This document shows positions 1-64,000 of a stretch of DNA of 64,000 bases, in pieces. The translations under genes were made by a program, and so were the position numbers. Numbering within the stretch: position 1 is the first letter of the stretch; each line of letters begins with the position of its first letter. Below the pieces are notes generated by a model that was not told the origin of the DNA, did not search any database, and saw nothing but the letters and a program-made list of their open reading frames with translations. Origin of the DNA: Candidatus Kapaibacterium sp. (GTDB taxonomy: Bacteria > Bacteroidota > Ignavibacteria > Kapaibacteriales > UBA2268); NCBI GenBank assembly GCA_013414795.1, contig CP058732.1, positions 1,835,950 to 1,899,949 on the forward strand, in the 5' to 3' direction.

Positions 1-1
1 A

Positions 2-757
2 GTAACAAAAAAAGTAGAAAACTTCTTAAAATTCTTAAAAGAAAATTACGGAGAAACAATTTCTTCTCTTATTTCCTATTCAAAGCAAAGCGAAAACTTA
101 CTAATCAAAGAGACCAAACAGAGCGACTATTCTTCCAAAATAACTCATTCTCTTGATATTTTTTCAACAAATGATGATTGGTACAATTCAAAAAGTCTCG
201 AAGAACTTGAAAGTAGAATAAATCGATGCATAAAATGTGAGTTAGGTAAAACCAGAACTAAATTTGTTTTCGGTTCTGGCAATCCAAATGCAGACATAAT
301 GCTTGTTGGAAAAGCACCCGGCGCCGACGAAGATATTCAAGGATTGCCTTTTGTCGGTCGGGCTGGACAATTGCTTACAAAATTGCTTAAAAACTTTGGC
401 ATTGATAGAAATGATGTTTACATTTGCAACATATTAAAATGTAGACCGCCAAATAATCGAAAGCCGTTGCCTTCCGAAATTGAAATGTGCAAACCATATT
501 TGTTGAAGCAAATCGAATTAATACAACCAAAGGTTATTATTGCATTAGGAGCCACAGCAGTCGAGGGACTGTTCAATCTAAAGAAGAAAATGGGCGAGTT
601 ACGCGGTAAAATTTTAAATTTCAATCAAATTCCAGTTATTGTTACTTATCATCCCGCTGCACTTTTAAGAAATCCAAATTGGGAGAAAGAATTCCTGGAT
701 GATTTAACAATTTTACATAAACAATTTCCAAATGTCTTGAAAGGGAAAAGAAAATGA
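2..757 (+). CDS. Uracil-DNA glycosylase family 4 (5'-truncated)
   Basis: The reading frame is open from the left edge, so the true start lies outside the window; 251 residues are visible. Family 4 uracil-DNA glycosylases remove uracil from DNA and carry a 4Fe-4S cluster. I see an N-terminal CxxC pair (CIKC), then VGKAPGADED, the PFVGRAGQLL stretch, the cluster-type cysteines of KCRPPNNR and EMCKP, and the C-terminal HPAALLR motif. An internal ATG at 299 would remove the first cysteine pair, so it is not the start. The usual motif 1 is GEAPG; here the Glu is Lys. The stop overlaps the ddl start as ATGA, which suggests co-transcription. The family call is secure; activity is inferred. Confidence 0.9.
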   Translation, partial: VTKKVENFLKFLKENYGETISSLISYSKQSENLLIKETKQSDYSSKITHSLDIFSTNDDWYNSKSLEELESRINRCIKCELGKTRTKFVFGSGNPNADIMLVGKAPGADEDIQGLPFVGRAGQLLTKLLKNFGIDRNDVYICNILKCRPPNNRKPLPSEIEMCKPYLLKQIELIQPKVIIALGATAVEGLFNLKKKMGELRGKILNFNQIPVIVTYHPAALLRNPNWEKEFLDDLTILHKQFPNVLKGKRK

Positions 758-1767
758 ACATTGCAGTTTTTTTAGGTGGATTGTCCACAGAAAGGGATAT
801 TTCAATCAAAAGTGGTATTTCTATTTTCAAGGCTCTTATGGAACTTAACCATAATCCAATTCTTGTCGACCCAGCACTTGGCAAAGAAGGAATTTTGGTT
901 TCAATTGATGAAGTCGATAAACTGCCAAAGTATGAAGATTTAGACAAGGAAAAATATACGCCCCAAAAATATCTTGAAACAATTATTCAACCGGCATTCG
1001 ATACAATTGATTTTGCTTTTATCGCCCTTCACGGAAAGTACGGTGAAGACGGAACAATTCAAACACTACTCGAATTCAAAGGGATTCCCTACTCCGGAAG
1101 TAATCCAAAAGCAAGTGCAATTGGAATGGACAAGAATTTGTCGAAGATTCTTTTCTCCGCTACAGGAGTGCCTACACCTCGTTGGACAATTATTCACTCC
1201 AGCGAGGCAGGTAATTTTGAACTTTGTGAAGAACTACGCAATGAATTTGGAAAACGAATGGTTATCAAGCCAAATGACCAAGGCTCAACTGTTGGTACAA
1301 CAATTATCTCTGATGGAAATTTAGACGAAATACATAACGGCCTTTTAGTTGCAGGCAAATTCTCCGATGTAATCATTGTTGAAGAATACATCGAAGGAAA
1401 AGAAATTACTGTTGGTATAGTAGGAAACGAGGCACTCCCAGTTATTGAAATAGTCCCGCAAAGTGGTTTCTACGATTTTGAACACAAATACACAAAAGGC
1501 AAAACAGAATACATTTGCCCTGCGGAATTGCCCGATGATGTTACAGAATTTGTCCAGGAACTTGCTTTGCTTGCTTTTCGTGTGGTAGGATGTAAAGGTT
1601 TTGCCCGCGTCGACTTTCGTTTGAACGAAGATTTTCAACCATTTGTACTTGAAATCAACACAATTCCTGGTTTCACAGATACATCACTTGTTCCAAAAGC
1701 AGCCAAAGCCATTGGAATAGAATTCCCTGAACTTTGTCAAAGAATAATTGATATAGCAATTAAATAG
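754..1767 (+). CDS. ddl: D-alanine--D-alanine ligase
   Basis: ATP-grasp enzyme that joins two D-alanines for the peptidoglycan stem peptide in the cytoplasm. The 337-residue length is near the family norm. It begins with the NIAVFLGGLSTERDIS glycine-rich segment, has the LHGKYGEDGTIQ signature near residue 90, the GSTVGT loop near 177, and the metal-binding tail LEINTIPGFTDTS near 300. The start overlaps the uracil-DNA glycosylase stop (ATGA), with an AAGGGAAAAG stretch upstream. It is followed by 109 bp before sucD. Confidence 0.96.
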   Translation: MNIAVFLGGLSTERDISIKSGISIFKALMELNHNPILVDPALGKEGILVSIDEVDKLPKYEDLDKEKYTPQKYLETIIQPAFDTIDFAFIALHGKYGEDGTIQTLLEFKGIPYSGSNPKASAIGMDKNLSKILFSATGVPTPRWTIIHSSEAGNFELCEELRNEFGKRMVIKPNDQGSTVGTTIISDGNLDEIHNGLLVAGKFSDVIIVEEYIEGKEITVGIVGNEALPVIEIVPQSGFYDFEHKYTKGKTEYICPAELPDDVTEFVQELALLAFRVVGCKGFARVDFRLNEDFQPFVLEINTIPGFTDTSLVPKAAKAIGIEFPELCQRIIDIAIK

Positions 1768-1818
1768 ATATTGTAACCAAATGAACACAAAACTAAATAG
1801 AAAACATATGCAAAGGCA

Positions 1819-1844
1819 TTGTTTCACAATTTTGTTTTAATTTG
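1819..1844 (+). promoter_or_regulatory. Candidate Bacteroidota-type promoter of sucD
   Basis: TTG (1819-1821), a 16-base spacer, then TAATTTG (1838-1844), close to the Bacteroidota -33/-7 pattern TTG...TAnnTTTG. It lies 32 bp before the sucD ATG in the gap after ddl. The same TAATTT(T)G core precedes several other genes here. Inferred from pattern only. Confidence 0.35.
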
Positions 1845-1876
1845 CATTTTTTGACGCTCAATTTTGGAGTAAATCT

Positions 1877-2791
1877 ATGAGTATTTTAATTAACAAACGG
1901 ACAAAAGCCATAGTTCAAGGCATAACTGGTTCGGAAGGTACTTTCCACACCGCTCAAATGCTCGATTACGGAACAAAAATAGTCGGTGGTGTTACCCCAG
2001 GAAAAGGCGGAATGTTGTACAAAGGTAACGACAATTATCCATTTCCAAAAGAAGTACCGATATTTAACTCGGTACGAGAAGCGGTGGAGGCAGTTAAACC
2101 AGATGCAACAGTTATCTTTGTTCCACCCCCCCTTGCTGCGGACGCTATACTTGAAGCAATCGAGGCTGAAATTCGATTGATTGTGACAATCACAGAAGGG
2201 ATACCAGTTCGGGATATGGTGAAGGTTTATTCTGCTTTGAAATCCTCAAAGTCCCGAATGATCGGTCCAAATTGTCCAGGAATAATTACCCCTGGAGAAT
2301 GTAAATTAGGAATTATTCCCGGTTTCATTCACAATCCTGGTACAGTAGGCGTTGTTTCACGTAGTGGAACCCTTACTTACGAGGCAGTAAAGCAAATAAC
2401 TGATGTCGGTCTCGGACAAAGCACCTGCATTGGTATTGGTGGGGATCCAATAATTGGAACTACGTTTGTGGACGTAATTGAACTTTTCAACAAAGATCCT
2501 AAAACAGAAATTATTATGATGATTGGAGAAATCGGTGGTACCGCCGAAGAAGAAGCCGCAGAATACATTAGAAAATATGTCCACAAACCAGTTGTCGCTT
2601 TCATTGCGGGTCGAACTGCACCACCGGGACGACGAATGGGACACGCTGGTGCAATTATTTCTGGTGGTAAAGGAACCGCAAGAGAAAAAATCGAAACCCT
2701 GCAATCTTGTGGTGTCACTGTTGTTGAATCCCCCGCTGATATAGGAAAAACCATTCTAGAAGTTTATAACAAAAAGGTTAAAAAAAAGTAA
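1877..2791 (+). CDS. sucD: Succinyl-CoA synthetase alpha subunit
   Basis: Alpha subunit of succinyl-CoA ligase (TCA cycle, substrate-level phosphorylation). The 304 residues include the N-terminal CoA-binding Rossmann segment ([11 protein letters not shown], residues 14-24), [10 protein letters not shown] near 134, and the phosphohistidine loop [14 protein letters not shown] near 255. GGAG lies 8 bases before the ATG. The beta subunit gene sucC is not adjacent: ddl lies upstream and ndk follows 19 bp downstream. The pairing with ndk makes sense as nucleoside triphosphate turnover, but that is inference. Confidence 0.96.
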
Positions 2792-2810
2792 AAAATAACA
2801 AGAGGGAAAA

Positions 2811-3245
2811 ATGAAACAAAAAACATTAGCAATCATAAAACCTGATGCTGTTGAAAAAAGTGCCATTGGAGAAATCATTCGTCGTATCGAGGAAGCAGGA
2901 TTTAAAATTCTTGCAATGAAATACACTCGACTAACGAAAAGCCAAGCAATGGCTTTCTACGAAGTCCACAAAGAAAAACCTTTTTATAATGACCTTGTTA
3001 AGTATATGACGAGTGGACCAATCGTTCCAATTGCCCTCGAAAAAGAAAATGCTGTCGAGGATTTCCGCAAACTAATTGGTAGTACAGACCCAACAAAAGC
3101 AGAAGAGGGAACAATCCGAAAACTGTTCGGCACAAACATTGAAAGAAATGCAATCCACGGCTCTGATTCTGCCGAAAACGGCGAAAGAGAAGTTCTCTTC
3201 TTTTTCTCGAAAAGCGAATTGGTTACAACCAGTGAAACTTTTTAA
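2811..3245 (+). CDS. ndk: Nucleoside diphosphate kinase
   Basis: Transfers the gamma-phosphate of ATP to nucleoside diphosphates through a phosphohistidine. At 144 residues it has the standard length. It opens with KTLAIIKPDAV, contains the TSGPIV stretch near 66, and the catalytic histidine lies in NAIHGSDS near residue 117. AGAGGG is well placed before the ATG. It lies 19 bp after sucD, probably in the same transcript. No anomaly seen. Confidence 0.97.
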   Translation: MKQKTLAIIKPDAVEKSAIGEIIRRIEEAGFKILAMKYTRLTKSQAMAFYEVHKEKPFYNDLVKYMTSGPIVPIALEKENAVEDFRKLIGSTDPTKAEEGTIRKLFGTNIERNAIHGSDSAENGEREVLFFFSKSELVTTSETF

Positions 3246-3290
3246 CTTTCTTATGTGTTATATAATATTTGAAAGACAGAATTTCCAAAA

Positions 3291-3821
3291 GTGTTTGAAA
3301 AATTCAGTAAAGTTTCGGAAAGAATTATAAATAGTAACCCATTCTGGGATTACAAAATTGACGAATACACATTACCCAATGGAAAGGTAGAGCTGTATTA
3401 TTATGCTCACACACCTGGCTCTACAATGATAATCCCATTGTGGAAGGGTAAGTTTGTTCTCACTGTCCAATACCGATACTTAAATCAGAAATATAGTATT
3501 GAATTTCCTGGCGGTGGCGTAAAACCAGACCTTTCTTTGGTAGAGAATGCAAAAGCAGAACTTTTGCAAGAAACTGGCTTCCTTTCCAAAAAAATTGAAC
3601 AAATTGGTATTTTCAACCCCTGTAACGGTTTAACAGACGAAATTTGCACAGTTTTTTTTGCAACAGAGTTAATTAAACAAACCCAAGACCTTGATGAGTC
3701 GGAAGAAATAGATATTCTTTTGCTTTCCGAACAAGAAATTTTAAAAAAAATTAAAAGTGGGGAAATATGGGATGGAATGACACTTGCAAGTTGGTGTTTA
3801 TTCAAATCATTACATTTGTAG
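3291..3821 (+). CDS. Nudix hydrolase, ADP-ribose pyrophosphatase-like
   Basis: A 176-residue protein starting at a GTG. A Nudix box runs from about residue 75: GGGV, a lengthened linker, then ENAKAELLQETGF, which matches the REUxEExGU core with Ala for Arg and Gln for the first Glu but keeps the metal-binding Glu before TG. The preceding beta-strand pattern and IEFPGGG resemble ADP-ribose/sugar-nucleotide pyrophosphatases. The substrate cannot be read from sequence. The 3' end overlaps the next gene by 55 bp. Because two box positions deviate, activity should be treated as likely, not certain. Confidence 0.85.
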   Translation: MFEKFSKVSERIINSNPFWDYKIDEYTLPNGKVELYYYAHTPGSTMIIPLWKGKFVLTVQYRYLNQKYSIEFPGGGVKPDLSLVENAKAELLQETGFLSKKIEQIGIFNPCNGLTDEICTVFFATELIKQTQDLDESEEIDILLLSEQEILKKIKSGEIWDGMTLASWCLFKSLHL

Positions 3822-4762
3822 TCGTAACAGTAAATATTTTTAGCCAAGAGAAAGGAGCAGCGCCAGAAACCAAGTTGCCGCCAGCGTATATGCTGAAAGC
3901 AAATTTCAAATTACAAGTATACTATAACTATGTTCTTTCGGATACAACAATATTTAAAAGAGTGTACGCAGATAGTTCACAAAGGGAATTTAAACGAATT
4001 GTGAATTACTACTTTACTATTATGCAGCCAGACGCCCCTAAGGATGGTTTTTCGAAAGTTGAAGTTTCTATCGATTCAATTAATTATAAATTTTTTGATG
4101 GAAACAAAGTCTACGAATTCTCAGACATAGAAACTGCAAATCTATCAGTGTTTAAATTTGATGATTTCCAAACATACAGTGTCCCAATGAGTATGCAGTA
4201 TGACATTATTTACTCTCCCTATGGCGAAGTTGCAAAAATCGAAGGCGAACGGCTTGAAGAGAAAAGAAACTACGTTGAACAACTTAAAACATCGATACCG
4301 GACTCAATCTGGTACTACAACTGGAAAGATGGATTAAGCGACGCAAGATTAAAGCAAATTGGAGATGTCATTAAGATTCGTTATCCAATCAATCCAGTCT
4401 ATCGAGACTCTATTTGGTACTCCCCTATTGAATTGCAAATTGATGGTTTAAATATTGTCGATACAGTTGAATTGAAAGCCACTGGATTTATGAATAATAA
4501 ATATTCAATAGTTGGCAGATTTGTAAAGCCAAATCCAATATGGAAAAACACAAAGTTCTATGACATTAAATCATTGTCTTTGCCTTATAAAATTATTAAT
4601 TCCAAAGGGAATATTAAACAAACACTCTCGGCAACTGGCGTTGTCCACGAGTTTGAAATAAATCTAAACTTGACTTTAGAGGTTGGTAATCCCTTTGTTT
4701 TTACAGAAAACATTGAGAAAAACCTACACTGGGAAATGGTTAAAAGTTTTCGTTTTAAGTAA
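3767..4762 (+). CDS. Exported protein of unknown function
   Basis: I do not recognise this 331-residue protein. It starts inside the 3' end of the Nudix gene; ATG 3767 is preceded by GGGGAAAT, though TTG 3791 and GTG 3794 would give a cleaner signal peptide. A hydrophobic stretch (VFIQIITFVVVTVNIFS) followed by QEKGA looks like a signal peptide with cleavage near residue 27. The rest is mixed polar sequence rich in aromatic residues and beta propensity, without repeats or membrane segments. Likely periplasmic or outer-membrane associated. The real upstream boundary is the weak point. Confidence 0.7.
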   Translation: MGWNDTCKLVFIQIITFVVVTVNIFSQEKGAAPETKLPPAYMLKANFKLQVYYNYVLSDTTIFKRVYADSSQREFKRIVNYYFTIMQPDAPKDGFSKVEVSIDSINYKFFDGNKVYEFSDIETANLSVFKFDDFQTYSVPMSMQYDIIYSPYGEVAKIEGERLEEKRNYVEQLKTSIPDSIWYYNWKDGLSDARLKQIGDVIKIRYPINPVYRDSIWYSPIELQIDGLNIVDTVELKATGFMNNKYSIVGRFVKPNPIWKNTKFYDIKSLSLPYKIINSKGNIKQTLSATGVVHEFEINLNLTLEVGNPFVFTENIEKNLHWEMVKSFRFK

Positions 4763-4769
4763 TTTTTTA

Positions 4770-4777
4770 TATATTTG
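4770..4777 (+). promoter_or_regulatory. Candidate -7 element of the giant secreted protein gene
   Basis: TATATTTG matches TAnnTTTG exactly and lies 70 bp before the ATG at 4848, directly after the stop of the previous gene. I see no clear TTG at the -33 position, so support rests on the -7 core and the position. Confidence 0.3.
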
Positions 4778-4847
4778 TATTTTCAAATGTGAAAAATTTA
4801 ATTAGTTCTTTACATTTCCATTAAGTTAAACAATTAGGGATCTTTAT

Positions 4848-7800
4848 ATGAAAAAGCAAAAACAATTCCTAAGCCTTGTTCTGTTGGTTGCATTGTTTTT
4901 GGTGCAACCATTTCTCAAATCTCTTGCGTTAACCTACACCGTTTATCCCGACGACAGTCCCGGCCAATTCGATTATGAATCAAATACTTTAACTGAACTT
5001 GGTTGGACTTCCTTCACTATCTCTCAAACTGGTGTTATTACAAATGTTACTGTTAATTTTGATTGGACGACAGATTATTATCAAGACGAAGGAAGTTTCT
5101 GGTTACAATCTCCTTCTGGTACCTCTGTCCAAATTGCATCTGATATTTCTAGCGGTAGTTATCAAATCCAGTTATCCGATTTTAATACTGAAACACTAAA
5201 CGGAACCTGGTACTTATGGATTGAGGATTCTTTCGGAGATGGTGGACACCAAGCAACGAATATTTCTATTGATTTCGATTATTCAACTGGAAGTGATATG
5301 ACATATCAATCTTCCAACTGTTATCAAATAACCGACCCAACTGGAAAAGGAATGACAAATCAAGTTATTTTAAGAATCGAAGTCGTTACAACCGGTACCA
5401 ATAACCCATTGTCGGTAACCTATTTCAGTTTTAGCACAACAGGTACTACAAATACTGCAGACATCGCTAACGCAAAACTTTACTATACTGGCACAAGTAG
5501 TACTTTCAACACAAATAATCAATTTGGTTCAACAGTAAACAATCCTTCCGGTACTTTCACATTCTCCGGGAACCAACAACTTTCCAGCGGAACAAATTAC
5601 TTCTGGCTAACTTACGACATTGCAACAAATGCAACGATTGGAAATGTTGTAGATGCTGCTTGTAATAGTATAACCGTTGGTGGTTCAAGTAGAACTCCAA
5701 CCACAACTTCACCAAGTGGAAATAGACCTATCACCTATTTAAAAGTTTTTTGCGAATCCTTCGAAGGGTCAACCTTCCCACCAAACGATTGGCAGAATAT
5801 CAAAGTTGCCGGCACAGATACTCGACTTTGGGATAGAGTAACTTCTGGAACCTCCCCAACTTGTTCACCCCATAGTGGTTCATATATGATTAGATACAAT
5901 TCCTTCTCAATACCTTCTGGAAATTCTGCAGCATTAATTACCCCAATCATTGATTGGTCTCAACGTGGAAGTTACACACCAAAAGTACGTTTTTGGATGT
6001 ATCGAGATCCCGGGTATTCTTCTGCCACTCAAGAAGGTGTTACTGTTTATGTGAATACCTCTCCTTCTCTCACTGGAGCAACACAATTAGGGTTTGTTTC
6101 AAGATACTATTCAACTGCGGGTTGGTACTATTTCGAATATGACATTCCAAGTTCATTCAACGGTTCCACGAACTATTTAATTTTCCTTGCCTATAGCCAA
6201 TATGGTAATAACATTTTTGTAGATGACATTTGCTACGATGCATATCCAGATGTTATGAGATACGTTTCTTCTACAACAACCCAAATTACCGGCGGTGTTG
6301 GAATTGGCTTCACCAACCAACCAATAATTCGCCTTGAAGTTACTACACAAGGAGCCACCGATCCCTTAACACTGACAAGCATTACCTTTAATACTACTGG
6401 AACTACAAACACAAGCGATATCGCTGCTGCAAAGGTTTACTATACTGGCACTTCTTCTACATTTTCTACCGCAGTTCAATTTGGCTCGACAGTAAACAAT
6501 CCAAGTGGAACATTTACAATCACTGGCTCTCAAACATTATCCGCTGGGACTAATTACTTCTGGCTCGTTTACGATATATCAAACAATGCCACTGCTGGCA
6601 ACTTTGTTGATGCCCAATGCACATCTTTCCAAATTGGAACAAATAATTATACACCATCTGTGACTAATCCTTCCGGAGCAAGAGAAATTCGTGGACCTCG
6701 CTGTGGAACATACACCGTTGGAACTGGTCAATACTATCAAACCTTATCCGAGGCATTTAATGAAATTAACACCTTCGGTATGAGTTGCGATGTAACTCTA
6801 TTAATAATGACTGATATCGTTGAAACTGGTGCTACCCCGCCCACATTGAATCAATGGACAGAATACGGTGGAAGTGGATATAGATTAACAATTCGACCGA
6901 GCGGTGGAAATAGAACTATTAGCGGAAGCTATGCTTCTAACGGTGTCATAGTCTTGAATGGAGCGGACAGAGTAACAATAGATGGAAGTATTGGTGGTAC
7001 AGGCAGATATCTCACTATCAGAAACGATGCAACCTCGGCAACTGCCGGGGCAGTAATTTGGTTAAAATCCCAAGGAACAAATGCTGGTTGCAATAACGTA
7101 ATTATAAAGAACTGTAATATTATTGGTATTGGAAATCTATACTCTTCACCTTCTCAAACTTCAAGTATGGGAATATACATTGCTGGAACAAGCATTTCTT
7201 CAAGTGGTTCAGGGGCAGATAATGATTACGTAAGAGTAGAAAACAACGTTGTCAAAAGGTGCTACTATGGTATATATGCTGCTGGAATTTCCGGAGGTAA
7301 TTTAGACAGTTTGAAGATAATAAAAAACATAATTGGTGCCGATGTTGCAAGTGACTATGTTGGTTATCGAGGCATCTACATCTATCAATATGCACAAGGT
7401 GTTGAAATCAGTGGAAATACTGTTTACAATATTAAAAGAACAGACGGGACGAATCTGGCTGGTATCGAGCTGAACACTTATTGCTCCGATGCAAAAATTG
7501 TAGGAAACAAAATCTATGGTATCTATCAAGAATCTTCTGGTGGTTGGGGAGCCTACGGTATCAACATAAACTCCTCGACTGGTAACTCGAACATTTTAAT
7601 CGCAAATAATATGATTTCGGACCTTCATACAATGAACTACAGTTCCTCGAGCACTACATACAATCCGTTCGGAATAAGAATTACTGGTGGTACTAATTAT
7701 AAGATTTATCACAATACAGTAAATATGTATGGCTCGCAGGCGAACGTGGGTTCTTCGGCAAGTATGAGTGCTTGCATACTCTTTACAACCACATCTGTCA

Positions 7801-10496
7801 CCGGAACTGATTTAAGAAACAATATCTTTGTTAATAGCCTTGGAAGCAGCATTTCTGGAAGCAAAATGTATGCGATTTATGTACCAAGTGGCTTTACTTT
7901 CTCAACCATCAACTACAACGATTACTATGTTTCTGGAAGTTATGGAATTTTAGGATATTATGGAGCAGACAAGACAACACTTGCCGATTGGAGAAACTCT
8001 TCTGGAGGTGACGGAAATTCAATAAATGTTCAACCTGCTTTCATTGGCAATGACGATTTGCACCTTACTGGCTCAACAGTTGGTAATAACCAATTCCTGG
8101 CACCCTCGATTAGCACTATTACGACAGATTTCGATGGTGAAAACAGAAGAACAACGTCAGTAAATATTGGTTGTGATGAGGTACGTCCAATCCTTTCTGC
8201 TTCACCTATTTCTTTCTCACCCCAACAAAGTATTTATTGCAAAAACGGCTCGGTTGTTCTCTCCACAAGTGCAACCGTAACAGGCTTTATGGATGGTATC
8301 AGCCGTTCAATTCCTACACCAAACTTCTCTTATCAATGGATGAAAAACTCCAATAACATTCAAAATGCTACACAACAAACTTTAACATTTACTTCGCTGG
8401 TTCAATCTGACTCTGCAAATTACAGTTGTACTATCTCTTTCTTTGGTGAAAGCACAACCACACCCCAAGCCCTGCTCAAAGTTGAATCTCCCATTGAAAT
8501 CATAGCTCATCCCCAGAATACATCAATTTGTGCAGATTTAAACCCAATGATAAATCTCTCTGTTACCTCAACTGGAACTATTACTGGATTCCAATGGCAG
8601 AAACGTGATCCTAATAATCCAAACCTATGGGTTGATATACCCGGGGCAACCAGTCCAAACTTAATACAATCTATCCTCGATCCCCAGAGTGCTAGTGGTT
8701 TCTATCGCGTGGTTATCTTAGGACCCGGAAATTGTGGTCCAAGCAAAGTTGCTTCAAATCCAGCATTTGTTGACGTAACTGAAACAGTTAAAAACAATTT
8801 CGTGTCTTGCGACAAAGACCCGCAAAACATTTGCGAAACTGACAACTTCAATTTAACAACCGCCGCAACTGGTACAATCACTGGTTACAAATGGCAAAAA
8901 CTTGTTGGTGGTACTTGGGTTGATCTTGACCTCGATAAATTCCCAACTGCAAGACAAAGAACACTTTCTTTCACTCTTGCCGACCCCTCGATGAGTGGAA
9001 CTTATCGCGTTTTGGTCTACGGTTCCGCTGCTTGCTATCCAGATGGTCAACCTGTTGCTTCATCAGAAATTGAAATAACTGTTTGGCCTTTGTTCAAAAT
9101 TGCTGAACAACCCACTCCACAATCCGTTTGTACTGGTGAAGATGCAATGTTGTATGTCGTTACCGAAGGAGTCGTAAGAAAATACCAATGGCAAAAAGAT
9201 GGAGTCGACATCACAGATAATCCCACTGCTCAAAGCGCTGTTTTGTTCTTAAACAATATTTCATATGAAAATTCTGGTGTTTATCGTTGTAAACTAACAA
9301 TCCAGGATTGTCGAGGCATTGTTGATGTTTATACAAATGAAGTCTTGGTTTATGTGCATTCCAAAACCAAGATTACTCGTACCAACAAAAATCAAACTGT
9401 TAAACTCGGAGATGTTGCAACATTCGATTTTGACGCTCAAGTTGAAATACCACGAGATGCGAACAATGTTGCAATCCAATGGTATCGTGGAAATCAACCA
9501 TTAGTTGACAACGATAGAATTTCTGGTTCTAAATCAAATTATCTTACTATTCGCGATGTTAAACCATCTGACGTAGGATCGGATTATTGGGTTGTTATTG
9601 AAGGACTCTGCGGAGCAGATACTGCCATTGGCTTTTCTTTGAACATTCCAACCATCGACATAACTTCACAGCCCCAAAATGTTTCTGCTTGCGAAGGACA
9701 AACCGTCGAGTTTAACGTGGCAGCCACATTTACTGGCGGCACAGAGCTAACCTATCAATGGCGAAAAGATGGAATTGAACTTGTTGACAATGGCAGAATA
9801 AGCGGTGCAAACAAAGATAAACTTACTATTAGCAATGTTGCACTAAACGACGCTGGAGCATACGACGTTGTAATCACTAATCTTCCCACTGGATTTATTG
9901 CAGTTTCTGCCTCTGCCCAACTTAATGTTAAGATTAAGCCTGGAATTACGCAACAACCACCTTCTACAATTAGTTTAAACGCTGGCGAAACTTTGACCTT
10001 ATCAGTAGATGCCGACGGCACGGAACCTATGACTTATCAATGGTTCAAGGATGGACAACCCATTGACGGTGCAAATCAACCCACTTATGAGAAAACAAAT
10101 GTAACAACCGAAGATGCTGGTACTTATTACTGCAAAGTTTCGAATGAATGCGGTGAAGTCAATTCTTCCAACACTGTTGTCACTGTAACATTAAAACAAG
10201 TTGCCGGATTAAATGAAACCATCAATGGAATAAGTTTGGAACAGAGCATACCCAATCCTACGACCAATGGAAATGTTTCGATTTCGTTTACACTTCCCGA
10301 AAATGGTGATGTTACGCTCGTACTCTTGGACATTTATGGTCGAAAAGTTGCAACATTGTTCAAAGGGCTCGCTTCGCAAGGAACAACAACTATCTCGTTT
10401 AACATCGACGAATTTAACCTAACGAGTGGTACTTACTTGTACAAACTCAAATTCAAGGGCATTGAAGTAAACCGAATGATGACCGTTACAAAATAA
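4848..10496 (+). CDS. 1882-residue secreted multidomain protein with type IX sorting domain
   Basis: Very large surface or secreted protein. A signal peptide covers about residues 1-29. A subtilisin-type P-domain-like module follows (31-150). Two copies of a BNR-associated N-terminal-like module (about 152-297 and 470-612, each with YYTGTSSTF and FGSTVNNPSGTF) flank a MAM/choice-of-anchor-like domain (300-468). A right-handed beta-helix-like region covers about 620-1100. Seven Ig-like domains follow, with recurring YQW-K-DG cores and cysteines (1110-1790). The last 80 residues (SIPNPTTNGNVSISF... LDIYGRKV... SGTYLYKL) match a type A T9SS sorting domain. No enzymatic motif seen; adhesion or matrix binding is inferred. 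Followed by a strong terminator. Confidence 0.9.
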   Translation: MKKQKQFLSLVLLVALFLVQPFLKSLALTYTVYPDDSPGQFDYESNTLTELGWTSFTISQTGVITNVTVNFDWTTDYYQDEGSFWLQSPSGTSVQIASDISSGSYQIQLSDFNTETLNGTWYLWIEDSFGDGGHQATNISIDFDYSTGSDMTYQSSNCYQITDPTGKGMTNQVILRIEVVTTGTNNPLSVTYFSFSTTGTTNTADIANAKLYYTGTSSTFNTNNQFGSTVNNPSGTFTFSGNQQLSSGTNYFWLTYDIATNATIGNVVDAACNSITVGGSSRTPTTTSPSGNRPITYLKVFCESFEGSTFPPNDWQNIKVAGTDTRLWDRVTSGTSPTCSPHSGSYMIRYNSFSIPSGNSAALITPIIDWSQRGSYTPKVRFWMYRDPGYSSATQEGVTVYVNTSPSLTGATQLGFVSRYYSTAGWYYFEYDIPSSFNGSTNYLIFLAYSQYGNNIFVDDICYDAYPDVMRYVSSTTTQITGGVGIGFTNQPIIRLEVTTQGATDPLTLTSITFNTTGTTNTSDIAAAKVYYTGTSSTFSTAVQFGSTVNNPSGTFTITGSQTLSAGTNYFWLVYDISNNATAGNFVDAQCTSFQIGTNNYTPSVTNPSGAREIRGPRCGTYTVGTGQYYQTLSEAFNEINTFGMSCDVTLLIMTDIVETGATPPTLNQWTEYGGSGYRLTIRPSGGNRTISGSYASNGVIVLNGADRVTIDGSIGGTGRYLTIRNDATSATAGAVIWLKSQGTNAGCNNVIIKNCNIIGIGNLYSSPSQTSSMGIYIAGTSISSSGSGADNDYVRVENNVVKRCYYGIYAAGISGGNLDSLKIIKNIIGADVASDYVGYRGIYIYQYAQGVEISGNTVYNIKRTDGTNLAGIELNTYCSDAKIVGNKIYGIYQESSGGWGAYGININSSTGNSNILIANNMISDLHTMNYSSSSTTYNPFGIRITGGTNYKIYHNTVNMYGSQANVGSSASMSACILFTTTSVTGTDLRNNIFVNSLGSSISGSKMYAIYVPSGFTFSTINYNDYYVSGSYGILGYYGADKTTLADWRNSSGGDGNSINVQPAFIGNDDLHLTGSTVGNNQFLAPSISTITTDFDGENRRTTSVNIGCDEVRPILSASPISFSPQQSIYCKNGSVVLSTSATVTGFMDGISRSIPTPNFSYQWMKNSNNIQNATQQTLTFTSLVQSDSANYSCTISFFGESTTTPQALLKVESPIEIIAHPQNTSICADLNPMINLSVTSTGTITGFQWQKRDPNNPNLWVDIPGATSPNLIQSILDPQSASGFYRVVILGPGNCGPSKVASNPAFVDVTETVKNNFVSCDKDPQNICETDNFNLTTAATGTITGYKWQKLVGGTWVDLDLDKFPTARQRTLSFTLADPSMSGTYRVLVYGSAACYPDGQPVASSEIEITVWPLFKIAEQPTPQSVCTGEDAMLYVVTEGVVRKYQWQKDGVDITDNPTAQSAVLFLNNISYENSGVYRCKLTIQDCRGIVDVYTNEVLVYVHSKTKITRTNKNQTVKLGDVATFDFDAQVEIPRDANNVAIQWYRGNQPLVDNDRISGSKSNYLTIRDVKPSDVGSDYWVVIEGLCGADTAIGFSLNIPTIDITSQPQNVSACEGQTVEFNVAATFTGGTELTYQWRKDGIELVDNGRISGANKDKLTISNVALNDAGAYDVVITNLPTGFIAVSASAQLNVKIKPGITQQPPSTISLNAGETLTLSVDADGTEPMTYQWFKDGQPIDGANQPTYEKTNVTTEDAGTYYCKVSNECGEVNSSNTVVTVTLKQVAGLNETINGISLEQSIPNPTTNGNVSISFTLPENGDVTLVLLDIYGRKVATLFKGLASQGTTTISFNIDEFNLTSGTYLYKLKFKGIEVNRMMTVTK

Positions 10497-10518
10497 GAAC
10501 CGACAACTCGAAAAAGAA

Positions 10519-10546
10519 GGGCTGCTTGAAAGAGCAGCCCTTTTTT
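10519..10546 (+). terminator. Rho-independent terminator after the giant gene
   Basis: Stem GGGCTGCT (10519-10526) pairs with AGCAGCCC (10533-10540), 6-base loop, then TTTTTT. An A-rich stretch to the left (10511-10518) would let it also serve the minus-strand tRNA transcript. Confidence 0.9.
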
Positions 10547-10596
10547 CATTGTTAAAGACTAAATAATTTTTTGTGAAAAAAGGTCTTAACGGTTTG

Positions 10597-10670
10597 TCGG
10601 CGCGGCCAGATTTGAACTGGCGACCCCTACTACCCCAAAGTAGTGCGCTACCAGGCTGCGCTACGCGCCG
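10597..10670 (-). tRNA. tRNA-Pro (anticodon GGG)
   Basis: The reverse complement folds as a complete tRNA. The acceptor stem is CGGCGCG/CGCGCCG. The D-arm contains GCGCAGCCTGGTAGCGC. The anticodon stem CTACT/AGTAG encloses the 7-base loop TTGGGGT (anticodon GGG). The T-arm is GCCAG-TTCAAAT-CTGGC, and the discriminator base is A. CCA is not encoded. GGG decodes CCC and CCU. It sits alone between the giant gene and yebC, on the opposite strand to both. Confidence 0.95.
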
Positions 10671-10745
10671 TGCAATGCAAAATTAATAAACTTCTGGCAA
10701 ATAGCAAAGTCGAAAACCAAAGTTTTTTACTTAAAGGAAAATTCG

Positions 10746-10753
10746 TAATTTTG
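10746..10753 (+). promoter_or_regulatory. Candidate -7 element of yebC within an 18-bp module shared with leuS
   Basis: TAATTTTG fits TAnnTTTG, 28 bp before the yebC ATG. It lies in AAAATTCGTAATTTTGTA (10738-10755), which is repeated exactly before leuS on the other strand. The module also contains the inverted repeat AAAATT-N3-AATTTT. Confidence 0.45.
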
Positions 10754-10781
10754 TATATTTAAAACAAGTTAGGCGGGAAAA

Positions 10782-11543
10782 ATGTCTGGTCATAGTAAAT
10801 GGGCTAACATTAAACACAAGAAAGCAGCCAAAGATGCAAAACGCGGAAAATTGTTCACAAGGTTGGCAAAAGAAATAACTATCGCAGCACGCGAAGGCGG
10901 GGGCGATCCCGAGGCAAATCCAAGACTAAGACTTGCTATCCAGAACGCCAAGGCTGAAAATATGCCAATGGAGAACATTAAAAGAGCAATTCAGCGAGGC
11001 ACAGGTGAAATCCAAGGCGAGAATTTCGAAGAGGTCATTTACGAAGGTTACGCTCCATTAGGCGTAGCTGTGATATTAGAGGCAATAACAGATAATAGAA
11101 ATAGGACATTTCCCTTAATTCGTTCAGAAATGAATAAATTGGGTGGAAGCATAGGAGAACCTGGCTCTGTTATGTGGAATTTCGAACGCAAGGGCGTTAT
11201 CTATGTCGATCCTGAGGGACGAACAGAAGACCAAATGCTGGAGGCTATTCTCGAGGCTGGTTGTGAAGATATGGAATACGATGAAGAACGCACACGAATC
11301 ATTTGCGCCTTTGAAGATATGGTCTCTTGTCAGAAATATTTCGAGGAAAAGCGTTTCAAAATTCTTGAATCAAAATTCGAGTATATTCCCAAAACAACTG
11401 TGAAAATAGATAATATCGAAGCAGCACGAAAAGTCTTAAAATTTTTTGATACACTCGAAGAACTCGATGATGTTCAGAATGTTTACGGAAATTATGAAAT
11501 TGCCGACGAGATACTTGAACAACTTGAAAAAGAACAAAACTAA
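10782..11543 (+). CDS. yebC: YebC/PmpR family protein
   Basis: 253 residues, full family length, starting MSGHSKWANIKHKKAAKDAKRG and containing FTRLAKEI and the DPEANPRLRLAIQNAKAENMP helix-rich N-domain. Members of this family are described as DNA-binding regulators and, more recently, as translation factors that help at proline stretches; the sequence alone does not decide between these. The stop overlaps the ruvC start as TAATG, a common yebC-ruvC pairing. A plausible ribosome site (GGCGGGAAA) precedes the ATG. Confidence 0.95.
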   Translation: MSGHSKWANIKHKKAAKDAKRGKLFTRLAKEITIAAREGGGDPEANPRLRLAIQNAKAENMPMENIKRAIQRGTGEIQGENFEEVIYEGYAPLGVAVILEAITDNRNRTFPLIRSEMNKLGGSIGEPGSVMWNFERKGVIYVDPEGRTEDQMLEAILEAGCEDMEYDEERTRIICAFEDMVSCQKYFEEKRFKILESKFEYIPKTTVKIDNIEAARKVLKFFDTLEELDDVQNVYGNYEIADEILEQLEKEQN

Positions 11544-12097
11544 TGACAATTATTGGTATCGACCCTGGCTCGATTAGTTGTGGTTACGGAATAATTGAAA
11601 TTTCCCAAGATGGTTTCTTTGTTATTGAATTTGGACTAATAAAACCGAATGAAAAGAGCCAGAATTTTAATTTCATTGACCGTTTAAAAAATCTTTACGA
11701 CAACATTACAAGTATCTTAACTCGTTACAAAGTTATCGAAACAGCAATTGAAACCCAATTCTATCATAAAAATGCACAATCTTTAATGAAACTCACCCAA
11801 GCAAGAACTTCGATTGAATTAGCCTCTCTCAATTTAAACATTCCAGTTTTCGAATATTCACCACGAGAAGTTAAACTATCGGTAACGGGTAATGGCAATG
11901 CATCGAAGAAAAGCGTATCCTATATGGTATCTTCAATCCTACAAATAGATCTTCAAAAACATAAATTTGATGTTTCGGACGCATTGGCTGTTGCCCTTTG
12001 TCACATTTCTCGCAAAGGGAACATACTAAAAAGAAACTCCCCCCGAAATTGGAGGGAGTTTGTTGCTCTAAACCCCGATAAAATAATCAATCCTTGA
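11543..12097 (+). CDS. ruvC: Crossover junction endodeoxyribonuclease RuvC
   Basis: Holliday junction resolvase of homologous recombination. 184 residues; the catalytic acidic residues are visible as Asp in IGIDPGS (residue 7), Glu in AIETQFYHKN (about 68) and the pair in KFDVSDALAVAL (about 140-143). It overlaps the yebC stop by one base. ruvA and ruvB are not in the window. The gene ends flush against the convergent OmpA-type gene (stop codons adjacent at 12097/12098), and its 3' end contains that neighbour's probable terminator. Confidence 0.93.
   Translation: MTIIGIDPGSISCGYGIIEISQDGFFVIEFGLIKPNEKSQNFNFIDRLKNLYDNITSILTRYKVIETAIETQFYHKNAQSLMKLTQARTSIELASLNLNIPVFEYSPREVKLSVTGNGNASKKSVSYMVSSILQIDLQKHKFDVSDALAVALCHISRKGNILKRNSPRNWREFVALNPDKIINP
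12028..12061 (-). terminator. Minus-strand terminator inside the ruvC 3' end
   Basis: Read on the minus strand, AAACTCCC (12061-12054) pairs with GGGAGTTT (12041-12034); beyond one mismatch two further G-C pairs form above a 6-base loop, and TTTCTTTTT follows. It is correctly placed just downstream of the minus-strand gene ending at 12098. It has no T-run on the plus strand. Confidence 0.7.
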
Positions 12098-14803
12098 CTA
12101 TTTCCCAATTTGTTCCCACGACTCCACAGGAGTTTTGATAATCACTTGAACTGTACGATTGTAAAATCTTCCTTCTGGTAATGAATTATCATAAAGCGGT
12201 TCGTCCTCACCAACGCCTCTTTTAGTGATGACACCAACTTTGCCTTTTGTTTGTTGCATAATTCCATTATAAACAGTATTTGCCCTTCGTTCAGAAAGTG
12301 CTTGGTTGTGCTCGTATAATCCTACAACATCAGTATGTCCAACAACTTCTACGTAAGAGGTAGGAAGAACACGATTGTAAACATATTCCCGCATAATTCT
12401 TTCGTTAATTGGTCCTGCATCGGAACGGTCGAATGGGAATAGAATAAGACTATATCTCTCAATTGTACTATCCTTCGCACCTTTCTGGATATCAACTTTC
12501 TTCTGTTCAGTTGTAACTTGCATAACTGGAATCATAATTGGGTCCGAAGAACATTCTTTGTCATTTACAGTGGTAACAATAAGTTGAGCGGTAAAGGGAA
12601 CTTCGTCCTTTGGATATTCACCCTCAAAGTTCTTCCAATCCCAAGTAAATCTTGGCTCAGTTAAACCAATGTCTTTCAAAACATTCCATTCTTTTCCACC
12701 GCGTTTAACTTCGATACGACGGGCTTTTACCAGCGCATCTTCGATACCATTCTTAAGTGTGAAAACCATAGTTTCTGGTTGTGGAAATGTCTTGGGGTCT
12801 TTATCGAATACCGGTTTCATTATGTTCCAATCATTGCAGATGATTTCAACGCGTCGATTTTCTACAATTCCAAGTGAATCGTTCAAGTTAGAAACGACAG
12901 CAGGTTGATTCCTTACGGTAATTTTCATTCGCTTTTCATCAATACCCCAAACATCACGTAAATATTTGAAAACTGCCTCGGCACGTTCTTTTGAAAGATT
13001 AGGCCTTTTTTCTTCGGGTGTCTTTCCATCATTGCATCCTACAATCTCAATTTTTGCATCGGGATACTTGTTCAACCTATAGCCATAGATATTAAGTATA
13101 TGATAATATTTCTCTAAAGTTCCACCGCGAATTGTGGTATCAGTAAATGCCTTCTTGAATTTATCGTCTGGGGATTTAAATAAAATGTATCTATCGGGAA
13201 TCTTCGAAGAACCAGCATCAAAGAAGACATAATTTAACAGAGGATATAAATCCCAAGTCTGGAATTGCTCCATTACCAAACCACGGAAATTAGCAATTTC
13301 CGGTTTAATGGTTTTATTCTCGGCTACATACTTTGCTTCCTCTATTTCGGCACCAATTACTGGTCGCTGTCCTAACGGAATAACAACATTAATGACGTCG
13401 GCATACTTCTTGGCTTCCTCTGGATCAGTGGTTGGTTTGGGTTTATCCACACGAACTATTTTAGTCATTTTGCCATATTTTGGATTTTCTGCAGTTATTT
13501 CAAGATTAACAAACATAATAGAATCGCGTGGATCGCCATAATCCGTATTGGAAACAACGAAGTCATTTTCGATTTTTGGCGGTCGTAATGTATCAACCAC
13601 AACTCTGTTAATAATTGGACTTTTAATCCTAACCACTGCCGGGATGTCTTCTCCACTACATTCATCAATTACTCGGGTCTTAACAACAACTGCTCGGAAA
13701 TAGGAAGGAACGAAAGCCATAAAGATATCGAAATCCCCTTGAAATCCAGATATATCTTTGCGTCGGGAAGAGAAATAGATAACATCACCAGAGGCTGGCA
13801 GTGTGATAAATTGATCGTCTTGTGGTGTGTTTAATGGTTCACCCAGATTTTCGGGCTTCGACCAGGTTTTGGTAACTGGGTCGTATCGAGTTACGTAAAA
13901 GTCCAATCCACCATAGTTTGGCTTGTGTCCTTTCGAAGAGAAGAACAATGTTTGGTTATCAGCAGCAATAAAGGGACCGCAATCCTGTAATGGTGTGTTA
14001 ATCTCGGTCAAGTTTTTGGCTGGGAGCCATTCCTCTGTCTCAGGGTCAAAATCTGAGTACCAAATATCCATATTGTCCCATTTTTCATTATTTCCATCTG
14101 AGTTTGGTCCTGGTCGAGTTGAAACAAAATACAATCTACTTTGGTCGGGTGAAATTGAAGGCTGTGCATCGAAATATTTGGAATTTACATTTGGTCCAAG
14201 ATTATAAGGTCTACTCCATTTATCACCTTCGATGGTGGTTTTGTAAATATCGCAATCTCCCAAACCATCTGGTCGGCTACAAGCAGTGAAATAAAGAGTT
14301 TGACCGTCAGCAGCAATAGAAGCAACACCTTCGTTCTCTGGTGTATTTACACCTTGGTACCCCCAGACTGTGGTAGTATCAATATTAAACGGCTTAAAGA
14401 AAATCGTGTCCAGTCTATCGTTCTTCTTTGTAGCCCAAAAATCGTGGCTCGGCTTTCCTATTTTTGGATTAACTTTACTTCCGGGCCTATTCGAAACGAA
14501 ATACAATGTTTTACCGTCAGCACTTACTGTTGGTGCATAATCCAAACCTTTCCAGTTTACAACGGGACCAAGATTGATTATTCGAATCTTGGTTTTATCA
14601 AGTATTTGAGGCTGATCTTGAGTAGGACTATTCGGTTTCTGTGGGCTTTCTGGCGAATTTGAATCATCAATTAAAACGCCGTATAAATAGTATTGAGGTT
14701 CATTAGAAGAGGAGTTTTTTGGGGATTGATTATCATTTGCGAATAAAAGTGAAGTAAAAAAGCAAAAGAAAATGGCAAATGCAAAGGTTACTAAATGTTT
14801 CAT
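12098..14803 (-). CDS. PD40-repeat outer-membrane protein with two OmpA-like domains
   Basis: 901 residues. A signal peptide (residues 1-22, ending LLFA) precedes a linker rich in Ser, Pro and Asn. PD40/TolB-like blade repeats with LYFVS-RPG and FFSSKG cores occupy about 75-370, a beta-rich middle about 380-510, a first OmpA-like domain about 530-660 (SKERAEAVFKYL, then NRRVEI), and a second complete OmpA-like domain about 785-895 (VVGHTDVVGLYEHNQALSERRANTVYNGI). OmpA-like domains bind peptidoglycan, so this probably links outer-membrane machinery to the cell wall, as PorE-type proteins do; that link is inference. A 220-bp AT-rich leader precedes it. The terminator lies inside ruvC. Confidence 0.88.
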   Translation of the reverse strand: MKHLVTFAFAIFFCFFTSLLFANDNQSPKNSSSNEPQYYLYGVLIDDSNSPESPQKPNSPTQDQPQILDKTKIRIINLGPVVNWKGLDYAPTVSADGKTLYFVSNRPGSKVNPKIGKPSHDFWATKKNDRLDTIFFKPFNIDTTTVWGYQGVNTPENEGVASIAADGQTLYFTACSRPDGLGDCDIYKTTIEGDKWSRPYNLGPNVNSKYFDAQPSISPDQSRLYFVSTRPGPNSDGNNEKWDNMDIWYSDFDPETEEWLPAKNLTEINTPLQDCGPFIAADNQTLFFSSKGHKPNYGGLDFYVTRYDPVTKTWSKPENLGEPLNTPQDDQFITLPASGDVIYFSSRRKDISGFQGDFDIFMAFVPSYFRAVVVKTRVIDECSGEDIPAVVRIKSPIINRVVVDTLRPPKIENDFVVSNTDYGDPRDSIMFVNLEITAENPKYGKMTKIVRVDKPKPTTDPEEAKKYADVINVVIPLGQRPVIGAEIEEAKYVAENKTIKPEIANFRGLVMEQFQTWDLYPLLNYVFFDAGSSKIPDRYILFKSPDDKFKKAFTDTTIRGGTLEKYYHILNIYGYRLNKYPDAKIEIVGCNDGKTPEEKRPNLSKERAEAVFKYLRDVWGIDEKRMKITVRNQPAVVSNLNDSLGIVENRRVEIICNDWNIMKPVFDKDPKTFPQPETMVFTLKNGIEDALVKARRIEVKRGGKEWNVLKDIGLTEPRFTWDWKNFEGEYPKDEVPFTAQLIVTTVNDKECSSDPIMIPVMQVTTEQKKVDIQKGAKDSTIERYSLILFPFDRSDAGPINERIMREYVYNRVLPTSYVEVVGHTDVVGLYEHNQALSERRANTVYNGIMQQTKGKVGVITKRGVGEDEPLYDNSLPEGRFYNRTVQVIIKTPVESWEQIGK

Positions 14804-15023
14804 TGCTCTACCTTGTATTAATAAACATCAAAATTTCAAATTTTTAAACTTTAAAAATAATTAATCAAATTCAAATAAAAAAATCAAAAATTAAAATTAT
14901 TTAGAAAAGACCAATAGGAGTGTAATTATTAAAATGATATTTTTGTAGTGGAAAGTGCTACAAAACAATCTTTTAAGATTAAGATTTGTGTTTTATCTGA
15001 ATAAAGAAGGAAATATATAATAT

Positions 15024-17570
15024 TTAGCAAATAATGTTAATTAATTTATTTGGTACAAATATGATTTTCTTAATCTCTTTATTATTAATATATTTTTGTA
15101 CATTTGGCTCTTCGATAGCAAGGTTAAATACAACATCTTGTTGTGTGTCCAATTGCACATAAACCCTTCCACGAATTTTGCTGTTTACTTGAACAACAAT
15201 CTCCACCTCTTTTTTAATTGCTTTACTCTCGTCATAATCTGGGAATTTTTGCAAGAAAATGGATTCGCAGTGACCAAGTTTTTGCCAAATTTCCTCAGAA
15301 ATATGGGGAGCAAATGGAGCCAAACATAATAAGAACTTTTCTAAAGCCTCTCTTGGTTTTTCATCATATTTATAAAACTCATTAACAAAAATCATCATTT
15401 GCGATATAGCAGTATTGAATCGCAAGTTTTCTATATCTTCGGTAACTTTTTTGATTGTTGAATGCAAGATGTATTCTTGTTCTGAATTCAAAGGAATGTC
15501 CTTTATTTTCTCACTAAGTTTCCCCTCTTCATCGACAAAAAGTCGCCAAACTCTGTTGAGAAAACGATTTATCCCTTCAATTCCTGTCGTGGACCAGGGC
15601 TTAGAATCTTGAAGTGGACCAAGGAACATTTCAAACATACGTAATGAATCTGCACCGTACTTTTTAACGACATCATCGGGATTGATAACATTTCCAAGCG
15701 ACTTAGACATTTTCCGACCATCTTCGCCAAGAATCAAGCCTTGGTGGAAAAGTTTATAAAAGGGCTCTGGTGTCGACACATAACCATAGTCATATAAAAC
15801 TTTATGCCAAAAACGAGCATACAAAAGATGGAGAACAGCATGCTCTGCACCACCAACGTAAAGATCCACACCATTAGGCTGCATCCAATATCTTTCTTTC
15901 TTAGGGTCGCAAAAAAATTCATCGTTGTGGGGGTCAATGTACCGCAAATAATACCAGCAAGAACCAGCCCATTGTGGCATTGTGTTAGTTTCAAACCGCC
16001 CTCGTTTCCCCGTCTTTTTGTCAATAAAATTTATCCAACTTTCGATATTTGCCAATGGCGATTCCCCAGTTCCACTTGGCTTGAAATCGGTAATTTCTGG
16101 TAAAAGTAGTGGCAATTCGTCCAAATCCAATGCTCTTTTTGTTCCATCCTCGAAAAATATAATTGGAATCGGTTCTCCCCAATATCTTTGACGAGAAAAC
16201 AACCAATCACGCAACTTATATTGAATTTTCCTTTTGCCAATATTCTTCTCTTCCAACCATTGTATAATACGCTTCTTCGCTTCCTCTGTGGGTAATCCAT
16301 CCAACGAAACTTCCTCATTCGAAGAATTTATATTGACGCCATCTTCAACAAAAGCAGAACTACTAATATCCCATTCACCTTCCAACGGCTTCACAACTTG
16401 AACTATGGGTAGTTCGAACTTCTTTGCAAATTCAAAATCTCTCTCATCGTGACCTGGAACAGCCATTATAGCCCCAGTGCCATAATGCAGAAGAACATAA
16501 TCGGCTATCCAAATTGGTATTTTTTTCTTAGTCGCTGGATTAATTGCAAAAGCACCCGTTGGCACTCCAGTTTTCTCTTTGCTAAGGTCAGTTCTTTCAA
16601 GGTCGGTTTTCAATGCAGATTCTCGAATATAATTTTCAACGGCTGCTTTGTTTTCTGGCCGAGTGATTAATGGAACCAATGGATGTTCTGGTGCCAGAAC
16701 CATATAAGTTGCACCGAACAGTGTGTCTGGCCGAGTTGTAAAGACGGTAATAACATCATCTCTTCCATCAATCTTGAAATTTATTTCGGCACCTTCGCTT
16801 CGACCAATCCAATTCTTTTGCATCTCTTTAGTAGAAAAGGGCCAGTCAACAAGTTCAAGGTCATCGAGGAGACGTTGAGCATATTTAGTTATCCTAATCA
16901 TCCATTGACGCATAGGCCTACGCTCGACGGTATAGCCTTTTTCTCGCCACTCATCGATTTCCTCGTTGGCAAGCACCGTTCCAAGTTCTTCGCACCAATT
17001 CACTGGAATCATTGCTATGTAGGCAAGCCTATGCTGATCTTTGTATTGTTCAATTTCTAATGGGTCTTTCAGATTTTCGGGGATAGGCAATTCATCAATG
17101 TGTCTGGCTTTCTGCTTTTCCTCGTCGTACCAAGAATTGTAAATTTGAACGAACATCCACTGGGTCCATTTAAAATATTTTGGGTCTGTGGTGTTTATCT
17201 CTCTGGACCAATCATAACCAAAACCAAGCATTTTTAACTGGTTTCGAAAAACTTGTATGTTTCTTTCGGTTGCAATTCTTGGATGGATACCAGTAACCAT
17301 CGAATATCGTTCGGTTGGAAGTCCGAATGCATCAAAACCCATAGGGTGAAGAACATTATATCCTTTCATTTTCTTGTACCGAGCAATAATATCAGTTGCA
17401 GTGTACCCTTCTGGATGACCAATATGCAAACCAGCACCGCTTGGGTATGGAAACATATCTAAAACATAAAACTTGGGCTTGGTGTAATCTTCGACTGTTT
17501 TAAAAATGCCTTTTTCTTCCCAAAATGATTGCCACTTTTTCTCAATTTCTGCAAAGGGATAATTTGACAT
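15024..17570 (-). CDS. leuS: Leucyl-tRNA synthetase
   Basis: Class I aminoacyl-tRNA synthetase charging tRNA-Leu. At 848 residues it is full length. The HIGH motif is HIGH at residues 49-52 ([12 protein letters not shown]). The editing domain is recognisable from about 230 to 410 ([21 protein letters not shown], later [15 protein letters not shown]), and KMSKS is at 620-624 ([13 protein letters not shown]). The C-terminal anticodon and tail regions are present. It is transcribed divergently from porU, with a 174-bp shared upstream region. Confidence 0.97.
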
Positions 17571-17597
17571 TTTCGTGTTTATTATTTAACAAAACTA

Positions 17598-17624
17598 CAA
17601 AATTACGAATTTTGCTAATGGCAA
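17598..17624 (-). promoter_or_regulatory. Candidate leuS promoter, carries the module shared with yebC
   Basis: On the minus strand TTG (17624-17622), a 16-base spacer, then TAATTTTG (17605-17598), 27 bp before the ATG. The surrounding 18 bases (17613-17596) are identical to those before yebC. Confidence 0.5.
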
Positions 17625-17688
17625 ATTTTAAAATAATTTTTTAAACTTATTGTCTTTATCTTTGGTTATGGAGAAAAAAACAACACAA

Positions 17689-17715
17689 TTGCCTATCGAA
17701 TTATTTTCTACTTTG
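17689..17715 (+). promoter_or_regulatory. Candidate porU promoter
   Basis: TTG (17689-17691), 17-base spacer, TACTTTG (17709-17715), one base shorter than the TAnnTTTG consensus. It lies 29 bp before the porU ATG, which also has GAGGAG as ribosome binding site. Confidence 0.3.
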
Positions 17716-17744
17716 TAGTAATTTTGACATTTTGAGGAGTTTGA

Positions 17745-20700
17745 ATGAAAAGCAGATTGCTTTTTGTTCTTGTACTTTGTCTATACTTTTGTAGCATCAA
17801 AAGTGCTTTTGGATTCAATACCATTTTCACAATCGAAGAAGAAACTCTTACGACACTGAAAATTAAAGTTTCGCCAAAATTGACTGGCTTTGATACAATC
17901 GTATCAAGTGGCAAAAAATATTTAATTCCACAATTCCAAGAAGCAACTGTCATTGAAAATATTAACAACCAACCTTTCTCTGTTTACACAAAATTATTAG
18001 CAGTACCCGATTCAAACTCATTCCACCTACTCAAAGCGAATGCCACAGAGTTATTCGAGTACGAAGGGAGTTTAGCACGCGAAGAAATGTTTAACATTCC
18101 CAATGCTTCAACTAATCCAACTCAAGAAAAAAAATCGATAGACTTGGAGAATAAATGGGCTTATATTGAATATCTTGGCATTGGTAGAAATATTCCACTT
18201 GCAAAACTAAACGTGATTTTAGCAAAGAATTCCGAAAATGGAAAGTCAATCATCATCCCAAAAGAAATTATTGTTGAAATTACTTTTCCCCAAGTTGTTA
18301 AAAACACCTCAAATGAAAAGATTTACCAAAACATAATTAATCCAAACCAAGCAAAAAATTGGATTATTACATATTTTCAAAATGAACCCAAATCCCACGA
18401 TTTCGATTACCCACTTTCGAACAACAACGATTTTCTAAAAATAAAAATCGACAAAGAAGGAATATATAAAATCGATGCTGGAATGTTAACTTCTTTGGGA
18501 ATAAACATTCCCACGCAATTCATCAACACAATAAAACTCTATGGTAGTAATGGTAAACCTCTTGTCGAACCACCAATAGATCCCCCGAAGAGCAGTTTAA
18601 ATCAGATTCCAATAATTGTAAAAACTAAACCAAATGGTGAGTTAGATTATATTCTTTTCTATGCTATTGGTACTAAAGGCTTTGAATATACGAATGGGAA
18701 ATTTAAAAATTATCAAAACCCATACTCAAATTCAAATTACTACCTTCTCACTTGGGGTGGAAATGAAGGGCTTCGAATTCAGCCAGCCCAAGAACCCAAC
18801 GAATGTACCCAACCAATTGTCCCGCAATATTATACCGAAAGAATTGTCTACAGCGAAGAAATAACAAACCCCTTTAATAGTGGCTCTGGAAGAATATGGT
18901 TCGGAGCAAGTATTTTCCCAAGATACTTTACGAACCCGTTACCCGATTTATATCGAAATGGAACTATTCTATATCGTTTCTATGTTGCACAAAACTATTC
19001 CGACGTAATAGATAATTTATTTGGTCAATTCTCATTTTACGAAGGACAAAATTTACTTGGAGAAATATCCATCCCCCGTTGTGCAAATTACGAAGAAGCA
19101 AAAGCAAGAGAATTTGAAACAACTTTAAATGCCAATTTAATACCATCGGATAGCAGAAGTTATCTTCGAATTGAATATTCTTCTCCTGTTGGCGCATCAA
19201 GCAGTGCCACACCATTTTTCAACTGGTACGAAATTCACTACCCAAGATCGTTTAAAGCACTGGATAAATCAATTGGTTTCTATACAGAACCAAATTCCAG
19301 TGGCTGTTATGAATATCAAATAATTGGTTTTGATGGCGAAACAATTGGATTTGATGTAACAGATCCAACGCAACCCCAGCAACTTTTTAACCGCTCGGTT
19401 GTATTAAATACTTTCACATTTAGAACCAGTCTCGATTCGGGAGTTGTTAAAAGATTCTACATTTCATCTAACTTTTTAAAACCAGAAATCGAAAAAATTA
19501 ATTTGCAAAATTTAAGGACAACTGCGTTGAATTCGGATGTAATTGTCATCACTCATAAATCGCTTCTAAACAGTGCTAATAAATACAAAGAATTTAGAGA
19601 AAAAACCTCCCGGTTAAGAATTTCAGTCGTTTTAATCGATGACATTTTCAATGAATATGCATATGGTGTTCCAGATCCTATGGCAATAAGATATTTTTTA
19701 GCGGACGCTTTGCAAAAATGGGAAGTTAAGCCCTTCTATGTTGTTCTTTGGGGAGATGGACACTACGATTTTAGGGGAATTTCAACAAAAAAGATCAATT
19801 ACATTCCAGCATTCCAAATTGCCGATGATAGAACTTCTTTTAACTCTACTGTAAGTTATACCAGCGATGATTGTTATGCTTTTCTTCTTGGCAACGACTG
19901 GGTGATCGATATTTCAATCGCCAGAATTCCTATTTACGATGATCAAACTGGTGTGCTTTACGTCGAAAAATTAAAAACCTACGAAAACCAGCAAGACAAA
20001 ACAAAATGGAGAAGTTCTGCTCTATTCTGTGCTGATGACAGTCCCCAATCAAAAAATACTTACGACGGAAGTCTTCATACCCAAGATTCCGAAATAATTT
20101 GTAACGCTTTTGTACCAAAAGATATTTTTATAAAAAAAATCTATTTGCCTGAATACCCAACTGAAAACTTACCTGGTGGACGTCGGAAGCCATTGGCTAC
20201 TGCCGATTTGGTTCGAACTATTAATGAAGGAACTTTTCTGGTAAATTGGGTTGGTCACGGAAATCCACGTGTTTGGGCACACGAAGAACTTTTTGACCGC
20301 GATCAAACAATTTCCTTGCTTTCGAACATAAACAAATTATTCATTAATATTGCTGCAACTTGCGACTTCGGTCGTTTCGATATGACGGAAATAAGAAGCG
20401 GGTCAGAAGAACTTCTGTTTTACAAAAAAGGCGGTGCAATTGCTTGTTTTGCCGCCACAAGGGCAGTTTATACCACAGACAATAGAATTTTCAATCAAAA
20501 TATCATTCAACAAATTTTCGCTCGAAAGCCAAACGGTCGTTTTCAAACTCTTGGTGAGTCATATTTCAACGTTAAACAAGTTTCAATCGGGGAAAATCAT
20601 CGCAAATATTTGTTATTTGGCGACCCGCTTGTTACTCCAATTATACCAGAATATTCGGTTTCATTAACAAAAGTTAACGATTACAATTTAACGAATTTTC

Positions 20701-21737
20701 CCAAAGATAGTGCAATTGGGGTTAAAGCCTATTCAATACTGAAAATCGAGGGGAAAATAACTGAACCCGGGACCGATTCAATTGTTTCCAATTTTAACGG
20801 ATTAGTCGAAGTTGTAATTAACGATGTTGGATATACGAAAATTGTTAACGACATAGATAACACTAAACATAGCATTTACAAAGATGGGGGAATAATTTCC
20901 AAAGGGGTTGTAAAAGTCGAAAATGGTAAATTTAGTGGAGAATTTTACTTAACCGACGAAGTCAATTTCTTAAAAGGTAATTTAACAATAAGATTTTTCG
21001 CAAAAGATACATTGAATAATCTTTTTGCAAAAGGCGCTGAACAAAGATTGAGAATAACTGGAATCGAAACTTCGAACACATTTATTGACACTGATCCTCC
21101 GAAAATCTCCATATTCCTTGATGATACTACATTTATATCGGGAGATTTGGTTAGCAACCCCCCAACCCTAATTGTTAAACTTTACGATAACACTGCCATA
21201 AATACCACTGGCGTTGGCATTGGACACTTGATTGAGGCTTGGATCGATGATAATCCAGAATCAATCGATTTGACAAATGAATACGAAAGTTCACCAGATA
21301 ATCCACGCGAGGGCTTTGTAAAGAAATTATTACCAACTTTGCAACCGGGAAGACATTCCTTAAAAGTAAGGGCTTGGGACATTTTCAACAACTTTACTAT
21401 TGATTCTGTGTATTTTCAAATCTTGGATCTAAACGATGGAATAACTCTTTCGAATCCAAAAGTTACACCTCAACCTGCTTCAAATTCAGTTATTTTCAAG
21501 GTTCAACATACATTGAATACTCCCTACGAAGTGCAAATTGAAATTTTCAACACATTTGGACAAAAAATTTACAGGAAAGCATTAGATTTAAATCGACTTA
21601 GAAATTTTGAAATCTTTTACGATTGTACGGACGAGGCTGGAAATTTAATTCCAAGCGGTGTTTACTTGTACAAAATATCTGTTTCTACAACAAACAAAAA
21701 TGCTTCAATTTTTGGTAAATTTGCAATTGTAAGGTAA
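17745..21737 (+). CDS. porU: Type IX secretion system sortase PorU (C25 peptidase family)
   Basis: 1330 residues with an N-terminal signal peptide (about 1-23). PorU cleaves sorting domains from T9SS cargo at the cell surface and attaches the cargo to anionic lipopolysaccharide. The gingipain-type catalytic dyad is visible: His838 in NWVGHGNPRVW and Cys873 in AATCDFGRFD, 35 residues apart as in C25 enzymes. Upstream of it are the LLWGDGHYDF-like strand (VVLWGDGHYDF) and DPMAIRYFLADAL. The C-terminus (about 1240-1330) is a FlgD/sorting-domain-like Ig fold ending SGVYLYKISV. porV follows 33 bp downstream, the expected partner. GAGGAG precedes the ATG. Confidence 0.93.
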   Translation: MKSRLLFVLVLCLYFCSIKSAFGFNTIFTIEEETLTTLKIKVSPKLTGFDTIVSSGKKYLIPQFQEATVIENINNQPFSVYTKLLAVPDSNSFHLLKANATELFEYEGSLAREEMFNIPNASTNPTQEKKSIDLENKWAYIEYLGIGRNIPLAKLNVILAKNSENGKSIIIPKEIIVEITFPQVVKNTSNEKIYQNIINPNQAKNWIITYFQNEPKSHDFDYPLSNNNDFLKIKIDKEGIYKIDAGMLTSLGINIPTQFINTIKLYGSNGKPLVEPPIDPPKSSLNQIPIIVKTKPNGELDYILFYAIGTKGFEYTNGKFKNYQNPYSNSNYYLLTWGGNEGLRIQPAQEPNECTQPIVPQYYTERIVYSEEITNPFNSGSGRIWFGASIFPRYFTNPLPDLYRNGTILYRFYVAQNYSDVIDNLFGQFSFYEGQNLLGEISIPRCANYEEAKAREFETTLNANLIPSDSRSYLRIEYSSPVGASSSATPFFNWYEIHYPRSFKALDKSIGFYTEPNSSGCYEYQIIGFDGETIGFDVTDPTQPQQLFNRSVVLNTFTFRTSLDSGVVKRFYISSNFLKPEIEKINLQNLRTTALNSDVIVITHKSLLNSANKYKEFREKTSRLRISVVLIDDIFNEYAYGVPDPMAIRYFLADALQKWEVKPFYVVLWGDGHYDFRGISTKKINYIPAFQIADDRTSFNSTVSYTSDDCYAFLLGNDWVIDISIARIPIYDDQTGVLYVEKLKTYENQQDKTKWRSSALFCADDSPQSKNTYDGSLHTQDSEIICNAFVPKDIFIKKIYLPEYPTENLPGGRRKPLATADLVRTINEGTFLVNWVGHGNPRVWAHEELFDRDQTISLLSNINKLFINIAATCDFGRFDMTEIRSGSEELLFYKKGGAIACFAATRAVYTTDNRIFNQNIIQQIFARKPNGRFQTLGESYFNVKQVSIGENHRKYLLFGDPLVTPIIPEYSVSLTKVNDYNLTNFPKDSAIGVKAYSILKIEGKITEPGTDSIVSNFNGLVEVVINDVGYTKIVNDIDNTKHSIYKDGGIISKGVVKVENGKFSGEFYLTDEVNFLKGNLTIRFFAKDTLNNLFAKGAEQRLRITGIETSNTFIDTDPPKISIFLDDTTFISGDLVSNPPTLIVKLYDNTAINTTGVGIGHLIEAWIDDNPESIDLTNEYESSPDNPREGFVKKLLPTLQPGRHSLKVRAWDIFNNFTIDSVYFQILDLNDGITLSNPKVTPQPASNSVIFKVQHTLNTPYEVQIEIFNTFGQKIYRKALDLNRLRNFEIFYDCTDEAGNLIPSGVYLYKISVSTTNKNASIFGKFAIVR

Positions 21738-21770
21738 AATATTCGTTTTTAAATCTGATTTGGAGGTTTT

Positions 21771-22877
21771 ATGAATAAGAAAAAAATTAAAATTGGAATC
21801 GCCACTTTGATATTTGCTCTTTTTGCAAGTATCAATTTGTTTTCGCAAGCCGGGGGTGCTTCTGTTCTATTTATTTCAATTCCCCCTGATGCTCGCGCCA
21901 GCGGAATGGGAGAAGTGGGAACTGCAATAGCCGATGATATTAATGCCATTTATTGGAACCCTGGTGGGTTAGGCTTCCTTCGTTACGTTCAAAAAGGATT
22001 CGACCCAGATGATGTAGTTCCGTTCCGCCAAATTTCACTTTCTTTCTCCAAGTGGCTTCCTATGTTCAACGCAGATTTATATTATAGTTATGGTACAGTT
22101 GGGCAATTCTTCGAGGCTTTGGACGGAACGCTAACTTTCAATTTCATTTTTATGCATCTGGGTGAATTTACCCGGACCGACATAAACGGCAACGCTCTTG
22201 GAAAATTCCGTTCTAATGAATTCGCAGTTGGCATAGCCTATGGAACGGAAGTTGCAAAAGACTTAGGTATTGGAGTGCAATTGAGATACATCCAATCCAA
22301 TTTAGCACCTGCAAGTGCACTTTCTGGTGGCGATGCTGGGATCGGACGAACTGCCTCGTTCGATTTGGGAATTCTATGGAAACCAAAGGAACTTAATGTT
22401 TTCGGAACAGACATTGGAAACATCTTTTCCATTGGTCTGAACCTGCAAAACGTCGGTCCTAAAATCACTTACAGAAAAGAATCCGATCCAATTCCAACTA
22501 CCCTTCGCATTGGAACCGCTTTCAATATTCTTAAAGATGAATACAACGACTTGAAATTTGCCTTGGATATATCGAAACTTTTGGTTTACCGAACAGAATT
22601 GTCAAGCGATCCAGTGCCAAAATCATTTATCACTGCTTGGCGAAATCCTGGTGTTGAACTTGCATTTGGAGCCGAGTATTGGTATGAAAATTTAATTGCA
22701 TTACGGGCTGGGTACTTTACTGAACCTTCTGCTTTGGGTAATCGTAAATATTGGAATTTTGGAGCAGGCCTTCGCTACGACATCTTTCGATTAGATTTTA
22801 GTTTCATCAACCCAGTCGAAGAAAACCATCCTCTTGCAAACACAATGCGATTTACTTTGCTTATAGACTGGAAATGA
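21771..22877 (+). CDS. porV: PorV/PorQ-family outer-membrane protein
   Basis: 368 residues, with a signal peptide (about 1-25, ending LFSQA) followed by a FadL-like beta-barrel. The N-terminus of the mature protein carries the family signature: FISIPPDARASGMGEVGTA then NAIYWNPGGLGFL. PorV shuttles T9SS cargo from the translocon to the PorU attachment complex. TTGGAGG precedes the ATG; the 33-bp gap to porU indicates an operon. A strong terminator follows. Confidence 0.92.
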   Translation: MNKKKIKIGIATLIFALFASINLFSQAGGASVLFISIPPDARASGMGEVGTAIADDINAIYWNPGGLGFLRYVQKGFDPDDVVPFRQISLSFSKWLPMFNADLYYSYGTVGQFFEALDGTLTFNFIFMHLGEFTRTDINGNALGKFRSNEFAVGIAYGTEVAKDLGIGVQLRYIQSNLAPASALSGGDAGIGRTASFDLGILWKPKELNVFGTDIGNIFSIGLNLQNVGPKITYRKESDPIPTTLRIGTAFNILKDEYNDLKFALDISKLLVYRTELSSDPVPKSFITAWRNPGVELAFGAEYWYENLIALRAGYFTEPSALGNRKYWNFGAGLRYDIFRLDFSFINPVEENHPLANTMRFTLLIDWK

Positions 22878-22902
22878 TATTAATATTTTTATTAATAAAG
22901 CA

Positions 22903-22933
22903 AGAGCCTCGAAATTCGAGGCTCTTTTTTTTT
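22903..22933 (+). terminator. Rho-independent terminator after porV
   Basis: AGAGCCTCGA (22903-22912) pairs with TCGAGGCTCT (22916-22925) followed by nine T. It lies between converging porV and the porin-like gene; on the minus strand the T-run is poor, so it mainly serves porV. Confidence 0.92.
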
Positions 22934-22947
22934 GTCTAACAAATAAC

Positions 22948-24168
22948 TTAGAAAATATACATAAATGCTATTTGTCCTCGAACGTTAGTTACACTTTTGG
23001 TATTATTTACTTTCCCTTTGTCATTTCTATCAGGAGTTCCAAAGTTTGCATTCATAATTTCAACTTCCCCAGAAATTTTTACTTTTCCAAGTGTAAACTG
23101 AATTCTGGGTGAAACCCGAATTAAATCTGCAACATCTTCATTTCTACCGAAGAAGGTTTGATAATTGTCCTTTGTTCCTAAGTTCTTAGAATATCCACCA
23201 AAAATTCCATATTCAACATCTTTCCCGTAAGAAATGTCTGCCCAAAGGCTAAGATTTCTATTTGGAGTATATTCCCATTTGTCTTGGGTAGCATCTTTTA
23301 CGGCATAACCACCAAGCATTATCATTTCGGTAAGATTTTCGCCAAGGACACCTTCTGCTTTGAAAGAAAAGTCCCCAAATGCTAATTTCATAAAGCCAAT
23401 AAAGGACAATCCATCAATTGTCTCGTCAGTAGTTTTGCCGCTTGCCGTCTTAATTCTTGGAGCAAGTTGTTTGAAATCCACCCCACCACCAATAAGAGAA
23501 CTACCAAATAAGTTGATTTGAACTTGGGCATTTAGATTTGGAATAACAGCATTTCTTAGATATGTAGTTGAATTTCCATCTGGTCCAGGACTTTGAAAGT
23601 CTCGTTGGCTTGCAGCAGTTAAAATAACTTTAACTGGGTCGAATTTTGTTACAAATCGTAATTGGGGCGAGCGAATAAACGGTTGGAATGGTGCCCCAGT
23701 ATTAAATCCTACGACGCCAGGATAACATTCCACTACGAACATTGGATGCCAATATTGACCTGCAAGAAATTCAAAATTGTCCCAGGTGAATTTCAAAAAG
23801 GCATGACGCAATCGGAGTGTGTTAATCGTAGCATCTGTTGAACCGAAAAACTCGGTTTCGAAATATGCCATAGACTTTGCACCAAGAACATCGGGACCAA
23901 TAATGGTGCCAGCAAGACGAGTTTGAATAGACAAGATATTGAAGTTTGGCTTGGCGTTGATATCCTTGTTGTCGGCGTCGAGGATTTCTTTCTTTGGAAT
24001 AATTGAAAAATGTCCTTCGCGAAGTTGGTCGATTTGCCTCGAGTCGAAAAGTACGTCTGTCTTAACATAACCTGACCATTTCAAGGTAACTACATCACTT
24101 TTTTGAGCAAACGCAGCGAGTGAAAAAATTGTGAACAATAAAACTGCTGAATTAACTAAACGTTTCAT
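22948..24168 (-). CDS. Porin-like outer-membrane beta-barrel protein
   Basis: 406 residues. A signal peptide (residues 1-21, LAAFA-QKSD) is followed by alternating amphipathic strands typical of DcaP/porin-like barrels: WSGYVKTDVLFDSRQ, LRLRHAFLKFTWDNFEFLAGQYWHPMF, SPQLRFVTKF, and a C-terminal strand ending in Phe (VRGQIAFMYIF). The terminal aromatic is what the Bam machinery recognises. AGGGAG lies before the ATG, and the gene starts 9 bp after the upstream glycosyltransferase stop, so it may be co-transcribed with it. The substrate is unknown. Confidence 0.8.
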   Translation of the reverse strand: MKRLVNSAVLLFTIFSLAAFAQKSDVVTLKWSGYVKTDVLFDSRQIDQLREGHFSIIPKKEILDADNKDINAKPNFNILSIQTRLAGTIIGPDVLGAKSMAYFETEFFGSTDATINTLRLRHAFLKFTWDNFEFLAGQYWHPMFVVECYPGVVGFNTGAPFQPFIRSPQLRFVTKFDPVKVILTAASQRDFQSPGPDGNSTTYLRNAVIPNLNAQVQINLFGSSLIGGGVDFKQLAPRIKTASGKTTDETIDGLSFIGFMKLAFGDFSFKAEGVLGENLTEMIMLGGYAVKDATQDKWEYTPNRNLSLWADISYGKDVEYGIFGGYSKNLGTKDNYQTFFGRNEDVADLIRVSPRIQFTLGKVKISGEVEIMNANFGTPDRNDKGKVNNTKSVTNVRGQIAFMYIF

Positions 24169-24177
24169 AAGTACTCC

Positions 24178-25143
24178 CTAAATTGTTTGTAAAAATGAAA
24201 TGATTGAAGAAATAATTTGGGAAATGGGAATGGTTTGTATACCTGGATCACCTTTTTCTGCCCTCACGACAGCACATAAATTGTTATTTGGATGAAACTT
24301 ATAGAAAAATTCGTCCAAACCGCTATAAAAAGCAAGAGTTTTCTTGGAGTAAGCAGTTGCGATATGCACAATCGAGGTATCGGGTGTAATAACTGCACGA
24401 GAATTTTCAATTAATGGGAACACATCAAGAATGTTCCTCGAAAAATACAAGTATGGATGAAAGTACTTTCCTCTCAAATTTAATGCTCTTTCGGTATCTT
24501 TGTAATCAAAAGTTAACACCAATGGAAAATTGAATTCGATTTGCGAGAAAATCTCATTCAATGCTTTATCACTAAATGTTTTACGGGGCTGGCTAGCAGA
24601 AATATTAAAAACAATGTAGTCGAATGATTTTAAATTGTTTTCCTTTAAAAAATTAGCAAAGTAGTCATTATTATCCCTTGAATAAAACAATTGGGGTTTG
24701 GGAATTTCATCATCTTCCAGTTTAATTCCCAAAAACTCGAAAGCACGAAATATTCTTTGTGTAAAATGCAATTTCGAGTTTAGTTTTTCATCTGGTATCT
24801 CAATATCAAATATTTTTTTGTTTCGATTTAAACCAACTTTTGTATCTGCTCGAACAATTTGTGAAATAATACTACCTTCTCTTGAAAAATGGTCTTTTGG
24901 ATTGACAAAAACGTTGAACTTGCGTGTACGCAAATAAAAAATGTTCCTTAAAAGTAAATGTGGTAATTTACTCCAAATCAATATTTTCGAAACATAAGGA
25001 TTATGTTTAATAATTAAATGATTTCTATGACCTGCGATAAAATTAATTTTTGCTTCGGGAAAATGATTTTTTATTGCGGAGATTATTGGTGTAGCAAGAA
25101 TCATATCGCCGTAAGTTCCCAATTGTAATATGCAAATTTCCAT
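24178..25143 (-). CDS. Glycosyltransferase family 9 (heptosyltransferase-like), second copy
   Basis: 321 residues. The N-terminal LQLGTYGDMILATPIISAIKNHFP replaces the usual GDxL nucleotide-sugar fold opening, and the C-terminal ITPDTSIVHIATAY is the family's donor-binding signature. Such enzymes add heptose or related sugars to lipopolysaccharide core from the cytoplasmic side. It starts directly after the stop of the neighbouring family 9 gene, so the two are translationally coupled. The sugar donor cannot be assigned. Confidence 0.85.
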   Translation of the reverse strand: MEICILQLGTYGDMILATPIISAIKNHFPEAKINFIAGHRNHLIIKHNPYVSKILIWSKLPHLLLRNIFYLRTRKFNVFVNPKDHFSREGSIISQIVRADTKVGLNRNKKIFDIEIPDEKLNSKLHFTQRIFRAFEFLGIKLEDDEIPKPQLFYSRDNNDYFANFLKENNLKSFDYIVFNISASQPRKTFSDKALNEIFSQIEFNFPLVLTFDYKDTERALNLRGKYFHPYLYFSRNILDVFPLIENSRAVITPDTSIVHIATAYSKKTLAFYSGLDEFFYKFHPNNNLCAVVRAEKGDPGIQTIPISQIISSIISFLQTI

Positions 25144-26208
25144 TTAAATCTCAACTAATTGCGCAAACTTTTCGAATGCAAATTCTGGTGTAATGTCCGA
25201 ATAGGAATCCTTTTTAGAAACAATTGCCTTAAATTTTGTATTAATAGGATACCAGGGCATTCCATATTGCTCGCCTACAAATGTATAAAAAACAAGCACT
25301 GGAATTTTAAATGCAGATGCTAAATGAACTACCGAAGTATCTGGTGTGATTAAAAAATCACAACTGGCTACCATTGAAACAAACTCATCAAAGTCCTTTG
25401 TAAAAGGTGCAATTTGAATATTTTGCTTATGACTAAAAAAAGATATTTCATTTTTGTAACTGGAAGTCCCAAATAATACAATTTCAAAAGAATATTTTGA
25501 ATTTATCAATTCAATCAATTTTGCAAAATTGTCAATTCCCCAGAATTTCGATTTTGATGAACCAGCAAGTACAATCCCAAGCCTCTTGGATTTTTTTTGT
25601 GGTAGTGGATTTTCTTTGGTTAGTGGGTATTCTAATTCATTATTAACATTTTGGGGATTAATTCCAAAAGGCAAAAGCAAATGGAAAATTCTTTCAACTA
25701 TATGGTTTTCCATTTTGTTAGGTAAAGGAACTACAAAAGAATAAACGTTTCGATTTTCTTTATCAAAGCCCAACGAAAATTTTGGTTTGATTGCTCGAAT
25801 AATTATGCTCGATGTAAATGATGGATTGTCAAAAAGGTCAATAACTAATTCATACCCAATATTTCTTATCTTTAAAATAGTATCAACTTTTGCAAACAAA
25901 TTTCTGGGGAAAACAAAAATATCATCTACATATTTTTGAATGCAAGTTTTTGCAACAATATTGCGATGACTTAAAAGAATACCAATTCTTTTTTGTGGAA
26001 ATTTTTCCCTTAAAGTTCTAACAAACGGAACGGAAACAAGCAAATCGCCAATTCTATCTTGTCTTAAAATCAAAATATTTTTTGTATTAAGTAATTCATT
26101 TTGAATGCTTTGGATAATTTGTGGATTTTTTTTACTTCTTTTCTGAAATACAAAATTTTTGAGTTTAGATTTTACAAAATTTTCGAATCCTTTTAGAAGA
26201 TTAGACAT
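25144..26208 (-). CDS. Glycosyltransferase family 9 (heptosyltransferase-like), first copy
   Basis: 354 residues. A basic N-terminal extension of about 45 residues precedes ILILRQDRIGDLLVSVPFVRTLREKFP, the ADP-heptose-type GT9 opening; LITPDTSVVHLASAF near 295 is the donor-site motif. It shares this architecture with the following gene. The annotated ATG (26208-26206) directly follows a terminator hairpin and its T-run and has no ribosome binding site, so either translation is unusual or the true start lies downstream, in the poorly conserved extension. A role in envelope polysaccharide assembly is inferred. Confidence 0.82.
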   Translation of the reverse strand: MSNLLKGFENFVKSKLKNFVFQKRSKKNPQIIQSIQNELLNTKNILILRQDRIGDLLVSVPFVRTLREKFPQKRIGILLSHRNIVAKTCIQKYVDDIFVFPRNLFAKVDTILKIRNIGYELVIDLFDNPSFTSSIIIRAIKPKFSLGFDKENRNVYSFVVPLPNKMENHIVERIFHLLLPFGINPQNVNNELEYPLTKENPLPQKKSKRLGIVLAGSSKSKFWGIDNFAKLIELINSKYSFEIVLFGTSSYKNEISFFSHKQNIQIAPFTKDFDEFVSMVASCDFLITPDTSVVHLASAFKIPVLVFYTFVGEQYGMPWYPINTKFKAIVSKKDSYSDITPEFAFEKFAQLVEI

Positions 26209-26241
26209 AAAAAATGGCTCTTTTGAAAAATCAAAAGAGCC
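26209..26241 (-). terminator. Terminator between the HMA gene and the glycosyltransferases
   Basis: On the minus strand GGCTCTTTTGA (26241-26231), loop TTTT, TCAAAAGAGCC (26226-26216), then ATTTTTT. It ends the HMA-domain gene and abuts the ATG of the next gene at 26208. Confidence 0.88.
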
Positions 26242-26267
26242 AAATTAAACAAAATTTAAGTTTAAAC

Positions 26268-26663
26268 TTACTTCTTATCAGATTTCTTATCGGATTTATT
26301 TTCTTTGCATTTTGGGTCATCATTTTTGCCTTTGCAATCCACATCTTTGTGTTCTTTTAATTGATATTCTTTGTCGCCTTCGTAAACTTTTGCGTCATAT
26401 CCGATTTTTTGTAATGCAGAAATTAAAGATTCAACCTTTGTCATTTCATCATCAAACTTAACCAATGCAATTTTGGTAGGTAAGTCTAAATTTGCTTCTT
26501 GAACGCCATCGATTTTCTTCAATGCCTTTTCGATTTTTGTCTTACATCCTGCACAGTGAGCATTGGTGATAAGTTTTACTTCTGTAACTTTTGCAAAAGT
26601 AGCGAAGGGAAGAAGTAATGCAATTGCTACGAATGTTGCTACGATAAATGTTGTTCTTTTCAT
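26268..26663 (-). CDS. Exported heavy-metal-associated (HMA) domain protein
   Basis: 131 residues from ATG 26663, chosen over the upstream ATG 26687 because AAGGA lies 5 bases before it and it starts directly with the signal peptide (MKRTTFIVATFVAIALLLPFATFA). The ferredoxin-like HMA domain (about 25-95) has the metal-binding pair Cys37 and Cys40 in NAHCAGC, where a Met is usual two residues before the first Cys. The last 30 residues are rich in Lys and Asp with two more Cys and could also bind metal. A periplasmic copper or other metal carrier is likely. TAATTTG lies upstream and a terminator follows. Confidence 0.85.
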   Translation of the reverse strand: MKRTTFIVATFVAIALLLPFATFAKVTEVKLITNAHCAGCKTKIEKALKKIDGVQEANLDLPTKIALVKFDDEMTKVESLISALQKIGYDAKVYEGDKEYQLKEHKDVDCKGKNDDPKCKENKSDKKSDKK

Positions 26664-26692
26664 TTTTCCTTGGGATTTGTGAAACAAAAACG

Positions 26693-26699
26693 CAAATTA
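26693..26699 (-). promoter_or_regulatory. Candidate -7 element of the HMA-domain gene
   Basis: TAATTTG on the minus strand, 29 bp before the preferred ATG 26663, with the same core as the sucD element. No obvious TTG at -33. Confidence 0.3.
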
Positions 26700-26723
26700 A
26701 GAAAAAATATTCTTCTAACAAAA

Positions 26724-29417
26724 TCAATTGGTATTTATTAAATACAACGCTTTTTGTAAAATTTTATCTTTAACCAAATCCTCTTTGCTTTTTGTTAAAG
26801 CAACGGGAATTTGAGGCACAACACCACTGCCATAAAGTTCTTTACCTCCGCCATCGACAACTTTAAATGTACCGAAGTACAATTTCAACCCAGCGGGAAA
26901 ATCTTTGGATACCATTTCCATCGGATTACCAGCAGTTTTTGTTCCGACAAGTTTTCCAATTTTATTTCGCTTTGCAATGTCAGCGATGACTTCGCCAATT
27001 CCAACTGTACGCTCATCTATAAGAAAATAAACTCCTTTGGGGTTGAATAAAGACTTGCCATTAATCTTACAGTTTATAGTTTGCCAAGAAACATTCTTTT
27101 GAAATGGAAAAGCAAAAACTGGCAATTTCCAAGTACCATAGGAGATTACTTTGTCGGTAAACAATCCAAGAAACTGCTCACTTGTCAGAACAATTCCCCG
27201 CAAATCAAAAATGAAATAGTCATTATGCTTTAAAGTATCCAAAATATCTTTCAATTCTTTTTCCGAAAGCCTTGTCAAGTCGAAATATGCAACTTTTTCA
27301 TTTAATAATTGAAATCTTTCTGGTCGTTCTTCAACCAATTCGTATGTCACAATGTTCTTTTGAAACTTTTCTGTTACCATCGAACCATCAGATTTTTTAA
27401 CCGTAAGTTCAAGGGTGTCAAAACTCGATAATAAACGAATATATGCCAATGTTTTCATATATTTCCAATCATCAGATGAATAGGCAACAAACTGTGACAA
27501 TGAATCAATAACTTTTTGAATTGGAATGCCATTGATTTGGATAACTTCATCTCCTACTTCAATACCTTTGGTTGAATTCTTAATATTTGTTAAAAAAACT
27601 TTTCCGTTAATGCTTTTCCAGAGAAAAGGAAAACCAAAGTCTGTTGCATAATCTTTATGAACAATTCGAACAAGATTATCATTGACTAACGAAGTCAACC
27701 TTTCCAAAACTTTTAAAAATTCTGCTCCATTTCCTACTTGTTCAGTTTCAATGATTAATTTTTCTAAAAATGTTTCGAGATTAATATCCTGTTTCAAATA
27801 AATATTAAAATGAGCAAGAAAATTCCAGAAATCTATCAAAATCGCAATTTGAGAAACTTTATCGTTGAGGTCATAAAAGCAATCTCCCTCAAAAAATTTG
27901 TTCTTTTGAAGCTTACGACTTAAAAAATCAGTTACAGAGATAGTGATTGGAATGGCTAATTCTTTCAGGTCTTTCAAAATGACTTTAATTGTTTCGTTTG
28001 GAGAAGGTAATAATATTCGACTATCCTTATCTGAATAAAGATTTAGAGACTTTTCTCCGCTTCTGTGCTTGATTTTCGAGACAAAGGCAAAGTAACCATT
28101 TTGTGCCGATACGTCGAGAAGTCTCCAATTGTAAACCAATAAAGAATCTTTTGATGTTTCAAAACTTTCATTTTGAAGTAGGTTAAGTTGTGTATTATTC
28201 TTTACCCCAAAATAAGTATCATCTGCAAAAATATTTCCATCACCAACAAGAATAATTGCTGGTTTAGCAAAATGAGCATTTTGAGGTATCGTTCCCAATA
28301 GATTGACTTTTGACCACTCTTTCTTGTTAATGTTTTTAAACTCTTTGACTAAAAAGCCAATTTGTTTATTGTTGACATCATCGAAACGAACAGCAAGTAA
28401 AATTTTCGAGGAGTAATCTAAAAGTTCCCCTTGCACAAAAGCCGAAAATTCAAAATCCTTTCCAGCAAACTCCTTGACATTAATTACTTGTTGTACAATT
28501 CCTTGGTATTTGCGAATTGGATTAAATATGTTTACTTTGGAAGAGTAAATAAAGGGATGTTGCTTGTCTGATGTATAACCGAAATGCACCCAAGCCAAAT
28601 ATCCACTTGTATCGATTAAATTATTCGATGGCTTTTCAAAAAATAGAAAATCTTTAAAGACACTTCTTAAAATATAAGAACTTGCTTGTTCTTTGTTTTC
28701 TAAAATGAATTTTATTGAATTATATAAGAAACAATCCCAATTAAAATTTTGTTCGGAGAATGGATTAAAATATCTAACAATGCCAAATATTTTTGCAAAA
28801 TCCACCAAGTTGTCAATAACTCTTTGTTCAAGTTGAAAATTAATACTTTGAATTTCGTTGTCAGATAAAACTTCAAACGAGGCACTATCAATCCAAGCCC
28901 TTCCATTTCCAAGAAGTAACAAACCGAAATTAATTACCTCTGCGTTTGGACTGATACGCCCTTTGACTTCTCTTACTTCCCATTGACGCAATACCATCGG
29001 TTGATCTTGATGGTATTCGAAAAAACCAGTTTCTTCATCGTTACCGATTCGTTCACGCACCCAAATGTGAGCACTTCCTTGCGGACTGTGTATTTCTGCA
29101 CGGATGTATGCACGAAATCGTACCATCTTCCCCCGATAAGGCTTTGCATCAATACTTTGCATAACCGAGCCATACATCCCCTCTTCATACTTTCCCTCTC
29201 TGAAAAGTTCAAGACAATACCTTCCGCTTTTTGGTTCTTCGTCGGTTAAAAAAGCCCCGTATCCCAATTTTTCCGCATACGAGGGAACAAACCATCCTTT
29301 TGGCAACTTACCTTTCTCGCCTATTTCGAAATCTAAATTGTATGGATATGGTAATGGTTGTGTCCTTAAAGGAAACGTCAACAAGAAAAACAATAACAAC
29401 AAATAATGAATTCTCAT
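26724..29417 (-). CDS. S41-type peptidase homologue lacking the nucleophile serine
   Basis: 897 residues from ATG 29417, which overlaps the aldehyde dehydrogenase stop as ATGA; GTG 29426 is the longer alternative. Signal peptide about 1-19. Carbohydrate-binding-like beta domains cover about 25-160 and 280-450. A PDZ-like segment (VGDEVIQINGIP, about 610) precedes a tail-specific-protease (S41) core. In active relatives the loop reads T-x-S-x-x-E; here it is TVGIGE with Gly806 in place of Ser, although the following LVGTKTAGNP segment is kept. It is therefore probably a non-catalytic binding protein or a pseudoenzyme. The family call rests on fold motifs and the loss of activity is inferred. 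Confidence 0.82.
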   Translation of the reverse strand: MRIHYLLLLFFLLTFPLRTQPLPYPYNLDFEIGEKGKLPKGWFVPSYAEKLGYGAFLTDEEPKSGRYCLELFREGKYEEGMYGSVMQSIDAKPYRGKMVRFRAYIRAEIHSPQGSAHIWVRERIGNDEETGFFEYHQDQPMVLRQWEVREVKGRISPNAEVINFGLLLLGNGRAWIDSASFEVLSDNEIQSINFQLEQRVIDNLVDFAKIFGIVRYFNPFSEQNFNWDCFLYNSIKFILENKEQASSYILRSVFKDFLFFEKPSNNLIDTSGYLAWVHFGYTSDKQHPFIYSSKVNIFNPIRKYQGIVQQVINVKEFAGKDFEFSAFVQGELLDYSSKILLAVRFDDVNNKQIGFLVKEFKNINKKEWSKVNLLGTIPQNAHFAKPAIILVGDGNIFADDTYFGVKNNTQLNLLQNESFETSKDSLLVYNWRLLDVSAQNGYFAFVSKIKHRSGEKSLNLYSDKDSRILLPSPNETIKVILKDLKELAIPITISVTDFLSRKLQKNKFFEGDCFYDLNDKVSQIAILIDFWNFLAHFNIYLKQDINLETFLEKLIIETEQVGNGAEFLKVLERLTSLVNDNLVRIVHKDYATDFGFPFLWKSINGKVFLTNIKNSTKGIEVGDEVIQINGIPIQKVIDSLSQFVAYSSDDWKYMKTLAYIRLLSSFDTLELTVKKSDGSMVTEKFQKNIVTYELVEERPERFQLLNEKVAYFDLTRLSEKELKDILDTLKHNDYFIFDLRGIVLTSEQFLGLFTDKVISYGTWKLPVFAFPFQKNVSWQTINCKINGKSLFNPKGVYFLIDERTVGIGEVIADIAKRNKIGKLVGTKTAGNPMEMVSKDFPAGLKLYFGTFKVVDGGGKELYGSGVVPQIPVALTKSKEDLVKDKILQKALYLINTN

Positions 29418-30790
29418 TTTACGCACACAGTTTTTATGTTCACAAACTCACGTATTCCAAAAATGGAGAGTTCACGACCATAACCAGATTCTTTAACGCC
29501 ACCAAAAGGCAATCTGGGGTCGGACTTCACAAAATCATTGACAAAACAGCATCCAGCATTTAATTTCGTTTTTGCCAGTTCAGTTCCTTTTTCAATGTCA
29601 GAAGTAAAAACCGCTGCCCCCAAACCAAAATTAGTTCTATTTGCTAAATCAATAGCCTCTTCCTCGTTCTCTGCAGAAATTAATGCAGCGACTGGACCAA
29701 ATGTTTCCTCGACAAAGACTGGGCTTTCGGGATTGCGAACTATGATTACGGTTGGCTGGTAAAAAAATCCCTTTTGCTTCGGAATTTCTCCTCCGTAAAC
29801 CAATACATCGCCTTTTTCGACGCTTCTTTTCACTTGTCCATCAAGATCGAGACGCAAATCATTTCTCGCAAGAGGACCGATGTCAACGCTTTCGTCGAGC
29901 GGATCGCCAAGCCTTTTGCTTTTAATCTTTTCTACAAAAAGGTCGACAAAATCTTTGAAAATCGGTTTTTCAACAATGAATCGCTTTGCAGCAATACAAC
30001 TTTGTCCATTATTAATTAATCTTGCGGTTACACACACATCTACCGTCTTTTCGATGTCTGCATCCTTTAAAACGACGTAAGGATCGCTTCCTCCCAATTC
30101 CAGAACAGTTTTCTTTAGATTCCAACCAGAAACCTTTGCAACTTCCTTACCAACTGGGGTACTTCCAGTCAATGTAACTGCTTTCACCTCTGGATTTTCA
30201 ATTATCTGCTGTACCTTTCGAGACGAAATCACCAAATTCTGAAATACCCCCTCGGGAATGCCCGCTTCCAGTATTATGTTTTCAATTTCAATCGCACAGC
30301 CCATTGTATTGCTCGAATGCTTCAAAAGAGCAGTGTTGCCAGCAGCAAGGTTTGGTGCAGCAAAACGAAACACTTGCCAAAATGGAAAGTTCCAAGGCAT
30401 TATTGCAAGTATCGGTCCAAGCGGTTGAAAGGTGACGAAACTCTTCTGCCATTCAGTTTTAATTTCGATGTCCCGCAATTGCTCTTCAGCGTTCTCTGCA
30501 TAATAACGACAAACCCAAGCACATTTTTCAATCTCTGCATAAGATTGCTTAATTGGCTTTCCCATTTCTGTGGTAACCAAACGAGCAAGTTTCTCTTTTT
30601 GCTTTAAAAGCACTTCGCTCAAATTTCGCAAATATTCACAACGCCTGGAAATTGGAATTTTCGACCAAAAATTAAATGCTTTCGAGGATTTTGATATTTT
30701 TTCACTAATTTCATTATCTTTTAACTCTTCATACTCATTTAATATTTCCTCTGTGTTTGGGTTAATAGTAACAATTTTACCCATCTCCAT
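29414..30790 (-). CDS. NAD(P)-dependent aldehyde dehydrogenase, succinate-semialdehyde type
   Basis: 458 residues, the length of short YneI/GabD-type aldehyde dehydrogenases. The cofactor region MPWNFPFWQ (131-139), catalytic Glu231 in LELGGSDP and nucleophile Cys265 in NNGQSCIAAKR are all present, as are the FVEETFGPV and PFGGVKESGYGRE C-terminal motifs. It oxidises an aldehyde to the acid; succinate semialdehyde is the best guess from similarity. ATG 30784 (two codons in) has GGAG at 7 bases, while GGAG is almost fused to ATG 30790, so the start may be 30784. It is coupled to the S41-like gene by an ATGA overlap. Confidence 0.92.
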   Translation of the reverse strand: MEMGKIVTINPNTEEILNEYEELKDNEISEKISKSSKAFNFWSKIPISRRCEYLRNLSEVLLKQKEKLARLVTTEMGKPIKQSYAEIEKCAWVCRYYAENAEEQLRDIEIKTEWQKSFVTFQPLGPILAIMPWNFPFWQVFRFAAPNLAAGNTALLKHSSNTMGCAIEIENIILEAGIPEGVFQNLVISSRKVQQIIENPEVKAVTLTGSTPVGKEVAKVSGWNLKKTVLELGGSDPYVVLKDADIEKTVDVCVTARLINNGQSCIAAKRFIVEKPIFKDFVDLFVEKIKSKRLGDPLDESVDIGPLARNDLRLDLDGQVKRSVEKGDVLVYGGEIPKQKGFFYQPTVIIVRNPESPVFVEETFGPVAALISAENEEEAIDLANRTNFGLGAAVFTSDIEKGTELAKTKLNAGCCFVNDFVKSDPRLPFGGVKESGYGRELSIFGIREFVNIKTVCVK

Positions 30791-30809
30791 ACTCCAACAA
30801 TTGAGAATT

Positions 30810-30817
30810 CAAAATTA
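30810..30817 (-). promoter_or_regulatory. Candidate aldehyde dehydrogenase promoter -7 element
   Basis: TAATTTTG on the minus strand, 20 bp before ATG 30790, with a TTG 22 bases further upstream. It matches the TAnnTTTG pattern. Confidence 0.4.
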
Positions 30818-30857
30818 GTATTTAATTTAGTTTTTTAAATTAAACAATAAGAAATAA

Positions 30858-32516
30858 ATGAGAGGCTTTTTCATAAATAGAAGGATACATATAATTTTTT
30901 TAGGTCTGCTTCTTGCTTGTGCTAATGTTAAACCACCAAGCGGTGGCGAACCCGATAGAACCCCACCGAAAATAGTCGAATTTTCCCCAGCGAACTTTAC
31001 CACAAACTTCAATGAAAATGAAATTTACATTAAATTTAGCAAATGGATGGAACGTGGAAGCGTTGTCAATAGTATCTTTCTAAATCCACCATTGAAATAT
31101 GAAATTAAATGGAGCGGAAAAAAAATGTACATCCGCTTCCCAGAAAAATTACCCGAAAATACAACTTTTAATCTCGTTCTTGGTACTAATAGTGCGGATT
31201 TAGACGGAAACAAATTTGAACAACCTTTTACATTAGTTTTTTCCACTGGAACAAAAATCGACAGCGGGAGAATTGTCGGCAAAACTGTTTTGGGAAAACT
31301 CCAAAATGTATATGTTTACGCTATACCTGTTAAAGAATTAGCCGACACCTCTTTCGATATTAATAAAGTTTTCCACTATCGTACTCAACCAGACAAAGAT
31401 GGAATTTTCTCTTTTGAGGCTTTGAAATACGATTCTTACATTGTCGTAGCATACTGCGATAAAAATAACAATAAACAATTTGATTTTGGTACCGAAGATT
31501 TTGGGATAAATGCAGATACAATCCTTGTCTCAAAAACGGTAACAGATACGATTTCTATTTTGCTTGCTAAACCCACAGACGAAAACTCTCCAATCATTAC
31601 AAACGCATTTGCTGTGAATCAACATACTATTAAAATTACTTTTAGCGAACCAATTAAAGTAACCGATACTTTTATAGATAAACTTTTTGAAATTCAAGAC
31701 ACAACTTCGAAAAAGAAAAATTTTCCTTTTGCTTGGACATTTGACCCATCTAATCCCAAAGAAATCAGTATTTTTTTCAAAGACACTCTATCTCTTTCTG
31801 TATTCCACCTATCAATCACCGATACGAAACTTATTACAGACACGGTCGGCAATCCATTGAAAATCGAAACTTCAATCTTGCTTAAAGGCTCTAAAAATCC
31901 CGATGGAAACAAGCCAGCACCCTTGCAAACGCAACTTTTTCTAAAATCGCCCAAAGATACATTTTCAATAATGTTTTCCAAACCATTGGATACAAACAAA
32001 ACCCGTTTTTCTATAAAATGTATTAACATTGAGCAAAACGATACTACTTTGGCAACTCATCACTTTTCGAACTTCAACAAAATCCAAATATTAATTCCAA
32101 ATTTGAGATGGAAAGGTTTTTACAATATTCTTGTAGAAACAGATACATTGTTCGACTTTTGGGGCAAGGCTTATTATAAAAACAAATTTCAAGTCCAATT
32201 GAAAGTGAACGATGAGCCAAAACTCGGAAGTTTGAAAGGAAAATTAATTGCTGGTCTTGACACAAGCCTTGGTCTGCCTATGATAATGGCAATGAGTGAA
32301 CAAGGTACTTACTATTGCAAAGTTGTAGACAACGACTTTGAGTTAAAAAACATCCTCGAAGGAGACTATATCCTTGTTGCTTTCTACGACCAGAATCAAG
32401 ATGGTATTTATAATTATGGGAGATTAAACCCAATTAAATTTTCCGAGAAGATAATTAAAATCTCGGGCAAAATTTCAATTCGTAGAGGTTGGACTGTTGA
32501 AGAATTAAGGTTTTAG
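30858..32516 (+). CDS. Ig-like domain lipoprotein
   Basis: 552 residues. An N-terminal lipobox (LGLLLACANVKPPSGG, Cys about residue 22) predicts an outer-membrane lipoprotein. The TPPKIVEFSPANFTTNFNENEIYIKFS stretch that follows is the typical start of a Big_5/SbsA-type Ig-like domain (about 35-125). A carboxypeptidase-regulatory-like beta segment (GRIVGKTVLGKLQNVYVYAI) comes next, and a second such segment closes the protein (GDYILVAFYDQNQDGIYNYG). The acidic NNKQFDFG and NQDGIYNYG loops could bind calcium. Function unknown. CHAD follows 4 bp downstream. Confidence 0.82.
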   Translation: MRGFFINRRIHIIFLGLLLACANVKPPSGGEPDRTPPKIVEFSPANFTTNFNENEIYIKFSKWMERGSVVNSIFLNPPLKYEIKWSGKKMYIRFPEKLPENTTFNLVLGTNSADLDGNKFEQPFTLVFSTGTKIDSGRIVGKTVLGKLQNVYVYAIPVKELADTSFDINKVFHYRTQPDKDGIFSFEALKYDSYIVVAYCDKNNNKQFDFGTEDFGINADTILVSKTVTDTISILLAKPTDENSPIITNAFAVNQHTIKITFSEPIKVTDTFIDKLFEIQDTTSKKKNFPFAWTFDPSNPKEISIFFKDTLSLSVFHLSITDTKLITDTVGNPLKIETSILLKGSKNPDGNKPAPLQTQLFLKSPKDTFSIMFSKPLDTNKTRFSIKCINIEQNDTTLATHHFSNFNKIQILIPNLRWKGFYNILVETDTLFDFWGKAYYKNKFQVQLKVNDEPKLGSLKGKLIAGLDTSLGLPMIMAMSEQGTYYCKVVDNDFELKNILEGDYILVAFYDQNQDGIYNYGRLNPIKFSEKIIKISGKISIRRGWTVEELRF

Positions 32517-32520
32517 AAAA

Positions 32521-33363
32521 ATGGATACAAATAATATTAAAAATACATTAATAAAGCGGCTAACCTTTTTGCGAAAAGCCTACGAGAGCAATCTTAAACT
32601 TGTCGTAGACACATTTGATGATGAAGCAATTCACGACCTTCGTGTTTCCCTGCGAAGAATTCAAGCATTGGTCTCATATATAGATGAAATATGCAATGAA
32701 AACATTTCTTTGAACCTGCTGAAAGACATAAAAATTAGAATCAAAAAGTTCAACAAACTTCGTGATACGCAAGTACAAATACAATTTCTTATTAAACAAA
32801 TTAAAAAGTTTACAGAAATTGTTGACTTACTTGTCTTTTTAAAGAAAAGCGAAAAGAAACAAATTAAAAAATTAAAAAAAGCCCTTAATTTGCCCGATTT
32901 CGATTTAAGCGGTGATTTCTTTTTCTACCAAACAAAACTTCAACAAACAAGTTGTTTGAACCTAATTCAGATGGATGATATAATTAAAAACGCTCAAAAT
33001 TCACTAAACGAACTGAAAACATTCATTGCTATGGTTGAAAAAGGAAAATACGAAACATACCATAAAACCAGAATCAAACTCAAAAAGTTTAGATACATCA
33101 TTGAAACTATTGAAGAAATCATTCTAAGTCCAAACGAAAAACTAAAAAAGGTACAAAATTTACAAACGATACTTGGGGAAATTCAAGATTTCACTGTTCT
33201 TTTATCGCTTATAGATAATTTCTGCCAAAGGGAAAACATTGAAGTGTCAAAATTTGCCGACTTTGTGGAATTTGTTCAACAAAAAAGGGAAGAAAAAGAA
33301 CAAGAATTTTGGAATAATATCGAAATCCTAGAATTTTGGGATAATTTTTTGATGAATTATTAG
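32521..33363 (+). CDS. CHAD domain protein
   Basis: 280 residues, almost entirely alpha-helical and very rich in Lys and Glu. AIHDLRVSLRRIQALVSYI (about 36-54) is the conserved histidine helix of CHAD domains, and YHKTRIKLKKFRYIIETI near 180 the second. CHAD proteins bind polyphosphate through basic surfaces. No CYTH or other domain is fused here. It sits 4 bp behind the lipoprotein gene and is followed 35 bp later by the GAF protein. Confidence 0.88.
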   Translation: MDTNNIKNTLIKRLTFLRKAYESNLKLVVDTFDDEAIHDLRVSLRRIQALVSYIDEICNENISLNLLKDIKIRIKKFNKLRDTQVQIQFLIKQIKKFTEIVDLLVFLKKSEKKQIKKLKKALNLPDFDLSGDFFFYQTKLQQTSCLNLIQMDDIIKNAQNSLNELKTFIAMVEKGKYETYHKTRIKLKKFRYIIETIEEIILSPNEKLKKVQNLQTILGEIQDFTVLLSLIDNFCQRENIEVSKFADFVEFVQQKREEKEQEFWNNIEILEFWDNFLMNY

Positions 33364-33398
33364 TAATTTTCTTTTTTAGGTAAATTTTTCAAAAGTTT

Positions 33399-33905
33399 AT
33401 GCAAAAGATAGATTTTCAGTTAAATCACGCTCAATTAATCAAAGGAAAACTACATCAGACTCTTGGAAATGAAAAGAATTTCATTTCCAACGCTAGTAAT
33501 TTCGTTTCTTTGGTCTATCACAATTTCGACGCTGTAAGTTGGGCTGGCTTTTACTTTCTTTCAAATGAACACCTTGTCCTTGGTCCTTTTCAAGGCAAAA
33601 GTGCTTGCGTAAGAATTCCAATTTCACAAGGGGTTTGCGGCTCTGCCGCAAGGAACAAAAAAACAATCATCGTTCCAGATGTTCATAAGTTTCCAGGTTA
33701 CATTCCTTGCGACCCAACCGCAAATTCTGAAATGGTAATTCCAGTAATCTACAAAAATAAACTTATAGGGGTCTTCGACTTGGACAGCCCAATTTACAAC
33801 AGGTTCACCCAACAAGAATCAGAATTGATTTCTGAATTGCTCGAAGTTTTGCTTTTTAACTCAATTGTCGAGCCTTTAATTCGATATTATGAAAGTACTG
33901 CTTAA
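33399..33905 (+). CDS. msrC: GAF-domain free methionine-(R)-sulfoxide reductase-like protein
   Basis: 168 residues forming one GAF domain. It keeps the family's signature GPFQGKSACVRIPISQGVCGSAA (about 66-88) and VHKFPGYIPCDPTANSEMV (about 101-119), which contain the three cysteines used in catalysis (SAC, GVC and PCD). Such enzymes reduce free methionine-R-sulfoxide in the cytoplasm. The last 17 bp overlap the next gene. Assignment is strong on motif grounds. Confidence 0.9.
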   Translation: MQKIDFQLNHAQLIKGKLHQTLGNEKNFISNASNFVSLVYHNFDAVSWAGFYFLSNEHLVLGPFQGKSACVRIPISQGVCGSAARNKKTIIVPDVHKFPGYIPCDPTANSEMVIPVIYKNKLIGVFDLDSPIYNRFTQQESELISELLEVLLFNSIVEPLIRYYESTA

Positions 33906-35541
33906 TTTATTAATTCTTTGTTTTACTCAAAATTTATTGTCACAAATTTATATTAATGAGATTTTTCCAGCACCAAACCCAAACCAATCTGAATGGGTCG
34001 AAATTCTTAATCCTAATGAAACAGAAATTACCCTCTACGGAATGGTAATCACAAGTCGAGGGAAAAGTTTAAAAATTGACCTAACAATAACTTTAGAACC
34101 ACAGTCCTTTCTTATTCTCACCAAAGACACCCTTGGTTTCGAAAAATCTCTTGTTTGCAAATATTTGGTAGTACAATTACCCACACTGCATAATGATTGG
34201 GATGAAATCACTATAAGAACAAGGGATTCACTACTTATCGACAGTGCTTATTATAATAGTTCTTTGGTTCGTAAGGGATTCTCAATCGAACGAATTGATT
34301 GGAGCGAGGCTGGCTATATTTTGTCAAACTGGTCAATTTGTACGGATACAAACCAACATACTATGTGTCTGAACAATAGTAAAAGTATCAAGGACTTTAA
34401 TCTAATTCACCAATTTGATTTCAACGAAGGCAATGGATATCTCAAACTTTATAACGGTGGTCGCAAAGATATTTCAAATATTTCAATTATATCATTTTTA
34501 AAACTCAAAGTCAATGGAAATTCAGAAGAAAGGAAATTCATCGAAAATCACATTGACAAATTGAACCGAAAGGATTCTATTACAATTGAACTTCCGATAA
34601 AAAAATTTATCGCAGACAACAATTATGACATCCTTGAAAATTTGATAATTGAAATCAAATACGATTCCTTGAAACAAATCGCCACACGAAAACTGATTTT
34701 CCCACTTGGCATACCCTATCCCTTTAAATCCGTACTTGTAAACGAGTTTCTATTCGATGTATACCCAGGTTGTGGTGAATTTATTGAACTGATTAACATT
34801 TCGAACGATACTCTTTCACTCAAATATTGGAAATTAATCAACAGTTCAAACAAAGAGTTATTTTTTGATGATGATAAAAGCACTTTTCAAATTGAACCTA
34901 ACAATTTTTGGGTAATCGTCTGGGATTCAGCATTTTTCAACTGTTTCGAATATCTAACTGGTGCAGACAATATTTTTTGTCTTAAAGGTAGTTTTTCACT
35001 TCGAAACACTGGGGACAAAATTCTGCTAGTAAATCCTATTGGATTGGTCCAAGATTCTCTTTCTTACTTTCCAGAATGGCACAAAGGAAAATTAACAAGT
35101 TATAAACAAAGAAGTCTCGAAAAAATGATTCCAGTCGAAAAATCTTATTTAGGTGAAAATTGGTATACTTGCGTTGACCCACGAGGTGCCACACCAGGAG
35201 AAATCAACAGCGTATCCATTGAAAAAGGAGAGAAAATCAGCATAGTTGTTGAACCAAGTACATTTTCCCCAACTTCTCTAAACAACGAGGCAAAGATAAT
35301 CTATAAACTTCCCTACAAGCAAGCCAGAATAAATGTAAAAATTTTTGATTTGGGTGGAATTGAAGTTTACACTCTTGCAAACAACCAAATAACATCGTCA
35401 GCAGGAGAAATCGTTTGGAACGGAGATACAAATTTTGGAAAAAAAGCAAGTCCTGGAGGTTATGTGATTTTTCTGGAGGCAATTGACATCATTTCTGGAG
35501 AAGTTACAACAGGAAAAACCACAATAGGTGTGGGTTGGTAA
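33889..35541 (+). CDS. Secreted lamin-tail-domain protein
   Basis: 550 residues. A signal peptide (residues 1-18, NLLSQ) leads into a lamin-tail domain (IYINEIFPAPNPNQSEWVEILNPNE, about 19-110). A second lamin-tail-like domain appears near 280-370 (VLVNEFLFDVYPGCGEFIELINISND), and the C-terminus (about 450-550) is a FlgD-like Ig fold (VKIFDLGGIEVYTL... ASPGGYVIFLEA) of the kind found at the ends of Bacteroidota secreted proteins. The gene starts inside msrC by 17 bp and ends 2 bp from the convergent tat gene. Exact function unknown. Confidence 0.8.
   Translation: MKVLLNLLILCFTQNLLSQIYINEIFPAPNPNQSEWVEILNPNETEITLYGMVITSRGKSLKIDLTITLEPQSFLILTKDTLGFEKSLVCKYLVVQLPTLHNDWDEITIRTRDSLLIDSAYYNSSLVRKGFSIERIDWSEAGYILSNWSICTDTNQHTMCLNNSKSIKDFNLIHQFDFNEGNGYLKLYNGGRKDISNISIISFLKLKVNGNSEERKFIENHIDKLNRKDSITIELPIKKFIADNNYDILENLIIEIKYDSLKQIATRKLIFPLGIPYPFKSVLVNEFLFDVYPGCGEFIELINISNDTLSLKYWKLINSSNKELFFDDDKSTFQIEPNNFWVIVWDSAFFNCFEYLTGADNIFCLKGSFSLRNTGDKILLVNPIGLVQDSLSYFPEWHKGKLTSYKQRSLEKMIPVEKSYLGENWYTCVDPRGATPGEINSVSIEKGEKISIVVEPSTFSPTSLNNEAKIIYKLPYKQARINVKIFDLGGIEVYTLANNQITSSAGEIVWNGDTNFGKKASPGGYVIFLEAIDIISGEVTTGKTTIGVGW
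35514..35533 (-). terminator. Weak minus-strand terminator inside the lamin-tail gene
   Basis: On the minus strand CCACA (35533-35529), loop of five, TGTGG (35523-35519), then TTTTT. It sits just past the minus-strand tat gene end at 35544. The stem is only 5 bp. Confidence 0.35.
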
Positions 35542-35543
35542 AA

Positions 35544-35789
35544 TCAATTCTCAATATTTTTCTGCGGTGGTTTTTGATTAAATTTTTGCTCATCTTCTTT
35601 TTCGGCAAGGGTAGCGTTTATTTCACGTGTGATATTTGTCAACTCTGACTGTATTTGGCTTTGGGCTTGCCTCATTTTGCGAACACCTTTGTTTACCATC
35701 CGAGAAAGTTCGGGTAACTTTTCTGGTCCGAAAAGTAGTATAATAACAAGAATAATTAGTAGTAGTTCCCCACCACCAACGTCAAACAT
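35544..35789 (-). CDS. Tat translocase subunit, TatA/TatB-like
   Basis: 81 residues: a short N-terminus MFDVGGGELLLI, one membrane helix (LLLIILVIILLF), the hinge GPEKLPEL and an amphipathic helix, then a Gln/Lys-rich tail. MFDVG and the longer basic tail are more TatB-like, whereas FGPEKLPEL occurs in both. It forms the twin-arginine pore with TatC, which is not in the window. It lies 2 bp behind the other tatA and 2 bp from the convergent lamin-tail gene. Which of the two subunits acts as TatB cannot be settled by sequence. Confidence 0.88.
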   Translation of the reverse strand: MFDVGGGELLLIILVIILLFGPEKLPELSRMVNKGVRKMRQAQSQIQSELTNITREINATLAEKEDEQKFNQKPPQKNIEN

Positions 35790-35791
35790 CG

Positions 35792-35977
35792 CTACTCGAC
35801 TTTTTTGTCATCAGATTTTGTAACTGTTGAATCTTTCACATCGTCACTGGTTGCTTTTTTAAATTCTTTCAATCCTTGTCCCAAACCACGCATCAGTTCG
35901 GGAATCTTCTTTCCACCAAAAATCAAAAGAATAACAACAGCAATCAATATTAGTTCAGTAGGCCCAAGATTAAACAT
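35792..35977 (-). CDS. tatA: Twin-arginine translocase subunit TatA
   Basis: 61 residues with the standard TatA plan: [17 protein letters not shown] membrane helix, [22 protein letters not shown] hinge and amphipathic helix, and a charged tail. TatA forms the pore of the Tat system, which exports folded proteins. It lies 11 bp after purQ, so it is probably transcribed with the purS-purQ genes. Confidence 0.93.
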
Positions 35978-35988
35978 TTTTCCACCTT

Positions 35989-36684
35989 CTATTTGTTTAA
36001 AAAATTTGCAATTGAATTAAAAATCCAGATGCCATCTGTTCCGCCAAGAATTGAATCACAATATCTTTCTGGATGTGGCATCATTCCAAGAACATTTCTC
36101 TGTTTGTTGACAATTCCTGCAATATTTTTCAAAGAACCGTTGGGATTCGCCATTTCACTTATATTTCCTTTTTCATCACAATATTGAAAAACAATTTGGT
36201 CATTATCCTCGAGTTCTTTGAGTGTATCTTCGTCTGCAAAATAATTTCCCTCAAAATGTGCTATCGGAATCCTCAATACCCTACCCTTTTCGAGTAACGA
36301 AGTGAATGGATTATTATTGCTGTTTACTTTGATATAAACGTCGCGACAAATAAATCTCAATGAAGTATTTTTCAGCAAGGCACCAGGTAGAAGTCCAGAT
36401 TCGGTAAGTATCTGAAAACCATTGCAAATACCAATAACCAAGCCACCTCTATTTGCAAAATTTATAACTTCATTCATAATTGGCGAAAAACGGGCAATAG
36501 CACCAGCACGCAAGTAGTCGCCATAGGAAAAACCACCTGGTAGTACAACGCAATCTATATCTTTTGGAATACTAGTGTCTTTGTGCCAGAGGAATTCAAC
36601 GTTGTACCCAAGATTGTGCTTCAATGCATAGTATGCATCGTGGTCGCAATTTGAACCTGGAAAAACTACTACTGCAAATTTCAT
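35989..36684 (-). CDS. purQ: Phosphoribosylformylglycinamidine synthase subunit PurQ
   Basis: Class I glutamine amidotransferase that feeds ammonia to PurL in purine synthesis. 231 residues. The nucleophile Cys lies in [13 protein letters not shown] (about residue 87), the oxyanion strand is [19 protein letters not shown], and the His of MMPHPERYC (about 207) completes the triad. The start overlaps the purS stop (ATGA). The separate PurS/PurQ/PurL layout is the small-PurL type; purL is elsewhere. Confidence 0.96.
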
Positions 36685-36947
36685 AATTTGCCCGTTGAAT
36701 TTTCAACTTCGATGGTATAGGTTTCAATATTTGGATTATAAAGTAACTTATCGACAGCAGCATTAGCAATTTCCTTTGCTTCATCCAATGAATTTGCTTC
36801 GACTTCAAAAGTAATATGTTTACCAATTCTAATATCAGCAATTTTGTCGAAACCAAGTGTCTTCAATGAATTTTCAACAGTTTTACCTTGGACATCAAGA
36901 ATGCCTTTTTTAAGCATCACAATAACTTTGGCGAAATACTTTGCCAT
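36681..36947 (-). CDS. purS: Phosphoribosylformylglycinamidine synthase subunit PurS
   Basis: 88 residues, opening [32 protein letters not shown], the family signature, with a C-terminal [12 protein letters not shown] strand. PurS bridges PurQ and PurL in the complex that converts FGAR to FGAM. It lies 9 bp after pssA and overlaps purQ by 4 bp, so it reads as a single transcript. Confidence 0.94.
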
Positions 36948-36956
36948 AATTAACTC

Positions 36957-37679
36957 TCACCTTTTAAACTGGTTAAAAATTTTCAAGTAATAATGACGAA
37001 GAAAACTTGCTAAAATGTACAAAACAAAGAAAGGAAAAATAAACAAACCTTTTGTAACGAAAGATAAAACAATTGCAAGTATGAAAACAGTTGTTACAAA
37101 AGGATGTTGACGAATGTATTTAATGCTCGGTCGAGGAGCGTTTAAAAATTTGATTGTTGAAACCATTGCCAGGGATGCACCAATTGTAACGAAATAAATC
37201 AAATAACTTTTCAATGAATCATCAAGAAAGTTGGAATTATGGTAAAAAATCAAATAAGAAATAATAAAGAAAGCCGAAGATGGAATTGCCATTCCCGTAA
37301 AATACTGTTTGTCTTGGTAAGCATTTGTTTGAATATTAAAACGGGCAAGGCGAAGAACCCCGCAAATTAGTGGTAAAGCAGAAATCAACAAGCCAAGGTC
37401 CCCATGCTGGTAGAAATAAATCTTATAAAGCATAAACGATGGAACAACACCAAAGGAAACAGCATCAGAAAGCGAATCCAATTGAACGCCAAGTTCACTC
37501 GCACTTTGAACCAAACGAGCAGTTATTCCATCGAACATATCAAATAGGGCTGCAAACAGAACGAAAAGTGCAGCAAGAGTGTATTCTTCTCTGGCAACGT
37601 TTATCAATGCAATAAAACCAGAAAAAAGATTTGCTAACGTTAAAGAATTTGGAACTATCGAGCGAGTGATTCGTAGCAT
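36957..37679 (-). CDS. pssA: CDP-diacylglycerol--serine O-phosphatidyltransferase
   Basis: Membrane enzyme making phosphatidylserine. 240 residues with several transmembrane helices. The CDP-alcohol phosphotransferase signature is complete: DGITAR, eight residues, then G, x3, D, x3, D (about residues 49-71, ending LDSLSD). It follows psd by 8 bp, giving the usual psd-pssA pair of phosphatidylethanolamine synthesis. Confidence 0.95.
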   Translation of the reverse strand: MLRITRSIVPNSLTLANLFSGFIALINVAREEYTLAALFVLFAALFDMFDGITARLVQSASELGVQLDSLSDAVSFGVVPSFMLYKIYFYQHGDLGLLISALPLICGVLRLARFNIQTNAYQDKQYFTGMAIPSSAFFIISYLIFYHNSNFLDDSLKSYLIYFVTIGASLAMVSTIKFLNAPRPSIKYIRQHPFVTTVFILAIVLSFVTKGLFIFPFFVLYILASFLRHYYLKIFNQFKR

Positions 37680-37687
37680 ATCGCCCT

Positions 37688-38401
37688 TTAAATATTGAGA
37701 AAACTGTATTCTTTGTGCAAACGAGCAATAATAGTTTCTCCAGCCCGCACTTTCTGGCCAACTTTAACAAAAATACGAGCATTCAAAGGAAGAAGCACAT
37801 CCATCCTTGAACCAAATTTCATCATACCAATTTTTTCCCCCGCCTCAACAGAATCTCCAACTTTCAAAGTGCAAACCACACGGCGGGCAAGAATTCCGGC
37901 AATCTGCTTGAACGCAATCTTGCCAAATTCATTCTCAACGCCAATCAAGGTATGTTCATTTTCTTCGGAGGCTTTTGGGTGGTAGGCAACCAAATATTTC
38001 CCAGGAAAATATTCAACATAGAAAACCTTGCCCGAAATCGGAGAACGATTCACGTGAACATCCAAAGGGCTGAGGAAAATGCTGACTTGTAAGACTTTTT
38101 GGTTCAACAATCTGTTATCTGTAATTTCTTTAATTTCAACTACTTTACCATCAGCAGGGGCAAGAATTATTGAACCGTCTTCCACCGCAAGAAGAGGAAC
38201 ATTGCGATTCGGGTCGCGAAAGAACCAAAACGAAAAAAGTACGAAAAAACCCCCAACAATCCAAAAAAGAATTTTAAGAACAAAATGCAAAGAAAAAATG
38301 AAAGGCAAGGAAATCAAAACCAACCCCAAAACCAAACCAATCAAAAAATTATCCAATCCGTACTTTGCAATATGAAACATTTTCAATTTCTTTGTGAACA
38401 A
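37688..38401 (-). CDS. psd: Phosphatidylserine decarboxylase family protein
   Basis: 237 residues with two N-terminal membrane helices (about 15-60). Pyruvoyl-dependent decarboxylase that self-cleaves; the cleavage motif FGSRMDV (about 205) places the future pyruvoyl serine in FGS. Other conserved parts are the LAPADGKVVEI stretch and FLSPLDVHVNRSP. It turns phosphatidylserine into phosphatidylethanolamine. It is divergent from dnaN across 109 bp. Confidence 0.93.
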   Translation of the reverse strand: MFTKKLKMFHIAKYGLDNFLIGLVLGLVLISLPFIFSLHFVLKILFWIVGGFFVLFSFWFFRDPNRNVPLLAVEDGSIILAPADGKVVEIKEITDNRLLNQKVLQVSIFLSPLDVHVNRSPISGKVFYVEYFPGKYLVAYHPKASEENEHTLIGVENEFGKIAFKQIAGILARRVVCTLKVGDSVEAGEKIGMMKFGSRMDVLLPLNARIFVKVGQKVRAGETIIARLHKEYSFLNI

Positions 38402-38510
38402 AAATAAAGTTTAAATAAAAGTAAAAATTTTCAAATCAATTTCATAATTTGTAAAACTTAAATTTTAAAATTAAAAAAAATTGTGTTAATCATTATAGTG
38501 GAGAGAAAGT

Positions 38511-39698
38511 ATGAAATTTACTGTATCTTTGAAGGAATTGAATCAAGCATTACAAAAAGTAAGTCCAGCCTTACCCAAAAAATCTACATTACCAGTTTTG
38601 GAACACTTCTACTTCATACTCGAAGGCGACCTTCTGAAAATTGTTGCCTCGGACCAAAAAATCACAATAATGCACCAAATAGTAGTTTCGCCCAGCGAAG
38701 ACGGTAAAATCCTTGTCCCCGGAAAGCGAATTTCCGACATTATTCGTGCACTTGAAGATACCGAAGAATTTACATTTTCCAGCGACGAGGATACTTTCAA
38801 CATTTCCATCAAAACCCAATTTGGTAAATATTCAATGAAAGGACTCGATCCACTTGAATATCTGACCCTAACAGAACTTTTCGAATCGGAAAAACCAGAC
38901 ATTTCAGAAATTGTGAATCCAATCGACGAGGAAACCAAAAAGAAAGCAGCCTTGATTTCAATGAAAGACATTACTTGGGCTGCTGAACGGACTTACTTCT
39001 GTGTTTCTGTCGACGACTTCAAACCCGCAATGACTGGCGTTCTATTCCAATTTCAAGGCGAAAGAGCAAATTTTGTCTCCACTGATGGTTACCGATTAGT
39101 TCGGGCTTCAATTTTCTCCAATGAACACAACGTATTTCCTAAAGATTTGAATGTGATAATACCCGCTCGTACTGTTGAACTACTTCGGAAAGCAGATGAC
39201 GACGTAATTATTTCATTCATACAACAAAACGAACGAATTACTCACACTCGTTTCGACATTGGAAATACTGTAATAATTACAAGAGTGATTGACGAAAGTT
39301 TCCCCAAATACGAAAATGTTATACCAAAAGAAAATCCATACTTCCTTAAAATAAACAAAAAGGATATTATTCCGGCTCTTCGAAGAGTTAGCCTATTCGC
39401 CAGTGCGATTCAGAAATTGGTAAAGCTGGATGTTTCTGCTGATTCGTTAACATTAACCTCCGAAGACCCAGACGTTGGGACTCAAGCCCAAGAGATTATT
39501 CCTTGCGATTTCAATGGAGACCACTATCTAATTGGTTTCAACTACGAACTTTTCCTGGAAGCCATTCAAAATATAGAAGTTGACGAAGCAAACGACGAAG
39601 TTTTTGTAGAGTTATCTGCCCAGAACAAACCAGCAGTGTTTAAACCTAAACCAGAAGACGAAAGGTTACTAATGCTTTTAATGCCGATGAAGATTTAA
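38511..39698 (+). CDS. dnaN: DNA polymerase III subunit beta (sliding clamp)
   Basis: 395 residues, somewhat longer than the usual 365-375. It starts MKFTVSLKELNQALQKVSPALPKKSTLPVLEHF and ends with the clamp-typical LLMLLMPMKI. The three clamp domains are recognisable; the middle one contains FVSTDGYRLVRA. The extra length sits near residues 125-150 in a Glu/Asp-rich insertion. GTGGAGAG precedes the ATG. recF follows 5 bp downstream. No dnaA is seen nearby. Confidence 0.96.
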   Translation: MKFTVSLKELNQALQKVSPALPKKSTLPVLEHFYFILEGDLLKIVASDQKITIMHQIVVSPSEDGKILVPGKRISDIIRALEDTEEFTFSSDEDTFNISIKTQFGKYSMKGLDPLEYLTLTELFESEKPDISEIVNPIDEETKKKAALISMKDITWAAERTYFCVSVDDFKPAMTGVLFQFQGERANFVSTDGYRLVRASIFSNEHNVFPKDLNVIIPARTVELLRKADDDVIISFIQQNERITHTRFDIGNTVIITRVIDESFPKYENVIPKENPYFLKINKKDIIPALRRVSLFASAIQKLVKLDVSADSLTLTSEDPDVGTQAQEIIPCDFNGDHYLIGFNYELFLEAIQNIEVDEANDEVFVELSAQNKPAVFKPKPEDERLLMLLMPMKI

Positions 39699-39703
39699 AA
39701 CCA

Positions 39704-40870
39704 ATGGTTTTAAATTACGTAAAACTTGAGAATGTTCGTAATCACGAGCAGAGCGAAATAGATTTGGAACCAAGTTTGAATATTTTTTTTGGTCCAAATG
39801 GCGCTGGAAAAACAAGCATACTTGAGGCAATTTCCATTGCCTCTTTTTCTAAAAGTTTCATAACTAATTACGACCAAAATATAGTTAGACACGGCGAAAA
39901 TTACTACACTGTCGAGGTGGGCGGCTCGAGCCAAAATGGTATCCCTTTTACTTTTTCTGTCTATTATCAAATTGGAAAAGGAAAAGAAATCCGTGACATT
40001 TCCGGTGGAACTATATCCAGCATAGAACTTATTGGACAAATACCATTAGTTGTACTCTATCCCGATATGCGAGAAATTATTTTTGGGCCTCCATCTGCAA
40101 GGCGAGAATTTGTCGACAAAATCATTTCGCAAACAGATACAGTCTATTTAAAAAAACTTATCGAATACAAAAGAATTCTTAAACAAAGAAACAAATTGCT
40201 ATCGGAAATTGCAAATGGGGACCGAAAGCAAATTGATGTCCTTTCGGCTTGGAATAAGAAATTTATTCAAACAGCTTCTTACATAATTCAACAAAGAGGT
40301 TTATTTTCCTACACATTTTCATTTATCGTTTCCGAGGCTTTTGAAACTATTACAGAAGGCAAAGAGAGCCTAATTTTTGATTACCAACCCTTTGATTTTT
40401 TTACACCGGAAAACCTTGTCGTTTTCAGGCGTTATTGGTATTTAGACCAAATTTTATCAATTCTCGAACAATTGTTAATTAAATATGCCAAAAAAGAAAT
40501 TGAACGTGGTATTACTCTTTTTGGTCCACACAAAGACGATTTTCAATTGTTGTTTAATGGGAACAATGCACGAGAGGTTGCTTCCCAAGGTCAAAGCAAA
40601 TCGATTTTAATCGCTTTAAAAAATGCTGAAGTCAAATACTTACAAAATAAAAAGAACACTGCCCCAATTGTACTTTTCGACGATATTTTTTCAGAACTCG
40701 ACATAAACAGAATTAACCAAGTTCTTGATTTGATGAAAAATCTAAAAGTACAATTACTTTTAACCACCACTGAAATAGACAAGATTAAGAATATTATCTC
40801 TAATTTTGAAAATTATGGTGTTTATAAAGTTGAATCGGGAAAGACAATAAGATTTGATCATTTTTCATAA
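39704..40870 (+). CDS. recF: DNA replication and repair protein RecF
   Basis: 388 residues. SMC-like ATPase that loads RecA at gaps. The Walker A is GPNGAGKTS (about 30-38), the RecF core HGENYYTVEVGG follows, the ABC signature region ASQGQSKSILIALK lies near 295, and Walker B LFDDIFSELD near 325. The 5-bp gap to dnaN indicates an operon. The length matches the family. Confidence 0.95.
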   Translation: MVLNYVKLENVRNHEQSEIDLEPSLNIFFGPNGAGKTSILEAISIASFSKSFITNYDQNIVRHGENYYTVEVGGSSQNGIPFTFSVYYQIGKGKEIRDISGGTISSIELIGQIPLVVLYPDMREIIFGPPSARREFVDKIISQTDTVYLKKLIEYKRILKQRNKLLSEIANGDRKQIDVLSAWNKKFIQTASYIIQQRGLFSYTFSFIVSEAFETITEGKESLIFDYQPFDFFTPENLVVFRRYWYLDQILSILEQLLIKYAKKEIERGITLFGPHKDDFQLLFNGNNAREVASQGQSKSILIALKNAEVKYLQNKKNTAPIVLFDDIFSELDINRINQVLDLMKNLKVQLLLTTTEIDKIKNIISNFENYGVYKVESGKTIRFDHFS

Positions 40871-40882
40871 AAAAGGTGAAAT

Positions 40883-41848
40883 ATGAAAAAAGAAACCAAA
40901 AGGATTCTCGTAACTGGCGCCAGTGGTCAGATTGGTTCTGAATTAACTCTTGCTTTACGTAAAATTTATGGGAATGACAATGTAATTGCTTCGGACATTG
41001 CCGAACCACAGCAAGGTAGTCCGCTTGCGAATGGAATTTTCGAGAAATTGGATGTTACAAATTTTGATGCGTTCGAACAAGTTGTCAAAAAGCACAATAT
41101 CGATACTATTGTCCACCTTGCAGCAATTCTTTCCGCAGTAGGAGAAAGCAACCCGACTCGTTGCTGGAATGTGAATATTGGAGGCACATTAAACGCTTTC
41201 AATCTTGGTGTGAAATATGAAATGTCGAAAATTTTTGTTCCAAGTTCAATTGCTGTGTGGGGTCCTGGAATTCCGAAAATTGCTCCGCAAGATGGGGTTC
41301 TAAAGCCAAAGACAATGTACGGAGTTACGAAAGTTACAATCGAAACTCTTGGGGATTACTACTTTCACAAGTATGGACTCGATTGCCGAGGTGTAAGATA
41401 TCCTGGAATAATTTCATCAGAGACGCCTCCAGGAGGTGGAACAACAGACTACGCAGTAGAGATTTTCTATAAAGCAGTGAGAGGAGAAAAATTTATTTGC
41501 TTTGTAAATGAAAACACTCGTTTGCCAATGATGTATATGCCCGACTGTTTGAAAGCAGCAATCGATTTACTTAAAGCCCCAGTTGAAAATCTAACCCACC
41601 ATTGCGATTACAATGTTGGGTCGATGAGTTTCACCGTTAAATCTCTTTACGAAGAAATACGAAAATATTATCCAAATTTTGAAATCGAATACAAGCCAGA
41701 CTATAGACAAGCAATTGCAGACTCCTGGCCAGATGATGTCGACGATTCTGTCGCAAGAAAAGACTGGGGTTGGCAACCCGAATACGATTTGCCTAGGATG
41801 GTAGAAGATATGATCGAAAAGCTTAAAGTAAAACTTGCAAGAAATTAG
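40883..41848 (+). CDS. tdh: L-threonine 3-dehydrogenase, epimerase-type
   Basis: 321 residues in the extended SDR/NAD-epimerase fold. The NAD site TGASGQIG lies at 11-18, Ser121-Ser122 and the Tyr146-x3-Lys150 pair form the active site, and RYPGIISSETPPGGGTTDYAVEIF is typical of the short-chain threonine dehydrogenases found in Bacteroidota and trypanosomes. It oxidises threonine to 2-amino-3-ketobutyrate. AAGGTG precedes the ATG, 12 bp after recF. The partner ligase kbl is not next to it. Confidence 0.88.
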   Translation: MKKETKRILVTGASGQIGSELTLALRKIYGNDNVIASDIAEPQQGSPLANGIFEKLDVTNFDAFEQVVKKHNIDTIVHLAAILSAVGESNPTRCWNVNIGGTLNAFNLGVKYEMSKIFVPSSIAVWGPGIPKIAPQDGVLKPKTMYGVTKVTIETLGDYYFHKYGLDCRGVRYPGIISSETPPGGGTTDYAVEIFYKAVRGEKFICFVNENTRLPMMYMPDCLKAAIDLLKAPVENLTHHCDYNVGSMSFTVKSLYEEIRKYYPNFEIEYKPDYRQAIADSWPDDVDDSVARKDWGWQPEYDLPRMVEDMIEKLKVKLARN

Positions 41849-41903
41849 GTTCAAAGATTTGCTTGATTATTTTGTAAATATTTAGCAATTTGCAAGTTTT
41901 TAA

Positions 41904-43316
<1,413 letters not shown>

Positions 43317-43335
43317 CATAATTTAACCATATATA

Positions 43336-43371
43336 CCCCTTCCAAATCCTATTGGAAGGGGTTTTCTTTTT
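43336..43371 (+). terminator. Rho-independent terminator after tpl
   Basis: CCCCTTCCAA (43336-43345) pairs with TTGGAAGGGG (43352-43361), 6-base loop, then TTTTCTTTTT. It closes the dnaN-to-tpl direction. Confidence 0.93.
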
Positions 43372-43464
43372 GTACAAGAAATTTTCTACTGCGACTTCAA
43401 TAAGAATACATTGTTAGAGTGGTTTTCTCAATTTTACACTTAGGAAAATACTATCGGGTTTTAA

Positions 43465-44235
43465 TTAATCTCTTTCGAGTATCTTCACTGCAGGAATTTC
43501 ACTAAGTACTTGGTGAACATAGAGAAACAACAGCACTGTCTCGATTGATGTTTCAAGGTTCGAAGACCACTTCCAATATAACAAGCCTTTACGAGGAAGA
43601 TGTTTACTTTCCCCAACTATTTGCTCCTCGATTTCTTCCTTTTCAGGCAAGGAATGTGAGGCAATATCGGAAACTATTTGTTTGATATTTGGTGGATAAT
43701 TCTCTGCACGACAAACCCAAAAACCAACCGGCAGCGGTTCTTCGACTAAGTCGAACCATTCCTCGCTTACGTCAAGAGTTACGTCGTCCGTTTTTTCCTT
43801 GCCCCATAGTATTGCAGAGTCGTGTTTGGAAAGTATTTCAGCCCTTGGACCTGAGTTCTGCTCCAATTTTAAATCTATACCAAACTTTTCTTTCAGCAAC
43901 AATTGGGCAATAATCATAATGAAATCATCTGGTGTATTCGATTGTATTGAACTAACATTCTCCAAATTCTGTTTGAAATAAATTGTTGCAAGTTCGGTGT
44001 AATCCTCTGTGAACAAGATTGGTCCTGGAATAATACGAAAGTCTGCAATTTTCACACCTTTTCCGTACCCCAAAGGAGAAATAAAAGCAGCATCAACCAA
44101 ATTTCGTAGCAAATAATCGGTACATTGGCTTTCGCTCAAACGGTAGTATTTTATATTTCGAGTACTACAATAGTTTTCACATTCCTCGAAAAGTGGCTTG
44201 TAAATTTCATTTTTGGGTATTGCAAGCCGAATCAT
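43465..44235 (-). CDS. MqnA/MqnD-family protein (menaquinone, futalosine pathway-like)
   Basis: 256 residues with a periplasmic-binding-protein-like alpha/beta layout and no signal peptide. LRNLVDAAFISPLGYGKG and DVSEEWFDLVEEPLPVGFWVCR resemble the conserved D-x-x-x-x-W-x-x-x-x-x-x-P-F-W segment of MqnA chorismate dehydratase. The match is distant, so the exact reaction is uncertain. The start overlaps the murD stop (ATGA), hence it is co-transcribed with murD. No other mqn gene is in the window. Confidence 0.6.
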   Translation of the reverse strand: MIRLAIPKNEIYKPLFEECENYCSTRNIKYYRLSESQCTDYLLRNLVDAAFISPLGYGKGVKIADFRIIPGPILFTEDYTELATIYFKQNLENVSSIQSNTPDDFIMIIAQLLLKEKFGIDLKLEQNSGPRAEILSKHDSAILWGKEKTDDVTLDVSEEWFDLVEEPLPVGFWVCRAENYPPNIKQIVSDIASHSLPEKEEIEEQIVGESKHLPRKGLLYWKWSSNLETSIETVLLFLYVHQVLSEIPAVKILERD

Positions 44236-45575
44236 TTTAAACTATTAACTATTTCTTTGAAAACTTGACCTCTATGTTCGAAATTCCGGAACATATCAAA
44301 AGATTTGCAAGCAGGCGATAGCAATACAATATCTCCTTCATCGGCGATTTCACGGGCTCGATGGACAGCCTCTTCAAGACTATCCTCTAAGTAACACCGT
44401 TTCATTGTACAAAAATGATTGAAGATTTCCCCTTTTGCCTCGCCTATCAATACTATGGCTTTCACATTCTTTTCGACGACATCGTCCAAAAAGTCGTAAT
44501 CATTATTGTCGCTTCTTCCGCCAGCAATCCAGATAATCGGTCGAGTGTAACTGCTCAAAGCATAATATGCAGAATCTACATTGGTTGCCTTCGAATCATT
44601 GATATATGTCACACCATCGATTTCACGCACGAACTCAAGCCTATGTTCAACCCCTTGAAAATTCATCAAGGCATAGCGTATCTGTTCGTTTTGGACCTCG
44701 AAAGAACGAACTGCAACAATACTTGCAAGCGAATTGTATAGATTGTGGACTCCAGGAATTTTGATATCCCCCGCCTTCATAACTACCTCCTCGTTACTGT
44801 TTTCTGGAAACCGCAGGCAAATCTCGTCGCCATTAAGATAAGCCCCAAATTCAACTGGTTTCAATCCAAAGTAAGCGACTTTCCCCCCAGCCTGCGATTT
44901 CGCAATTAGTGTTTCTTTATCGTCAAAATTCAAAATTAACAAATCATTTTCTTTCTGATTTGCAAATATTCTAAACTTTGCATTTCGATAGTTCGAAAAA
45001 GTTTTATGGTATTTAAGGTGGTCTGGCGTAATGTTCAAAATTATTGCTACATCGGGTTTAAATTTTTCAATTCTATCCAATTGATAACTACTTAATTCAA
45101 GTACAAATATTGTTTCGGGTTCAACTTTGTCGACATAATCGCTAAATGGTGCTCCAATGTTGCCAACTGCAATAGCCTTCTTTCCAGCGGTGTTAAGAAT
45201 AAATTCAATTAAGGCTGTCGTAGTGGTTTTTCCGTTTGTTCCAGTTATGCCTATTATACTATTCTTGCAAAATGAGTATGCAAACTCAACCTCGCTTACT
45301 ATTCGTTTATTAAGTCGTTCCGCTTCGACAATGATTTCAGCATCGGGAGGAACACCAGGCGAAACCACAACCAGTTCAAAATCACTCAACAAGTTAAATG
45401 AATGCTTACCGAATTCAAATTCTATGGAGTTCGCTTCAAAAATCCTTTTGGCATCGCTGTAGTTTTCCTCACTACTTTTTTCTGTTACAAAAATTCTATC
45501 GAAACCTTGCCTTTTAGCAAGCAATGCACTTGCAATACCACTTTTACCAGCACCAATGATTAATATACTATTCAC
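44232..45575 (-). CDS. murD: UDP-N-acetylmuramoylalanine--D-glutamate ligase
   Basis: 447 residues. Adds D-glutamate to the peptidoglycan precursor. The N-terminal IIGAGKSGIASALLA binds the UDP sugar, GITGTNGKTTTTALI (about 108-122) is the ATP loop, and YINDSKATNVDSA (about 311) and LLSPACKSFDMFRNFEHRGQVF (about 416) are MurD hallmarks. It stands alone, without the usual mur-fts cluster. A TAATTTTG lies 25 bp before the ATG. Confidence 0.95.
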   Translation of the reverse strand: MNSILIIGAGKSGIASALLAKRQGFDRIFVTEKSSEENYSDAKRIFEANSIEFEFGKHSFNLLSDFELVVVSPGVPPDAEIIVEAERLNKRIVSEVEFAYSFCKNSIIGITGTNGKTTTTALIEFILNTAGKKAIAVGNIGAPFSDYVDKVEPETIFVLELSSYQLDRIEKFKPDVAIILNITPDHLKYHKTFSNYRNAKFRIFANQKENDLLILNFDDKETLIAKSQAGGKVAYFGLKPVEFGAYLNGDEICLRFPENSNEEVVMKAGDIKIPGVHNLYNSLASIVAVRSFEVQNEQIRYALMNFQGVEHRLEFVREIDGVTYINDSKATNVDSAYYALSSYTRPIIWIAGGRSDNNDYDFLDDVVEKNVKAIVLIGEAKGEIFNHFCTMKRCYLEDSLEEAVHRAREIADEGDIVLLSPACKSFDMFRNFEHRGQVFKEIVNSLK

Positions 45576-45599
45576 TTTACTTTATAAAATTTAGAAAAA

Positions 45600-45607
45600 C
45601 AAAATTA
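45600..45607 (-). promoter_or_regulatory. Candidate murD -7 element
   Basis: TAATTTTG on the minus strand, 25 bp before the murD ATG. No TTG at the expected -33 distance was found. Confidence 0.3.
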
Positions 45608-45802
45608 GGAAAAAAATATTTCAGAGGCGGAACCCTAATGGCAAAGTAACATTTGAAAGAAATGCAAAATCTTTATATATCGTTGGACACCAATCCTATC
45701 AAACTTTTAAGTGTTTTTCATTAATTTATTAATTCTTTTTTGCTATTCTTTCTTTTTTTTTTTAATTTTCTCTTTGTGTAAATTAAAATTAAAGGTAGGA
45801 AA

Positions 45803-48280
45803 ATGCTCCAATTACCTTTGCCCAATAGAATTTTAATTTTACTACTTTTGCTTTTAGATTTAACTTTTGTTCATTCAAACGAAAAATTTCCTTTACGAAT
45901 CGAACGAATAAGCACGGATTACAACGGCGTCGCTTTCAATGGGAAAAACATTCTTGCCTACGGCAAATATGGTATCATTACATATTCAACTGATAAAGGT
46001 GAAACCTGGAACCAAATTTGTCTTGGAGATAAACTTGACATTTTGAAAATCATCGAATTAGATGGCGATTTCTACGCACTTACCCCATATTCAATTTTAA
46101 AAAGTACGGACGACGGCTTGAACTGGGTTCAGCGTCCATTTTTCGACGAACCAACATTTAGAGATTTCACTTCCGACGGAAAATTCTTCTATATTATTAG
46201 CGAAAAGGCTATTTTTCGAATTGACCACTTGCTAAAAGGTAACCTTGAAACTTTTTACCAATTTGAATTTTCTTCGCTCAATGAAATTGAAATTCTTGAC
46301 AAGTACCTTTTTTGTATTGAAAGTTGGTACTACATTTACAAGATCAATATTGAAACAAAGGAAAGTACAATAATAGACCTTCATCAAACAGTATTAAAGA
46401 GCGAGACTATTGTCCGAGATATTTCACATTTGAAAGTTTTTGGTTCCACAATATTTGTTTTAGCCGAAAATATTAACCAAAATAATTCACTATACAATCA
46501 GCCAGAATATGCAGATATTAATATCCGCCACTATCTCTTAAAATCCTCCGATTATGGAGAAAACTGGGAAATTTCCACTCGAAATGTTCGTTTGACGAAA
46601 GAGTACCAAATTTTTGACGACACCGTTTATTTCTTAACACACAAAGGTTGGAAGGACACTCTCAATTTCAATTACTATTACACGATAACATATTTCAAAA
46701 TTGATTCATCTGGAAATGAAAAAGAAATTAATAACAACGAACTTCTTGACCGAAGTATAGATATTTATACTGGAGAATTTGAAAGTTTTGCCCCAAACAC
46801 TTTTCGTGTCAATATGTTTACAAAAATTGATAATGAAACAATCATTGCCGTTGGACCAAATAAGACAATTTTACGCTCGAAAAATAACGGGGCAAACTGG
46901 GAATTAGTTAGTTACTTTAAGCCAATAGTTGGTTCAATTAAGGAAGTCAAATTTTTCTCAAAAGATACAATCTTGGTTTTAACAAGTATTCGGCCATTTA
47001 TTTATGTATCTTTCAATGGGGGCGCAACTTTTTTACCACCAAAGAGAAACATTGAAAATTTCCCAAATGGTCTTGACGTAATAATTGTTTGGGACGATGG
47101 GACATTCGCTTTGATTAATCAAAGAAACTTTTTGCATACAATAATAAAAGACAGTTCAAATTATACCATTATTTATGATTCAACAATTTTTGAAATTTTT
47201 TACTCCAAAGATTTTGGTCAAAGTTTTTCAAAAAAGAAATTTAAGAGAAGTTATATTTTAAACAATGATTCATTAGGTTTTAAAATTGTGTCTAAAAAAG
47301 TTTACAACGATAAACTCCTTCTCACTTTCGGTGCTCGATTATTTAGACAAGTTGATACCATTCCCGACACGTATTTTTATTTCTTTGATAAGTCTTTCAA
47401 CGTTACCGACTCAGTCGTTATTCCAAAGAAAGTGTTGAATGAATATTCTCATCTGCTTGTTGATTCGACTATTTTCTTCATTGATAACCCTTTTCTTCTT
47501 CGAACTTCTGATTTTGGAAAGCATTGGGACACTTTGTACACAACTCTAAGTGATAACAATAGTTTTATTTTTTATTACAAAAACAACTTGCTGATTAATA
47601 AAATCATCGTCCCTAAACCTGGAACTTTCATTGAAAAAATGCTAATTTTCGACTTACAGAATTTCTCTATGGACTCGATTGAAACTTATCCTTTCCCTAT
47701 GAGTTTTTTTAATTACAACGACACAATTTTTGGCTATAAACCCTACAAACCTATTCTTTACAAATTCCCACTTGGAATAGAAAATATTAGAAATTTTGAT
47801 TCAATCGACATAGCACAATTACTAAACGAAGAGGGTTCATTTATTGATAAAATTCAAAATGAAAGTGGCATCGGAATTTGCCATATACTCAAAAAAGTTG
47901 GAAGTGTATTTTATTCAACCTATTCCGAACTTAACCTTGCAAAAATAGTCTACGATGAACCGAAATACTTGCCCGTGGAACCAAAAACGGACCGTGACAT
48001 TGTCTACTTCTACCACACTCCCCCCTATCCAATGCCAGCTCGGAACATTGTTCAAATAAAGATTTATTGGGATGGAATTTTGCATTTGAACGAGGCACTC
48101 CTCGGGGTTTACGATGTTATGGGGAACAAGGTTGAGGACAAAGAGCGAATAAGAGTCGCACTTCGAGATAACGGATATGGCGAAATAGAATGGGAATGCA
48201 GTGAAGTGCCTGCTGGTCCCTACTTCATCCTTTTGCGTTGGACTGGCGGAAGCAAATCCATACCCGTCGTTGTGGAATAG
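45803..48280 (+). CDS. Secreted BNR/beta-propeller protein, copy A
   Basis: 825 residues. Signal peptide (about 1-25). At least five BNR/Asp-box-like motifs appear: YSTDKGETW (about 56), KSTDDGLNW, KSSDYGENW, RSKNNGANW and RTSDFGKHW. They point to a sialidase- or VPS10-type beta-propeller. The last 80 residues (YPMPARNIVQI, YDVMGNK, PAGPYFILLRW) resemble a type IX sorting domain. Its neighbour 48655-51144 is a paralogue. I see no catalytic residues of sialidases; a surface binding role is inferred. The 227-bp upstream gap is T-rich (45720-45770) and otherwise shows nothing. Confidence 0.85.
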   Translation: MLQLPLPNRILILLLLLLDLTFVHSNEKFPLRIERISTDYNGVAFNGKNILAYGKYGIITYSTDKGETWNQICLGDKLDILKIIELDGDFYALTPYSILKSTDDGLNWVQRPFFDEPTFRDFTSDGKFFYIISEKAIFRIDHLLKGNLETFYQFEFSSLNEIEILDKYLFCIESWYYIYKINIETKESTIIDLHQTVLKSETIVRDISHLKVFGSTIFVLAENINQNNSLYNQPEYADINIRHYLLKSSDYGENWEISTRNVRLTKEYQIFDDTVYFLTHKGWKDTLNFNYYYTITYFKIDSSGNEKEINNNELLDRSIDIYTGEFESFAPNTFRVNMFTKIDNETIIAVGPNKTILRSKNNGANWELVSYFKPIVGSIKEVKFFSKDTILVLTSIRPFIYVSFNGGATFLPPKRNIENFPNGLDVIIVWDDGTFALINQRNFLHTIIKDSSNYTIIYDSTIFEIFYSKDFGQSFSKKKFKRSYILNNDSLGFKIVSKKVYNDKLLLTFGARLFRQVDTIPDTYFYFFDKSFNVTDSVVIPKKVLNEYSHLLVDSTIFFIDNPFLLRTSDFGKHWDTLYTTLSDNNSFIFYYKNNLLINKIIVPKPGTFIEKMLIFDLQNFSMDSIETYPFPMSFFNYNDTIFGYKPYKPILYKFPLGIENIRNFDSIDIAQLLNEEGSFIDKIQNESGIGICHILKKVGSVFYSTYSELNLAKIVYDEPKYLPVEPKTDRDIVYFYHTPPYPMPARNIVQIKIYWDGILHLNEALLGVYDVMGNKVEDKERIRVALRDNGYGEIEWECSEVPAGPYFILLRWTGGSKSIPVVVE

Positions 48281-48346
48281 TTTTTTCTAAAATTTGCGAT
48301 TGCGATATACCATTTTCAATTTGCATATTTCAAAATTTATTTATAA

Positions 48347-48568
48347 TTTGCAAACAACCAGCCGAAGCGAAGTTATGTTGATTTTTTACAACATTGTAAG
48401 CGAGGTTATTCAAGTTCTTCGACCAGTAACTATGCTTTTGCCATACAGAGAGAGAGAGAGAGAGCAGTTCAACTCGGAGTAAATGGTCTGAATATACATC
48501 CCTTTGGCACAGATGTTCCCAATGCCGTGGACCACCAAAAAGGAGTAAACCGATTGAAAAGCCCTTAA
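48347..48568 (+). pseudogene. Coding-like remnant between the paralogues
   Basis: The 374-bp gap between the two propeller genes contains this open frame without an ATG; a stop codon precedes it at 48344. It translates to a plausible mixed-composition segment containing SNYAFAIQRERERAV and HPFGTDVPNAVDHQ, and the minus-strand frame is also long, so coding potential is ambiguous. GC appears higher than in the flanks. The (AG)9 tract in its middle gives RERERER. I do not recognise the family; it may be a degraded gene or an interspersed repeat. Confidence 0.3.
48447..48464. repeat. (AG)9 dinucleotide tract
   Basis: Eighteen bases of uninterrupted AG. Such microsatellites are unusual in bacteria and prone to slippage. 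It sits inside the coding-like remnant at 48347-48568, where a change of copy number would shift the frame. Confidence 0.95.
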
Positions 48569-48600
48569 TATAAATCTTTTGTCGCTCTTTGAAAATTTTC

Positions 48601-48631
48601 TTGTAAAAATTCTTTAAAAAATGTATTTTTG
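48601..48631 (+). promoter_or_regulatory. Candidate promoter of propeller copy B
   Basis: TTG (48601-48603), 20-base spacer, TATTTTTG (48624-48631, exact TAnnTTTG), 23 bp before ATG 48655. It is the best match to the full Bacteroidota pattern in the window. Confidence 0.5.
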
Positions 48632-48654
48632 TCCAACCATCTTTGGAGATAAAG

Positions 48655-51144
48655 ATGAAAAAATATATTTTTCTTTTTATAATATTAATTGCTGTTGTGT
48701 TTTTTAACACAAAAAGTTTGTATACCCAAAATAAAATCAACTTTGGTTTAGAACCTATCGGCACGGATTACAACGGCGTTATAACAAATGGTTACATTAC
48801 CCTTGCTTATGGAAAATACGGAATAATTACATATTCTACTGACGGGGGAGACTCGTGGAAACAAATTTCATTGGGGGCTAAACTCGATATTCTGAAAATT
48901 GTTGAAATTCAAGGCATCTTTTATGCATTAACTCCATACTCAATTCTTAAAAGTACTGACAATGGGTTGAATTGGACACAACGACAACTCTTCGATGAAC
49001 CCGAGTTGGTTGACTTTACTTTTGATGAGCAATTTTTTTACCTGGCAACAAAGAATAAGATTTTTCGCATTGGTATTGATTTAACAAATCAACCAGAGCC
49101 TTATTTTGATTTTGATGAATTTACTTCATTTTCTGAAATTGCTTATCTAAATAATTATTTGTTTTGCATCGAAAGCAAATATTACATTTTTAGAATAAAT
49201 TTAATAGACAAAAAAATCGATACCATCGATTTCCACGAAAGTGTTCTAGGAAAAAGTTCAATGTGTCGAGATATTTCACATCTTAAGGTTTACGATTCCA
49301 CTATTTATATTCTTGCAGAAAACATTTATCAAAACAATAAGCAAATCGCAGACCCAAGATTTGCAGATATGAATATCACTCACTGCCTTTTGAAATCGAA
49401 AGATTATGGAGAAAACTGGAAAGTTGTTACTTCAGGCGTAAGATTGACAAAGGAGTACCAAATTGTTAATGATACCCTATACTTTTTGACCCATAAAGCA
49501 ATTAAGTTTAATGTTGATGACTATTTTTACTCGATTGGTTACTTTAAGTATAATCCCGTTGACAAAAATGAAGAAGAAATTAACCCAAATGATACATTGG
49601 AATATATGATTCCCATTTATTTAGGTTCTCCTGTTGATATTTCAGTACCAAATACCTTTAAAGTTAACAGTTTTACATACTTGAATAGTGATACCATTAT
49701 TGCAGTCGGTCCAAACAAAACCATATTGAGGTCAACCAACGGCGGTCGAAAATGGGATTTAATTTCGTACTTCAAACCATTAAATACTCTTTCAATATCA
49801 AACCAAAATGTGAAATTTTTGGGTAATGATACAATTATTATTTTACCAGAATATAAACCATATTTTTTCATTTCATTCGATGGAGGTTGTACTTTTTTAC
49901 CTCCAAAACGAAGTGCGATAAACTTTCCCCGATCAACTGGCGAGTCTTTAATTTTCAAAAATGGAAATTTGGGATTTATTAACACTAAAAACTTTACGCA
50001 TAGAGAAAAAATCGATGATTCAACATCAGTTTTAAAATATGATTCTATTCATTTTGAAATATACTTTTCTAAGGATTTTGGAGAAAGTTTTGAGTTTAAG
50101 ATTTTCAAAAGAGAAAACATTTTATTCACAGACTCAGTTAGGTACTCATTAGACAAAATATTTCCATATAAAGACTTTTACATATGTGTTTTCAATCGGT
50201 ATTTTACAAAACAACTAAACAAATTAAATTTTCCTATTTTTCTTTATGTTTTTGATTCAAATTTCAACGTTACCGACTCTATTGCATTGGAAGAATTTGA
50301 ATGGTTCTATAGTGGAAATTTAATAGTTGAAGATACAATCTTCTTTCTTTTAAAAGAACCCAATATTTTCTATTCTACCGATTTTGGTAGAAGTTGGAAA
50401 ATTCTTGGATATGATTTGAAACCGAATGACTATTTAAACCTCCATTACAAAAATTATCTTTTGATAAAACGCATCAATCAAATTGGTCCTCAAAAATATT
50501 TAGATAAAATAATTCTGTTCAATTTATATACCCAAGAACTTGATTCTTCTGCCACATTAGAGTCCTCTGATTTTACATTCTTTATATATAATGACACGCT
50601 TTTATGTTATAGCAACGGCTATCTTTATAAATTCCCAAATAACGACGATTTTTTACACAACTATGATTCAGTCGATGTTGTCGAACTATTGGGAAATCCT
50701 TCAATTATTAACTCCTGTGTAACCAGTAAAAGCAATACCTATTTTCTAACTCTAAATGAAGTTGGTTCTGGGTTATTTAATAAAGTTTATGAACTTAACC
50801 TTACAAAAATAGTCTACGAAGAACCGAAATACTTGCCTGTAGAACCAAAGACGGACGGGGACTTTGTCTACTTGTACTACACTCCACCATATCCAATACC
50901 AGCAGTGAATTACTTCAAAACTCGTTTGTATTGGGATACACCATATATTGAAAAGGATTTCGACATTAAGGTTTATGATGTTTTTGGGAATTGTATGAAT
51001 CAACCAAAATTTGATTTACTGGCAACGGATTCAGCCTCGGGTATCTTAAAAGTTGATTGCAGTAATCTTTCGAATGGTGTTTATTCAATTGTGATAAAAT
51101 TAAACAAAAAGATTTTCAATATTCCATTTGTAGTGTTTAAATAG
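48655..51144 (+). CDS. Secreted BNR/beta-propeller protein, copy B
   Basis: 829 residues from ATG 48655, preferred over the in-frame TTG 48643 because GGAG lies 6 bases before it and the signal peptide then begins at residue 1 (MKKYIFLFIILIAVVFF). It is collinear with copy A along its whole length: TDYNGV, AYGKYGIITYSTD, KLDILKI, FYALTPYSILKSTD and PKYLPVEPKTD recur in order. The BNR motifs are YSTDGGDSW, KSTDNGLNW, KSKDYGENW, RSTNGGRKW and YSTDFGRSW. The C-terminus again resembles a type IX sorting domain. Tandem duplication with considerable divergence. Confidence 0.86.
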   Translation: MKKYIFLFIILIAVVFFNTKSLYTQNKINFGLEPIGTDYNGVITNGYITLAYGKYGIITYSTDGGDSWKQISLGAKLDILKIVEIQGIFYALTPYSILKSTDNGLNWTQRQLFDEPELVDFTFDEQFFYLATKNKIFRIGIDLTNQPEPYFDFDEFTSFSEIAYLNNYLFCIESKYYIFRINLIDKKIDTIDFHESVLGKSSMCRDISHLKVYDSTIYILAENIYQNNKQIADPRFADMNITHCLLKSKDYGENWKVVTSGVRLTKEYQIVNDTLYFLTHKAIKFNVDDYFYSIGYFKYNPVDKNEEEINPNDTLEYMIPIYLGSPVDISVPNTFKVNSFTYLNSDTIIAVGPNKTILRSTNGGRKWDLISYFKPLNTLSISNQNVKFLGNDTIIILPEYKPYFFISFDGGCTFLPPKRSAINFPRSTGESLIFKNGNLGFINTKNFTHREKIDDSTSVLKYDSIHFEIYFSKDFGESFEFKIFKRENILFTDSVRYSLDKIFPYKDFYICVFNRYFTKQLNKLNFPIFLYVFDSNFNVTDSIALEEFEWFYSGNLIVEDTIFFLLKEPNIFYSTDFGRSWKILGYDLKPNDYLNLHYKNYLLIKRINQIGPQKYLDKIILFNLYTQELDSSATLESSDFTFFIYNDTLLCYSNGYLYKFPNNDDFLHNYDSVDVVELLGNPSIINSCVTSKSNTYFLTLNEVGSGLFNKVYELNLTKIVYEEPKYLPVEPKTDGDFVYLYYTPPYPIPAVNYFKTRLYWDTPYIEKDFDIKVYDVFGNCMNQPKFDLLATDSASGILKVDCSNLSNGVYSIVIKLNKKIFNIPFVVFK

Positions 51145-51271
51145 TTCTGAACTCAAAAAACAAAAAAAACAATGGAACTGCAAAACTTTTTCAAAAGTTA
51201 TTTCGGGTTTAAGTTGTTTCGATGTTTATAATTACAAGCAAAATACTTCATCTTGAATTGTAACTTTCCAC

Positions 51272-51299
51272 AGAAAAGCCACCAGGAATTGGTGGCTTT
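51272..51299 (-). terminator. Terminator after the deoxyhypusine-synthase-like gene
   Basis: AAAGCCACCA (51299-51290 on the minus strand) pairs with TGGTGGCTTT (51284-51275), loop of five, then TTTTCTG; the T-run is short. It lies in the 223-bp gap between convergent genes. Confidence 0.6.
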
Positions 51300-51367
51300 G
51301 GTGAATTTCAAACTTTGCAAAAGTCAAAATCTAACTTAAGAATCAATCAAGTAGAAGCAATTAAAAG

Positions 51368-52414
51368 TTATTTGGCTACTGTTTCTGGAATTTGTTGTAA
51401 ATAATCGTTATATCTTTTTCTTGTTCTTTGCTTCCAGTTTCCTTTGTGATACCCATAAGAGGCAAGGATTGGAAATGCAAGAGTTGCTTCGGCAAAAACC
51501 ATTTGTTCGTAAGTGGTCTCAACCTTGCCCCAGGAACTGGCTTCTTTCAAAGTTGAACCACTCAAACCGCCGTCACGCTCGTCGGCAACAGTGATTTGAA
51601 TTGCATACTTGTGCATTGGTGCTTCGACACCAAGAATATCGCAAGCAACAACGACGTCTTGGGTGAAATTCTTTGGCACTCCACCGCCAATCATCAAAAT
51701 TCCAGTTTCAATTGCTTTGATTTTTATCTTGGTGAGTTCAAGAAAATCTTTGGCTGAATCAATGGAAACAGTTGGTCCATTGGTATGGTATTGATGGTAG
51801 ACCAAGCCAAAACCAGCAGAGCAATCTGAAAAAGCGGGCACAAAAATTGGAACACCAAATTCATAAGCATTACGAACTACTGAATCCACGCCTTTATCGT
51901 TTTCAACAAGATATTTGCCCATCTCAACGATAAACTCACGGGAACTGTATGGTCGAGGCTCGATTTTCGAGGCAATTTCGGCAATGGTCATATCGCAAAT
52001 GCGAAGTTCTTCCTCATCAATGTATGTATCATAAATTCTATCTATCATCAACTCACGCAATTCGTTATCATCGACAAATGGAGTACCTTGGTAGTGCTTG
52101 AAACCAAGAGCCTCGAAGAAATCTTGGTCGACGATTATTGCTCCAGTTGAAACAATCACATCGACCATATTGTTGCGAATCATATCGACGACGATTTTCT
52201 TCAAACCAGCACTAAAAAGTGAACCAGCCAGAGTGAGAATCACAGTGCAATTTTTATCCGAAAGCATCATATCGAAAATTTTGGAGGCTCGATGCAAATT
52301 TCTTGCTTGAAATGCCATCTTTCCAAATGCTTCCACTAAATCGACAGTGTTGTGTTTTGTGATGTCAAAATGTTCAACTATCTTATCGGAACGCAAATAA
52401 TCTTCTTTTTTCAT
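51368..52414 (-). CDS. Deoxyhypusine synthase family protein
   Basis: 348 residues from ATG 52414, chosen over ATG 52429 because GGAG sits 9 bases before it and the upstream stop is one base away. NAD-dependent fold with the family features AGSLFSAGLKKIVVDMI, ETGILMIGGGVPKNF and the catalytic-lysine segment SSWGKVETT (Lys297). Eukaryotic enzymes modify eIF5A; bacteria have no eIF5A, so a polyamine substrate such as in homospermidine-type synthesis is the likelier role. This is inference from the family. Confidence 0.9.
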   Translation of the reverse strand: MKKEDYLRSDKIVEHFDITKHNTVDLVEAFGKMAFQARNLHRASKIFDMMLSDKNCTVILTLAGSLFSAGLKKIVVDMIRNNMVDVIVSTGAIIVDQDFFEALGFKHYQGTPFVDDNELRELMIDRIYDTYIDEEELRICDMTIAEIASKIEPRPYSSREFIVEMGKYLVENDKGVDSVVRNAYEFGVPIFVPAFSDCSAGFGLVYHQYHTNGPTVSIDSAKDFLELTKIKIKAIETGILMIGGGVPKNFTQDVVVACDILGVEAPMHKYAIQITVADERDGGLSGSTLKEASSWGKVETTYEQMVFAEATLAFPILASYGYHKGNWKQRTRKRYNDYLQQIPETVAK

Positions 52415-52415
52415 T

Positions 52416-53309
52416 TTACTTTTCTCCATATTTATTTAACTTTTTTGAATACTCTTTTAAGAACTTAATTTCTTCGGGCGTCAACGACTCCTTGCCTTTT
52501 TCTAAAATCTTGTCTAATATTCGATTCAAATTATCTTCTGTAAAGGAAAGATTGACTTTTATCTCTTCTTTCGGTAGGTTCGAAGCTTCATTCATTTCAG
52601 TTTCATTTTTTTTGGTAATCAATTCGTCCATTTCTTCGGATTCAAATTCTTCAAGTTTTTTGCGAAACGAAATAAAGTCCAGATAACGTTGTTGCAACAA
52701 TTCAATAGCAAAGGAGCAATTTTGTAAGTAAGAAAGCGAACCAACAAAAATGCCAACAAGGGCGAAGGAAAAAGAATTCACAAGAGTGTTTCGTTCGTAA
52801 ATGTAAGAATCAAGCATAGAAGCCATCAACCAAAAGAAAATAACAAAAGCAGTTTGCACCATACTTCGCAAAGGAAGCGTTTCGTATTGGCTAACGATTC
52901 TGAAATAAATTAAATAGTACAAAGTAATCAAATAAAACGAAAGTCCTTCCGTACCAACAAGATAAAAATTTTCCTTACCAAAAAGAGCAGTCGTTAGAAA
53001 TCCTTGCAAAAAGATGAAAATTACTAATGAAAGCAAGAAGTAATTTTTGTGAAAGCAATTTTCAACCTTTGGACCGAGCACCCAAAATGTGTAGGCAAAA
53101 AGAAAAGCCTCTGGGATTGAAAGCGAAACCAAAGGAAAAGTGAAAAGTCGCCATATTTGAATATCAAAGATTACCAAGCGTGGATTTAAAGCAAGAAGAG
53201 AGTATGCTATTTCATTTCCTATGAAATAGAAAACGATATGTGCCACAAGAAATATTCCAAGGAATACTCTCGATAGCGAAACTGTTTTATAGCGAAGTTC
53301 CATTACCAT
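52416..53309 (-). CDS. Rhomboid-like membrane protein without catalytic residues
   Basis: 297 residues. Six or so membrane helices occupy residues 10-200, with the conserved WRLFTFPLV loop near 53. In active rhomboids the serine is in GxSG; here the segment is GTEGLS (119-124) with Glu in the serine position, and the histidine helix reads SFALVGIFVG without His. The cytosolic tail (about 205-297) is charged and ends LTPEEIKFLKEYSKKL, a tail known from rhomboid relatives. A pseudorhomboid chaperone-like role is inferred. It overlaps nuoE by 23 bp. Confidence 0.8.
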   Translation of the reverse strand: MVMELRYKTVSLSRVFLGIFLVAHIVFYFIGNEIAYSLLALNPRLVIFDIQIWRLFTFPLVSLSIPEAFLFAYTFWVLGPKVENCFHKNYFLLSLVIFIFLQGFLTTALFGKENFYLVGTEGLSFYLITLYYLIYFRIVSQYETLPLRSMVQTAFVIFFWLMASMLDSYIYERNTLVNSFSFALVGIFVGSLSYLQNCSFAIELLQQRYLDFISFRKKLEEFESEEMDELITKKNETEMNEASNLPKEEIKVNLSFTEDNLNRILDKILEKGKESLTPEEIKFLKEYSKKLNKYGEK

Positions 53310-53787
53310 TTTTCAACTTTTCAAGAAGTTGGTCGACAAGAGGAATATCTAAATTTTCGTAGTAATCTTCATTAATAGCAATCATCGGAGCACCACCGCA
53401 AGCCCCCATACATTCAACCTCTTCAATTGAGAACAAGCCGTCGGGCGTAACCTCTCCGTTTTTAATCCCCAAACTTTCGCATAAGTGGTGGTAGATTTCT
53501 TCACCACCTCGAAGCATACAGGAAACATTCGTACAAACTTGAATATGATATTTACCCATCGGTTTTTTGAAGTACATCGTATAGAACGATACAACGCCGT
53601 CGACGTGGGACGGAGGCAAGTCTAACAACTTTGCAACATATTCAATTACTTCCTTGCTAATCCATCCAAACTTTTTTTGTGCCAACCAAAGAACCCCCAT
53701 CAATGCGGCTTGGGTTTGTGGGTATTTGGCTTTAATTTCTTCAACCCTTTTCAGTTCATTTTCATCGAATTTAATTTCCATATGCAA
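53287..53787 (-). CDS. nuoE: NADH-quinone oxidoreductase subunit E-like protein
   Basis: 166 residues: thioredoxin-like 2Fe-2S protein with the cluster cysteines Cys85, Cys90, Cys126 and Cys130 (VCTNVSC, ECMGAC). The N-terminal helical part (LMGVLWLAQKKFGWIS) is typical of NuoE and hydrogenase HoxE-type subunits. No nuoF or other complex I gene is adjacent, so the partner could be elsewhere or could be a hydrogenase or formate dehydrogenase. Followed by the rhomboid-like gene (23-bp overlap). Confidence 0.88.
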   Translation of the reverse strand: MHMEIKFDENELKRVEEIKAKYPQTQAALMGVLWLAQKKFGWISKEVIEYVAKLLDLPPSHVDGVVSFYTMYFKKPMGKYHIQVCTNVSCMLRGGEEIYHHLCESLGIKNGEVTPDGLFSIEEVECMGACGGAPMIAINEDYYENLDIPLVDQLLEKLKNGNGTSL

Positions 53788-53798
53788 AATAAAAAAAA

Positions 53799-53806
53799 CA
53801 AAATTA
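53799..53806 (-). promoter_or_regulatory. Candidate nuoE -7 element
   Basis: TAATTTTG on the minus strand, only 12 bp before ATG 53787, so the transcript would be nearly leaderless or start from ATG 53781. The flanking AATTTTGG resembles the yebC/leuS module. Confidence 0.3.
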
Positions 53807-53822
53807 CCAAAATTTTTCGAAG

Positions 53823-54716
53823 TTATTTAGCAAATGGCTTAATAAAAAGCAAAATCGATAGCCAATGTTTCAAAGTAATTGCAAGTTTATGTATCTTTGA
53901 AACTTTGATTTCTTTGTCGAAAACTCTAAACTTACTCAATTCAATTTTCTCCAACAAGCGGAAATATATTTCATCCATAACTTCTGCGGGAAATAATGTT
54001 ATCCTTTCGTCGGGATGTAAAAGGGAACGAGCCTTGTGGAAAAATTCCCTTGTTCGCTTGGTTTCGAATTCCATAAGTTCAACGAAATGGTCGTTGTAAA
54101 CCTCGTTAATCAAATCCTCCTCGCTGTAATCGAAATTTTGTAAATCTTCCAGAGGAATATAAATATAACCACGATCTTTGTCTTTCTTAACGTCCCGCAA
54201 AATATTTGTCAATTGCAATGCATACCCTAAATTAATAGCATAATTTCTCGTCTCGGCATATTTGTAACCAAAAATCTCAATCGTTATTAATCCAACAACG
54301 CTTGCCACACTGTAGCAATAGTCTTTAAGTTCCTGAAAAGTTTTGTATCTCTTTTGGAACAAATCTCGTCGGCAACCATCAATAAGAGTAACGATGTACT
54401 GCTTCGGTAAAGAGAACCGTTTTATGGCAAAGTACAAGGGATAGAAAATTGGACTTGGAATTGAATCGTTGTACAACTCATCAACAACAGCCAGCCAAAA
54501 CTTCAATCTTTTGTCTTTTTGAAGTGTTGACTTTTGGTCAACTCCTCCTTCGTCCACAATGTAATCTATGTAAGAAAAAAGAGAATAAATTGTGTTGATT
54601 GCCAATCTTTCTTCTTTGGGTAAAAATGAAAAAGCAAGTTGAAAGTTTGATTCTTTAACTTTGGGTGGTTCAACTCTTTCAAATGATGCCAAATCGAAAA
54701 CAGTCAAATGATTCAT
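53823..54716 (-). CDS. hpnD: Squalene/phytoene synthase family protein, HpnD-like
   Basis: 297 residues, all-alpha isoprenoid synthase. The two aspartate-rich regions are DYIVDE (about 51; Tyr replaces the second Asp of DDIVDE) and QLTNILRDVKKDKDRG (about 170), which hold the magnesium-diphosphate complex. With hpnC it would make presqualene diphosphate and hydroxysqualene; hpnE for the last step is absent here. It lies 3 bp after hpnC and 35 bp before nuoE. Confidence 0.85.
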   Translation of the reverse strand: MNHLTVFDLASFERVEPPKVKESNFQLAFSFLPKEERLAINTIYSLFSYIDYIVDEGGVDQKSTLQKDKRLKFWLAVVDELYNDSIPSPIFYPLYFAIKRFSLPKQYIVTLIDGCRRDLFQKRYKTFQELKDYCYSVASVVGLITIEIFGYKYAETRNYAINLGYALQLTNILRDVKKDKDRGYIYIPLEDLQNFDYSEEDLINEVYNDHFVELMEFETKRTREFFHKARSLLHPDERITLFPAEVMDEIYFRLLEKIELSKFRVFDKEIKVSKIHKLAITLKHWLSILLFIKPFAK

Positions 54717-54719
54717 TTC

Positions 54720-55643
54720 CTAAAAAAACGCATTAACAAAAACATAAACAAAATCGAAAATACTTAATTTAGGTCTTTTATGCAAAACAAGAAAGCCCAA
54801 TTTTTCCACCTTTGAAAGAACTCGCAATCCACCCAAAACAGTCGCATTAATTTCGTACCGAAGTCGCTGACTTTTCAAATGCCATACCAATTTCCAACCG
54901 TCAAATAAATAACCACGAGTTTTTTCAACCAAATCCCTTAAACACAATTCAAACTTATTCCTATTTTGTGCTTCAAAAATTGTTTGGGCATCTATTTTGT
55001 ATTTGATAAAAAACTCTTCTGGAATGTAAACCCTTCCTCTTTTCAAATCCACACTCAAATCTTGCCAAAAATTTGCTAATTGTAAACCAGTACAAATGTA
55101 ATTTGAAAACATAATGGTCTTATCGTTATTCTCATTGAATATTCTTAACACTAACTCCCCAACTGGATTTGCAGAAAATGAACAATAGTATTCCAAATCA
55201 CCCCAAGTTTTTGGTTGAACAAAATTCACATCCATTTTAAATGCTTGCAACAAACGCAAAAATGGGTCGAGCGGTAATTCTTTCTTGTCAATAGTATCTT
55301 TTAATGCTAAAAAGATAGGGTTGGAAATATGTTCGATATTTTTCAGTTCAACCAAATTTTTCTCCAATTGTTCGAGCATACTAATTCTTTCTGGATTAGA
55401 TAGTTGCAACACAGTTAAATCTGCTATATCATCAGCAAAACGTGCAAATGAGTAAATGCTATAAATGAATCTCCTTTCTACTTTGGGCAAAAGCAATGAG
55501 GCAACTGGAAAATTTTCATAATGTTGTTTTGTGAATTCTTCGCAATACTTATAAGCATCAAACAAATCGATGTTTCCGAATCTTTGACTATTCAATTCGA
55601 GTAACTCATAAAAAACATCGAATGAGTTTTTTGCAAATTTCAT
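54720..55643 (-). CDS. hpnC: Squalene synthase family protein, HpnC-like
   Basis: 307 residues with both aspartate-rich motifs, FARFADDIADL (about 67) and QLANFWQDLSVDLKRGRVYIP (about 187). It is a paralogue of the following hpnD; the two form the HpnC/HpnD arrangement leading to squalene for hopanoids or carotenoids. AAGAGA precedes the ATG. The 57-bp divergent gap to the response regulator gene holds a perfect palindrome. Confidence 0.85.
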   Translation of the reverse strand: MKFAKNSFDVFYELLELNSQRFGNIDLFDAYKYCEEFTKQHYENFPVASLLLPKVERRFIYSIYSFARFADDIADLTVLQLSNPERISMLEQLEKNLVELKNIEHISNPIFLALKDTIDKKELPLDPFLRLLQAFKMDVNFVQPKTWGDLEYYCSFSANPVGELVLRIFNENNDKTIMFSNYICTGLQLANFWQDLSVDLKRGRVYIPEEFFIKYKIDAQTIFEAQNRNKFELCLRDLVEKTRGYLFDGWKLVWHLKSQRLRYEINATVLGGLRVLSKVEKLGFLVLHKRPKLSIFDFVYVFVNAFF

Positions 55644-55666
55644 TCTCTTGTATTAAATTAGATTTA

Positions 55667-55686
55667 CTTTAATTTGCAAATTAAAG
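55667..55686. promoter_or_regulatory. Perfect 20-bp palindrome in the hpnC/response-regulator gap
   Basis: CTTTAATTTGCAAATTAAAG is identical to its own reverse complement. It presents TAATTTG (the local -7 core) to both strands, 24 bp before the response regulator ATG and 33 bp before the hpnC ATG. It reads as an operator overlapping divergent promoters; the binding protein is unknown. Confidence 0.55.
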
Positions 55687-55700
55687 AAATATCAAATATT

Positions 55701-56057
55701 ATGAAAAAAGTTTTAATAGTTGATGATTCAATAATTGCCAGGCGTATGATTCGCCAATTGATTTCCAAGTGGAACTTTGAAATCGATGAAGCAAAGAACG
55801 GAGTCGAGGCATTAGAAAAAATTCACACGACAAAATACGATTTAGTTTTTCTTGACTTACTGATGCCCGATATTAATGGAGTAGAAGTGCTTGAGAAATT
55901 GGCTCAAGAACACAATCAAACAAAGGTTGTGGTTATCTCCGCCGATATTCAAGAAACAACCAAAGCAAAATGTAAGGAACTTGGTGCAATTGCTTTCCTA
56001 AACAAGCCACCCAAAGAAGAAGAACTTAATTATGTAATTCAACAAATAATATCCTAA
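55701..56057 (+). CDS. Single-domain response regulator (CheY-like)
   Basis: 118 residues from ATG 55701; the in-frame TTG 55674 lies inside the palindrome and is rejected. A receiver domain and nothing else: acidic pair Asp8-Asp9, phosphoacceptor Asp52 in FLDLLMPD, Ser80, and Lys102 in LNKPP. With no output domain it must act by protein contact or phosphorelay. Its stop overlaps the CheC gene start as TAATG, with the kinase gene next. Confidence 0.93.
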   Translation: MKKVLIVDDSIIARRMIRQLISKWNFEIDEAKNGVEALEKIHTTKYDLVFLDLLMPDINGVEVLEKLAQEHNQTKVVVISADIQETTKAKCKELGAIAFLNKPPKEEELNYVIQQIIS

Positions 56058-56680
56058 TGAGTTTAACTCCAGAACAAATTGATGTAATTCAAGAAATGAT
56101 TAATATCGGAGTTGGGCAAGCAGCAAATTTGCTAAACTCCATTTCTGGCAAGCATGTCAAATTGTCAGTTCCCGAAGTTAAAGTTCTAAATCTCGAAATG
56201 CTCGCCCAAACATTAATCGACTTGGGATTTGAAAAGAATCTTTCCTGCGTTACATTAATGTTTTCTGGTCTAATCAAGGGCAGTTCAAAAATCATATTCT
56301 CTACCGAACAAGCATCTAAATTAGTTTTTGCATTCACCAGCGTCGAGACAAACGAATTAGATTTTGATGAAATCCAGGCGGAAACACTTTCAGAAGTTGG
56401 TAATATTGTACTTAATTCTTTAGTCGGCTCTTTTGCCAACATTTTAAATACCACATTAAATTATTCTATACCTGTCTATGTTAATGGAAACATCGACCAA
56501 ATTTTATCCTCAGATATAAACATATCAGAAAAAGGGTTAATACTTTACGCCAGAACACATTTTCAAATCGAAAATCTCCAAGTGGAGGGGGATTTTATCC
56601 TATTTATAGACCTAGAGACTGTTCCAATGTTTATCCAAGCAGTTAATAAATTTTTAGAAAAAGGCGGTTTTTTCAATTAG
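56057..56680 (+). CDS. CheC-type response regulator phosphatase
   Basis: 207 residues. Two CheC/CheX/FliY active-site motifs are readable. The first is Asp9-x3-Glu13-x2-Asn16 with Pro39 22 residues on. The second is Glu-x3-Glu-x2-Asn with the Pro again 22 on (near residues 112-142), differing at its first position from Asp/Ser. CheC removes phosphate from CheY. Here it is coupled to a receiver gene and a kinase gene rather than to chemotaxis genes, so it probably resets the neighbouring response regulator. Confidence 0.9.
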   Translation: MSLTPEQIDVIQEMINIGVGQAANLLNSISGKHVKLSVPEVKVLNLEMLAQTLIDLGFEKNLSCVTLMFSGLIKGSSKIIFSTEQASKLVFAFTSVETNELDFDEIQAETLSEVGNIVLNSLVGSFANILNTTLNYSIPVYVNGNIDQILSSDINISEKGLILYARTHFQIENLQVEGDFILFIDLETVPMFIQAVNKFLEKGGFFN

Positions 56681-56684
56681 GATT

Positions 56685-57866
56685 ATGGAAAAACTCACTC
56701 AACAATTCAACTTATTTAACGCTGTACCTATTGGTGTTTGTGTAATTTCAACAAATTTTGATATTGTTTTCTGGAACAAACAATTAGAGATTTGGACAAA
56801 CATTAAATCCCCCGATGTTATTGGAAAAAAACTCATAGAAGTTTTCCCAAATCTAAACCATCCTAAATATATTGTTCCAATTTCCTCTGTCATTAATGGT
56901 GGACCACCAGTTGTCTTTTCAACACAACTCCATAAAAGTTTTTTTCCTTCCTATTTACCAGATATGCAGCCTCGGCTTTTACATACAACTGTTTCCAATT
57001 GGAAATGTGCTTCAAAGCACGAAACCTACGCAATTATCTCTGTTGAAGATTATACATATCTATCCTATCGCATCAAAGAACACAAACGAATGAGAGATGA
57101 AGCATTAAAAGAATTAGAAATGAGGAAAAAGGCAGAAGCAGAACTTCGTGAATCCGAACAAAAGTTGAGAGAACTTAACGCCACAAAAGATAAATTCTTT
57201 TCAATCATTGCACACGATTTGAAAAATCCTATCGGAGCATTCAAAAATGTGCTTGAACTTCTTTACCAAAACTTCAACGATTTCTCGAAAGAAGAAATTC
57301 TTGAATTTATCGAACCATTAAGAGAAAGTTCTGCTCAATTATTTGCTCTGCTGGAAAATTTACTCTTTTGGGCTAGATCCCAAACGGGAAGGATCCAAAT
57401 TGAACCAATAGAATTTGACCTTTGCGACTTGATTCGTCAAAATATTAGTCTCCTTAAACTCCAGGCAGAAAATAAGCAAATTACAATCGAATCGGATTTG
57501 CCAGAAAGAATACTTGTCAACGCAGATATTAATACAATAACAACAGTTTTAAGAAATCTAATTAGCAATGCAATTAAGTTTACTCGATCTGGGGGAAAAA
57601 TAGTTGTTTCCGCAAAGGTTGTCGATGGCTACGCAGAAGTATGTGTGGAGGACAATGGTATTGGAATGTCCAAAGAGACAATGGAAAAATTGTTTAGAAT
57701 TGATGTCCATCACACTTCTCTCGGAACGGCAAACGAAAAGGGTACTGGCTTGGGATTGATTGTTTGCAAGGAGTTTGTTGAAGCAAACAAAGGAAAAATT
57801 TGGGTCGAAAGTGAAGAAGGCAAAGGAAGCAAATTCTATTTTACGGTTCCATTGGCTGAAATTTAG
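56685..57866 (+). CDS. PAS-domain sensor histidine kinase
   Basis: 393 residues, no membrane segment, so a soluble sensor. PAS-like region about 8-125, a short coiled coil about 132-165 (RKKAEAELRESEQKLREL), then dimerisation with phosphoacceptor His177 (FSIIAHDLKNPIGAFK) and an ATPase domain with N box LRNLISNAIKF, G1 EDNGIGM and G2 GTGLGLIVCKEF. It begins 4 bp after the CheC gene. It should phosphorylate the receiver 55701-56057. The stimulus is not deducible. Confidence 0.93.
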   Translation: MEKLTQQFNLFNAVPIGVCVISTNFDIVFWNKQLEIWTNIKSPDVIGKKLIEVFPNLNHPKYIVPISSVINGGPPVVFSTQLHKSFFPSYLPDMQPRLLHTTVSNWKCASKHETYAIISVEDYTYLSYRIKEHKRMRDEALKELEMRKKAEAELRESEQKLRELNATKDKFFSIIAHDLKNPIGAFKNVLELLYQNFNDFSKEEILEFIEPLRESSAQLFALLENLLFWARSQTGRIQIEPIEFDLCDLIRQNISLLKLQAENKQITIESDLPERILVNADINTITTVLRNLISNAIKFTRSGGKIVVSAKVVDGYAEVCVEDNGIGMSKETMEKLFRIDVHHTSLGTANEKGTGLGLIVCKEFVEANKGKIWVESEEGKGSKFYFTVPLAEI

Positions 57867-57874
57867 TGAAACAA

Positions 57875-57920
57875 TTTCTCCTTTCCTACGTAAAACTGTT
57901 ATTGGTATAAAAAGGAGGGA
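57875..57920 (+). promoter_or_regulatory. Possible ribosome-site-sequestering hairpin
   Basis: CTCCTTT (57878-57884) is complementary to AAAGGAG (57911-57917), the ribosome binding site of the next gene, and U-G/U-A pairs extend the stem to about 10 bp over a 26-base loop. Could repress translation. Inference. Confidence 0.35.
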
Positions 57921-57922
57921 AA

Positions 57923-58846
57923 ATGAAAAAACTTACAATCCTTACAGTTTTGTTTGCCCTATTAACTTATTCTAACATTTTCTCCCAAGATGAAAAAATA
58001 GAAAAGGATACTGCAATCGAAACAAACAAACCCTATGAAATTATTATCAGACCATTTGGTATGTACAAATTTTTCAACCCGAAGCATTATAAACATCCAT
58101 CAATAACTATTTTCTCTGGTTTTAACAATACTAATTACAGGAACATTGTCCCTGAACCAAATTTCAATACTCAAAACTTTGCTTCGTTGCATCTTGGAAA
58201 AACAAAATTGACAACAAAAGAATTCGAAAACGGTCAAAAACTTAATGAGATTTCGAGGACGGGTGTTTTTATAAGCAATTTCTCCTCGAAGTGGCAAATC
58301 CAAAACAATTCGAACATTAATGCCAAAATGTGGCGATTTGGTCTCGATTTTGACGATGGTGGTTTTGGATACAATCTTGGTTCGAAAAACTTTTTGTTTT
58401 TTACACACGGGGCTTCGCTAATTTGGTCCAAGTTCGATGTTGAAAACCTTCAAAATTTTCCTCAACCCGACAGTCTTCGCTTTTCAAGATTTTCCGAACA
58501 ATTCAGATTTGGGACAGCATACCAAAGTGGAATTTCTCTCTTATTGTTCAACACTTTTTCGCTTGACTTTCGTTACGAAAGAGCCATAGTTTTTCCAGGT
58601 CATAAGTTTTGGTATTGGCTTGGAAGTTCTGTGGTTGAAGTTTTAGCCCAAGGATTGCTCGATGAGTTTATTTATGAAGTAGCCAAATCCAGTCCTTACG
58701 CTGCACCAGTGGTTAAAGGGTTACTCAAAGGTGCTCTATCCTATGGTATTTATGAATTACGAAAAGACAAAATGAACTGGCCATTCAATACCGAACCGCC
58801 ACTGTTCAACGATAACTTTAAAATTGGTTTAACATTTATCTTTTAA
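57923..58846 (+). CDS. Exported protein, probable outer-membrane barrel
   Basis: 307 residues that I do not recognise. Signal peptide about 1-21 (NIFSQ). The body has alternating aromatic/polar strands (WRFGLDFDDGGFGYNLG, NFLFFTHGASLIWSKF, FSLDFRYERAIVF) and a C-terminus ending in Phe (IGLTFIF), suggesting an outer-membrane beta-barrel. A helical insertion with GLLDEFIYEV lies near 237-275. Very strong ribosome site AAAGGAGGG. It is 56 bp after the histidine kinase and 3 bp before the epimerase gene. Confidence 0.65.
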   Translation: MKKLTILTVLFALLTYSNIFSQDEKIEKDTAIETNKPYEIIIRPFGMYKFFNPKHYKHPSITIFSGFNNTNYRNIVPEPNFNTQNFASLHLGKTKLTTKEFENGQKLNEISRTGVFISNFSSKWQIQNNSNINAKMWRFGLDFDDGGFGYNLGSKNFLFFTHGASLIWSKFDVENLQNFPQPDSLRFSRFSEQFRFGTAYQSGISLLLFNTFSLDFRYERAIVFPGHKFWYWLGSSVVEVLAQGLLDEFIYEVAKSSPYAAPVVKGLLKGALSYGIYELRKDKMNWPFNTEPPLFNDNFKIGLTFIF

Positions 58847-58849
58847 ACA

Positions 58850-59743
58850 ATGAAATTAATTATAGCGGGAGCAACGGGAGGAATTGGTTCAAGACTTGCT
58901 TTTTTCTGCCATCAACGGGGCGATTCGATTTACACCATCACAAGAAATCCAAGCAAAGCACAGAACTTGTTCCCCTTTGCTGTTCAGAATTTTTCCTGGG
59001 AGGATAACTGGGACAGTGTTTTGCCAGAAATCGATGCAATTTTCAATCTTTCGGGTGCGACAATCGGTAAAAGATGGTCAAAAGCATACAAAAGAGAGAT
59101 TTACACAAGTAGAATTGAAACCACTCGGCAAATTGTCCAAAAACTAAATAACTTTGACGAAAAACCAATTGCTTTTTTTAGCACCTCAGCAATTGGCTAT
59201 TATCCAGATTCTGGGGACGAAATTCTGGATGAAAATTCTAAACCTGGGACAAATTTCCTTGCAAATGTCTGCATTGATTGGGAAAACGAAGCCCAAAAAT
59301 TGAAACCAAACCATCGACTAATTATCGGGCGATTTGGAGTTGTTCTAAGAAAGGATGACATCGCTGTTCAAAGAATACTTCTATCTTTTAAATTTGGTTT
59401 CGGCGTTGTCATTGGAACTGGCAACCAATGGTTTTCTTGGATACATATTGACGACCTTTTAGAGTTGCTTCGTCATAGCGTTTCTAATGAAGAATTTAAT
59501 GGAATTTATAATTTTGTTGCCCCAAACCCTATAAGATTTCGGGATTTAATTAGAACCATTGGTAAAATTTTGAACAAGCCCTTCATTCTATCAATACCCG
59601 ATTATTTTGTTAAAATTGCTTTTGGGGAACAGTCGCAAGTTCTTCTTTCCTCGCAAAGAGTAGTGCCGAAAAGATTAATTGAAAATGGATATCAATTCAG
59701 ATTTTCCGAAATTGAAACTGCAATGGAGAAAATCATTGATTAA
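58850..59743 (+). CDS. TIGR01777-family NAD-dependent epimerase/dehydratase-like protein
   Basis: 297 residues in the SDR39U1/YfcH family. IIAGATGGIGSRLA is the cofactor loop, FNLSGATIGKRWSKAYKREIYTSRIETTR is the family-specific segment (about 66-94), and FFSTSAIGYYP (about 105) carries the active-site Tyr. The physiological substrate of the family is not established. It lies 3 bp after the exported protein gene and overlaps the 3' end of the convergent trmD by 11 bp. Confidence 0.9.
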   Translation: MKLIIAGATGGIGSRLAFFCHQRGDSIYTITRNPSKAQNLFPFAVQNFSWEDNWDSVLPEIDAIFNLSGATIGKRWSKAYKREIYTSRIETTRQIVQKLNNFDEKPIAFFSTSAIGYYPDSGDEILDENSKPGTNFLANVCIDWENEAQKLKPNHRLIIGRFGVVLRKDDIAVQRILLSFKFGFGVVIGTGNQWFSWIHIDDLLELLRHSVSNEEFNGIYNFVAPNPIRFRDLIRTIGKILNKPFILSIPDYFVKIAFGEQSQVLLSSQRVVPKRLIENGYQFRFSEIETAMEKIID

Positions 59744-60410
59744 GAAGGTCTGGACGACGTTCTGCTGTCTTTTTTAAGGATTGTTCATAACGCCAAGTAG
59801 CAATTTCTTTATGATTTCCAGACAACAAAACATCTGGAACTTTCATACCACGAAAGTCTGCAGGTTTTGTATAAATTGGAGGTTCCAAAAGACCATCTTG
59901 AAAAGAATCCTCAAAAATTGCTTGTGGGTCGCCAAGAACACCAGGAACAAGTCGGACAATCGAATCAATTACAAGCATCGCTGGCAATTCTCCCCCAGTG
60001 AGAATGAAATCCCCTATGGATATTTCACGAGTTACTAAAGCATCACGAATTCTTTGGTCTACGCCCTTGTAGTGTCCGCAAAGGAAAATAAGATTCCTTT
60101 TCAAGGAAAGTTCATTTGCAATGCTTTGATTATAAAATTCTCCATCAGCGGTTAAGTAGATAACCTCGTCGTATTCACGTTGGCTTTTCAGTTCTTCTAT
60201 GCACCTAAAAACGGGTTCGCATCGAATTACCATTCCGCTACCGCCACCATAAGGAGTATCGTCAATATGCCCAAATTTGTCGGATGAATATTTATGTAAA
60301 TTGTGCACAAAAATTTGAACGACGCCCTTTTCTTGTGCATTTTTAATAATACTTGTGTGAAGAAAAGAATCGAAAATTTCTGGAACAGCCGATATAATAT
60401 CTATCCGCAT
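59733..60410 (-). CDS. trmD: tRNA (guanine-N1)-methyltransferase
   Basis: 225 residues from ATG 60410 (MRIDIISAVPEIFDSF); ATG 60425 lacks a ribosome site and adds MEAEK, which the family does not have. SPOUT methyltransferase making m1G37. GGGSGMVIRCEPVF and the knot loop CGHYKGVDQRIRDAL... IGDFILTGGELPAM are intact. It follows rimM in the standard rimM-trmD order. The 3' end overlaps the convergent epimerase gene. Confidence 0.96.
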   Translation of the reverse strand: MRIDIISAVPEIFDSFLHTSIIKNAQEKGVVQIFVHNLHKYSSDKFGHIDDTPYGGGSGMVIRCEPVFRCIEELKSQREYDEVIYLTADGEFYNQSIANELSLKRNLIFLCGHYKGVDQRIRDALVTREISIGDFILTGGELPAMLVIDSIVRLVPGVLGDPQAIFEDSFQDGLLEPPIYTKPADFRGMKVPDVLLSGNHKEIATWRYEQSLKKTAERRPDLLNQ

Positions 60411-60433
60411 CTTTTCCGCTTCCATAGTAATGA

Positions 60434-60934
60434 TTAAATCATTCCGTCTAACAGTTCAACAAGAATTTTTTTCTCCTTTTCGTCAAAACTTTTTACAAAA
60501 ACATCGACAAAAGGAATGAAAAACTCTCCGCTTTCAGTTTTCACCAAAATCAAGTCGTTACCGGGATTGGGCACAATTTCAACTGCAATACCAATTTCTT
60601 CACCGGTTTTGAAATCTATAACACTGTAACCAAGTTCGTTTGGGTAATCCTTTTTCGTATTATCAACAATAATATCATCTTCGGAGAGATAAACGCCCAT
60701 CTCGATTAACTTTTTGGCTTCCTCAATTCCATTAATTTCAACCAATTTCAAGTAGTTATATTTCGAATTTGTGATTTTATAGTCCAATATTGTAAATTCT
60801 TGGGAATATTTAATTGAATAACCAACTTTAACCTTAGCATTTTGTTTGGGTAAAATGTCCTCATCGGTGGCAACTTTTAAAGTGCCATCCAAGCCTTTCA
60901 AGCCAACGATTGTCCCAAGAAAGATTAATTCCAC
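60434..60934 (-). CDS. rimM: Ribosome maturation factor RimM
   Basis: 166 residues with an N-terminal RimM barrel (FLGTIVGLKGLDGTLKV) and a C-terminal PRC-barrel (ELGYSVIDFKTGEEIGI... FFIPFVDVFVKSFDEKEKKILVELLDGMI). Assists 30S head assembly via S19. It starts inside the end of the O-antigen-ligase-like gene (10-bp overlap); rpsP is not in the window. Confidence 0.93.
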   Translation of the reverse strand: MELIFLGTIVGLKGLDGTLKVATDEDILPKQNAKVKVGYSIKYSQEFTILDYKITNSKYNYLKLVEINGIEEAKKLIEMGVYLSEDDIIVDNTKKDYPNELGYSVIDFKTGEEIGIAVEIVPNPGNDLILVKTESGEFFIPFVDVFVKSFDEKEKKILVELLDGMI

Positions 60935-62340
60935 TCTACTTTATACTCAATTCTATAATAGTTACGATTAACGAATTCAATCATTGCAATTGCAATAAAC
61001 CCAACGAAATTGAAATCTCTTGTTAAATATTGTTGGAATGTAAACTGGGAAACAAAGAGGATAACAAGGAAAATAAAACCAGAAAGTACATATGGCTGAA
61101 GATAATGATTTTTTGTTAAAAGAATAAGCCTAAATGCTCTGCCAAAATAGAAGGTAAAAAATGCGACATATAACAAGGAAAGAGGAATACCCGCCCGAAA
61201 CGGAAGCGATGTAAACCCATTGTGAATCGATTGCGAGGTCGAAGTACGAACCATAATTGGTTCACGAAATCGAATCTTTTTGGCAAAGCCGTTCCCTCCA
61301 AGAGGATATTCGGCAATACCATTTAAAACAGTAGGAAATTCTGCCAAACGACTTTGAACAGAACGGTCTTGCTTTCCTTTGGTTGCAGTCAGAAATCTAT
61401 ATTCTATCAATTTTGTAACGACTTTGTAATTACTTCCAAAAGTCCAAAATATTACGCCAACAGTTAAGGCACTAATAACAGTGAAAAAGAAAATAAAACG
61501 AAATCTTTCCTTCCAACCATAGTAAACAAACAAAATGAAGGTTCCCAAAAGAGTTACAATCCAAAAGGTTCTACTAACAGTAATAATCAAAGCAATCAAA
61601 GAGGCAGAAGCAGTGAAAAAAAGGAGAACACGCAGCATCAAATTTTTTCTTGTTACGAAAAGAATAATCGACATAAAGTAACCAGCGGCAAAAACTGTAT
61701 GATTTATTTTTACCTTCCCAGCCAAGCCAAACAATTCATAAGCATAATTGGCAACAGCAAGAGTTGTTTCCCTATAATTTTGAACAACAAAGCCAACACA
61801 AGAAAGATTGGCAATAAGAGCACAAGAAAGAAGAACAATCAAATCTTTTTCAGTCTTAATGTATTCCCTTATTGGAAAATAATAAAGAATAAACAGAATA
61901 ATAGAAACTTCTCGAACCCATCTAATGAGTTCTACACCATTTAAAACGGCTATAATTGCATTGAAAGGAAGAAAAAGTACAAAAAGTAAAATAAATAAAT
62001 CACCATAGTTTTCAACTAACGCTTCTTTTTTTATAAAAACCTTATGGAACATATAAAAGAAAATACCAGGAATGGTCAAAAAAGCAAATCCAATTTCAAA
62101 TAGCGATGCTTCGTCTTCCCCGCCTTTGTACACCAAGAACACTGAAAATAACAGAGTTGAAAAATAAATCCAAATTTTCGGATACTTGAAGAATAAGACT
62201 ACAAGAACTGTTAAAAGAAAACCACCTAAAAGGTACAGTTCTAAACCTTTGTACAAAGCAAAAACAAAAATTGGTAGAAAGAAAAGGAAAAATAAAAAGA
62301 TTGTAAAATTTGCTTTGGATTTAACTGCTAATGAATTCAT
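60925..62340 (-). CDS. O-antigen ligase-like polytopic membrane protein
   Basis: 471 residues with about 12 predicted membrane helices and a larger loop near residues 320-395 containing RFREPIMVRTSTSQSIHNGFTSLPFRAGIPLSLLY. The S-x-H-N-G and arginine-rich loop is the pattern of WaaL/RfaL-type ligases and Wzy-type polymerases. It directly follows a Wzz-like gene (TAATG overlap). Whether it is ligase or polymerase cannot be decided. Envelope polysaccharide or exopolysaccharide assembly is inferred. Confidence 0.8.
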   Translation of the reverse strand: MNSLAVKSKANFTIFLFFLFFLPIFVFALYKGLELYLLGGFLLTVLVVLFFKYPKIWIYFSTLLFSVFLVYKGGEDEASLFEIGFAFLTIPGIFFYMFHKVFIKKEALVENYGDLFILLFVLFLPFNAIIAVLNGVELIRWVREVSIILFILYYFPIREYIKTEKDLIVLLSCALIANLSCVGFVVQNYRETTLAVANYAYELFGLAGKVKINHTVFAAGYFMSIILFVTRKNLMLRVLLFFTASASLIALIITVSRTFWIVTLLGTFILFVYYGWKERFRFIFFFTVISALTVGVIFWTFGSNYKVVTKLIEYRFLTATKGKQDRSVQSRLAEFPTVLNGIAEYPLGGNGFAKKIRFREPIMVRTSTSQSIHNGFTSLPFRAGIPLSLLYVAFFTFYFGRAFRLILLTKNHYLQPYVLSGFIFLVILFVSQFTFQQYLTRDFNFVGFIAIAMIEFVNRNYYRIEYKVEWN

Positions 62341-63488
62341 TAGTTTGAACTTTTACCAATCTTTGCATTTCGAACAAAATTTGCAATAGAATCCACAACA
62401 ATAATGAGAAATGAAATTAAAATTAAAGAACCAAAGAAGGAACCAAGTACAATCAAAGAACGTTTAGGCTTGGATTTTTGGTCGGGTGGTACCGCCTTGT
62501 CCAAAACAATTAGATACTTCATTTCCCTATGTTCGTTCAATCGATTCTCTTCCAAGTATGGTAAAAGAAAAGATTTAACTTTGGTGTAAGTTTCCATTTC
62601 GGCGTAAAGTCGTAGGAATTCACCTCCAACTTTTGTAAGCGACTTCAATGAGTAATTTCCAATGTATCCAGGTTTATTCTCAAATTCATTCAATTTCCGA
62701 TTCAAATTTTCGAGTATGTTCTTTTGGGCGAAGGTCAGTGGGTCGTTTTCGCCATATTTAGATTTGTAAAGTTCATAGAGTATTTCTTGCGAAATTTTAT
62801 TTGCTTTCAAATCGATGTAACTCGCACTGATTGCTTTGGCTTGTTCCTCTGGTGCAAAAATCAGGTTCTTTTGCGAATATCTTTGTAGAGAATCAAGAAG
62901 AACATTAATTAGAGAATCTATGCTTGAAATTCTATTTTCAAGGTACTTTCTATTGAATGATGCCTCTGTTTGAACAACTTTTTGAGCAACATAATTTGCA
63001 ATTTCAATATAATCATTGGCAACATTTGCGGCTCGTTCTGGATTCTCATCAGTGAAATAAATAACATAATTGCCTTCGGGTTCCAATGTTATTTCAAGAT
63101 TTTCTTCGAATTGCTTACGAAGTTTTGTTATCTTGGTAAAAGGGATATTGTAGACAGTGTCGAATCTATATTTATGTATTAAACTATCTTTAACGGCACG
63201 GCTGTCCAAAATAACAAGGAATGAATACAAGCCATCCGATTTTCCACCAAGTTTTGCAAGTCCAATGTCTTTCAAGGTGGAACTTAAACCACCAATCAAC
63301 GATTCCATTGCAGAAGTTGAAGTTTTAGGTGGAATTGCATTTACTTTTGCAGTGTACTGATTGGGTAAAAGAAGCGAAACGATTATCGAAACAATTGTAA
63401 CGATAGCAACAAAAAGGATTACAATCCACTTGTGGTGGTACAAAAGTAAAAAAGTTTTCTTGCCAAGTTCGTTTCTATCGTTTTGCAT
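62340..63488 (-). CDS. Wzz-like chain-length determinant protein
   Basis: 382 residues: first membrane helix about 19-41, a long periplasmic coiled-coil region with Wzz-domain start YTAKVNAIPPKTS, and a last membrane helix about 345-368, preceded by VLDKAVPPDQKSKPKRSLIVLGSF. The proline-rich PPDQKSKPKR before the second helix is the polysaccharide co-polymerase hallmark. No kinase domain is present. It overlaps the ligase-like gene by one base, so they are one unit. Confidence 0.88.
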   Translation of the reverse strand: MQNDRNELGKKTFLLLYHHKWIVILFVAIVTIVSIIVSLLLPNQYTAKVNAIPPKTSTSAMESLIGGLSSTLKDIGLAKLGGKSDGLYSFLVILDSRAVKDSLIHKYRFDTVYNIPFTKITKLRKQFEENLEITLEPEGNYVIYFTDENPERAANVANDYIEIANYVAQKVVQTEASFNRKYLENRISSIDSLINVLLDSLQRYSQKNLIFAPEEQAKAISASYIDLKANKISQEILYELYKSKYGENDPLTFAQKNILENLNRKLNEFENKPGYIGNYSLKSLTKVGGEFLRLYAEMETYTKVKSFLLPYLEENRLNEHREMKYLIVLDKAVPPDQKSKPKRSLIVLGSFFGSLILISFLIIVVDSIANFVRNAKIGKSSN

Positions 63489-63498
63489 AAAGCCCTAA

Positions 63499-63999
63499 TC
63501 AATCATTTTTTAAAAGTAATGGACTTTCAAGATAAGGTGGTTTTGGAAAATCGGCTTCGACGGGACGCAACTCTGCATCCTCGAATAACAAATCTGGTAC
63601 AATAAGCGAAACTCCGACCCAGCCACTGAAAGAAAAGGATGAAGAAATCACTTGGTTCAATATATTCAAAACGTATGGCTTATTTCCAACGAGGAGAATA
63701 TCTTTAAAAGATTGTGGACTTATTCCTTTCAATTCAACCCCACGAATCAATTCCTCTCTCCCATCGGAATAGACTTTATAGGCTTCCACAATAGGGATAA
63801 TGTTCTGTTCGGATGAAAATTTAAATTCTATCGGTGAAAGAGACGGGAAAACAGTTGAAAGAATATTTTGGTTCATTATTTTTTTAACAATAATACCAAA
63901 AGGTAAATCCCGTTGCTTGCACAATTGAATCAATTTTTGTTTTAGTTCTCTGTATGTTTTGGTGTGCTTCTTGTCGGAAACAAGTTCTAAATTACCAAA
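63499..63999 (-). CDS. TldD/PmbA-type metalloprotease, C-terminal part (5' end beyond the window)
   Basis: The frame is open to the right edge of the window, so the start is missing; 166 residues are seen. YSDGREELIRGVELKGISPQSFKDILLVGN and the terminal SLIVPDLLFEDAELRP, PPYLESP resemble the C-terminus of TldD-like proteins. The metal motif itself would lie upstream. The TTG at 63933 is internal. It ends 10 bp before the wzz-like gene. Assignment is moderate because only the tail is visible. Confidence 0.55.
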   Translation of the reverse strand, partial: FGNLELVSDKKHTKTYRELKQKLIQLCKQRDLPFGIIVKKIMNQNILSTVFPSLSPIEFKFSSEQNIIPIVEAYKVYSDGREELIRGVELKGISPQSFKDILLVGNKPYVLNILNQVISSSFSFSGWVGVSLIVPDLLFEDAELRPVEADFPKPPYLESPLLLKND

Positions 64000-64000
64000 C

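Follow-up and report, generated by a model that had tools for sequence, protein, structure and literature searches.

A CheC phosphatase between a single-domain receiver and a PAS histidine kinase: a candidate kinase-bearing variant of the PdcABC switch

What would a CheC phosphatase do between a single-domain receiver and a PAS histidine kinase, in a neighborhood that holds no chemotaxis genes? The question is raised by a 64,000-nucleotide stretch (hereafter the window, at 1.84-1.90 Mb) of the genome of Candidatus Kapaibacterium sp., which consists of one contig of 2.66 Mb and contains a single CheC match. Open reading frames, sequence and Pfam matches confirmed the first-pass annotation of three genes in one tight plus-strand unit, at 55701-57866. 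A single-domain, PdcC-like receiver of 118 aa (55701..56057; Pfam Response_reg, 103 bits) is followed by a PdcB-like CheC phosphatase of 207 aa with two intact E-x2-N sites (56057..56680) and by a PAS-HisKA-HATPase histidine kinase of 393 aa (56685..57866), whose N-terminal PAS domain of ~140 aa (56685..57104) is common to the third genes of the module. The receiver stop overlaps the CheC start in TAATG (56055..56059), where the two codons have one base in common, and 4 bases separate the CheC stop from the kinase start. The unit had been drawn from 55667, which lies upstream of the receiver ATG at 55701; the same Met opens the receiver of a locus from the same genus (L018).

The trio is divergent from two genes of the squalene/phytoene-synthase family, hpnC- and hpnD-like, and L018 is arranged likewise. 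These two genes (53823-55643) score just under the hopanoid equivalog cut-offs, at 232.4 of 278.6 bits for the hpnD-like and 249.5 of 250.45 bits for the hpnC-like product. Directly 3' of the kinase, positions 57923-58846 encode a 307-aa protein that starts like a signal peptide and has no match in Pfam or NCBIfam; at the equivalent position, L018 has an open reading frame of comparable length and start.

A co-occurrence search bore out the trio as a recurring unit. A profile search of named genomes returned 279 confirmed CheC relatives, and the best 80 of these were analyzed. In 74 of them the genes are closely spaced in the order receiver-CheC-third gene, and in 76 the third gene carries the 140-residue PAS of the trio. 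Six loci depart from the full layout: a receiver-CheC fusion near a contig end (L042), a fusion accompanied by a PAS kinase (L104), two loci with a methyl-accepting chemotaxis protein (MCP; L055 and L065), one at a contig edge with the receiver outside the available sequence (L077), and a CheC for which neither neighbor was found (L083). The family picture leans on cyanobacteria, since 54 of the best 80 loci belong to Cyanobacteriota by title or rank; Nitrospirota, Nitrospinota and Ignavibacteriota/Bacteroidota come next, and one or a few loci each were assigned by title to Myxococcota, Thermodesulfobacteriota, Planctomycetota and Fibrobacterota. Two loci were sampled twice (L018 is L034, and L019 is L052), and with duplicates merged the 86 CheC rows discussed below represent 84 loci, the 84 receivers 82, the 81 third genes 79 and the 15 plain kinases 13; the CheC proteins of L086 and L089 are identical. 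Within the phylum, relatives of the window CheC occurred in 9 of 395 genomes sampled. Five of the nine have the trio (the genome studied here, G357, G160, G156 and G287), a sixth (G290) has a receiver-CheC pair at a contig end, and in G072, G166 and G387, which we take to be Hymenobacter-like, CheC lies within a CheA cluster.

The window CheC is a predicted member of the CheC/CheX/FliY phosphatases. It scored 35.1 bits against Pfam CheX (cut-off 27) and 32.8 bits against Pfam CheC (cut-off 22), and its nearest solved structure is Thermotoga maritima CheC (E 1.9e-11), with a FliY also among the nearest. Both E-x2-N-x22-P sites are present, as D9-E13-N16-P39 and E109-E113-N116-P139. According to excerpts of PMC3035606, CheC, CheX and FliY reach into the active site of the receiver with an Asn and an acidic residue, and the conserved E and N of the window CheC fit such an insertion. 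The first position of the motif is Asp at site 1 and Glu at site 2, rather than Asp or Ser at both. This Glu (E109) had been read as the mark of a tuned or weak site, a suggestion that did not survive comparison with the family: the site-2 first-position column holds G in 72, E in 8, D in 3, S in 2 and A in 1 of 86 CheC rows, while the catalytic pairs E13/N16 and E113/N116 are invariant in all 86. Because that column is free and the catalytic pair fixed, a Glu there is unremarkable, and a weak second site was ruled out on the same grounds; judged from this alignment, the site-2 first position does not define the CheC family of the trio. We also considered a part in CheC-CheD adaptation, which was dropped because CheD (PF03975) had no match in the genome (97.65% complete); the Bacillus subtilis and T. 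maritima controls did match.

The receiver has D9, the phospho-acceptor D52 and K102, which are kept in 84 of 84 family receivers, together with a signature of A81-D82-I83-Q84 and K-P-P. The four residues A-D-I-Q, which follow a conserved Ser/Thr, occur in 81, 82, 82 and 84 of the 84 receivers, respectively. The stretch is absent from the CheY-like receivers and CheB of the same genome and from the CheYs of G072, G166 and G387. It is present in the L065 receiver, whose third gene encodes an MCP, and judged from this locus the signature seems to go with CheC and not with the PAS domain. The window receiver is 42-43% identical to those of Burkholderia and Caballeronia (95-97 bits); it scored 78-82 bits against the CheYs that G072, G166 and G387 encode in their CheA clusters, 61 and 44 bits against the two CheY-like receivers of its own genome, 68 bits against the Phytobacter receiver and 55 bits against that of Agrobacterium.

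Very likely, the CheC acts on the receiver of the trio, as suggested by their adjacency in 74 of 80 loci as a full trio and by natural receiver-CheC fusions in L042, L104 and L146, the last followed by a PAS-GGDEF gene. An AlphaFold model of the L042 fusion (pLDDT 92.6, pTM 0.82) retrieved the CheC fold (1xkr, E 9.6e-15) and receiver folds in a fold search. On the Chitinivibrionales contig of L104 (749-3351), an unfused receiver and an unfused CheC stand in a row with a receiver-CheC fusion and a PAS kinase, which amounts to two copies of the receiver-CheC pair.

The third gene combines a constant domain with an exchangeable one. Its product in the window matched HATPase_c (92.5 bits), HisKA (37.3 bits) and PAS (24.3 bits), each above cut-off, and is predicted to be soluble. 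A single N-terminal profile of ~140 residues matched every one of the 76 PAS-bearing third genes in the 80 loci, with 124-229 bits, and none of the other open reading frames of L022-L025 and L032-L111 matched it at iE<1e-3; the open reading frames of L018-L021 were left out of this search. What follows the PAS varies: among 81 third-gene rows, the window included, HisKA and HATPase occur in 15, the same domains plus REC in 46 and GGDEF without a kinase in 16, with 4 unclear, in a tally backed by Pfam on example rows and including two cyclase rows, L086 and L095, in which the sequence ends within the gene. In a tree of the CheC proteins only 2 changes between kinase and cyclase are needed; the tree holds the 40 rows, out of 89, that were left by thinning at 80% identity, was built with a quick method, leaves 19 of 37 inner branches open and does not include L146, L147 or L153. 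By this comparison the constant part of the module is the PAS and not the kinase, and since a cyclase can replace the kinase, phosphorylation of the receiver by the kinase is hardly what holds the module together.

The PAS and the trio-type CheC also occurred together at the level of genomes. Strong matches to the profile (>130 bits) were found in 27 of 32 whole genomes searched, several of which had contributed rows to it; the five without a strong match are G410, whose third gene encodes an MCP, and four family members that lack a trio-type CheC. In the phylum sample, 6 of 6 genomes with a trio-type CheC and 0 of 4 tested family members without one had a strong match, with profile A2 (16 rows) having been built from loci of several genomes later searched, including 4 of the 6. 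In G290, the PAS kinase and the receiver-CheC pair lie on different contigs. A model of the PAS domain (pLDDT 90.8) has an ordinary PAS fold, for which the best structural alignment was to the photoactive yellow protein family (1mzu_A, Z 13.9, rmsd 2.2 over 102 residues). We took this match as one of PAS fold only, and light sensing was rejected as its meaning.

The receiver-CheC pair is also found without the trio PAS, as seen from the third genes of L055 and L065 and of two plasmid records. In the cyanobacterial loci L055 (3419-6475) and L065 (5618-8646), an MCP without this PAS follows the pair and replaces the PAS enzyme; the genome of L055 has a PAS kinase at another site (L142), divergent from CheA. 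Plasmid records of Agrobacterium vitis and Novosphingobium have the pair after CheB-CheR-CheA, and their third genes did not match the trio PAS profile. A trio-type PAS (51-175 bits) was found in the plasmid records of Nostoc sp. C052, where the pair is divergent from CheA, of Phytobacter, where it accompanies a diguanylate cyclase, and of Azospirillum, where the order is CheC-PAS protein-response regulator.

The cyclase-ending loci resemble an operon already in print. Excerpts of a review (PMC9899790), which cites Wang et al. 2022, describe pdcABC of Burkholderia thailandensis (BTH_II2363-2365). The diguanylate cyclase PdcA is inhibited when phosphorylated PdcC binds to its PAS domain, and PdcB, a phosphatase with a CheC/CheX domain, raises PdcA activity by taking the phosphate off PdcC; a table in the same review matches pdcA and B. 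cenocepacia Bcam2836 to one protein. Records of B. cenocepacia, B. stagnalis and Caballeronia show the order receiver-CheC-PAS-GGDEF, and from gene order and domain make-up we infer that the Burkholderia loci are pdcABC orthologues, the B. cenocepacia record carrying no locus tags. The cyclase rows of the trio family match the same PAS profile as the kinase rows. The window-type PAS aligned with that of Phytobacter at E 3e-16 (27% identity over 133 columns), and only the first half of the profile matched the Burkholderia-group PAS, with 32-34 bits and iE 1.6e-10 to 7.6e-10 in a small set; the PAS link to Pdc-type proteins is weak.

These observations led us to read the window trio as a PdcABC-type switch in which a histidine kinase takes the place of the cyclase, a reading to which we assign a probability of about one half. 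The phosphate on receiver residue D52 would come from the kinase of the trio, which would close a negative feedback loop, or else from a different kinase, CheA for example. Once phosphorylated, the receiver would dock on the PAS of the kinase encoded by the third gene and restrain that kinase, and CheC would take the phosphate off the receiver and so free the kinase. The PAS as docking site is proposed by analogy with PdcA, and the kinase form, including its direction of control, may work like the cyclase form; the source of the phosphate, the signal and the downstream target of the kinase are likewise conjectural. Among the matches listed from the open-licence literature, none describes the kinase form of the trio, an earlier mention being possible; going by the excerpts above, the cyclase form is in print as PdcABC, and what is new here is the kinase-bearing variant. 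The earlier idea of a compact resettable module thus stands in part, supported by conservation of the trio and by the pairing of CheC with the receiver. Its definition as a set of kinase, substrate and phosphatase fared less well, because a cyclase replaces the kinase in 16 of 81 rows and PdcABC, as excerpted, runs the opposite way.

Several observations weigh against a PdcABC-like reading. The receiver-CheC pair occurs without the trio PAS, the G290 genes are split between contigs, the PAS link to Pdc-type proteins appears weak, and the receiver scores against Phytobacter and Agrobacterium are low. A kinase with HisKA and ATPase domains could also just phosphorylate the receiver, and the hybrid kinases of 46 rows, each with a receiver of its own, may point to a relay. 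The trio might then be an ordinary two-component pair, in which the PAS kinase senses a signal and passes phosphate to the receiver, CheC removes it again and receiver-phosphate has its target elsewhere. HisKA and HATPase_c above cut-off in the window kinase and kinase types in 61 of the 81 third-gene rows are consistent with such a pair, as is a CheC that differs from the B. subtilis adaptation type, given that the che cluster has its own receivers and CheZ and that no CheD was found in the genome. We consider it unlikely, since the kinase is missing from 16 rows in which receiver, CheC and PAS stay, the excerpted direction of PdcABC is from receiver-phosphate to PAS, and no output partner is visible for the receiver. 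Control in the trio probably does not run from kinase to receiver alone.

The first-pass annotation had placed the trio away from chemotaxis genes, and this holds for the window only, because the genome has flagella and a che cluster. Searches for CheW/CheA, MCP and FliM/N gave no match within the window; genome-wide, they located CheA at 1.517 Mb, CheW at 0.301 and 1.631 Mb, an MCP at 1.628 Mb and FliM/FliN domains at 0.635 Mb. The cheA, cheW and mcp matches, near 0.30, 1.52 and 1.63 Mb, are not linked to the trio. The CheA cluster, ~375 kb from the window, contains CheR, two single-domain receivers (CheY by position), CheZ, CheA and CheB, so that, judging by gene content, chemotaxis appears to be served by receivers and a phosphatase of its own, and nothing found ties the trio receiver to this CheA. 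The window CheC is unlikely to be the chemotaxis phosphatase of the genome because the che cluster has CheZ, though this match barely exceeds its cut-off (33.1 against 30.7 bits). A single MCP was found in the genome (L017, 6984-10097); it has 1037 aa and several HAMP-type repeats and lies ~110 kb from CheA. In G160, the trio adjoins a FliM gene (Pfam) and fliL-, fliN- and fliO-like open reading frames named by reading (L019, 3447-8377); the genome studied here has the same flagellar open reading frames (L028, 11599-14062) with no adjoining trio.

Of the 49 module-bearing genomes searched for CheA, 46 gave a domain match (G357 and G397 being one genome in this count), among them 12 of 12 searched genomes with a cyclase-ending trio (12 of 16 such loci), and CheA lies in the flank of 34 of the 80 loci, mostly Nostocales by titles; in one locus, L147, CheC and then PAS-GGDEF stand beside CheB and CheA. 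Three module genomes, G418, G419 and G420, had no CheA match, and G419 carries the L146 fusion with PAS-GGDEF. Of the 395 phylum genomes, 107 have a CheA match, as do 8 of the 9 family members, and this base rate, with the shared ancestry of the genomes, led us to drop co-occurrence as proof of a chemotaxis role; the link between CheA and the module is suggestive only. An accessory chemosensory or motility branch, in which CheA would phosphorylate the receiver, CheC would serve as a second phosphatase and the PAS kinase would add a further input or output, would accommodate these CheA counts, the FliM neighbor in G160, the FliM and FliN domains of the genome itself and the A. vitis and Novosphingobium gene runs in which receiver, CheX and a PAS kinase or protein follow cheA, but it seems quite improbable given the distant che cluster with two CheY-like receivers and CheZ of its own, the frequency of CheA among related genomes, the three module genomes with no match, and the absence of the trio PAS from the third genes of the A. 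vitis and Novosphingobium runs.

Returning to the PdcABC-like switch, we propose somewhat more tentatively that receiver and CheC form a portable phospho-gate for one kind of PAS, switching whichever enzyme follows that PAS in at least eight bacterial phyla. Histidine kinases, hybrid kinases and diguanylate cyclases would be the enzymes so controlled. If so, in the kinase form a receiver would gate a histidine kinase by way of the kinase's sensor domain, and the arrangement would be a self-limiting loop should the kinase also be the phosphate donor. A stray CheC would become a member of a widespread and recognizable module with a defined sensor domain, whose mechanism is published for one form, and the prediction follows that in the commoner kinase form the phosphorylated receiver controls the histidine kinase via the PAS. 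A function would also be suggested for genes that are annotated only as 'chemotaxis protein CheX' or 'CheC' and lie beside a response regulator, such as those in the plasmid records of Nostoc, Agrobacterium, Novosphingobium, Phytobacter and Azospirillum.

Three known systems can be set beside the trio. T. maritima CheC (PDB 1xkr, 2f9z) likewise has two sites, with E-x2-N at each. The window CheC differs in lying outside any che cluster in a genome with no detectable CheD, in reaching only 72 of 250 bits, far under the cut-off of NCBIfam CheC_Thtogales, and in its Glu at the site-2 first position. REC-CheC proteins, which excerpts of PMC2222644 give as a class of response regulators in Pseudomonas syringae, also bring receiver and CheC together, as do the fused forms within the trio family, whereas the window has separate, overlapping genes. 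Compared with PdcABC, the window trio belongs to another phylum, its PAS identity is low, its third protein is PAS-HisKA-HATPase without GGDEF where PdcA is PAS-GGDEF, and control by the receiver, described for PdcA, is proposed for the window kinase. Both place a single-domain receiver, a CheC/CheX phosphatase and a PAS-bearing enzyme in one operon, and the relatives of PdcABC in Burkholderia and Caballeronia have the same order, receiver-CheC-PAS enzyme, with a receiver that carries SADIQ or SADVQ.
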